NCBI GenBank assembly: GCA_017882185.1
Contig: JADGQA010000004.1
Coordinates: 1 to 41,283 of the forward strand
Length of the DNA: 41,283 nucleotides
From: Bacteroidota bacterium
GTDB taxonomy: Bacteria; Bacteroidota; Ignavibacteria; UBA10030
Direction: 5' to 3'
Every line of letters begins with the position of its first letter. Positions within the stretch are counted from its first letter, which is position 1. The translations under genes and the position numbers were made by a program. Positions 1-41,283 of this stretch are shown here, piece after piece. Below the pieces are notes generated by a model. It had not been told where the DNA came from and searched no databases. It saw only the letters and a list, made by a program, of their open reading frames with translations.

Positions 1-138
1 GATGACGTGGTTGGCCGCGCGAAAGTGTACGAGGCAATCGTCAAAGGAGAGAACCTTCCCGAGCCGAATGTCCCCGAATCGTTCAATGTCCTTGTACGTG
101 AATTACAGGGCTTGGGATTGGAAATAAAGATTGAGTGA
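1..138 (+). CDS. rpoB: RNA polymerase beta subunit, C-terminal fragment (truncated by window start)
   Basis: Frame 1 translates [45 protein letters not shown], the typical RpoB C-terminus, directly upstream of rpoC. Confidence 0.95.
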
Positions 139-168
139 TTTGTTCCATAGTGTGAACAATCAACTGAT

Positions 169-187
169 GCCCGTCCTGACGACGGGC
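169..187 (+). other. rpoB-rpoC intergenic hairpin (7-bp stem, 5-nt loop)
   Basis: GCCCGTC-CTGAC-GACGGGC, perfect inverted repeat; no U-tract follows. Confidence 0.6.
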
Positions 188-212
188 TCTTCAAACGAAA
201 TGTGGAGGTAGC

Positions 213-3200
213 ATGCCTTTTACGATGAATGATGCAGCAGCTCGAAAGAGCTTTTCGAAAATCACAATCAGTCTCGCATCACCAGACATGATTCTCGTCC
301 GCTCTCACGGGGAAGTCACCAAACCGGAGACAATCAATTACCGTTCATTCCGACCTGAAAAGGACGGCCTGTTCTGTGAAAAGATCTTTGGGCCTACGCG
401 AGACTGGGAGTGCCATTGTGGCAAGTATAAACGGATTCGATATAAAGGGATCACGTGCGATCGCTGTGGTGTTGAAGTAACGCAGAAGAGCGTCCGACGG
501 GAACGTCAGGGTCACATAGCACTTGCGGTCCCGGTCGTTCACATCTGGTATTTCCGTTCGATGCCTTCGAAGATTGGCTACGTGTTGGGCATTGCATCAA
601 AGGAACTCGAGAAGATCATCTACTATGAATCCTATGTTGTGGTCAATCCGGGAACGACCGGTTTGCAGAGATTGGACCTCATTTCCGAAGATCAGTACCT
701 TGAGATACTCTCCTCACTGCCGGAATCGAACTTCGATCTCGAAGACATCGACGCGAAGAAGTTTGTAGCAAAAATGGGTGGCGATGCCATTAAGGATCTC
801 CTTAGTCGTGTCAAAGTGGAGGAACTCGCTGTCGAATTGCGCGAACAAGTGAGGACAGAGACTTCCGTCCAGAAGAAACAAGAAGCGCTCAAGAGACTGC
901 GAGTCATCGAATCATTCCGTCAGAGTGAAAATGAAGCGCCGAACAAGCCCGAGTGGATGGTGCTGGATGTAATTCCGGTCATTCCTCCCGAGCTTCGCCC
1001 GCTGGTACCATTGGAAGGCGGTCGATTCGCCACATCTGATCTCAACGATCTCTATCGACGAGTGATTATCCGGAACAATCGTCTCAAGCGACTCATCGAG
1101 ATTAAAGCCCCTGAAGTCATTCTTCGGAACGAAAAGAGAATGTTGCAGGAGGCGGTCGATTCGTTGTTTGACAATTCACGCCGCGTGAACGCCGTGCGCA
1201 GCGACAATAACCGCGCATTGAAATCATTGTCGGATATGCTCAAAGGCAAACAAGGCCGGTTCCGACAGAATCTGTTGGGCAAACGAGTTGATTACTCCGG
1301 CAGGTCTGTCATCGTCGTCGGTCCGGAATTGAAATTGCACGAATGCGGCCTGCCCAAAGACATGGCGGTGGAATTATTCAAGCCAATGGTCATCCGCAAG
1401 TTGATCGAACGCGGTCTTGTGAAGACTGTCAAGAGCGCGAAGAAAATGGTGGACAAGAAAGGACCTGAGGTTTGGGACATTCTCGATCACATTATTGACG
1501 GACATCCTGTGTTGTTGAACAGGGCTCCTACGCTTCACCGATTGGGCATCCAGGCATTTCAGCCTGTGCTGGTGGAAGGGAAGGCGATCCGGATCCATCC
1601 AATGGTCTGTACTGCATTCAACGCAGACTTCGACGGTGACCAAATGGCGGTTCACGTCCCGTTGTCGTACGAGGCCCAATTAGAAGCACGAATCCTCATG
1701 CTTTCGAGCCATAATATTCTTTCTCCCGCGAGCGGAGCGCCGATTGTTACGCCGACGCAGGATCAAGTCCTTGGATGTTACTATCTGACAAAATCAAAGG
1801 CCGGTGAAATGGGCGAAGGGATGGTGTTCTCCTGTCCCAACGAAGTCATCATCGCCTACGATCAGGGAAAAGTGGCGCTCCATGCCCGACTCAAAGTGCG
1901 CGTAAATGGTGCGCTGGTCGAAACCACCACAGGCCGTGTCATTTTCAATGAAATTGTTCCATCGGATATCCCATTTATCAATGAACTCCTGAACAAAAAG
2001 CGACTCGTTCAGATCATCGCAACCGTTTTTCGTCGCTGCGGAAATCTGATAACAGCCCAGTTCCTGGACAAGTTGAAGACACTTGGATTCACATACGCCA
2101 CCAAGGGAGGTCTCTCCGTATCTGTCGGAGATGTTATCATTCCGAAAGAGAAACAGGAAATGGTTCTCAAGGCAATGAAAGATGTCGAGGGCGTTGAAAC
2201 ACAGTACTACCGCGGGTTTATCACAAACGGCGAACGCTACAACAAGGTGATCGATATTTGGACGCGTGCGACGAGCAGAATTGCCGAGCGCCTCTTCGAT
2301 GCCCTTCAGCACGATCGGGAAGGATTCAATTCTCTCTATATGATGGTTGATTCTGGAGCTCGTGGTTCCAAAGAGCAGGTCCGCCAGCTTGCAGGGATGC
2401 GTGGTTTGATGGCGAAGCCGCAAAAGAGCATGTCGGGAGCTACAGGGGAACTCATTGAGAACCCAATCATCGCGAATTTCCGCGAAGGGCTGTCGATTCT
2501 GGAATACTTCATTTCGACACACGGGGCTCGAAAGGGTCTTGCGGATACAGCACTCAAAACCGCTGATGCCGGTTACCTGACCAGACGTCTTATCGACGTG
2601 GCTCAGGATGCGATCATCTCCGAGCTGGATTGCGGCACGATCCAAGGAGTTGTGACAGGAGCTCTCAAAGAAGGAGAGGATATCAAAGAACCGTTGTCGG
2701 AACGAATCCTCGGACGTGTTTCTGTGCACGACGTCGTCGATCCTCTCTCGGGAAAAACCATTGTTGAGTCGGGCGAAATCATTGACGAGGATACGGCTCA
2801 GAGAATCACAGAGACTTCGATTGAGACTGTGGAAATCCGTTCCGTGCTCACCTGTGAGTCGCGACGCGGTATTTGCGCGAAATGCTATGGAAGGGATCTC
2901 ACAACCGGCGTTCTGGTTGAAGCCGGCACCGCCGTTGGCGTCATTGCCGCTCAGTCAATCGGAGAACCTGGTACGCAGCTCACGCTTCGGACCTTCCACA
3001 CTGGCGGAACTGCAAGTCTTATTGCTTCGCAGTCACAGATCATTTCCAAGTTTGATGGGACCGTACAATACGACGGTATCAAGCACATCGACTATGTCGT
3101 CGGAGAGGACAAGCGTCCGATTGTTTCAGGCCGCAGCGGCATGATCAACATTCTTGACGACGATAACCGCGTTCTTACGAAGTACGACGTTCCGTACGGA

Positions 3201-4496
3201 GCAATCTTGATGCTCCGAGATGGCGCGAAGGTGGCAAAAGGTGAACTTATTTATGAATGGGATCCTTACAATGCCGTCATCGTCTCCGAAGTCAAAGGCG
3301 CGGTGCGGTATGTGGACTTGAAAGAGAATGTCACATATCGGGAAGAACCTGATGAGCAAACGGGTCACATTCAAAAAGTGGTCATCGATAGTAAAGAAAA
3401 GAGTCTCATCCCAGCGTTGACGGTTGTTGGTGCGAAAGGACAAAAGCTGGCGAACTATCCAATCCCGACTCGTGCTCATTTGATTGTCGATGATGGAGAG
3501 GAAATCGAAGCAGGTGCAACACTTGTCAAGATACCGCGAGATATCGGAAAGACGAGGGATATCACGGGAGGGTTGCCTCGAGTAACAGAGTTGTTTGAAG
3601 CGCGACATCCCAGCGACCTGTCCGTGGTCAGCGAAATTGATGGTATCGTTACTATCGGACAACCAAAACGCGGCTCGCGTGAGGTATTTGTACAGAGCCA
3701 CGATGGAAAGGACAAGAGAACGTACCTCGTTCCACTGGGTAAACACTTGCTGACGCAGGATAACGATGTCACGCGGGCAGGCGAGAGGATCTCCGCCGGC
3801 GCCATAGACCCTCACGATATCCTGAAGATCAAAGGTACCACGACTGTTCAGGAGTACCTGGTGAACGAAATCCAGGAAGTCTACCGGATGCAAGGTGTAA
3901 AGATCAACGACAAACACATCGAAATCATTGTCCGACAAATGATGCAGAAGGTGCGAATTGTCGATCCGGGCGACACGAAGTATCTTGAAGGCGATCACGT
4001 AGACAAGGCGAAACTCCGTGATGAAAACGAGAGTCTCGTGGGCAAAATAATTATCGTAAGCAAAGGCGATTCAAAGTTGAAGAACGGGTCAGTCATCACG
4101 AAGAAGGCATTGCGCGAAACGAACGCCGATCTGAAGAAGAAGACCAAGAAAGTGATCGAAGCACGGGAAGCGGAGGCGGCAACATCAGAGCCGATTCTTC
4201 TTGGAATAACCCAGGCTTCGCTGACAACAGACAGCTGGATTTCGGCGGCTTCCTTCCAGGAAACGACAAAAGTCTTGACCGATGCTGCCATTGAGTCGAA
4301 ACTGGACCACTTGCTGGGTCTCAAAGAAAATGTAATCATGGGACACTTGATTCCCGCGGGTAGCGGACAGAAACAATTCCGGGAAGTCATAGTTACTACC
4401 TCCGAACCGGAAGAAATTGCAGTTCAGGAAACAGTCATAGTAGAAGATGGTACAAAAGCAAAGGAAGCCAAGAAAAAGGTCAGAGTATCCGCATAA
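213..4496 (+). CDS. rpoC: DNA-directed RNA polymerase subunit beta'
   Basis: 1427 aa; NADFDGD catalytic motif, N-terminal zinc finger CHCG...CDRCGV, second zinc site [13 protein letters not shown]. Confidence 0.99.
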
Positions 4497-4521
4497 TTCG
4501 AAAAATGATGTCGCGGATGCG

Positions 4522-4550
4522 TTGACATTCTCAGCGAATATTGTTATATT
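4522..4550 (+). promoter_or_regulatory. sigma70-type promoter for the str/S10/spc/alpha operon
   Basis: TTGACA (4522-4527), 17-nt spacer, TATATT (4545-4550), in the rpoC-rpsL gap. Confidence 0.8.
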
Positions 4551-4605
4551 AAAAGCCTGATTTTTTGGCGAATTTTCGCATTTTCAATAATGGAGTTCAC
4601 GTTCA

Positions 4606-4977
4606 GTGCCGACAATTAATCAATTAGTTCGGAAGAGCAGAGAAAGGGTGCTTTGGAAAAGCAAATCACCAGCTTTGCAAGGCAGTCCTCAAAAGCGGGG
4701 AGTATGCACGCGTGTATACACGACTACACCGAAGAAGCCAAACTCGGCACTCAGAAAAGTTGCCCGTGTAAGGTTGACCAACGGCATAGAAGTCACGGCG
4801 TACATTCCTGGTGAGGGTCACAACCTTCAGGAGCATTCCATTGTCCTGATTCGAGGTGGTAGAGTCAAGGATCTGCCGGGCGTCCGCTACCATATCATTC
4901 GCGGATCTCTCGACACGCAGGGAGTGCAGGATCGCAAACAAGGACGTTCAAAATACGGAGCAAAGAGGCCCAAGTAG
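4606..4977 (+). CDS. rpsL: 30S ribosomal protein S12
   Basis: 123 aa, GTG start; [18 protein letters not shown] and [15 protein letters not shown] motifs. Confidence 0.99.
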
Positions 4978-4983
4978 AAGCTC

Positions 4984-5451
4984 ATGAGAAAGAAAAGAGC
5001 CACAAAAAGGATAATTTCACCGGACCCGAAATACAACGATCTTCTCATTTCAAGATTCGTCAACAGCATCTTGCAGCGTGGGAAGAAGCATCTGGCCCGG
5101 AAGATTCTGTACGATGCGTTATCAATGATTGAACAAAAGTCCAAGAACAATCCTCTTGACGTGTTCAAGAAAGCCGTCGATAATGTGTCGCCCTTGATAG
5201 AGGTAAAGGCGCGACGAGTTGGTGGAGCTACCTATCAGGTCCCTACAGAAGTTCGCCCCGAGCGGCGAACCGCTCTTGCTATCCGCTGGTTAATCTCCAA
5301 CGCAAAAGAACGCTCGGAGAAATCCATGTCGCAAAAGCTGGCCTCGGAACTCATGGCCGCATTTGCGGGTGAAGGTGGAGCAATAAAAAAGAAGGACGAC
5401 GTTCACAGAATGGCGGAAGCCAACAAAGCGTTCGCCCATTTCCGCTGGTAA
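4984..5451 (+). CDS. rpsG: 30S ribosomal protein S7
   Basis: 155 aa; MRKKRATKR...VGGATYQVPTEVRPERRTALAIRWL. Confidence 0.99.
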   Translation: MRKKRATKRIISPDPKYNDLLISRFVNSILQRGKKHLARKILYDALSMIEQKSKNNPLDVFKKAVDNVSPLIEVKARRVGGATYQVPTEVRPERRTALAIRWLISNAKERSEKSMSQKLASELMAAFAGEGGAIKKKDDVHRMAEANKAFAHFRW

Positions 5452-5522
5452 GACAGCAATAAAACTTGTTTGAGATGCCGTGATGGAGAGGCCGTGGCGT
5501 CTGGTAATGGTCTGGAAAATTT

Positions 5523-7628
5523 ATGCCTAGAGAGTATTCATTAGATAAAACGAGAAATATCGGCATCATGGCACATATCGATGCCGGTAAGACAACGACG
5601 ACTGAAAGGATTCTTTTCTTTACAGGAAAGTTGCATCGGATCGGCGAAGTGCATGATGGCGCTGCGACCATGGATTGGATGGAACAGGAGAAGGAGCGTG
5701 GCATTACCATTACGAGCGCCGCAACGACATGTTTTTGGAACAATCATCGCATCAATATCATTGATACGCCCGGTCACGTAGATTTCACAATTGAAGTTGA
5801 GCGGTCCCTGCGCGTTCTTGATGGTGCTGTTGCTCTGTTTTGCTCTGTTGGCGGAGTCGAACCCCAATCGGAGACAGTCTGGCGCCAGGCGGACAAGTAT
5901 GGCGTGCCTCGGATCGCTTTCGTAAACAAGATGGATCGCGCCGGAGCAGACTTCCTTGGCGTGATTGACATGATGAAGAAGCGCCTGAGTGCGAATGCTG
6001 TCCCCGTCCAATTGCCTGTCGGTGAAGCAGATATGTTCGCGGGAGTTATCAACCTTATTACGATGAAAGCGCGAATGTACCACGAACACAATCAGGGAAT
6101 GACGTGGGATGAAATCGAAATCCCGGAAAAATTAAAGACAAAGGCTGCCGAATATCGCATTAAAATGCTCGAAGCCGTCGCCGATGAGGACGATACACTG
6201 CTTGAAAAGTACCTTGAGGGCAAAGAAATCTCCCCTGATGAGATCACTACGGTGTTGAGAAGAGCAACATTGAAGAACAGCATTATTCCAGTTCTCTGCG
6301 GGTCATCGTTCAAGAACAAGGGCGTGCAGCAATTGATGGACGCGGTGGTTGATTTCCTGCCTTCTCCTCTTGATATCAAAAGTGGGATGTTACACGGCCA
6401 TCATCCGCACAGACACGATGACATCGTTCGCCAGGTATCCGATCAGGAAAAGTTTACGGCTCTCGCGTTCAAGATAATGAGCGATCCGTTTGTCGGTCGT
6501 CTTACGTATTTCAGAGTGTACACTGGCACTCTGTCAGCTGGATCCTACGTTTATAATGTGGTTTCCGACAAAAAGGAGCGGATTGCACGCTTACTCAGGA
6601 TGCACGCCAACCACCGGGAAGAGGTGCAGGAAGCATTCGCAGGGGATATCGTTGCTGCAATCGGCATGAAAAATACGAGGACAGGGGACACTCTTACTGA
6701 AGAAGATGATCCGATACTTCTTGAGCAGATGACTTTCCCTCAACCTGTGATCGACGTTGCGATTGAACCGAAGACAAAAGTCGACCAGGAAAAAATGGGA
6801 GAGGCGCTCCAACGGTTGGCAGAAGAGGACCCGACATTCAAGGTCTCTTCCAACGAGGAAACCGGACAGACGATTATCAGTGGCATGGGAGAGCTTCATC
6901 TTGAAATCATCATTGACCGGATGAAGCGTGAATTCAGAGTTGAAGCAAATGTCGGCAAGCCTCAGGTTGCTTACAAGGAAACGATTACAAAAAAGGTGAC
7001 TGCAGAAGGAAAATTCATCAGGCAATCTGGTGGTCGCGGTCAATATGGTCACGTTTGGCTGGAAATTGAGCCGAACGAAAAAGGAAAAGGCTTTGAATTC
7101 GAAAATGGAATCATCGGCGGCGCTGTTCCCAGGGAATATATCAAGCCGACTGAACAAGGCATTTTCGAGGCCATGAAGAACGGTGTGTTGGCCGGATATC
7201 CCGTCGAAGATATCAAAGTCAAACTGATCGACGGCTCGTTCCATCCGGTGGATTCCTCTGAAATGGCATTCAAAATTGCTGGATCGATGGGATTCAAAGA
7301 GGGGGCTAGGAGGGCGGGCCCTGTGCTTCTTGAACCGATCATGGCGGTCGAAGTTGTGACACCCGAAGAGTACATGGGCGATGTCATGGGTGACCTCAGC
7401 GCGCGCAGGGGGAGGATTGAAGGTATGACGTCCCGCAAGGACGCGCAGGTTATCAAGTCGATGGTTCCGTTGTCGGAAATGTTTGGATACGCCACGGCGA
7501 TGCGTTCGATGACGCAGGGACGAGCGCTCTACACTATGCAATTCTCTCACTATGAACCGACACCGAGGAGTATCTCTGACCAGATCATCGAGAAGGTGAA
7601 GGGAAAAGAGGCTGTACCGGTTTCGTGA
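5523..7628 (+). CDS. fusA: Elongation factor G
   Basis: 701 aa; GTPase motifs [24 protein letters not shown]. Confidence 0.99.
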
Positions 7629-7677
7629 ATTTGAGAAGCACAACCTAGAAACCAAGTCAATATAAGGAGATCCTTAC

Positions 7678-8889
7678 ATGGCAAAAGGTAAGTTTGATCG
7701 CAGCAAGCCACACGTAAACGTTGGCACGATTGGACACGTAGATCACGGGAAGACAACTCTGACCGCGGCCATTACGATGGTGCTTGCCAAAAAGGGACTT
7801 TCGGAAATTCGAACCTTCGACTCGATCGACAATGCTCCCGAAGAAAAGGCACGTGGAATCACTATTGCCACAGCGCACGTCGAGTACTCGACAGAGAAGC
7901 GACACTATGCGCACGTGGATTGCCCGGGCCACGCTGACTATGTGAAAAACATGATCACGGGTGCTGCCCAAATGGACGGTGCAATTCTTGTCGTCGCTGC
8001 AACAGACGGTCCGATGCCCCAAACGCGTGAACATATCCTCCTTGCTCGTCAGGTCGGTGTTCCAAAGATTGTTGTGTTCATGAATAAGGTCGATGCGGTG
8101 GACGATCCAGAGCTGCTGGATCTCGTTGAACTTGAGCTGAGAGATCTTCTTAAGAAGTACGAATTCCCGGGCGATGATATCCCCATCATTCGCGGATCGG
8201 CACTTAAGGCCATGGAAGCTGCTTTGAGGCCCGATTCGAAACCTGATGATCCGGCATTCAAGTGCATCATGGATTTGATGGACGCCGTCGACACGTATAT
8301 CCCCCTTCCGAAGCGCGATATTGAGAAACCGTTTCTCATGCCTGTTGAAGACGTCTTCTCTATCACGGGTCGCGGTACTGTCGGCACGGGCCGAGTCGAA
8401 CGGGGCCACTGCAAAGTCGGTGACGAAGTTGAGGTGGTCGGTCTCGGTGCCCACAAGAAAACGGTCGTGACGGGTGCCGAAATGTTCCGCAAGGAACTCG
8501 ACGAAGTGATGGCAGGAGATAACGCCGGACTTCTGTTGCGTGGCGTTGAAAAGAACGAACTTGAGCGCGGTATGGTTATTGCCAAACCTGGTTCGATTAC
8601 GCCACACAAAAAGTTCACAGCTCAGGTCTATGTCCTTAAGAAAGAAGAAGGTGGTCGCCACACGCCATTCCTCACAGGCTATCGTCCTCAATTCTATTTC
8701 CGAACGACAGATGTGACCGGTGTGGTTACGCTTCCGAATGGTGTTGAAATGGTCATGCCTGGCGACAATCTTGACGCCGTCAATATCGAGCTCATTTCCA
8801 CCATTGCTATGGAAGAAGGATTGAGGTTTGCTATTCGTGAAGGTGGCCGGACTGTCGGCGCTGGAGTCGTAACAAAAATTCTCGAATAG
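7678..8889 (+). CDS. tuf: Elongation factor Tu
   Basis: 403 aa; [43 protein letters not shown] aaggag upstream. Confidence 0.99.
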
Positions 8890-8957
8890 AGCTGTCTCAC
8901 GTGGAGCCCTCTCTGGTATTGGCTTTTGAGTGGGCTCATTAAATCTAGGAGTATTCC

Positions 8958-9266
8958 TTGGCTGGGCAAAAAATAAGAATAAAGCTTAAGTCGTACGATC
9001 ACAATCTGATCGACAAGTCTGCTGAGAAGATCATCAAGACTGTACGCTCAACGGGGGCCGTCGTATCCGGACCGATTCCGTTGCCGACAAAGCGAAGTCT
9101 TTACACGGTGAACCGTTCTCCGCATGTGGACAAGAAATCCCGCGAACAATTCGAGACGCGGTCCCATAAGAGACTTATCGACATTCTCAATGCAACCGGC
9201 AAAACGGTGGATTCGCTGCAAAAGTTGGAACTTCCCGCCGGTGTTGATGTCGAAATCAAAGTCTAA
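8958..9266 (+). CDS. rpsJ: 30S ribosomal protein S10
   Basis: 102 aa, TTG start; [20 protein letters not shown]...GPIPLPTKR. Confidence 0.98.
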
Positions 9267-9349
9267 GTGACTTGAGACTTTAAGGGCTGATCGTCTGACT
9301 TGGTATTGAGGTTCTTCTCGAGGAGGACTTCAAAAGGATAAGGAGCAAT

Positions 9350-9979
9350 ATGGTGCGTGGCATCTTAGGTAAAAAAATTGGAATGACGAGCATCTTTGAC
9401 GAGAATGGGGAATCGGTTCCCTGTACCATCATAGAAGCCGGACCGTGCTTTGTGACTCAAATAAAGACGAAAGAGAAGGATGGCTACGATGCTGTCCAGC
9501 TTGGCTTCGAAGAGCACAGAGAGCGATTGGTCAACAAACCTCTCAAAGGGCACTTCGCGAAGGCACACGTGAAAGCGGTGCGTTGGTTGAGCGAATTCCG
9601 CGAAGTGGGAGAGAATGGACTCAAGCTCGGCTCTGAAGTGAAGGTCGATATTTTTTCCCAGGGCGAAGTGGTCGATGTGATAGGTAAGTCGAAGGGGCGC
9701 GGATTCCAGGGAGTTGTGAAACGGCATCATTTTAGCGGTGTCGGTATGACGACGCACGGGGCGTCTGATCGCGTTCGCGCACCGGGGTCCATTGGTTCCA
9801 GCTCCTATCCATCGCGTGTATTCAAAGGAATGCGGATGGGTGGAAGAATGGGGTTTGAGAAAACTACCGTGAAAAACCTCAAGGTCGTCAAAGTCATTCC
9901 GGAATCCAATGTGTTGATTGTAAAAGGATCTGTCCCCGGAGCAATTAATGGGTATCTCGAGATCGTCCGGCACAACTAA
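9350..9979 (+). CDS. rplC: 50S ribosomal protein L3
   Basis: 209 aa; [14 protein letters not shown]...[15 protein letters not shown]. Confidence 0.98.
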
Positions 9980-9999
9980 GAATCCAAGGAACAGTGACA

Positions 10000-10629
10000 A
10001 TGCAAGTTGATGTCTATAAAACAGATGGTTCCCTTTCGGGTGAAAAAATTGCCCTCGATCCGGGTATATTTGAAATGAAACCCAACGATCATGCAATTTA
10101 CCAGGTCGTTCGAAGCATTCAGGCTAATCAACACCAGGGTACTCACAAAGTGAAACCGCGCAATGAAGTGCGTGGCGGTGGGAAGAAACCTTTCAAACAA
10201 AAGAAAACCGGGCGCGCTCGGGCAGGATCGACACGTTCCCCGTTGTGGGTTGGGGGCGGTTCAATTTTTGGACCCATGCCTCACGATTACGTTATCAAGC
10301 TACCGGTCAAAGTGAAGAAGCTTGCGCGTAAATCGGCCTTGAGTTACAAGGCGATGGAAAACGGTGTCATGGTGGTAGAGGATTTCAACTTCGACGCACC
10401 AAAGACAAAATCAATGGTCACAATTTTGAAAGCGCTCTCGTTGGAGAATAAGAAGACACTGCTCCTCACGCCAAAGACGGAGCAGCAGGTGCTCAAATCG
10501 GGAAGAAATATCCCCACCCTTGCGGTGCGTGAAGCGGACAAGGCTTCTACTTTTGAGATTCTCAAGAATCAAGTACTACTGATACAAAAGAGTGCGGTGG
10601 AAGTGTTGCAGAAATCTCTTAAGAACTAG
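10000..10629 (+). CDS. rplD: 50S ribosomal protein L4
   Basis: KPRNEVRGGGKKPFKQKKTGRARAGSTRSPLWVGGGSIFGP. ORF track opens at GTG 9994; ATG 10000 has better spacing from the upstream AAGGA. Confidence 0.95.
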   Translation: MQVDVYKTDGSLSGEKIALDPGIFEMKPNDHAIYQVVRSIQANQHQGTHKVKPRNEVRGGGKKPFKQKKTGRARAGSTRSPLWVGGGSIFGPMPHDYVIKLPVKVKKLARKSALSYKAMENGVMVVEDFNFDAPKTKSMVTILKALSLENKKTLLLTPKTEQQVLKSGRNIPTLAVREADKASTFEILKNQVLLIQKSAVEVLQKSLKN

Positions 10630-10640
10630 GACGATCGATT

Positions 10641-10931
10641 ATGGCCGATATCATTGCTCGCCCAATATTGACAGAAAAGATCACGAAACTGCAGGAGATC
10701 CGGCAGTACGCATTTGAAGTTCCCTATTCTGCCAACAAAATTGAAATCGAGCACGCTGTCGAAAAGAGGTTCAAAGTGACGGTGATCAGTGTTCGTACTC
10801 AGCGGATCAAAGGAAAAGAAAAAGTACAATTGACCCGCCGCGGGCGATTTGCCGGCAGAAAAAGAAATTGGAAGAAGGCACTCGTAACACTCAAAGTTGG
10901 CGACAAGATCGACTTTTTTGAAAATGTTTGA
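10641..10931 (+). CDS. rplW: 50S ribosomal protein L23
   Basis: 96 aa; IIARPILTEKITKL...YAFEVPYSANKIEIEHAVE; position between L4 and L2. Confidence 0.97.
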   Translation: MADIIARPILTEKITKLQEIRQYAFEVPYSANKIEIEHAVEKRFKVTVISVRTQRIKGKEKVQLTRRGRFAGRKRNWKKALVTLKVGDKIDFFENV

Positions 10932-10953
10932 TTGAGCCAAACGCGGAAAACTT

Positions 10954-11787
10954 ATGGCACTTAGAAAACTAAAACCCCGAACGGCTGCTACTCGTTTCTA
11001 TTCGATTTCAACGTTCGAAGAGGTCACAAAGACCGTCCCGGAAAAATCGCTCCTCCAACCGAACAAGAAATCAGGCGGACGAAACAATCTCGGTCGCATC
11101 ACCTCCCGTCACCGTGGGGGAGGACACAAGAGGATGTATCGTGTTATTGATTTCAAGCGTGACAAGCGCGGAGTGCCGGCAATGGTCACAGCAATTGAAT
11201 ACGACCCGAATCGTTCTGCACGCATAGCACTCCTTCAGTTTCCGGACGGTGAACGTCGCTATATCATTGCGCCAGATGGATTGAAAGTTGGAACAAGTGT
11301 GACGGCTGGCTCCGATGCCGAAATCCAAGTTGGCAATGCGTTGCCACTGAAGAACATTCCCGCAAGTACGTTTGTCAACACGGTTGAAATGATTCCTGGT
11401 AAAGGGGGACAAATTGGACGAAGCGCGGGTAACTCTCTCCAGCTTATGGCCAAAGAAGGCGATTATGCTACACTGAAATTGCCTTCCGGTGAAGTACGCA
11501 AGTTGCCGTTGGATTGCTACGCGACAATAGGGATCGTCAGCAATGGCGACCACGAAAATATCAGTGTTGGGAAGGCCGGCCGTTCGCGCTGGCTTGGCAT
11601 CCGCCCGCAGACTCGCGGTATGGCAATGAATCCGGTCGATCACCCGATGGGTGGCGGTGAAGGCCGTTCCAAGAGCGGCGGCGGGTACCAGCATCCGGAG
11701 TCTCCCTGGGGGCAGTACGCAAAGGGCTTGAAGACCCGGAAGAAGAAAAACCAATCCAGTAAGTATATCGTAAAACGAAGAAAGTAA
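10954..11787 (+). CDS. rplB: 50S ribosomal protein L2
   Basis: 277 aa; [19 protein letters not shown]...[16 protein letters not shown]-like motif ([19 protein letters not shown]). Confidence 0.99.
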
Positions 11788-11823
11788 GAAACGATTCCGT
11801 CCATTCAGTCGGATTAAAAACGT

Positions 11824-12117
11824 ATGAGCCGCTCGGTAAAAAAAGGTCCGTTTGTCGATCCAAAGCTTCAGGCAAAAGTTGAAGCTCTGAACAAGTCGAA
11901 CCAAAAGAAGGTGATCAAGACGTGGGCACGTTCTTCTACGATTATCCCGGATTTTGTTGGGCATACGTTTGCGGTTCATAACGGAAACAAATTCATCCCT
12001 GTCTATATTCACGAAGCGATGGTGGGTCACAAACTCGGAGAGTTTGCCCCAACGCGAATTTTCAGGGCGCATCCGGGAATTAAGTCGGAAAAGACAACGA
12101 CACCGGCTGCAGCATAA
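11824..12117 (+). CDS. rpsS: 30S ribosomal protein S19
   Basis: 97 aa; [12 protein letters not shown]...[22 protein letters not shown]. Confidence 0.99.
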
Positions 12118-12134
12118 GTCGATCGAGGAAATTC

Positions 12135-12563
12135 ATGGAAGCCAAATCAATCAACAGATACGTTGGAACCTCGCCTCGGAAAATGAGGCTCGTTGTTGAC
12201 CTGATCCGCGGTAAAGGAGTTGAGGAAGCTCTTTCGATGCTTCATTTCGTCCCCAAACACGCGGCGAAGACCGCAGAGAAGGTCTTGCGATCCGCAATTT
12301 CGAACTATCAAAACAAAGACGAAGCAGGGCGCGTTGACACATCGACACTCTTTATCAAGACCGTCTTTGTCGATGGTGGACCAATGGCAAAGCGTGTTCT
12401 TCCGGCTCCTATGGGCAGAGCATTCCGGATCCGGAAACGATCACACCACATCACAATAATCATCGGTCAACGCGAAGGCGTCAAAACAGAACGCAAGAAA
12501 CCGACGGCACAGAAAACGAAGAAGGCTGCGGAAGCAAAACAACCCGTTGCGACAGAAAGTTAA
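12135..12563 (+). CDS. rplV: 50S ribosomal protein L22
   Basis: 142 aa; [20 protein letters not shown]...[18 protein letters not shown]; Lys/Ala-rich C-terminal tail. Confidence 0.98.
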
Positions 12564-12574
12564 TCGGAGGACAC

Positions 12575-13213
12575 TTGGGTCAAAAAACCAATCCAATCGG
12601 ATTTCGTCTCGGTGTCGTTCGCCAGTGGGATTCAAGCTGGTACGACGACAAAAGCTTTGCCGGAAAACTGCAGGAAGATCTCGTCATACGAAACTACATC
12701 CGGAACAGGCTGAAAAAAGCAGGGATTGCGAGAATCCAGATTGATCGGACCCCCAAGCGTGCTGTCCTGACGATTCACACGTCGCGCCCGGGAATCGTCA
12801 TCGGGAAGAGTGGAAAGGAAATTGCACAACTCGAAGAGGAATTGAAGAAAGTCACGTCCAAGGAAGTGAAAATTCTGATTCACGAGATTAAGCGGCCCGA
12901 GCTCGATGCTTCGCTTGCCGCCGAAGCCATTGCGGCGCAATTGGAAGGAAGGGTGTCATTCCGTCGTGCGATGAAGCAATCGATTACCGCTGCGATGAGG
13001 ATGGGTGCCGAAGGAATCCGTGTGAAATGCGGCGGTCGCCTCGGCGGGGCAGAAATTGCCAGAACCGAGCAATACAAGGAAGGGCGCATTCCGCTCCAGA
13101 CGTTGCGCGCGGATATTGATTATGCTGGCGCGACTGCCTTCACAATCTATGGAACGATCGGCGTCAAAGTCTGGATCTGCAAAGGCGAAATTCTTGGAAA
13201 CGCTTCAAAGTAA
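12575..13213 (+). CDS. rpsC: 30S ribosomal protein S3
   Basis: 212 aa, TTG start; [12 protein letters not shown]...[11 protein letters not shown]...[12 protein letters not shown]. Confidence 0.99.
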
Positions 13214-13237
13214 GCAGGAGTCCGTACCGTTATGTTA

Positions 13238-13651
13238 ATGCCGAAGAGAGTAAAGTATCGAAAAACGCAACGTGGCCGGATGAGAGGCAAAGCGACACGC
13301 GGAGCGTCCGTCGCGTTTGGTGATTTTGGCCTGAAGGCCCTGGAACCAGGCTGGATTACACAGCGTCAAATCGAAGCTTCTCGTGTTGCGTTAACCCGCA
13401 TGATGAAGCGTGAAGGCAAGGTCTGGATTCGGATATTTCCAGACAAACCGGTCACGAAGAAACCTGCAGAGACTCGTATGGGAAGCGGCAAAGGAATCCC
13501 CGAATTCTGGGTGGCAGTCGTGAAACCCGGTCGGATTCTGTTTGAACTCGGCGGCATAACGAAGGAACTCGCGCAGGAGGCAATGAAACTTGCGGAACAC
13601 AAGCTTCCAATCAAGACCAAGTTCGTCACACGAATTGACTACGAAGGATAA
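13238..13651 (+). CDS. rplP: 50S ribosomal protein L16
   Basis: [22 protein letters not shown]...[25 protein letters not shown] track opens at 13232; MPKR start at 13238 preferred. Confidence 0.97.
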
Positions 13652-13678
13652 TGAAGATTTTGGCAGCACGAGGAACGC

Positions 13679-13912
13679 ATGAAAGCATTTGAATTTCGCA
13701 AACTCTCAGACGTGGAGTTGAGAAAGAGAATTCAGGAAGAACAAGACAGTCTTTCTCACCTGAAATTCCAGAGCGTAATCGGCCAAATCCAAAATCCGAT
13801 GAAGATAAGTCAAATCAAAAGGGACATTGCCAGGATGAGGACGATCCTGCGCCAGCGCGAATTTGAACAGGCTCCCCAGCCTGTCGCCACGAATACAGAG
13901 AAAGTTCAATAA
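13679..13912 (+). CDS. rpmC: 50S ribosomal protein L29
   Basis: 77 aa; FRKLSDVELRKRIQEEQDSLSHLKFQSVIGQIQNPMKISQIKRDIARMRTIL. Confidence 0.95.
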   Translation: MKAFEFRKLSDVELRKRIQEEQDSLSHLKFQSVIGQIQNPMKISQIKRDIARMRTILRQREFEQAPQPVATNTEKVQ

Positions 13913-13921
13913 CCAGAGTCT

Positions 13922-14203
13922 ATGACTACACAACCGGCAACAGAAGCGGAAGCACGCAATCAGCGCAAGACAAGAATTGGCAGGGTCGTGAGCAACAAAA
14001 TGCAGAAGAGCATCGTTGTGTCGATCGAGCGCAGAATTGCTCATCCGCTGTATAAGAAGTATTTCCGTCGTACGACGACACTGATGGCCCACGATGAAAA
14101 GCGGGAAGCGGGGATCGGAGACGTTGTGAAGATTATGGAAACGCGACCATTGAGCAGCCGAAAACGTTGGCGATTGGTCAAGATTCTTGAGAAAGCAAAG
14201 TAA
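13922..14203 (+). CDS. rpsQ: 30S ribosomal protein S17
   Basis: 93 aa; [34 protein letters not shown]...[16 protein letters not shown]. Confidence 0.98.
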
Positions 14204-14221
14204 CCAAATCCAGGTGGTATT

Positions 14222-14590
14222 ATGATCCAGGAAGAAACGAATCTTGTTGTAGCTGACAACTCCGGGGCAAAGAAAATTCGCTGCATTCGGGTGTTGGGAG
14301 GCCACGATCGCCGCTACGCTGGCGTCGGCGACATGATCGTCGTCTCTGTAAAGAGTGCTATTCCGGGCGCACCTGTGAAGAAGGGTGAAGTATCGAGAGC
14401 GGTCGTAGTTCGTACCAAGAAAGAAATTCGTCGCAAAGACGGCTCCTACATCAGGTTCGACGAAAATGCGGCCGTGCTGTTGAATGCGCTGGGGGAACCC
14501 CGAGGAACGCGCATTTTTGGGCCCGTCGCCCGCGAATTGCGCGAGCGCCAATTCATGAAAATCATTTCACTAGCACCAGAGGTTCTTTAA
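14222..14590 (+). CDS. rplN: 50S ribosomal protein L14
   Basis: 122 aa; [27 protein letters not shown]...[23 protein letters not shown]. Confidence 0.99.
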
Positions 14591-14596
14591 ACGACT

Positions 14597-14932
14597 ATGG
14601 GACGAAGTTTACACGTACATAAGAATGACATGGTGGTGATTATTTCAGGCAACTCGAAAGGGAAGCAGGGAAAGGTCCTGAAAGTCTATCCAAACGATCA
14701 AACCGTGATCGTCGAGAACGTGAATATTGTAAAAAGACACACGAAGCCGTCGCAGAGTAACCCGAAGGGTGGCATTGTGCAGAAGGAGGGCCCGATTCAG
14801 GTTTCGAATGTAATGGTGATCGATCCAAAGACCGGCAAACCGACAAAGATCGGCTATGCGCACGTTACAGATCCTACAAGCGGCAGACGAAAGACAATGC
14901 GAGTCAGCCGAAAAACCGGCGAGATGTTCTAG
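14597..14932 (+). CDS. rplX: 50S ribosomal protein L24
   Basis: 111 aa; KNDMVVIISGNSKGKQGKVLKVYP (KOW motif), PKGGIVQKEGPIQVSNVMVIDP. Confidence 0.98.
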   Translation: MGRSLHVHKNDMVVIISGNSKGKQGKVLKVYPNDQTVIVENVNIVKRHTKPSQSNPKGGIVQKEGPIQVSNVMVIDPKTGKPTKIGYAHVTDPTSGRRKTMRVSRKTGEMF

Positions 14933-14946
14933 GAACCAGATAAACT

Positions 14947-15630
14947 ATGGCGAAAGAGAAAGCACAAGGTAAGGCACAAGGCAAAGCCCCCAAAGGAGAC
15001 AAAGCGGTTGCTGAAAAGCAGGCCGCAGGTGTGCAGGAAAAGGGAGTCCCCGCACGACTTCGAGAGCGATACAGACGAGATGTCATCGCTTCGTTGATGA
15101 AGCGCTTTAGCTATAAGAGTCCGATGCAGGTTCCGCGGCTCGAAAAAATAGCTGTCAACATGGGTGTCGGTATTGCAACGCAGGATCCAAAGGTCCTCGA
15201 CGTTGCAGTGAAAGAACTTGAGGCCATTACGGGCCAAAAAGTTGCCATTACGAAATCGAAGAAGGCAATATCCAATTTTAAGCTTCGCGAGAATCTGCCC
15301 ATCGGATGCCGGGTTACCCTGCGCAGGGATAAGATGTATGAGTTCCTCGACCGCCTTATCAGTGTTGCGCTTCCGCGCGTGCGTGACTTCAAGGGTGTCC
15401 CGGACAAGTCGTTCGATGGCCACGGTAACTTTACGCTCGGCATCAAAGAACAAATCATCTTCCCTGAGATTGATGCCGACAGGATCACCCGTGTGAGCGG
15501 CATGGATATTACGCTCGTAACAACGGCGAAGACCGATGCCGAGGCGTATGAGCTGTTGAAAGAGCTTGGCATGCCGTTTGTGAAGCGACAGGAAGTTGTA
15601 CAGACTCCAACCACCGCAAGACCACAATAG
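14947..15630 (+). CDS. rplE: 50S ribosomal protein L5 with low-complexity N-terminal extension
   Basis: 227 aa; core starts at ~[41 protein letters not shown], preceded by ~35 aa Lys/Ala/Gly/Gln-rich segment. Confidence 0.97.
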
Positions 15631-15645
15631 AATGAAGGAGACGGT

Positions 15646-15831
15646 TTGGCACGTTTAGCAATGATCGTCAAGGCGAAAAGAACGCCAAAGTACAAAGTGA
15701 GACAGCACAACCGGTGCGGGATCTGTGGAAGGCCCAGAGCATATTATCGAAAATTCGGGGTCTGCAGAATCTGCTTCCGAAACCTCGCTCTTGATGGGAA
15801 AATCCCGGGCGTTCGCAAAGCAAGCTGGTAA
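15646..15831 (+). CDS. rpsN: 30S ribosomal protein S14, zinc-binding (type Z)
   Basis: 61 aa, TTG start; [38 protein letters not shown]. Confidence 0.98.
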
Positions 15832-15869
15832 ATCATTCACGAATTCAACAACCGAAGAAAGCTTGTACG

Positions 15870-16265
15870 ATGTCAGTTACTGATCCAGTCGCCGATTTGT
15901 TAACACGAATTCGCAATGCCTGCCGGGCAAAGCACCGCCGTGTTGATGTTCCTTCGTCCACGCTCAAAGGCGCGGTCGTCAAGATTCTTTTGGAGCAGAA
16001 ATACATTGCCAACTACGCGGTTCTGACCGACGGCAAACAGGGGATTCTTCGAATAAATCTGAAGTATCACGAGGGAAAGCCGGTGATCCAGGGCCTCCGA
16101 CGCGTGAGCAAGCCGGGCCTTCGCCAATACCGCGGAAAAGATGATCTCCCGCGCGTTTTAGGAGGATTGGGTACAGTGATCGTCTCGACGTCAAAGGGCG
16201 TCATGACAGGGGCGCAAGCAAAAAAAGATAACGTCGGCGGAGAAGTTCTCGCCTATGTTTGGTAG
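15870..16265 (+). CDS. rpsH: 30S ribosomal protein S8
   Basis: 131 aa; DPVADLLTRIRNACRAKHRRVDVPSS...ISTSKGVMTGAQAKKDNVGGEVLAYVW. Confidence 0.98.
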   Translation: MSVTDPVADLLTRIRNACRAKHRRVDVPSSTLKGAVVKILLEQKYIANYAVLTDGKQGILRINLKYHEGKPVIQGLRRVSKPGLRQYRGKDDLPRVLGGLGTVIVSTSKGVMTGAQAKKDNVGGEVLAYVW

Positions 16266-16298
16266 AAGTAATAGAGTACTTCTGAAAGGAATCGAAGC

Positions 16299-16850
16299 GT
16301 GTCGCGAATAGGTCGTAAACCAGTCCAAATTCCAAAAGGCGTAACCGTCATGAGCACGGACGGGACTGTTTCGGTCAAAGGACCGAAAGGCGAATTGTCC
16401 GCAAAAGTTCATCCGAATGTATCGATCAAGGTGGAAACCGAAAAAGCGCTGGTTTCCCGCGCGTCGGACTCAAAAAAGGATCGGGCGTTGCACGGCTTGT
16501 GGAGAGCACTCGTCCAGAACATGGTCGTTGGAGTCACGCAAGGTTACAGCAAGAAACTTGAAATAGTCGGTGTGGGGTATCGCGCGGAACTTAAAGGGAA
16601 GAAACTTCAGCTTCAGATAGGATACAGCCACCCGATTCTCTTTAGTCCGCCGGAAGGCATCAAGATCGAGGTGCCTGCGCAGACGAACATCACCATTTCG
16701 GGCGTTGACAAACAATTAGTGGGACTTGTTGCTGCGAAAATCCGTTCCTTCCGACAGCCTGAACCGTACAAAGGAAAGGGCATTAAGTACGAAGGTGAAT
16801 ACATTCGCCGCAAAGCAGGAAAGGCGGCTGCGACGGCCGCTACAAAGTAG
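16299..16850 (+). CDS. rplF: 50S ribosomal protein L6
   Basis: 183 aa; MSRIGRKPVQIPKGV...PEPYKGKGIKYEGEYIRRKAGKA. Confidence 0.99.
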   Translation: MSRIGRKPVQIPKGVTVMSTDGTVSVKGPKGELSAKVHPNVSIKVETEKALVSRASDSKKDRALHGLWRALVQNMVVGVTQGYSKKLEIVGVGYRAELKGKKLQLQIGYSHPILFSPPEGIKIEVPAQTNITISGVDKQLVGLVAAKIRSFRQPEPYKGKGIKYEGEYIRRKAGKAAATAATK

Positions 16851-16881
16851 TTATAGTACTTGTTAAGGAAATGGTAAAGCT

Positions 16882-17250
16882 ATGATTAAGAAAAACATAC
16901 GAGAACGACTTCTCAAGAAGAAAGCGAGAATCAGGAAAAAGATCTCGGGCACTCCTGAACGCCCTCGTTTTACCGTGTATCGCAGTCAGAAACACATCTA
17001 TGCCCAGATTATCGATGATGTGGCTGGAAAAACGCTCGTCACGGCATCGACGCGTTCGAAGGATCTGAAAGAAGAGGTTACAAAAGTGAAATCGCCGATC
17101 GCCGTATGCAAGTTGATCGGCATGGCGACAGCAAAGAAGGCCCTTGAGAAAAATATCCATGAAGTCGTGTTCGACCGTAATGGTTATCTCTACCACGGAC
17201 GCGTCAAAGCCATCGCTGATGGTGCACGCGAAGCCGGACTGAAGTTCTAA
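16882..17250 (+). CDS. rplR: 50S ribosomal protein L18
   Basis: 122 aa; [24 protein letters not shown]...[28 protein letters not shown]. Confidence 0.98.
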
Positions 17251-17286
17251 ACGAATAGTTCATTCTATCTACCTAAGACATCGAGT

Positions 17287-17787
17287 ATGGGAAAAATCAG
17301 AGCCAGCGAACACGAACTGAAAGACAGGCTTGTTCACGTCAACAGAGTTGCCAAGGTCGTCAAAGGCGGTCGTCGATTCAGTTTCAATGCTATTGTCGTT
17401 GTGGGAGACGGTAATGGCCACGTCGGTATCGGTCTCGGCAAAGCAAATGAAGTCGCAGATGCCATAGCCAAGGGTATTGACGACGCGAAGAAGAATGTGG
17501 TAACAGTGACGCTGTTCAGAGGCACGATACCGCACGAGGTCGTCGGCAAATTTGGTGCGGGCAAAGTTCTTCTGAAACCGGCAACTCCCGGTACTGGCCT
17601 CATAGCTGGCGGCGGTGTGCGAGCCGTTCTCGAATCCGCGGGCATCAAGGATGTGTTGACGAAACAATTGGGTTCTCCGAATCCCCACAATGTGGTAAAA
17701 GCAACGATGAAGGCTCTCCTATCGCTTGCGGATCCAAAAACAATGGCAAAGCGCCGTGGGATCACGCTTCAGGAGCTGTTTCAATAA
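17287..17787 (+). CDS. rpsE: 30S ribosomal protein S5
   Basis: 166 aa; [42 protein letters not shown]...[12 protein letters not shown]. Confidence 0.99.
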
Positions 17788-17807
17788 TATTATCGTGAGC
17801 ATCGAAC

Positions 17808-17999
17808 ATGGCAGAGGCTAAGAAAATCAAGATTACGCAAACTCGAAGCGTTATTGACCAACTCGAGAATGCCAAACGGACGATCAAGGCACTCGGTCTT
17901 GGACGACCGAACTATACAGTGACCAAGAGGGATACTCCACAGATTAGAGGGTTGATCAATGCCGTCCGTCATATGGTGAAAGTTGAAGAGGTGAAATGA
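17808..17999 (+). CDS. rpmD: 50S ribosomal protein L30
   Basis: 63 aa; [56 protein letters not shown]. Confidence 0.96.
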
Positions 18000-18463
18000 T
18001 GACACCGTCGATCCTAAGTAATCTTACCCCTGCGAAGGGATCCCGAAAAAAGACGAAGAGAATAGGTCGAGGTCAGGGATCTGGCGACGGTGGGACGGCG
18101 ACGAAAGGCCATAAAGGAGCGAAATCCCGTTCCGGACACAAATTCAAGCTGTGGTTCGAAGGCGGGCAGATGCCCCTTACTCGGCGTGTCCCGAAGTTTG
18201 GATTCACTTCGCGGAACAGGGTTGAGCAACAGGTAATAAACCTCAGTATGCTGGAGGATCTGGTGGCGAAGAAACGTATTGAGGTGGTCGTGACACCAGA
18301 AGCACTTTATAATGCCGGCGCAATTTCGAAGAAAAATAAACCGGTGAAGATTCTCGGCGATGGGGAACTCAAATCGAAACTTCAGATTAGCGCGCATGCA
18401 TTCAGCAAATCTGCCAAAACGAAGATAGAAGCCGCCGGCGGCACCGCGACGGTACTGTCATAA
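17996..18463 (+). CDS. rplO: 50S ribosomal protein L15
   Basis: 155 aa; [41 protein letters not shown]; 4-nt overlap with rpmD stop. Confidence 0.97.
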
Positions 18464-18478
18464 TCCAGACGCTAACGA

Positions 18479-19819
18479 ATGAGTAAGATTACCGAGACAG
18501 TCACAAACGTTTTTAAGATCAAAGAATTGCGGGATCGGTTGTTGTTCACGGCAGCCCTCCTTGTCATAGTCCGAATTGGGTCGCACGTCACGTTGCCCGG
18601 CGTCGATGCGAGGCTGGTCGCAGAAAGCGTACGGCGCGGCACAGAAGGTGGTTTGCTCGGGCTTTACGACTTGTTCGTAGGCGGGGCGTTCAGCAATGCC
18701 GCGATATTTGCACTCGGTATCATGCCGTACATCTCGTCTTCGATTGTTATCCAGCTGATGGGAGCTGTGATTCCGTACTTCCAGAAACTCCAGAAGGAGG
18801 GCGAAGATGGACGGAAGAAAATCACTCAGTACACGCGGTATGGGACCGTGTTGATCTCTGCCCTGCAAGCGAGCGGTGTTGTTATCAAGCTTGTTCGGAC
18901 GGTGACACCTGGCGGCCCGATTGTCCCGATTGAAGTGCAGGGCATCGGATTCGCATTAAGCACGGTCATCTTTCTTACCGCAGGTACAATATTCATGATG
19001 TGGCTGGGCGAGCAGATCGATGAACGCGGAATAGGAAATGGCATTTCGTTGATCATTTTTATCGGCATCATAGCAAGATTTCCAAACGCGGTCTTTAATG
19101 AATGGGAACTGATTTTGGGCGGTGCGCGAAACCCAATCATCGAGATCGTAATCCTCGGCCTCATGGCTGTCATCGTTGCGCTCGTTGTTCTGGTCACGCA
19201 AGGCACACGCAGAATTCCCGTACAGTATGCCAAACGGGTAGTAGGACGCAAAGTCTATGGCGGAGTCACTCAATATATCCCATTGCGCGTCAATACAGCA
19301 GGCGTCATGCCGATCATATTTGCACAGGCGATTATGTTCGTGCCGCAAATTATTTTCTCATTCTTCCCGGACAGCGAGTTTATTTCTGAATTGAATAACA
19401 ATTGGTTCAATCAATCTTCCTGGGCCTATTCGGTTGTCTACGGACTGACGATTGTCTTCTTTACGTATTTCTATACGGCCATTGCATTCAACCCGAAAGA
19501 TGTTGCGGACACGATGAAGAAACAGGGCGGTTTTATCCCAGGTATTCGGCCCGGAACTCATACGTCAGATTTTGTCGACAATATTTTGACCAAGATCACT
19601 CTTCCGGGATCCATATTTCTTGCCCTTGTTGCGATTCTTCCGACAGCGTTGATCAGGGCTGGAATCTCGCCGAACTTCGCATCGTTTTTCGGTGGCACGA
19701 GTCTTTTGATTCTTGTGGGTGTCGCTCTGGATACCCTTCAACAAGTTGAATCGCATCTGCTGATGCGCCACTACGACGGCTTCATGAAGAGTGGCAAGTT
19801 GAGGGGTCGGCGCGGTTAG
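18479..19819 (+). CDS. secY: Protein translocase subunit SecY
   Basis: 446 aa, multi-spanning; FKIKELRDRLLFTAALLVIVRIGSHVTLPGVD...GGFIPGIRPG...VESHLLMRHYDGFMKSGKLRGRRG. Confidence 0.98.
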   Translation: MSKITETVTNVFKIKELRDRLLFTAALLVIVRIGSHVTLPGVDARLVAESVRRGTEGGLLGLYDLFVGGAFSNAAIFALGIMPYISSSIVIQLMGAVIPYFQKLQKEGEDGRKKITQYTRYGTVLISALQASGVVIKLVRTVTPGGPIVPIEVQGIGFALSTVIFLTAGTIFMMWLGEQIDERGIGNGISLIIFIGIIARFPNAVFNEWELILGGARNPIIEIVILGLMAVIVALVVLVTQGTRRIPVQYAKRVVGRKVYGGVTQYIPLRVNTAGVMPIIFAQAIMFVPQIIFSFFPDSEFISELNNNWFNQSSWAYSVVYGLTIVFFTYFYTAIAFNPKDVADTMKKQGGFIPGIRPGTHTSDFVDNILTKITLPGSIFLALVAILPTALIRAGISPNFASFFGGTSLLILVGVALDTLQQVESHLLMRHYDGFMKSGKLRGRRG

Positions 19820-19833
19820 TGTGCGTCAAGGCG

Positions 19834-20592
19834 ATGATCCAACTCAAGACGAAACGTGAGATTGAGCTGATCCGTGAAAGTTGTAAGATTGTTGCAGAAG
19901 TGCTCAAGCTCGTTGGAGCACAGATCAGACCGGGAGTAACAACCCTGGTTCTCGACAAACTTGCAGAGGACTACATCAGGACGTTCGGCGGTCTGCCGGC
20001 GTTCAAGGGTTACGGGAGTCAGAAGAATAATCTGTTTCCTGCAACTCTCTGCACATCGATTGATTCGGCGGTTGTCCACGGGATTCCGAGCAAGAGAATG
20101 TTGAAAGAGGGGGAAATCGTGTCGATCGATGTTGGCGTGAAGAAGGAGGGTTACTTCGGCGATGGCGCATGGACGTTTCCCGTGGGCGAAATCTCGACAG
20201 AAAAGCAGCGATTGCTCAAGGTAACCGAGGAGTCGCTCTGCAAAGGGATCGAGAAAGCAACGGTGGGCAATCGAGTGCACGACATTTCCTTCGCCGTACA
20301 GTCGTATGTTGAGACAAATGGATTTTCGGTTGTGCGGGAGCTTGTGGGTCATGGAGTCGGCAAGGAGTTGCACGAACCACCCAACGTCCCAAACTTCGGG
20401 AAACCGGGAACGGGTCCGGAACTGAAGAACGGCATGACGCTGGCAATCGAGCCGATGGTCAATTGCGGTGGCTATCAGGTCAATATGGAATCCGATGGTT
20501 GGACGGTTGTGACGCGTGACGGGCTTCCGTCGGCACATTTTGAACATACGATCGCGATTGTTGATGGGAAGCCGGAGATACTAACGCAGTGA
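19834..20592 (+). CDS. map: Methionine aminopeptidase type I
   Basis: [24 protein letters not shown]...[34 protein letters not shown]...[20 protein letters not shown]. Track opens at GTG 19819; ATG 19834 likelier. Confidence 0.96.
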
Positions 20593-20599
20593 TCGGTCT

Positions 20600-20818
20600 A
20601 TGGCCAAACAAGGTCCAATAAAAGTCGATGGTGTGATCACGGAAACACTTCCGAATGCGAGCTTTCAAGTGAAGTTGGACAATGGAGTGGAGATTCTGGC
20701 ACACATTTCCGGAAAAATGAGGATGCATTATATAAAGATCCTCGTGGGTGATCGCGTCACAGTGGAGATGTCGCCCTACGATCTCTCGAAAGGTCGCATC
20801 ACGTATCGGTACAAATAG
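20600..20818 (+). CDS. infA: Translation initiation factor IF-1
   Basis: 72 aa; [64 protein letters not shown]. Confidence 0.98.
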
Positions 20819-20832
20819 AGAAGAGAAACCCA

Positions 20833-20946
20833 ATGAAAGTACGTTCGTCTGTAAAGAAGATTTGTGAAAACTGCAAGATCATCCGCCGCAAGGGTGTTGT
20901 GCGCGTGATATGCAAAAACCCAAAGCACAAACAACGGCAGGGCTAA
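20833..20946 (+). CDS. rpmJ: 50S ribosomal protein L36, zinc-binding form
   Basis: Read from sequence (absent from ORF track): [37 protein letters not shown], 37 aa. Confidence 0.97.
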
Positions 20947-20968
20947 CTCGTTATAAGGAGAAATCTCA

Positions 20969-21352
20969 GTGGCTCGTATTGCGGGAGTAGATTTACCGAA
21001 AAACAAACGTTCCGAGATCGGGTTAACGTATATCTACGGAATTGGTCGTTCGACCGCTCAAAGCATTCTGACCAAGGCGAAGATCGACTATAATAAGAAA
21101 ATTGGCGAGTTGTCGGATGAGGAAGTCGCTTCGATTCGCTCGATCATTCAGTCGGATGCGAAGGTTGAGGGCGCGCTGCGGAGTGATGTGCAGATGAATA
21201 TCAAGCGCCTCACCGACATCGGCTGCTACCGTGGTCTTCGTCACCGCAAGGGACTTCCGGTGCGGGGACAACGGACGCGCACGAATGCGCGAACGCGCAA
21301 GGGCAAGAGAAGAACAGTTGCCGGCAAGAAGAAGGCGCTGGAGAAGAAGTAA
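20969..21352 (+). CDS. rpsM: 30S ribosomal protein S13
   Basis: 127 aa, GTG start; [34 protein letters not shown]...[23 protein letters not shown]. Confidence 0.99.
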
Positions 21353-21395
21353 GACCGTTAGTCACGATTGAGCATTCATTTGGAGGATATTGTCT

Positions 21396-21794
21396 TTGGC
21401 AAAACAGGTAGCGGCACCCGTAACAAAAAAGAAAAAGAAAGTCCATGTTGATTCCAACGGCAAGGCGTTCATCAAAGCCACGTTCAACAACACCATTGTG
21501 ACCTTGACTGATACGTACGGGAACACTATTGCCTGGTCAACATCCGGAAAGAACGGTTTCAAGGGATCCCGCAAGAGTACGCCGTTTGCCGCTCAAGTCG
21601 CAGCCGAGGCTGCGGCAAAAGAGGCTCATGATTTGGGTCTACGGCGGGTTGAAGTCTTTATCAAAGGACCCGGAGGTGGTCGTGAGGCAGCCGTCCGATC
21701 TCTGCAGACCGCAGGACTTGAGGTGACGATGATACGGGACATAACGCCAATTCCGCACAACGGATGTCGTCCGGCCAAGCGCCGACGCGTGTAA
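21396..21794 (+). CDS. rpsK: 30S ribosomal protein S11
   Basis: [45 protein letters not shown]. Track opens at 21390; TTG 21396 has good SD (ggagg) spacing. Confidence 0.97.
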
Positions 21795-21827
21795 CGAACG
21801 TTTCAACTTTCTTAAATCAGGAGAACT

Positions 21828-22457
21828 ATGGGAAGATATATTGATGCCAGCTGCAAATTGTGCAGGCGGGAAAAGCAGAAACTTTTCCTCAAAGGCACCA
21901 AGTGTTATACCGATAAATGTCCAGTCGAACGACGCAATTATGCTCCTGGTCAGCATGGGCAATCACGACGTTCACGAATTTCCGAGTACGGCATTCAACT
22001 CCGTGAAAAGCAGAAGGTCCGCCGTCAGTACGGCGTGCTCGAGGCACAGTTTCGGAACTACTTTGAACGCGCGTCCAAAGCCACAGGCAGGACAGGAGAC
22101 ATGCTTGTGAAGACGCTGGAACGGAGATTTGACAACGTTCTGTACAGGATGGGTCTTGCGCCGTCGCGAAAGGCTGCACGCCAGCTTGTCCTTCACAGAC
22201 ATTTCCTGGTCAACAGTAAAATTGTCGACATTCCATCGTACCTCCTGAACCCCGGCGATGTCGTGCAAGTGCGTGACAAGAGCAAGAAACTCGAGGTCAT
22301 TCATTCATCGATGAAACGAATGAAAGACAACGCCATGCTTCCCTGGCTCAGTCTCGATAAGGCATCTATGTCTGGCACATTTCTCAATGTTCCGGAGCGG
22401 GCCGATGTTCCGCTGAATGCGAACGAACAACTCATCGTTGAGTTGTATTCGAAATAA
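21828..22457 (+). CDS. rpsD: 30S ribosomal protein S4, zinc-type (C+)
   Basis: 209 aa; CKLCRREKQKLFLKGTKCYTDKCPVERRNYAPGQHG...S4 domain RRFDNVLYRMGLAPSRKAARQLVLHRHFLVN. Confidence 0.98.
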   Translation: MGRYIDASCKLCRREKQKLFLKGTKCYTDKCPVERRNYAPGQHGQSRRSRISEYGIQLREKQKVRRQYGVLEAQFRNYFERASKATGRTGDMLVKTLERRFDNVLYRMGLAPSRKAARQLVLHRHFLVNSKIVDIPSYLLNPGDVVQVRDKSKKLEVIHSSMKRMKDNAMLPWLSLDKASMSGTFLNVPERADVPLNANEQLIVELYSK

Positions 22458-22531
22458 CGGTCAGGGGAGGTACTCCTGACAATCGATCAACGCAACGCAT
22501 ACAATTTGCAATTTGAGTGGGAATAAATACT

Positions 22532-23521
22532 ATGAGCACCACCTTGGTTCAAATGCCTGAAAGAATCGAACTTGAACAATCGTCCTCAACGCCGACATTC
22601 GGGCGGTTCTTCGTTCAACCCCTCGAGAAGGGATTCGGCGTCACTATTGGCAATTCATTCCGGAGAGTCCTGCTTTCTTCTCTTCCCGGCACGGCCATAA
22701 CGGCCATTCAAATTGCCGGCATACAGCACGAATTCTCGACTATTAAAGGAATGGTGGAGGATGTGGCCGATTTCATCCTCAACTTGAAACAGGTACGCAT
22801 CAAGGCTATCAACAAGAAGGCAACGAAAATCACAGTTTCGGTCAAAGGTCCGGGAGAATTCGTTGCCGCAGAGATTCAAAAATCCTCGCCCGAAATTGAG
22901 ATCCTGAATTCTGATCTCCATCTCGCATCCCTGAACAAAGATGCTAATTTTGATCTTGAACTACGTCTCGGTCGGGGAAAAGGCTACGTTCCGGCAGAAG
23001 AGAACAAATCGCCGGATCAGCCGCTCGGTATGATTGCGATCGATTCGATCTTCACGCCGATCAGAAATGTCAGATTCTTCGTGGAGCCGACAAGAGTCGG
23101 TGGTCAGACGGACTATGAGAAACTGATCCTGGAAATCGAAACTGATGGATCGATTTCTCCCGAGGATGGGCTGACGCACGCCGGCAAAATTCTGAGGGAT
23201 CACGTACAACTGTTCATCAATTTCGGCGCGGAACCTGAAGCAGAAAAGAGTGAAACCGAACAAGAGGCTGAAGTTGGCAGGGTTCGCAAGATCCTGAAGA
23301 TGTCCGTTGACGAGTTGGAGCTTTCCGTGCGTTCCCACAATTGTCTGCGTTCCGCCAATATCAAGACGCTGGCAGACCTTGTCCGGCGCAATGAATCGGA
23401 ACTTCTCAAATTCCGCAATTTTGGTCGCAAATCCCTCGCAGAACTTTCCCAGATTGTCGATGAATACGGATTGACGTTCGGGATGGATGTGGACAAGTAT
23501 CTCAAAGACGGAAACGAGTAA
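22532..23521 (+). CDS. rpoA: DNA-directed RNA polymerase subunit alpha
   Basis: FVQPLEKGFGVTIGNSFRRVLLSSLPGTAI; CTD ELELSVRSHNCLRSANIKTLADLVRRNESELLKFRNFGRKSLAEL. ATG 22532 preferred over track start 22517. Confidence 0.98.
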   Translation: MSTTLVQMPERIELEQSSSTPTFGRFFVQPLEKGFGVTIGNSFRRVLLSSLPGTAITAIQIAGIQHEFSTIKGMVEDVADFILNLKQVRIKAINKKATKITVSVKGPGEFVAAEIQKSSPEIEILNSDLHLASLNKDANFDLELRLGRGKGYVPAEENKSPDQPLGMIAIDSIFTPIRNVRFFVEPTRVGGQTDYEKLILEIETDGSISPEDGLTHAGKILRDHVQLFINFGAEPEAEKSETEQEAEVGRVRKILKMSVDELELSVRSHNCLRSANIKTLADLVRRNESELLKFRNFGRKSLAELSQIVDEYGLTFGMDVDKYLKDGNE

Positions 23522-23543
23522 ACGCTGAAAAGGAGTTGAATGC

Positions 23544-24134
23544 ATGCGGCATCAGGTATCAGGTAGAAAATTAGGACGAACAGCGAGCCACAGAAAAGCC
23601 ACACTCTCGGCGCTCAGTGTTGCCCTCATAACGCACAAAAAAATCCGAACAACCGTCGCGAAAGCAAAAGAGACGCGCATGGTTATTGAAAAACTGATCA
23701 CCCGTGCGAAAAACGCCGTTGCCCGGGAGACCGGTGGGACCCAAAAGGATGTCCATGCCCGACGTGTATCGTTCTCATTCCTTCACGATCGCAAGGCAGT
23801 CTCGTCGCTGTTCAACGACATTGCACCAAAGGTGGCTGCCCGACCGGGAGGATACACACGTGTTGTGAAACTCGGTCAACGACAGGGCGATGGCGCTGAG
23901 TTGGCTGTTCTTGAACTTGTCGATTATAATCTTGCTCAGGAACCTGCTGCACAGAAGCAGGCAAGCAAGGCTTCAAAACCACGCCGCAAGCGTGGCGCGC
24001 CGAAAGGCACAAAGGGTGAATCTCCGGCGAAGGAAACCGCAGAGGTGTCAAAATCGGCTCCGAGCACAAAGTCGACAACCGCTTCTGCCACCGGAGCTTC
24101 AAAGGGCGATAAAACCAAGAAGGAAGACAAATAG
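23544..24134 (+). CDS. rplQ: 50S ribosomal protein L17 with long C-terminal tail
   Basis: 196 aa; MRHQVSGRKLGRTASHRKATLSALSVALITHKKIRTTVAKAKE...; last ~65 aa Lys/Ser/Ala/Thr-rich. Confidence 0.97.
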   Translation: MRHQVSGRKLGRTASHRKATLSALSVALITHKKIRTTVAKAKETRMVIEKLITRAKNAVARETGGTQKDVHARRVSFSFLHDRKAVSSLFNDIAPKVAARPGGYTRVVKLGQRQGDGAELAVLELVDYNLAQEPAAQKQASKASKPRRKRGAPKGTKGESPAKETAEVSKSAPSTKSTTASATGASKGDKTKKEDK

Positions 24135-24173
24135 TCTACAGTTTACCTTTTCGGTAACGGAGGTGCAAAGGAT

Positions 24174-24803
24174 ATGTTAAAAATCAACACAGCGGAATTC
24201 TTACAAGGAGTAGTCGATCTTCGTCAACTCCCGAAGAACGAGTTGCGTGAGACTCTGTTCATCGGGCGATCGAATGTCGGCAAGTCGTCGCTCCTCAACA
24301 AAATGTGCAACCGCAAGAGCCTCGCCCGGTCCAGTGTCACCCCGGGAAAGACGCGGGAAATCAATTATTACATCATCAACAATTCGTTCTACTTCGTCGA
24401 TCTTCCGGGGTACGGCTATGCGAAAGTGCCTGAGCAGATGCGCGCCGGCTGGAAGAAACTCATCGAGGATTTTTTGAAGCGGGGCAATCCGATCGGCATT
24501 GCAATGCAGCTCATCGATTCACGCCAGGAACCGACACCGTTGGATCTGATGATGATGGATTGGCTCGAGTACTATGAAGTGCCTTATCTTCTGGTCCTTA
24601 CAAAAGCAGACAAGTTGCCCGTGAGCAAGCTTGCAAAGCAGCTTGAGGTATACCGCGACCGTTTCAAGTGGAATTTGACCGATGGCTGTTGCAGAGGTAT
24701 TGTGCCTTTCTCCATAGTCTCTGGCGAAGGGAGAAACGAGCTGCTGAAATACATTGAGGGTCACCTCAAAGAAAAGCCAAGACAAAAGAAAGAGGCCGTG
24801 TAG
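24174..24803 (+). CDS. engB: Ribosome biogenesis GTP-binding protein YihA/YsxC (EngB)
   Basis: 209 aa; GRSNVGKSSLLNKMCNRKSLARSSVTPGKTREINYYIINNSFYFVDLPGYGYAKV...LTKADKL. Confidence 0.96.
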   Translation: MLKINTAEFLQGVVDLRQLPKNELRETLFIGRSNVGKSSLLNKMCNRKSLARSSVTPGKTREINYYIINNSFYFVDLPGYGYAKVPEQMRAGWKKLIEDFLKRGNPIGIAMQLIDSRQEPTPLDLMMMDWLEYYEVPYLLVLTKADKLPVSKLAKQLEVYRDRFKWNLTDGCCRGIVPFSIVSGEGRNELLKYIEGHLKEKPRQKKEAV

Positions 24804-24827
24804 CCTTATTGTTTCCAGGATGTATCC

Positions 24828-24870
24828 AAAAAAAAAGGATCCCGAACGATAGTCCGGGGTCCTTTTTTTT
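24828..24870 (+). terminator. Rho-independent terminator closing the ribosomal operon (A-tract/stem/T-tract, potentially bidirectional)
   Basis: AAAAAAAAAGGATCCCG-AACGATAGTC-CGGGGTCCTTTTTTTT: 8-bp GC-rich stem (one G-T wobble) flanked by A9 and T8. Confidence 0.93.
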
Positions 24871-25123
24871 GCGCTTGACGTAGAAGACTCTTCTTTTTTC
24901 AACTTTGCTCTGCGCACAAATCGAACTATCTCAACTGCGAAGGCATGCAGAAGCATGTCCATATCGGATCTCAAGCGTCCGCCGAAATTGGAAAATTGCG
25001 GAACAGATCCACATTGGACCCGATTCTATTCGGATGTCTGAACGCATCCGTTATTCTCATTAATGGAACAAGTGCCGAGTCCCGCATCGATCCCGTATTT
25101 CTTTCATTTTTATTAAAAAAAAC

Positions 25124-25152
25124 TTGACAAACACTGTAACAACTTCTATATT
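25124..25152 (+). promoter_or_regulatory. sigma70-type promoter of the envelope operon
   Basis: TTGACA (25124-25129), 17-nt spacer, TATATT (25147-25152); same hexamers and spacing as at 4522-4550. Confidence 0.82.
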
Positions 25153-25199
25153 AGGCCAAGGTTCAGGGCGCTTCTATCACTTACTTAACCGTTGCTTTC

Positions 25200-25217
25200 A
25201 AAAGGAGGTGAATCCAG
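25200..25217 (+). promoter_or_regulatory. Extended Shine-Dalgarno / 16S 3'-end complement
   Basis: AAAAGGAGGTGAATCCAG matches AAAGGAGGTGATCCAG (reverse complement of the conserved 16S 3' end) apart from one inserted A; 9 nt from GGAGG to ATG 25218. Confidence 0.7.
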
Positions 25218-25283
25218 ATGCTCGTGCAAGTTGTTCTTCGGGGGCGCGAGCGAATAGACCTTGTGAACACTTTACTCACCTAA
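25218..25283 (+). CDS. Putative 21-aa leader peptide
   Basis: ATG...TAA translating MLVQVVLRGRERIDLVNTLLT*, directly behind the extended SD. Too short for the ORF track. Confidence 0.45.
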   Translation: MLVQVVLRGRERIDLVNTLLT

Positions 25284-25456
25284 CACACTGAATGTGCTTT
25301 CCACCACTGCAATAGAGCACAGAAGGCCTTCACTTTAAGAATTCTGTTCGTGGTAACAATTCTGTTTGGGACGCAGGGACGATTGTGGAAAGCCCCATTC
25401 TTAGCACAAGCTCCATCTTTCTTACTTTTCACTCCTAATACTTATCCGGAGGAGGT

Positions 25457-26185
25457 ATGAAACATTCTGCAATGTTGAAGTTCGTTGTAATGATGTCTGC
25501 TGTCTTGGCTCTCTATCTGGGAGGTTGTGTCGAAGTGAACAACCCGGAATTCAGTCCAACCGATTTTCGTTCGATCGTGAAGTTCGTCAACCTCGCCAAT
25601 ACGGGGAGTTCGATGGTTGTGAATATCGACAAGAGTACTACAGCAACCGCAACCGTCGCTTTTCAAGGCGCGTCGTCGTATCTCAGCTTGCCGTCAGGGA
25701 CCCGGTTTTTTTCGTTTACCTACGGTGCGGCCAACGATACACTGCGGCAGCCGTTGACGCCGAACTACAAGTACACATTTTTCAGTGTGTATGAACCTAC
25801 AAATGGCGATGCAGCCAGAACGTATGTTCGCGCCAGTGAAAGAACAACGTACACCGGTGCGGTAGCGTCTGTGGCTGGTGCTCAATTGGTTCGATTCTAC
25901 AATATGTCCTCTGATACGGCGGTTGAGGTGAGCGGCGGATTAACATTTCACCTCATAACTGCGTCCTCGGATACTTCCAACCAAAGTCCGTTGTCCTTCA
26001 TGGGAAACTCCGCGTACTATTCCGCTCCGACTGCAGGCAGTCCTCAGTTTACGGTGGTCGGATCTGACGGAAGCACTCTGGTGGCGGCAACGGCAGTCGG
26101 CTCGGGAGATGGACGTTTTGGCGTGGTGTTTTCAGGCTCGAAGGCGGCAAGTTCTTGGTCGGCAATAGTATTTAAAGAAGATTAA
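25457..26185 (+). CDS. Lipoprotein, DUF4397-like
   Basis: 242 aa; signal peptide with lipobox (LALYLGGC); SIVKFVNLANTGSSMVVNIDK...YLSLPSGTRFFSFTYG and RFYNMSSDTAVEV repeats resemble DUF4397. Family call from memory. Confidence 0.65.
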   Translation: MKHSAMLKFVVMMSAVLALYLGGCVEVNNPEFSPTDFRSIVKFVNLANTGSSMVVNIDKSTTATATVAFQGASSYLSLPSGTRFFSFTYGAANDTLRQPLTPNYKYTFFSVYEPTNGDAARTYVRASERTTYTGAVASVAGAQLVRFYNMSSDTAVEVSGGLTFHLITASSDTSNQSPLSFMGNSAYYSAPTAGSPQFTVVGSDGSTLVAATAVGSGDGRFGVVFSGSKAASSWSAIVFKED

Positions 26186-26196
26186 AGGAGGACAGA

Positions 26197-29154
26197 ATGA
26201 TGAAACGATATAGTATAGCACTGTTCTTGCTCGTCGCGATCTCGGTTTCCGCATTTGCCCAATACGGAAAAATCACCGGACAAGTCACGGATCGCGAGAC
26301 AAAAGAGCCGTTGATCGGAGCGAACGTTATTCTTGAAGGAACGGCTCTGGGCGCTTCCACAGATGTGAACGGTAATTATTCAATTCTCAACGTATCGGCC
26401 GGCTCCTATAATCTGAGGACGACCTACGTAGGATATCAGCCTACGACAATCTCCAGCGTCAGTGTCGTTTCCGGACTGACGAGAGAATTGAACGTTCAAC
26501 TCGCATCGACGGCAGTCCAATTGAATGCGGTTGAGATTATCGCTACGCGACCATTGATCGAAAAGACCGCTACGAACGCAGTCCGTATTACTACTACCGA
26601 TGATATTAAGAATCTTCCCATCCGCGGTGTGCAGGGATATTTCTCGTTGCAGCCGGGTGTGGTCGTGTCGAACGGCATTGCCTATGTTCGCGGCAGTCGA
26701 CAGGATGAAGTCGGTTACATGATTGACGGAGCAAATGTTAAAGACATTGTCAGCAGCTCGGCGAAGACCAGCGAAACCAACAATCCAGGTTCTCTTGTGA
26801 CAGTAATTCCGGAGGCCTTGCAGGAAATCGCGGTTCAAGCTGGAGGCTACGGTGCTGAGCTTGGCGGTGCAAACGCAGGTATTGTATCACAGACATTGAG
26901 AACGGGAGGATCGAAATTAAACGTTACGCTCCAGGGTGAAACGGACAATTTCGGCAATTATCCCGGAAAAAAAGCACTCGGCGCATATTCAAGCGGGTAT
27001 TCAGATTATGTTGCAACAGTTTCTCTTCCCGTTATGTCCGACAAAATTAAGCTCTTCGTTGCTGGTGAGAATAACTTCGTTCGAGACCGTGCACCGACGT
27101 TTTTTTCGGGAGCGGATTTGGGTTACTACTATGACAACGGCCTTTCCGGCGGACACAAAGGCGACTCCGTGTTGATGCAGTGGCCGGCCGGAAATGTCCT
27201 TGGCCGCATGAACAACCGCTTCACCTCAAACGGCACGTTGTTGTTTGATTTTCTGCCACTTCAGGTTCGACTGGGAGGTGCTTTCACGTGGGCACGCAAC
27301 AAGAACAACGGCACCATCAATAATTACTTTGATCTTGGAAGACTTGGCGTAGGTGACAACAGCAACCTTCTGTTGAATGGCAAGTTTAATTACTTCTTCA
27401 CACCGAAGACGTTCGCAGAAGTAAACATCAACTACCTCGATCAACGGAACAAGTCATACGATCCTGCCTTTGGGGAAAACGTCCTGGCCTATGGCGACAG
27501 TGTGACGAACTCGCAGCACGGGTATAACTTTGTCACGCTAACAGCGGGTCCCCAAAACTACAATTTCAATGGATTTACGTTCAATCGCCCGGGAACCCCT
27601 TTGCAAGCCTTTACCAAGGACCTCACCACGCATATGTCCGGTAGTGCGGCCCTCACATCGCAGATGGAGAACCATTCCTTGAACCTTGGCGGTTCGTATG
27701 AGTATTGGAGCGTTTCGCACTACGGGATTGGTACAGGTGTGTATTCTGCAATGCTCACAGACCCGAATGCGGCGCGCGATGCCAGTGCTATTGCCCTCAT
27801 CATGAGGTCCCAGTTGTTCGTCAACAACTATGGGTTTGATGAATTTGGGAACCCTCTCACCAGCGGTGCTGATGGGCCGAAACATCCGTATTTCGCAGCA
27901 GGGTACATTCAGGATCGCATTGAATTCAGCGACCTGAACATCAATGCTGGATTGAGATATGACGTGATGAATTTTGATGACTGGACATACAACAATCCAC
28001 AAGATCTGGGTTACGATTTGGCCAATTATGTGATCTCGACCCCGGGAAAGGCAAAGACATATTCCTATCTTGAGCCGCGCCTCGGTTTCTCGTTCCCGGC
28101 TTCGGACAAGACAGTCTTCCACATGCAGTACGGAAAATTCGTCCAGGCTCCGCCGTTGTATACCACGTACGTATCCAGGGCGAATGCACTACGATACTTG
28201 GCGGGTGGAAACTTTTTCCTCAGTCCGATTGGCTATAACATAGCGCCAGTAAGGACGACACAGTATGAAATAGGATTTTCGCAACAGTTCACCGACGCGG
28301 CGGCTTTTGACATCACGGGATTCTACAAGAACACGGAAGGGCAATTACAGTACGCGTTCTTCCCGCAGGACCCAAGCTCGCTCGTGCCTTCATTCTACGC
28401 CTACACGAACGGGGACTTTGAGACCGTAGCAGGATTGGAAATCAGCATTCACGTTCGCAGAACGAACAGGATCATGGCTGAGGTCAATTATACGTTACAG
28501 GACGCTCGTGGAACGAACTCGTTTGCGAATAGCGGAAATGGTCTATCACAAGTTGCCGGCAACACAATCAAGCCGAGCATGGTGGTTCCTCTGGATTATG
28601 CGGAGACTCACCGTGGATCGGTGTCATTGGACTACCGGTGGGATAAAGGGGATGGCGGTCTAATCCTTGAGCGTTTGGGCGTTAATCTCCTGTTTACGTT
28701 CAATTCGGGTCATCCATTTACGCTTGCAAATGGATCGGCGGGTCAACAAGGGCCTGATCTCGGCGGAATTCTGAATAACCAGGATTCGCGATCGCGCTTT
28801 CCGGCCGAACCCATCGGTGCTTCCACGACTCCGTGGTTTTACCAGCTCGACCTTCGCATCGACAAGACGATTTCGCTCTCCGTGGTCGACTTGAACATCT
28901 ATGCTTACGTTCAAAATCTTCTGAACACGAAGAATGTTATCAACGTGTACTACAGGACTGGAAATGCGTATGACGATGGCTGGTTGAGCGATGCAGTCGC
29001 AAGCGGCAAGTCCGTCGAACAATACGGAGCAAAGTATGTCGCGCTATACCAGGTGATGAATCTGCAAGACAATCAAAACCAGATACGGACGAATGGATTC
29101 AGCAACTTTGGAATGCCGCGGCAGGTACGAGTGGGTGCAAAGATCGAATTCTAA
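26197..29154 (+). CDS. TonB-dependent receptor with N-terminal carboxypeptidase-regulatory-like domain
   Basis: 985 aa; signal peptide, GKITGQVTDRETKEPLIGANVILEGTALGASTDVNGNYSILNVSAGSYNLRTTYVGYQP, plug GGYGAELGGANAGIVSQTLRTGG, C-terminal aromatic strand RQVRVGAKIEF. Confidence 0.92.
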   Translation: MMKRYSIALFLLVAISVSAFAQYGKITGQVTDRETKEPLIGANVILEGTALGASTDVNGNYSILNVSAGSYNLRTTYVGYQPTTISSVSVVSGLTRELNVQLASTAVQLNAVEIIATRPLIEKTATNAVRITTTDDIKNLPIRGVQGYFSLQPGVVVSNGIAYVRGSRQDEVGYMIDGANVKDIVSSSAKTSETNNPGSLVTVIPEALQEIAVQAGGYGAELGGANAGIVSQTLRTGGSKLNVTLQGETDNFGNYPGKKALGAYSSGYSDYVATVSLPVMSDKIKLFVAGENNFVRDRAPTFFSGADLGYYYDNGLSGGHKGDSVLMQWPAGNVLGRMNNRFTSNGTLLFDFLPLQVRLGGAFTWARNKNNGTINNYFDLGRLGVGDNSNLLLNGKFNYFFTPKTFAEVNINYLDQRNKSYDPAFGENVLAYGDSVTNSQHGYNFVTLTAGPQNYNFNGFTFNRPGTPLQAFTKDLTTHMSGSAALTSQMENHSLNLGGSYEYWSVSHYGIGTGVYSAMLTDPNAARDASAIALIMRSQLFVNNYGFDEFGNPLTSGADGPKHPYFAAGYIQDRIEFSDLNINAGLRYDVMNFDDWTYNNPQDLGYDLANYVISTPGKAKTYSYLEPRLGFSFPASDKTVFHMQYGKFVQAPPLYTTYVSRANALRYLAGGNFFLSPIGYNIAPVRTTQYEIGFSQQFTDAAAFDITGFYKNTEGQLQYAFFPQDPSSLVPSFYAYTNGDFETVAGLEISIHVRRTNRIMAEVNYTLQDARGTNSFANSGNGLSQVAGNTIKPSMVVPLDYAETHRGSVSLDYRWDKGDGGLILERLGVNLLFTFNSGHPFTLANGSAGQQGPDLGGILNNQDSRSRFPAEPIGASTTPWFYQLDLRIDKTISLSVVDLNIYAYVQNLLNTKNVINVYYRTGNAYDDGWLSDAVASGKSVEQYGAKYVALYQVMNLQDNQNQIRTNGFSNFGMPRQVRVGAKIEF

Positions 29155-29196
29155 GTATTTTGAACAGGAATTTCTAACACACAGGAGATTGCCATT

Positions 29197-32100
29197 ATGA
29201 AATCTCGTATAAAAGTAACGGTTCTGTTCTTTGCCATGCTTTTGATGGTGATTCCTTCGCCGGCGAAAGAGAAGCCGGGGACGAAGAAAGGGCTATCCAA
29301 GGTAACAGCAGGACAACCGTATGTTGTCATGAATGGAAACAATCAGACAGCCTGGTTTCGGAGTGACGGCTTCTTCCCTCAGATCGTATCCCAATCCTGG
29401 AACGGGGAGTTTCCCAGAGGGTGTGGTGTGGGCGATATTTACCAGGAAGGAGTCGTCTTTGGCGGATTCGTGACCGATGGGTTGTTTACAAATTCGCTCC
29501 GAGTAACAGGAGACACATACTTTATTGGTATGCAACCGGGTGCGATGAATGCCGATGGCACCGTGAATGCAGGCGATGCTGGCGACGCGGGTTCAAGGGC
29601 ATTTCAAGTTCGCGGCGACATGCCCCTCTCTGTCCAAAGTGATCCGACACAATGGCCGGATTTAGGGCCAGACGCCGCTTCGTATTTTCAGGTACCGCAG
29701 CCAAGCGTATCCGACGGCCAAAAGACCCAGATTGCAACCCAGTATTTTACTGACTGGAAAGAATGGCCCGCTGCGAAAGGTGCGCCGTGGTATATCGATT
29801 CGGTGAAACAGGTGAGATACGATGCCGCCTATGATTACACCAATCCTCATGATATTCCCGGTATTCCTGGGGCAACAAAGACAATCTGGTTCGTGTGCAA
29901 TGATGCGACCGCATCTGTCACGGGACCATTTGCAGGGTCGCCCCCCATCGGAATGGAAGAACAGAGCACATTGTGGTCCTATGCGTCGTCGACGCCGTTG
30001 AATAATATCATTTTCAAGCAGGTAAAGCTGATTTACAAAGGAAATCCGGGTTCTCCGGCAAATTCCGAGATCGACAGCATGTTTGTCGTTCAGTGGTCGG
30101 ACCCTGATAATGGTGATTCCGGCGACGATTATGCCGGCTCGGATTCGTTGCTGAATCTCAACTATGTGTACAATTCCAAGACCATTGACGCGAAGTATGC
30201 GGCGGTTGGTCTACCCTGCCCGGCAGTTGGGTATGTTTTTCTGCAGGGAGTGTCGCACTACACAGGGAATGCGGCCGACAGTGCGATCCTTGATTTCCGT
30301 ACACAGCATGGATACAAGTATTGGCACGAGCGAAATGGGCTATCTACTCCGATGACATCCGCGTGTTATTTTGCGTCGGGAACAGTGATATCTGACCCTG
30401 ATAACGCTGATTACGCTGGAACACAACAATGGTATAACCTGATGCGTGGCGATTTGCCCCGCCCGGCATATCCTGCGGGTATTCCATTCTACAAATCTTC
30501 GACATATGCGGTAGACAACGGTATAGTAACAAATTATATTTTGTCTGGCGATCCCACGACCGGTCAAGGATGGATTGATGGACTTGATTTATCGACAGGT
30601 GACCGCAGACTTGTTACAGTCCACGGTCCAATTACGATGAAGAAAGGAGATACTGCTGAAGTGGTCATTGCGCTGCTCTCCGGTCTGGGGGCAGACAATA
30701 TCGGCAGCGTGAAGGTATTGAAGTATAACGTGGGTTATGCCCAATTTGCCTTCAACAATAACTTCAACTTACCGACCCCTCCGCCAAGTCCGAGGACATC
30801 GGTTTCACAGTTGGACGGCAAGGTTGTTCTAAACTGGGGCGCAGACGCCAACAGTGTGAATACCATTGAGTCCAGTGATAACAATGGGTTTGCGTTTGAA
30901 GGGTACAATGTCTATCAACTCCCGTCCCCAAGCTCCACAATAGACCAGGGAGTGCGCATTGCAACGTATGATATCGTTGATAACGTGACCGTCATTGTGG
31001 CTCCTGCGTTGGATCAGACAACGGGTGTCATTGTGACGAAACCGGTCGAGTTCGGTAGCGACAAAGGGATATCAAGGTCGTTAGTTCTGACAAAGGATTA
31101 TTTGAAGCAGGGACCGTTGGTCAACGGCGCTGTGTATTATTTTGCCGTAACCTCGTACTCCTACAATCCAAACTGGAACAATCCTGTATCCGTATTCCAG
31201 GCACCGTTCCCATCACTCGAAAGTTCACCGGTCCCACTCGTTGTAGAGCCGGCGGCTACGAAGCCTGGAGTGCGTTTTGGAGCAGGAGGAGGTGACTCAT
31301 TGCACGTCAGTCATACCAACACACTCGGTGGGGCTGTCAGCGATGGATCCGTAACAGCCGTTGTCCTACAGCCCGATCAATTGACTGGCGACACTTACAA
31401 TGTGACGTTCGATGCAGCTGGCGGATGGAGCATCATTGATGTCACAAAGGGTAACACTGTCAAGCTTACCGGGACAAATCAAGCCGGTGATGCCAACTAT
31501 CTTACGGTAGATGGCGTTCAGGTTATCGTTGCTGGTCCTCCTCCAGGTATGAAAGGCTATACGTGGACTCCAGCTGCGCAGCGTTTCTGGACGTTCACCA
31601 ATGGTGTGTGGGGTTCAGAGGGATTCGGTGGGGCAATCGGCAACGCGTTCGATCAATGGTTCTCGGGCTCGACGGTGACGTATGACAAGTTGAAGAACAC
31701 CGAAATACGGTTTGCCACAACGGATGCCTCTGGCAACATTCTGGATCCGAATGATGCAAATGCATCTTACGCTTATCGGTATATGCGTGCGGCAACCGCA
31801 GCACCAGCTCGCCCTTCGTTCACTCCATTTATCATCAATCCCACGGCTGGGTATGCCTACCAGGATTACAACAAATCGATGCCGATAGCGGCGTATGATA
31901 TTGAAGCAGCAACGCCACGACGGTTGATGGTGGGGTATCTTGAAGACAACAAAATAAACGGCTTGGTGGACGGAAAATACTGGCCTCCGTATGCTGCCGA
32001 TACGACAAACTATGGTAGTGCTACCGATGGGACAGTTGGAGATAATATCGGGGCAAATGGTCCTCGTGAGTGGTTCTACATCTTTGATGTCGACTACAGC

Positions 32101-32628
32101 ACGACCCCGGATCCGGTACTGCAGGATGATATCCTCGACGTGACATTGCCGATCATGTGGTTTGGCACCATTACAAGAAGGACTACCACCGCTTGGAGGT
32201 CTAATAATGTCATGGAGATCCTTGCCAACCATATCAATACGGCCGATGATGTGTTCACGTTTACCGCCCCTGCGCCGACGTTCAGCACGGCGACGGCTCA
32301 GGCAGACGTGAACAAGATCAACGTCTTCCCGAACCCATACTACGGTGTCAATCCAAACGAGACGAACCGTCTGGGCAAGTATGTTCGGTTCACTCATCTT
32401 CCGGGTGGTGCGACAATCCGCATCTTTACACTGGCAGGTGTTCTCGTCAGGACTCTTCCAACAACGGACGGGACTTCGACGTTTACTGATTGGAACCTGA
32501 GGAACGAGAACAGTCTCCCAGTAGCGAGCGGCGTATACATCGCATTCATTGATATGCCCAGCTTGGGAAAAACCAAGACGCTGAAGATTGCGATTGTTCA
32601 GGAAGAACAAATACTACCAACATATTAA
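29197..32628 (+). CDS. Large secreted protein with T9SS/FlgD-like C-terminal domain
   Basis: 1143 aa; signal peptide; C-terminus NVFPNPYYGVNPNETNRLGKYVRFTHLPGGATIRIFTLAGVLVRTL...WNLRNENSLPVASGVYIAFIDMPSLGKTKTLKIAIVQEE. Confidence 0.75.
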   Translation: MKSRIKVTVLFFAMLLMVIPSPAKEKPGTKKGLSKVTAGQPYVVMNGNNQTAWFRSDGFFPQIVSQSWNGEFPRGCGVGDIYQEGVVFGGFVTDGLFTNSLRVTGDTYFIGMQPGAMNADGTVNAGDAGDAGSRAFQVRGDMPLSVQSDPTQWPDLGPDAASYFQVPQPSVSDGQKTQIATQYFTDWKEWPAAKGAPWYIDSVKQVRYDAAYDYTNPHDIPGIPGATKTIWFVCNDATASVTGPFAGSPPIGMEEQSTLWSYASSTPLNNIIFKQVKLIYKGNPGSPANSEIDSMFVVQWSDPDNGDSGDDYAGSDSLLNLNYVYNSKTIDAKYAAVGLPCPAVGYVFLQGVSHYTGNAADSAILDFRTQHGYKYWHERNGLSTPMTSACYFASGTVISDPDNADYAGTQQWYNLMRGDLPRPAYPAGIPFYKSSTYAVDNGIVTNYILSGDPTTGQGWIDGLDLSTGDRRLVTVHGPITMKKGDTAEVVIALLSGLGADNIGSVKVLKYNVGYAQFAFNNNFNLPTPPPSPRTSVSQLDGKVVLNWGADANSVNTIESSDNNGFAFEGYNVYQLPSPSSTIDQGVRIATYDIVDNVTVIVAPALDQTTGVIVTKPVEFGSDKGISRSLVLTKDYLKQGPLVNGAVYYFAVTSYSYNPNWNNPVSVFQAPFPSLESSPVPLVVEPAATKPGVRFGAGGGDSLHVSHTNTLGGAVSDGSVTAVVLQPDQLTGDTYNVTFDAAGGWSIIDVTKGNTVKLTGTNQAGDANYLTVDGVQVIVAGPPPGMKGYTWTPAAQRFWTFTNGVWGSEGFGGAIGNAFDQWFSGSTVTYDKLKNTEIRFATTDASGNILDPNDANASYAYRYMRAATAAPARPSFTPFIINPTAGYAYQDYNKSMPIAAYDIEAATPRRLMVGYLEDNKINGLVDGKYWPPYAADTTNYGSATDGTVGDNIGANGPREWFYIFDVDYSTTPDPVLQDDILDVTLPIMWFGTITRRTTTAWRSNNVMEILANHINTADDVFTFTAPAPTFSTATAQADVNKINVFPNPYYGVNPNETNRLGKYVRFTHLPGGATIRIFTLAGVLVRTLPTTDGTSTFTDWNLRNENSLPVASGVYIAFIDMPSLGKTKTLKIAIVQEEQILPTY

Positions 32629-32687
32629 CGTGAGTACTGCGAGGTCATTGTGTGTCGCCTCCAACTACTAACAAGGAGCGAAAAATT

Positions 32688-33719
32688 ATGAAGAAGAATG
32701 TAATGCTGGTTGTCTTGGGTGTATGCACCATCCTGCTTGGCACCGCATCTGCGTTCGCGCAGACGAAGGCCGGGCTGTCGGCGGCGCCTGAACTGACGAT
32801 CCCTGTCGGCGCTCGGTATGTTGCCACGTCGGGTGCAAACATCTCCAGTGTCTCCGGGGTCGATGCCATTACCTGGAATCCGGCTGGTCTCGATGCAGGG
32901 AGTGGAAGCAGCGCGCTGTTCTCCTATCGGCAATACATCGCTGATATCAATATAAGTTACGTTGCTCTCGCGACCAAGATCGAGGGGGTCGGGTCACTAG
33001 GGTTGTCCCTCCGCTCGTTCAACATTGGGACCATCCCTGTTACGACGGTGCAACAACCGGACGGCAATGGCCAGGAGATCAGCCCATCGTTTTTCACGCT
33101 CGGTCTGACTTATTCGAAGCAATTGTCTGACCGCGTTGGATTTGGTGTAAATCTCAACGTGGTGAGCGAGAGTTTCGGAGGAGTCTCGGCGAGCGGTCTC
33201 GCGTTTGATGCCGGTGTGCAGTATAAAAACCTCATCGGCGTTGAAGGTTTGGCGCTCGGCGTTACCGTGAGAAATATCGGAACATCGATGCAGTATGGAG
33301 GCTCCAGTTTGTGGGTGCAGGCAAGTGATCCAAATGCCGCCCGCGGATTGAGCTACTACAAAGTCGAAGCTGCTAGTTTCCAAATGCCCTCGGTCATCGA
33401 TCTTGGAGTTGGTTACGCCAAGCCAATCGATGAAGACAATAGCCTGAGGATCAGTGTAGCATATGAAAACGATAACTACGGCATTGACGGATATCGAGTT
33501 GGTGGTGAGTATAACTTCCAAAATTCGATATTCATTCGCGCCGGGTATCTCTACAGCACTGATGTTTCGGGGACAGTCTCGATTTTCCAGAACTACACGC
33601 TAGGAGCGGGTATCAATCTTGAGAAATACGCAGGTATCGGCATTAGCGTTGACTATGCCTACGTTCCTGTGAAGTATTTTTCGGCGAATAATCTGATTGA
33701 CATACGCATGAATTTCTAG
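32688..33719 (+). CDS. PorV/PorQ family outer-membrane beta-barrel protein
   Basis: Starts MKKNVMLVVLGVCTILLGTASAFAQTKAG; VGARYVATSGANISSVSGVDAITWNPAGLD is PorV/UPF0164-like. ATG 32688 has SD aaggag; track opens at 32652. Confidence 0.82.
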   Translation: MKKNVMLVVLGVCTILLGTASAFAQTKAGLSAAPELTIPVGARYVATSGANISSVSGVDAITWNPAGLDAGSGSSALFSYRQYIADINISYVALATKIEGVGSLGLSLRSFNIGTIPVTTVQQPDGNGQEISPSFFTLGLTYSKQLSDRVGFGVNLNVVSESFGGVSASGLAFDAGVQYKNLIGVEGLALGVTVRNIGTSMQYGGSSLWVQASDPNAARGLSYYKVEAASFQMPSVIDLGVGYAKPIDEDNSLRISVAYENDNYGIDGYRVGGEYNFQNSIFIRAGYLYSTDVSGTVSIFQNYTLGAGINLEKYAGIGISVDYAYVPVKYFSANNLIDIRMNF

Positions 33720-33742
33720 CAGAACAAACCCCTCTATCTAAG

Positions 33743-33779
33743 ACCGCCAGTAAGGACTCTCTTGCTGGCGGTTTTTTTT
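33743..33779 (+). terminator. Rho-independent terminator after the PorV-like gene
   Basis: ACCGCCAGTAAG-GACTCT-CTTGCTGGCGGT followed by TTTTTTT; 12-bp stem with one wobble. Confidence 0.93.
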
Positions 33780-34059
33780 GCTTAATCGGCATGGCAGGTC
33801 GCTGCAATTGTTGTGAAGACTGTTGTGGTTGTTCGCCTCTCATTCACTGCCGCTTCAGATTCCAAAGCATCCTTCGTTGAATTTGGAAAACTGTGCAAAC
33901 GGTTTCCGGTTCAGCGAATTTGGAAAGCAAAAGAAAGCAATAGCACTTCTTCTTAAATCATCTTATTTTCATCACCAAGTATCTCCTTGGCCAAAGCTTT
34001 TGCAGGCCGAAACTCGGGCTGTGTAAACAAAGTCAGGAGGCATAGTTCCGGATCCCATC

Positions 34060-35427
34060 ATGAAAAAGACTCTTTTCCTCTTCCTTGCTATCGCCCTTTT
34101 GCAGTCGCTCAGTATTGGACAACAGTATCGTCCTCACGGAGCCTTCGCCTTCAACGCTGATTTTGCCCGATTTCGATACGATTCCACATCCTCCTATGTA
34201 GAGGTCTACTATGGTTTGTATCCGCGGCTCCTGAGCTTTAGTCAAGTTGATAGCGTTTACAAAGGAATGGTCATCGTCAGGACGGTTATTCGCAAGAAAG
34301 GTGCAGACTCAACCGTGCTGGATCAGCGATTGCTCATCCCGGTTACGATTGCAGACACAACATTCCGGAATGTGAATACGACATTCGTCACGCAGACATC
34401 GTATGCGGTGCCTTTCGGGGATTATGTCCTGGAGGTCGCAGCACACGATTCACTTCAGCCGACAATGCGCGATTCGGTGAGTTATTCGCTCACAGTTCAC
34501 TGGTTCCCTTCCTCTGCGGCATCGAGTGACCTGGAGCTCTGTTCAGAAGTCAGTAGCGGGACACACCAATCGAAGTTGTTCGAGAAGAATTCACTTGAGG
34601 TCATACCAAATCCTTCCCTGGTGTTTGGGGTGACATCACATCCCGTTTCATTCTACTACCTGGAACTATACAATCTCCATCCCGATTCTGCATATACCAT
34701 CAAGGTGCGTCTCTATGATGGAACGAACAAGGTCGTTCGTGAAGCAACGAAGAGTCAGAAGTATTCGGCAAAAGACGTTGTTGACGTGGGCATGATGAAT
34801 GTCTCATCATTCCCTTCAGGACGGTATCGAATAGGCGTATCCGTGTATGATCAGGCAGGCACAGAAGTGTGCGGTTCGGCAAAAACACTCTTTCTGAGCA
34901 ATCCGCATATCAAACAACCGGCCGTCGGTGCAGGGACCCTGAACGCAACTGAGTTTGCAGGAATGACGTCGGATGAATTGTCGCAAGAATTTCGCGAAGC
35001 CCAATACCTGGCGTCACAGGATGAAACAAAAAGGTTCAAACAAATGAGCACGCAGGAAGCGAAGCGTGATTTCCTGGCAAAATTCTGGGCCGATGTCGAA
35101 CATGGTCAGGACGGAAGGAAACAGATGGACAGGAATGTATTCCTCCATCGAGTTACCGTGGCGAATCAGCGATATCGCGGGATGGGCAAGGAAGGTTGGC
35201 AAACGGATCGTGGTAGGGTATATCTCCTCTACGGAGAGCCCGAAGAAGTGGAACGATTCCCGAGCGGCCAAGACTCCAAGCCGTACGAAATCTGGCACTA
35301 CTATCAAATCGAGAGTGGTGTGGAATTCGATTTCATCGATCGTTCCGGGTTTGGCAACTATGTCCTTACCAACTCGACCAAACGTGGTGAAATTCAAGAT
35401 GCTGGATGGCAACAGTACTTGCACTAA
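34060..35427 (+). CDS. GWxTD domain-containing protein
   Basis: 455 aa; signal peptide; KEGWQTDRGRVYLLYGEPEEVERFPSGQDSKPYEIWHYYQIESGVEFDFIDRSGFGNY matches the GWxTD family. Confidence 0.88.
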   Translation: MKKTLFLFLAIALLQSLSIGQQYRPHGAFAFNADFARFRYDSTSSYVEVYYGLYPRLLSFSQVDSVYKGMVIVRTVIRKKGADSTVLDQRLLIPVTIADTTFRNVNTTFVTQTSYAVPFGDYVLEVAAHDSLQPTMRDSVSYSLTVHWFPSSAASSDLELCSEVSSGTHQSKLFEKNSLEVIPNPSLVFGVTSHPVSFYYLELYNLHPDSAYTIKVRLYDGTNKVVREATKSQKYSAKDVVDVGMMNVSSFPSGRYRIGVSVYDQAGTEVCGSAKTLFLSNPHIKQPAVGAGTLNATEFAGMTSDELSQEFREAQYLASQDETKRFKQMSTQEAKRDFLAKFWADVEHGQDGRKQMDRNVFLHRVTVANQRYRGMGKEGWQTDRGRVYLLYGEPEEVERFPSGQDSKPYEIWHYYQIESGVEFDFIDRSGFGNYVLTNSTKRGEIQDAGWQQYLH

Positions 35428-36287
35428 TCTGCATATTCCTCGCTGGGAGTGGCAGCACGGCGCCTCCTGCAGACACACTGTTTGTTTCTGAGACTTCATT
35501 TGGATCGTTTGAGCAGGCCACCCGCATAACCGTCAGTCCGGAGGGGAAGGTCTACGTCATTGATTCCAAAAGGAATGCCGTCTTAATTTATAAGTCCCCT
35601 CAAGACTCTCCGTCAGTGCTGGGCGGCTATGGTTGGACCGCTACAACGTTCGACAGGCCCACAGGCGTTGCAACGGATGGTCTCAATATTTACGTTTCAG
35701 ACTACGGCAACCACCGCATTCAACGATTCGATCGGTATTCCAATCTCCTTTCCTCCCTATTTACACGCGACTCGACGTATGCGCCAGCACGGTTTGGCTA
35801 TCCCGCTGGCGTTGAACTTTCAAATCAAGGCGACTTAATAATCCTCGATTCAGAGAATCTGAGGATCGTCGAATTCTCATCTGATTCGAGGTTCGAGAGG
35901 AGTTTTGGTGACCTCAACAAAGCTGGAGGCAAGCTCCAGAATCCCGTAAAAGTCTGTTCTGAAGGAGATCAATACGTTTATGTGTTGGAGAAGAACAAAA
36001 TCCTCGAATTTGATTTTTATGGCAACTATCTTCGATCCTTCGCGCAAGATCTTCACAGCGATATTGTCGGCGGGCAGTCCACTCCCGACGGGATCGCGGC
36101 TGTTAGTGCGGATACGTTGTTTTGGTACAACGTAGATGGTACGGTTGGGTCGGAAACGCCCTTGAGAACGCTTCTGGCCGAAGAACCCATCGTGTCTGTG
36201 ACAGACATTGCGTTCTTCGGCAACCGCATGTTTGTTCTCACTCCCCATCGATGCCACATTTTCAAGTTAGAACCCGTCTATCATTAG
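35406..36287 (+). CDS. NHL-repeat / 6-bladed beta-propeller-like secreted protein
   Basis: 293 aa; blades such as ITVSPEGKVYVIDSKRNAVLIYK, RPTGVATDGLNIYVSDYGNHRIQRFD, YPAGVELSNQGDLIILDSENLRIVEF; overlaps the upstream gene by 22 nt. Confidence 0.82.
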   Translation: MATVLALICIFLAGSGSTAPPADTLFVSETSFGSFEQATRITVSPEGKVYVIDSKRNAVLIYKSPQDSPSVLGGYGWTATTFDRPTGVATDGLNIYVSDYGNHRIQRFDRYSNLLSSLFTRDSTYAPARFGYPAGVELSNQGDLIILDSENLRIVEFSSDSRFERSFGDLNKAGGKLQNPVKVCSEGDQYVYVLEKNKILEFDFYGNYLRSFAQDLHSDIVGGQSTPDGIAAVSADTLFWYNVDGTVGSETPLRTLLAEEPIVSVTDIAFFGNRMFVLTPHRCHIFKLEPVYH

Positions 36288-36415
36288 GCCCACGGAGTGT
36301 GCGCCGGAATGAAGTTCCTTACCGCGTAGCAGACATTTGGTTTCAGGAGGCCAATCGGGTAGCCAGCTCAAAAATGTTTGGGCACAGCAGGAAAATGTTG
36401 CTTCTTGTCTGATCC

Positions 36416-36444
36416 TTGATTCTCAGGCCCTTTTCGATTATTTT
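36416..36444 (+). promoter_or_regulatory. Candidate sigma70-type promoter for ssb
   Basis: TTGATT (36416-36421), 17-nt spacer, TATTTT (36439-36444). Confidence 0.4.
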
Positions 36445-36497
36445 TCGGGGAATACAACACTACCAATCGACTCAATACACACGGGGAGGATCCCATC

Positions 36498-36914
36498 ATG
36501 GCAACGCGCTGCATTAACAAGGTCATATTGATTGGCAATCTTGGCAAAGATCCTGAGCTGCGATATACCAGTAGCGGGGTCGCGGTCGCAAGTTTCACCC
36601 TTGCAACCAACGAATCGTGGAAGGACCCTGAGGGCAATGTGCAGGAACGTACGCAATGGCATAACATCGTTGCATGGAGAAAACTGGCCGAGATATGCGG
36701 GGAATATCTAAAAAAGGGGGGCAAGATCTATTTAGAGGGGAAACTGCAGTATAGAAATTATGATGACAAGAATGGCGTAAAGCGTTACGTCACGGAAATC
36801 GTGATTGACGAGATGCTTATGCTCGACAACAAAGGTGGATCTGCTTCCGCCGGCGAAACGGCTCCGACACATGAAGAAGCGCCGTCCAGTCCGGCAACCG
36901 ACTTGCCATTCTAA
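36498..36914 (+). CDS. ssb: Single-stranded DNA-binding protein
   Basis: 138 aa; [35 protein letters not shown]...; acidic C-terminal tip DLPF. Confidence 0.97.
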
Positions 36915-37204
36915 CTCAACGGAGACTGTCCTCCACAACTGGAGATTCCTGCTTGGGTTTCTAGTGTCACACTTGGTCAACCGACACAAGGCGATGCATT
37001 CGTGTTACCCTTCCTGCACCTACTCGTTGTGATGTGGGGGATGCTCCATTCTTGGACAATTGCATCGGAATCAACCGGACAATCGGTCGCAACAATGCCT
37101 CTCATGAAAAAAGCAATAGCCTCGCACAGATTACTGTTCTGCTTTGGATTGGACAGAGATTGATCACGAAACCCTCGTTCCCGATCACTTCGCGTAAGAA
37201 CTCA

Positions 37205-38902
37205 ATGATTCGATCAAGCCTGATGTATTTTTTCAGTGCTATCGTGTGCCTGTCATCCTTCGCCTCCTCTTCGTCAAAGCGACCGGTCCAGGCAAAACAT
37301 GGGATGGTTGTCTCTGCAGAAAAAATCGCATCCTCAGTCGGTCTGGAAATTCTGAAAGAGGGAGGAAATGCGGTGGATGCTGCCGTTGCAACGGGATTTG
37401 CTCTTGCCGTCACATTTCCCCAAGCGGGGAACATTGGAGGTGGCGGATACATGGTGATAAGGATGGCCGATGGCCGGACTACGTCGTTTGATTACCGCGA
37501 ACAAGCTCCCGCCAAAGCAACGCGCGATATGTTTCTTGATGTGAACGGTCATTTCCTTTCTTCGAAGAGTGAACAGGGATATCTTTCAGCGGGGGTTCCG
37601 GGATCTGTAGCGGGGATGTTGGACGCGCTGGAAAAATATGGCACGATGAAACGGGACCAGGTGTTGACTCCGGCAATACGATTGGCTGAAAAAGGGTTTC
37701 CTGTCGGGGCAGGATTGGCGAAGGTCATGAATGAGAAGTGGAGAGAATTCAAATTGTATTCTTCTACCATGAAAGCCTTTGCACGAAAAGGCAAACCGTA
37801 TCGTAGAGGTGACACTCTCATTCAAAAAGAGCTCGCGGAAACACTCAAGAGGATCCTGAAAGATGGAAAGGATGGATTCTACCAGGGCAAAACGGCCGAA
37901 TTGCTCGTGAAAGAGATGAAGAAGGGAGGCGGACTCATCAGCCAAGAGGATTTAAAAGCCTACCAGGCATTGGAGAAGCCTGTCGTTGAGGGGACATATC
38001 GCGGTTGTGATATCATTTCCATGGGACCTTCAAGTTCGGGTGGGGTGGTTTTGATTCATTTGCTGAATTTGCTCGAGCGATACGATATTGCAACAAGCGG
38101 TTTTGGCACTCCTCGCACCATCTCCCTCATGGCAGAAGCGATGAAGCTTGCCTATGCAGATCGCGCTGAATTTCTGGGCGATGCCGGTTTCTATCCGGTA
38201 CCCGTGAAGAAGTTGTTGTCGAAGGAGTATGCTGATGGGCGGGCTGCATTGATCGATACGGTCAGAGCCACCCCAAGCACGGAAATTTCTCATGGGACAA
38301 TCCCACCGCATGAAGAAACCGAGACTACCCATTACTCGGTTGTCGACAAATGGAGAAATGCTGTCAGTACCACGACAACGATCAACAGTTGGTTCGGATC
38401 GGGTATCGTAGTCGGTGGAGCCGGATTCTTCCTGAACAACGAAATGGATGACTTCTCCGGCAAGCCGGGAACACCCAACCAGTATGGACTTCTTGGCGGG
38501 GAAGCAAACTCCATTCAGCCGAACAAACGGATGTTGAGCGCCATGACGCCGACCATCGTGTTGAAAGATAACCAACCGTATCTGGTCGTTGGTTCTCCAG
38601 GCGGTTCGACAATCATTACCACGGTCTTGCAGGTCGTCCTCAACGTCATTGATCACAAGATGAACGTGAAGGAGGCCGTGGATGCCAAGAGAATTCACCA
38701 TCAATGGTACCCCGACACACTCTTCTTTGAGCACAAAAGCCTTTCGAAAAAAGTCGCAAAGAGTCTGAGAAAACGCGGCTACAACGTTGCCGAGCGGACA
38801 GGGTCTCAGGGACGTGTAGAAGCAATCCTTGTTGATAGGAAGAATGGGATCCTTTATGGAGCTACCGATCCCCGTGGGCATGGAGCAGTCGCAGGTTATT
38901 GA
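37205..38902 (+). CDS. ggt: Gamma-glutamyltransferase
   Basis: GMVVSAEKIASSVGLEILKEGGNAVDAAVATGFALAVTFPQAGNIGGGGYMV; catalytic Thr context ETTHYSVVDKWRNAVSTTTTINSWFGSG. Start MIRSSLMYFFSAIVCLSSFASS gives a signal peptide; track opens at 37034. Confidence 0.95.
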   Translation: MIRSSLMYFFSAIVCLSSFASSSSKRPVQAKHGMVVSAEKIASSVGLEILKEGGNAVDAAVATGFALAVTFPQAGNIGGGGYMVIRMADGRTTSFDYREQAPAKATRDMFLDVNGHFLSSKSEQGYLSAGVPGSVAGMLDALEKYGTMKRDQVLTPAIRLAEKGFPVGAGLAKVMNEKWREFKLYSSTMKAFARKGKPYRRGDTLIQKELAETLKRILKDGKDGFYQGKTAELLVKEMKKGGGLISQEDLKAYQALEKPVVEGTYRGCDIISMGPSSSGGVVLIHLLNLLERYDIATSGFGTPRTISLMAEAMKLAYADRAEFLGDAGFYPVPVKKLLSKEYADGRAALIDTVRATPSTEISHGTIPPHEETETTHYSVVDKWRNAVSTTTTINSWFGSGIVVGGAGFFLNNEMDDFSGKPGTPNQYGLLGGEANSIQPNKRMLSAMTPTIVLKDNQPYLVVGSPGGSTIITTVLQVVLNVIDHKMNVKEAVDAKRIHHQWYPDTLFFEHKSLSKKVAKSLRKRGYNVAERTGSQGRVEAILVDRKNGILYGATDPRGHGAVAGY

Positions 38903-38954
38903 ACTTGCATGTTCCACCTAAGTTTTGTATCGTAGACCCACGCAACTGTTCTTT

Positions 38955-39146
38955 TCAATAACCGTGATGGTGTCCCGCCCAAACCGATTGGTTTACGCGG
39001 GATGAAAAGGGAATTCCGTTTGCAACATATTCGGAAGCTGCCCCGCAACTGTAAGTGAGGAGATCTGAATTGCACGTCACTGTGGTTTTTCAACCACGGG
39101 AAGACATTCAGGCGAACCAACACTCACGAGCCAGGAGACCTGCCAT
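38955..39146 (+). promoter_or_regulatory. Cobalamin (adenosylcobalamin-type) riboswitch
   Basis: Conserved core: AAAAGGGAATTCCG...CGGAAGCTGCCCCGCAACTGTAAGTG...CCACGGGAAGAC...CACTCACGAGCCAGGAGACCTGCC. Confidence 0.95.
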
Positions 39147-39208
39147 TACAAGCCACCAAGATACCTTCGCGGGAAGGTGCTTACTCGACTATAGACTTCG
39201 CAGTCATG

Positions 39209-39242
39209 AGCCCCAATCTTCGCAAAGGTTGGGGCTTTTTTT
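39209..39242 (+). terminator. Rho-independent terminator, expression platform of the cobalamin riboswitch
   Basis: AGCCCCAATCTT-CGCA-AAGGTTGGGGCT then TTTTTTT, between aptamer and btuB. Confidence 0.92.
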
Positions 39243-39263
39243 ATACATATCGAGGGATACAAT

Positions 39264-41192
39264 ATGAGCGGATTGACCAAAATGGTTCTCTGGTGCGTGT
39301 TTCCGGTTCTTGCGTTCGGACAGGAATTTCGGACGGATTCTGCGAAGACGTACAAAACGGAAGAAGTCGTCGTGACCGCAACAAGGAGTGCGATCTCTGA
39401 AAAGGATGCTCCGTCTCCAACAGAAGTGCTTGGAGCCAGGGAGATTAGGAACGCAAATGGGGTCACCGTTGCGGATGCTCTCCAGACTTACACTGGAATT
39501 TTGCTCAGGGAGTATGGAGCGGGTGCATCCTTGGCAACGGTATCATTAAGGGGCTCTGCATCAGAACATGTACTGGTGCTGATAGACGGGAATCGGTTCA
39601 CAGGTTTCCAAAATGGCCTCGTGGACTTCAGTCTGTTGCCCCTCGACAATGTCTCTCGTATAGAAATACTCCACGGTGGTGCATCTGCGCTCTACGGCGC
39701 CGATGCAGTTGGGGGAGTGATCAACATTCTCACGCGCCCGGTCGGAACCGACTTTCACGTGAATGCTAAAGGCTCAATCGGTTCCTATGGCTTTCAACGA
39801 TATTCGGCTCTTGCCCAGGGAGGATCCGGCGGTTTGGGTATCGTCGCGGGCTATTCCAACGAACGTGGGAAAGACAATTATCCGTTCTCCTTCCATCGTC
39901 CGAATACTCCTGATACGAGCATTGACCGCGTGGATGCAGATTACCGGAAGAATGAACTCTATATCAATGGAAATCTGAACACTGATGAGTACTCTTCCTT
40001 GAGTCTCTCTGTCCAAAATGTCAACGCTGATCGCGGGTCTCCCGGTCCGATTTATAGTGCGAGCGATCGGAGCCTCGCCAAGGAAAACGACAAAAACGTC
40101 AATATCCACCTTGGATATCGCGACGACCGGATTTCTGGGACGGAACTCTCACTCAACACCGGATATCAATACAGTTACGAGACGTATGTGGATCCTGCGT
40201 ATTTGATGAATTCTTTCTACAAGAACCTCCTGGTGAGCCTGAATCCTCAGTTCCAGGCGATCCTGACTGCGGAAGACAGACTGATCGCGGGCGGTGAGTT
40301 TGTGCAGGGCATACTTGAAGGAAATGACTTCGGCGCACGAATTCAGCGAACACAAACATCGGTCTATCTTTCAAACGAGTACGCCGATGAGACCGCGCGG
40401 CCCATGTTCGATCGGATTTCGCTGTTCCAGACGCTGCGGTATGATCATTTTTCCGATGTTGGTCACGCGTTGACGCCCAAAGTGGGCTTCAATCTCAGAA
40501 TGATCCGCACCGGCGATGTCCGCCTGCGCGCCAGCTTCGGGCAAAGCTACCGCGCACCGTCGTTCAACGATCTCTATTACGTTCCGTTCAACAATCGGGA
40601 ACTTCAGCCTGAGCATTCTCAAAGCTTCGATGCCGGTGTACTTGCGCGTGGTGTGTTGTGGGGGGAGCATTCGATCGAGGCAACCTATTTCAGTGCTACC
40701 ACGAAAGACCGAATAGTATTCGATCCTGTGAGTTATGTTCCTGTTAACATCGGCAAGACAGTCTCTCAGGGGGTCGAATCCTCGTACCGGGGTGAATTGA
40801 TGGACGGAACCGCTGAAATCGTCCTTAGTTACACCTACACGGATGCCAGGAAAAGGAATAGTTCATCAACAACTGATTCGACGTTCAACAAACAGTTGGC
40901 ATTTATTCCTCAGAATCTATTTAAGGCCGTTCTTTCACTTCATCTCCAACCGTTCACGATTAATATGTTCCGCCTCTTCACGGGTGTGCGGCCGGTCAAT
41001 GAAGACAATACGGAGTCGCTTCCTTCATATTCTCTCACGAACGCGAACATTGTGGCAAGCGTACCATTCGGGCCCTGGGAGGTTTCGGCAAAAGTAGAAG
41101 TGGACAATGTCTTCAACGTCCAGTATCAGGTCTATCCTGCTTACCCAATGCCTGGGAGAACGTATAAGCTGGACGTCGGCGTGGAATATTGA
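39264..41192 (+). CDS. btuB: TonB-dependent vitamin B12 receptor, BtuB-like
   Basis: 642 aa; TonB box EEVVVTATR, plug VSLRGSASEHVLVLIDGNRF...RIEILHGGASALYGADAVGGVINILTR; downstream of cobalamin riboswitch; terminal strand YKLDVGVEY. Confidence 0.9.
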   Translation: MSGLTKMVLWCVFPVLAFGQEFRTDSAKTYKTEEVVVTATRSAISEKDAPSPTEVLGAREIRNANGVTVADALQTYTGILLREYGAGASLATVSLRGSASEHVLVLIDGNRFTGFQNGLVDFSLLPLDNVSRIEILHGGASALYGADAVGGVINILTRPVGTDFHVNAKGSIGSYGFQRYSALAQGGSGGLGIVAGYSNERGKDNYPFSFHRPNTPDTSIDRVDADYRKNELYINGNLNTDEYSSLSLSVQNVNADRGSPGPIYSASDRSLAKENDKNVNIHLGYRDDRISGTELSLNTGYQYSYETYVDPAYLMNSFYKNLLVSLNPQFQAILTAEDRLIAGGEFVQGILEGNDFGARIQRTQTSVYLSNEYADETARPMFDRISLFQTLRYDHFSDVGHALTPKVGFNLRMIRTGDVRLRASFGQSYRAPSFNDLYYVPFNNRELQPEHSQSFDAGVLARGVLWGEHSIEATYFSATTKDRIVFDPVSYVPVNIGKTVSQGVESSYRGELMDGTAEIVLSYTYTDARKRNSSSTTDSTFNKQLAFIPQNLFKAVLSLHLQPFTINMFRLFTGVRPVNEDNTESLPSYSLTNANIVASVPFGPWEVSAKVEVDNVFNVQYQVYPAYPMPGRTYKLDVGVEY

Positions 41193-41266
41193 TTCATCAG
41201 ATTTGGTTCGTTCGAAAATTTTCGCTATCATCCACTTACTTTTATTCGCAGAAAGGAGATTCAACC

Positions 41267-41283
41267 ATGAGATACACAATTCT
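41267..41283 (+). CDS. Start of next CDS (truncated by window end)
   Basis: gaaaggagattcaaccATGAGATACACAATTCT: SD plus ATG, MRYTI... Confidence 0.6.

What the first reader, a model, noticed from the sequence alone, without database searches (positions are those of the whole stretch)
25457..33719. Four-gene envelope operon: lipoprotein, TonB receptor, giant CTD protein, PorV-like barrel
The four genes have short gaps, one upstream promoter and one terminator (33743-33779). A CarboxypepD_reg-type TonB receptor, a lipoprotein partner, a 1143-aa secreted protein with a T9SS/FlgD-like C-terminus and a PorV-like barrel suggest a coordinated uptake or export assembly distinct from SusCD, since no SusD is recognisable. 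PorV-type proteins act in T9SS cargo release, so the barrel may serve the 1143-aa neighbour.
Basis: partly seen in the sequence, partly recalled or inferred. Interest (0 to 1): 0.6.

Follow-up and report, generated by a model that had tools for sequence, protein, structure and literature searches.

The report
TonB receptor operon with dedicated PorV carrier
A bacterial gene set that recurs in the same order across many poorly studied bacterial lineages appears to make an outer-membrane import receptor together with its own surface-exposed partner protein and a private membrane carrier that recognises a short tag at that partner's end, an arrangement not described in the literature searched here.

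Summary
The four genes are real and correctly placed. The core is three genes in fixed order: CarboxypepD-type TonB receptor (TBDR), ~1,100-aa type IX secretion (T9SS) C-terminal-domain protein (CTD protein), PorV/PorQ-family barrel (POR). A DUF4397 lipoprotein precedes the receptor in 23 loci. The 1143-aa family has no Pfam match, occurs in all 61 relatives searched, and was fetched from MAGs labelled Ignavibacteria, Calditrichota, KSB1, Marinimicrobia, Gemmatimonadetes and Latescibacteria. T9SS core genes are present; SusD is absent from this genome.

New here: members followed by POR carry a conserved C-terminal extension after the invariant lysine of type A sorting domains, K-L-A-[IV]-[IV]-Q-E-Q-Q-Φ-L-x-x-[YFW]-COOH. 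71 of 73 POR-linked members end in an aromatic residue, against 1 of 19 unlinked ones. On the protein tree the linkage changes about eight times and the tag disappears with it, even between paralogues of one genome. The N-terminal domain is confidently predicted as a β-supersandwich like those of carbohydrate-active enzymes, without their catalytic barrel.

Best reading: POR is the dedicated T9SS carrier and surface anchor of the CTD protein, a SusD-like capture partner of the receptor. Tag-carrier coupling is well supported; ligand and physical complex are inferred.

The parts
25124..25152 (+). promoter-like site TTGACA-17-TATATT
   Evidence: 11 of 12 consensus matches; the same motif precedes the lipoprotein gene in L057, L059, L062
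25457..26185 (+). DUF4397 lipoprotein, 242 aa (accessory gene)
   Evidence: lipobox LGGC, Cys24 invariant in 14 homologues; DUF4397 29.3 bits vs cut-off 30.6 for the window protein, 14 of 14 homologues match, best 1.5e-18; directly before TBDR in 23 loci
26197..29154 (+). TonB-dependent receptor, 985 aa, CarboxypepD-like domain + plug + barrel
   Evidence: Pfam PF13715 2e-21, PF07715 2.2e-5, PF00593 3.8e-19, all over cut-off; SusC model TIGR04056 68 bits vs cut-off 368
29197..32628 (+). 1143-aa T9SS C-terminal-domain surface protein (CTD protein)
   Evidence: no Pfam match; family in all 61 relatives; AlphaFold2 pLDDT 86.7; best PDB fold match PorZ
29308..30780 (+). N-terminal domain (residues 38-528), predicted beta-supersandwich
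   Evidence: AlphaFold2 pLDDT 91.7, pTM 0.93; Foldseek to GH15/GH116/GH94 enzymes, best E 4.4e-8, TM to query 0.38
32299..32625 (+). type A-like T9SS sorting domain (residues 1035-1143)
   Evidence: Por_Secre_tail in 14 of 18 and FlgD_ig in 11 of 18 homologous domains; hhalign to canonical sorting domains of the same genome, probability 94, E 1e-7; PNP motif, Gly, Trp and Lys1130 invariant
32584..32625 (+). C-terminal tag, residues 1130-1143, KIAIVQEEQILPTY-COOH
   Evidence: conserved extension in POR-linked members; 71 of 73 end in an aromatic residue vs 1 of 19 unlinked
32688..33719 (+). POR: PorV/PorQ-family outer-membrane barrel, 343 aa (alternative GTG start 32652)
   Evidence: NF033709 160.7 bits vs cut-off 90; sequence profile matches PorV chain 6h3i_F at 6e-21; clan apart from the other PorV-family proteins of the genome
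33740..33775 (+). intrinsic terminator-like hairpin
   Evidence: 16-pair stem, 4-base loop, T-run

Best explanation
The operon makes a TonB-dependent outer-membrane importer with a T9SS-delivered surface partner. The 1143-aa protein crosses the inner membrane by Sec and the outer membrane by the SprA/Sov translocon. There its type A-like C-terminal domain, with the conserved lysine and the added Q-E-Q-Q-hydrophobic-L-x-x-aromatic end, is taken up not by the general PorV but by the dedicated barrel encoded next to it. The barrel stays bound and anchors the protein on the cell surface with its C-terminal domain uncleaved, as PorQ holds PorZ. The beta-supersandwich domain then captures a ligand, possibly a glycan or glycoconjugate, and passes it to the neighbouring receptor, the job SusD does in SusCD. 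Shown: gene set, conservation, T9SS context, coupling of tag and barrel gene; folds by prediction. Inferred: physical complexes, non-cleavage, ligand, TonB-driven import.
For: TBDR-CTD-POR adjacency in 66 of 94 family members, with median gaps of 30 and 23 nt. SprA in own genome and in 26 of 26 distant genomes with the module, 25 over cut-off; all 57 family-positive genomes in a phylum sample have SprA. Type A-like sorting domain with the invariant lysine, the residue that contacts PorV in solved translocons (PMC10994853). Tag present in 71 of 73 POR-linked and 1 of 19 unlinked members, with about eight tree-supported changes of linkage and paralogue contrasts inside single genomes. POR subfamily distinct from canonical PorV. 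No SusD in the genome. N-domain fold like carbohydrate-active supersandwiches. Precedents: cognate type B/PorP-SprF carriers (PMC12618676), PG1035-PorP anchoring (PMC9143113), PorU:PorV and PorQ:PorZ pairs with retained CTDs (PMC5562754).
Against: No direct evidence of any protein contact, location or ligand. L123 lacks an adjacent POR but keeps most of the tag, and L110 keeps part of it. Neighbours in the window are not carbohydrate genes. Fold match to the glycan-active enzymes is partial (TM 0.38 to the query, 7-10% identity). Melioribacter roseus, a relative, does have a SusCDE operon (PMC3534657), so the module is not a class-wide substitute for SusCD.
Confidence: 0.6

Rival explanations
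1. Cargo and carrier only: POR is the dedicated T9SS carrier and anchor of the 1143-aa protein, but that protein works alone (adhesin, coat protein or enzyme) and the TonB receptor is merely co-expressed.
For: Tag-POR coupling concerns only these two proteins; some CTD proteins sit in tandem arrays or alone without a receptor (L136, L150, L061).
Against: The receptor directly precedes the CTD gene in 66 of 70 POR-linked members, three more being at contig edges, and receptor distances track those of the other two proteins. Members without receptor are mostly also those without POR.
Confidence: 0.2
2. A second attachment complex of the T9SS machine: the CTD protein and POR are a PorZ/PorQ-like pair that processes or anchors other T9SS cargo, and the receptor moves a glycolipid or precursor for it.
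For: Best structural match of the whole model is PorZ, E 2e-8, with PorU also listed; sequence match of the C-terminus to the PorZ model; T9SS always co-occurs.
Against: The sequence match to PorZ covers only the C-terminal domain; SprA-positive genomes without the family are common (97 of 154), so it is not needed for T9SS; many genomes carry several divergent copies.
Confidence: 0.1
3. Outer-membrane biogenesis accessory, comparable to the extracellular canopy and the FadL-like BamG of the Bacteroidota BAM complex.
For: 6 of 23 POR proteins give weak hits to the BamG model; BamG is FadL-like and BamG/BamH hold an extracellular canopy (PMC12611786).
Against: POR scores far higher with PorV/PorQ models; the family has a T9SS sorting domain and is absent from 141 of 198 genomes of the phylum, unlike an essential BAM part.
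Confidence: 0.04
4. Mere inherited neighbourhood: the genes stay together by descent without working together.
For: The three proteins share descent, which alone conserves order among close relatives.
Against: Order kept down to about 31-32% protein identity over MAGs labelled as several phyla; tag and POR are lost together about eight times, including between paralogues of one genome.
Confidence: 0.06

Closest known systems
Type B CTD substrates with cognate PorP/SprF-like carriers (F. johnsoniae; P. gingivalis PG1035-PorP), PMC12618676 and PMC9143113
   Same: A T9SS substrate gene directly followed by its own outer-membrane carrier gene; the carrier anchors the substrate and sets its location.
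   Different: Here the sorting domain is type A-like with a conserved C-terminal extension, the carrier is of the PorV/PorQ family (PorP model 15.9 bits, cut-off 90.55), and a TonB receptor is part of the unit.
PorQ:PorZ and PorV:PorU pairs of the T9SS attachment complex, PMC5562754
   Same: PorV/PorQ-family barrel holds a surface protein that keeps its CTD; PorZ is the best structural match of the whole CTD protein.
   Different: The rest of the CTD protein is unrelated to PorZ by sequence; no PorZ or PorU equivalog model is met by it; it belongs to a receptor operon and is not needed for T9SS in many genomes.
SusCD glycan uptake systems
   Same: CarboxypepD-type TonB receptor with a surface-exposed partner encoded beside it.
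   Different: No SusD domain in the operon or in the whole genome; receptor fails the SusC model; the proposed partner is T9SS-exported and barrel-anchored instead of a lipoprotein.
Beta-supersandwich domains of GH15/GH116/GH94-type enzymes
   Same: Predicted fold of residues 38-528.
   Different: No catalytic (alpha/alpha)6 barrel follows in the model; no sequence similarity found to solved members.

Membership tests
T9SS type A sorting domain (PF18962 / TIGR04183) | recognised by the curated models | tested here: inconclusive
   Window protein: TIGR04183 14.7 bits, cut-off 23; PF18962 matches 14 of 18 homologous domains, best 7.6e-6; hhalign probability 94 to canonical domains of the genome
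T9SS type A sorting domain (PF18962 / TIGR04183) | near-invariant lysine close to the C-terminus, in a C-terminal beta-sandwich domain | tested here: met
   Lys1130 invariant in A1, A2 and A6; C-terminal strands in the model; feature from PMC10994853
T9SS type A sorting domain (PF18962 / TIGR04183) | genome encodes the T9SS translocon | tested here: met
   SprA 598 and 404 bits on two contigs, PorU 858 bits
T9SS type A sorting domain (PF18962 / TIGR04183) | directs T9SS-dependent secretion | not testable with these tools
   needs a secretion assay
PorV/PorQ family (NF033709) | score over the subfamily cut-off | tested here: met
   160.7 bits, cut-off 90; 23 of 23 homologues match
PorV or PorQ proper (NF033710, NF033711) | score over the equivalog cut-off | tested here: not met
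   81 bits vs 250 (PorV) and 83.5 vs 220 (PorQ); clan separate from the PorV beside PorU
Cognate CTD/carrier pair | carrier gene directly downstream of the substrate gene | tested here: met
   POR directly downstream in 70 of 94 members by one criterion, 73 of 95 by the corrected one
Cognate CTD/carrier pair | secretion or anchoring of the substrate depends on that carrier | not testable with these tools
   only correlated loss of tag and carrier shown
Type B CTD / PorP-SprF pair | PorP/SprF-family carrier | tested here: not met
   TIGR03519 15.9 bits, cut-off 90.55
SusCD | SusD/RagB partner | tested here: not met
   no PF07980 match in the whole genome; control genome positive
SusCD | receptor meets the SusC/RagA model | tested here: not met
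   TIGR04056 68 bits vs cut-off 368, N-terminal part only
TonB-dependent receptor | plug and barrel domains over cut-off | tested here: met
   PF07715 25.4 vs 23.9 bits, PF00593 70.3 vs 27 bits
DUF4397 lipoprotein | PF14344 match and lipobox | tested here: inconclusive
   Window protein 29.3 bits vs 30.6 cut-off; 14 of 14 homologues match; lipobox Cys invariant

The most novel reading that the evidence does not exclude
A further class of T9SS sorting signal (extended type A with a C-terminal aromatic tag) is read by private PorV-family carriers that permanently anchor a large supersandwich receptor protein on a TonB importer: a T9SS-built counterpart of SusCD, spread over several FCB-group lineages and often present in several copies per genome.
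Probability: 0.42. Interest if true: 0.78.

Novelty: new variant of a known kind. Interest (0 to 1): 0.62.

Why it matters
Type A T9SS cargo is thought to use one general carrier, PorV (PMC12618676). A conserved cargo with its own PorV-family carrier and a short tag would show that carrier choice can be written in a C-terminal peptide, and gives a compact recognition code that can be tested directly. It would also tie T9SS to TonB-dependent uptake in lineages with almost no experimental envelope biology, and give a first functional idea for a ~1,100-aa family that has no Pfam model and occurs in 45 of 103 genera sampled in the phylum.

Tried and rejected
OMP beta-signal for BAM: the tag's aromatic end looks like one, but position -3 is polar (D/E/K in 53 of 70) where a beta-signal is hydrophobic (beta-signal pattern from own knowledge); rejected. 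SusD hidden in the lipoprotein: it is a DUF4397 protein; rejected. Polysaccharide utilisation locus: window neighbours are ribosomal genes, GWxTD, NHL, gamma-glutamyltransferase and BtuB-like; not supported. RNA element in the 5' leader: Rfam found only a cobalamin riboswitch elsewhere. L122 and L124 were first counted as lacking POR because of the ORF caller and a distance limit; corrected by frame-wise HMM search. L154's untagged end is a broken frame. A family scan of the 61-row alignment was over the size limit. Literature searches found no description of the module, but the library lacks most subscription papers.

Full report
OBSERVATION. The four ORFs are at the stated places and on one strand: 25457-26185, 26197-29154, 29197-32628 and 32652-33719. 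The barrel gene more likely begins at ATG 32688 behind AAGGAG. Gaps are short, one good promoter-like site precedes the set at 25124-25152, and the best terminator-like hairpin of the region follows at 33740-33775. The promoter motif is conserved ahead of the same gene in three related genomes. So the operon claim stands.

WHAT THE GENES ARE. Gene 1 (LP) is a lipoprotein with DUF4397. Gene 2 (TBDR) is a TonB-dependent receptor with an N-terminal CarboxypepD-like domain and a plug; it fails the SusC model. Gene 3 (CTD protein) has no Pfam match. Its C-terminus is a T9SS type A-like sorting domain: it matches the C-terminus of the PorZ model, most homologous domains hit Por_Secre_tail, and a profile comparison links it to canonical sorting domains of the same genome. 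Gene 4 (POR) is a PorV/PorQ-family barrel.

CONSERVATION. The CTD protein family is in all 61 genomes of the relatives search, from 40 genera and 6 families, often in several copies, and in 57 of 198 genomes drawn over the phylum, 45 of 103 genera. A scan of named genomes fetched it from MAGs deposited as Ignavibacteria, Calditrichota, KSB1, Marinimicrobia, Gemmatimonadetes, Latescibacteria and others. Labels are as deposited; L101 and L104 are near-identical although labelled as two phyla. In 66 of 94 members TBDR lies directly before and POR directly after, with median gaps of 30 and 23 nt. LP precedes TBDR in 23 loci, so it is an accessory. Distances among TBDR, CTD protein and POR correlate strongly (r 0.74-0.82), as expected for a unit inherited together. 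The POR proteins form one clan apart from the nine other PorV-family proteins of this genome that were compared, including the PorV beside PorU.

T9SS CONTEXT. The genome has SprA, PorU next to PorV and 77 Por_Secre_tail matches. SprA is found in all 26 distant genomes tested that carry the family, in 25 over cut-off. In the phylum sample all 57 family-positive genomes are SprA-positive, against 97 of 141 others (Fisher 7e-8). Genomes are related and many negatives come from a single family, so that probability is only indicative.

THE C-TERMINAL TAG. Type A domains carry a near-invariant lysine close to the C-terminus that contacts PorV in solved translocons (PMC10994853). The family keeps it (K1130, invariant). 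Behind it, POR-linked members add a conserved stretch, consensus K-L-A-[IV]-[IV]-Q-E-Q-Q-[IVF]-L-x-x-[YFW]-COOH. By frame-wise search 71 of 73 POR-linked members end in an aromatic residue. The exceptions are L063, which keeps the motif but ends in Leu, and L154, whose frame is broken. Only 1 of 19 members without POR does so, and that one (L161) lacks the rest of the motif (Fisher 6e-16, not corrected for relatedness). Because members are related, a tree of the N-terminal domain was made: POR linkage changes about eight times, at least seven forced by well-supported branches, and the full tag is missing in the unlinked lineages. The clearest pairs lie in single genomes: L059 (tag, POR) with L061 (canonical KMVLLK tail, no POR), and the two copies in L157. 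L148 also ends in a canonical sorting tail, above the Pfam cut-off. L123 is a partial exception: no POR next door but most of the tag. In the predicted structure the last residues are of low confidence, which fits, but does not show, a peptide that needs a partner.

FOLD OF THE CTD PROTEIN. AlphaFold2 on 61 homologues gives mean pLDDT 86.7. The best PDB match is PorZ, E 2e-8, and PorU is also listed; whole-chain TM-scores are low because these are strings of beta domains. The N-domain alone (residues 38-528) models at pLDDT 91.7 and pTM 0.93 and matches the beta-supersandwich enzymes of GH15, GH116 and GH94 type (best E 4e-8, probability 1.00, TM 0.38 to the query). The predicted chain has no (alpha/alpha)6 catalytic barrel. 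Which part of each enzyme is aligned is not printed; assignment to their supersandwich domain is my inference from the strand content and the galactose mutarotase matches. Conserved acidic loops (W300, D302, D304, G306, D310, D311, D316) suggest calcium sites (inference). Sequence search finds no solved relative of this domain.

MECHANISM. Shown: operon, conservation, T9SS context, predicted folds, correlated evolution of tag and POR. Inferred: POR takes the CTD protein from the SprA translocon by its tagged domain and keeps it on the surface, and the N-domain serves the receptor as a capture partner. Three precedents carry the inference. Type B T9SS cargo uses cognate PorP/SprF carriers encoded next to it, and the carrier sets the final location (PMC12618676). 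PG1035 is held by PorP (PMC9143113). PorU:PorV and PorQ:PorZ are stable pairs, with PorU and PorZ keeping their CTDs (PMC5562754). The genome has no SusD, although a relative, Melioribacter roseus, has a SusCDE operon (PMC3534657), so this is not a simple class-wide replacement. A glycan ligand is the weakest step: it rests on the fold and on a PIG-L-like neighbour in 17 other loci.

THE SAME PLAN ELSEWHERE IN THE GENOME. Two strongly diverged TBDR / CTD-type protein / PorV-family operons lie on contigs C269 and C156, and CTD-type protein / PorV-family pairs on C287 and C67. Their CTD-type proteins end in canonical short tails without the extension, so the tag is specific to the family described here and pairing with a PorV-like barrel is a wider habit of this genome.

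NOVELTY. The parts belong to known kinds; the combination and the tag do not appear in the papers searched. I file it as a new variant of the T9SS cargo/carrier pair, joined to a TonB receptor. It is not SusCD (two defining features tested and not met), and POR is not PorV or PorQ proper.

Noticed in passing
window 25200-25283; also L057, L059, L062: Free-standing AAGGAGG(T) Shine-Dalgarno-like element in the 5' leader, 150-255 nt before the lipoprotein start and not followed by a conserved start codon (in the window a 21-aa ORF follows). It resembles mRNA-stabilising leader elements known from Bacillus (own knowledge).
   Followed up: partly
window 38951-39161 and 39264-41192: Cobalamin riboswitch (Rfam 106 bits) ahead of a BtuB-like TonB receptor: ordinary B12 uptake control.
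   Followed up: yes
L063, L073, L118, L125, L156 and 12 other loci, directly downstream of POR: Recurrent ~630-810-aa PIG-L-like protein in 17 loci whose HPDDE-type zinc motif is degenerate (xPGxED in most of those read), possibly a pseudo-deacetylase linked to the module.
   Followed up: partly
window 34060-36287; 19 and 17 other loci: GWxTD-domain protein and NHL-repeat protein recur downstream of POR in many loci and may belong to the wider unit in the window's lineage.
   Followed up: partly
L136, L150, L161 (KSB1 MAGs): Tandem arrays of two to four CTD-protein genes without POR and without the tag.
   Followed up: partly
G000 contigs C269 (L078) and C156 (L080); C287 (L077), C67 (L083): Strongly diverged TBDR / CTD-type protein / PorV-family operons and CTD-type/PorV-family pairs in the same genome, with short canonical tails.
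   Followed up: partly
L101 and L104: Near-identical loci deposited under two phylum labels (Gemmatimonadetes, Latescibacterota): at least one MAG label is probably wrong.
   Followed up: no
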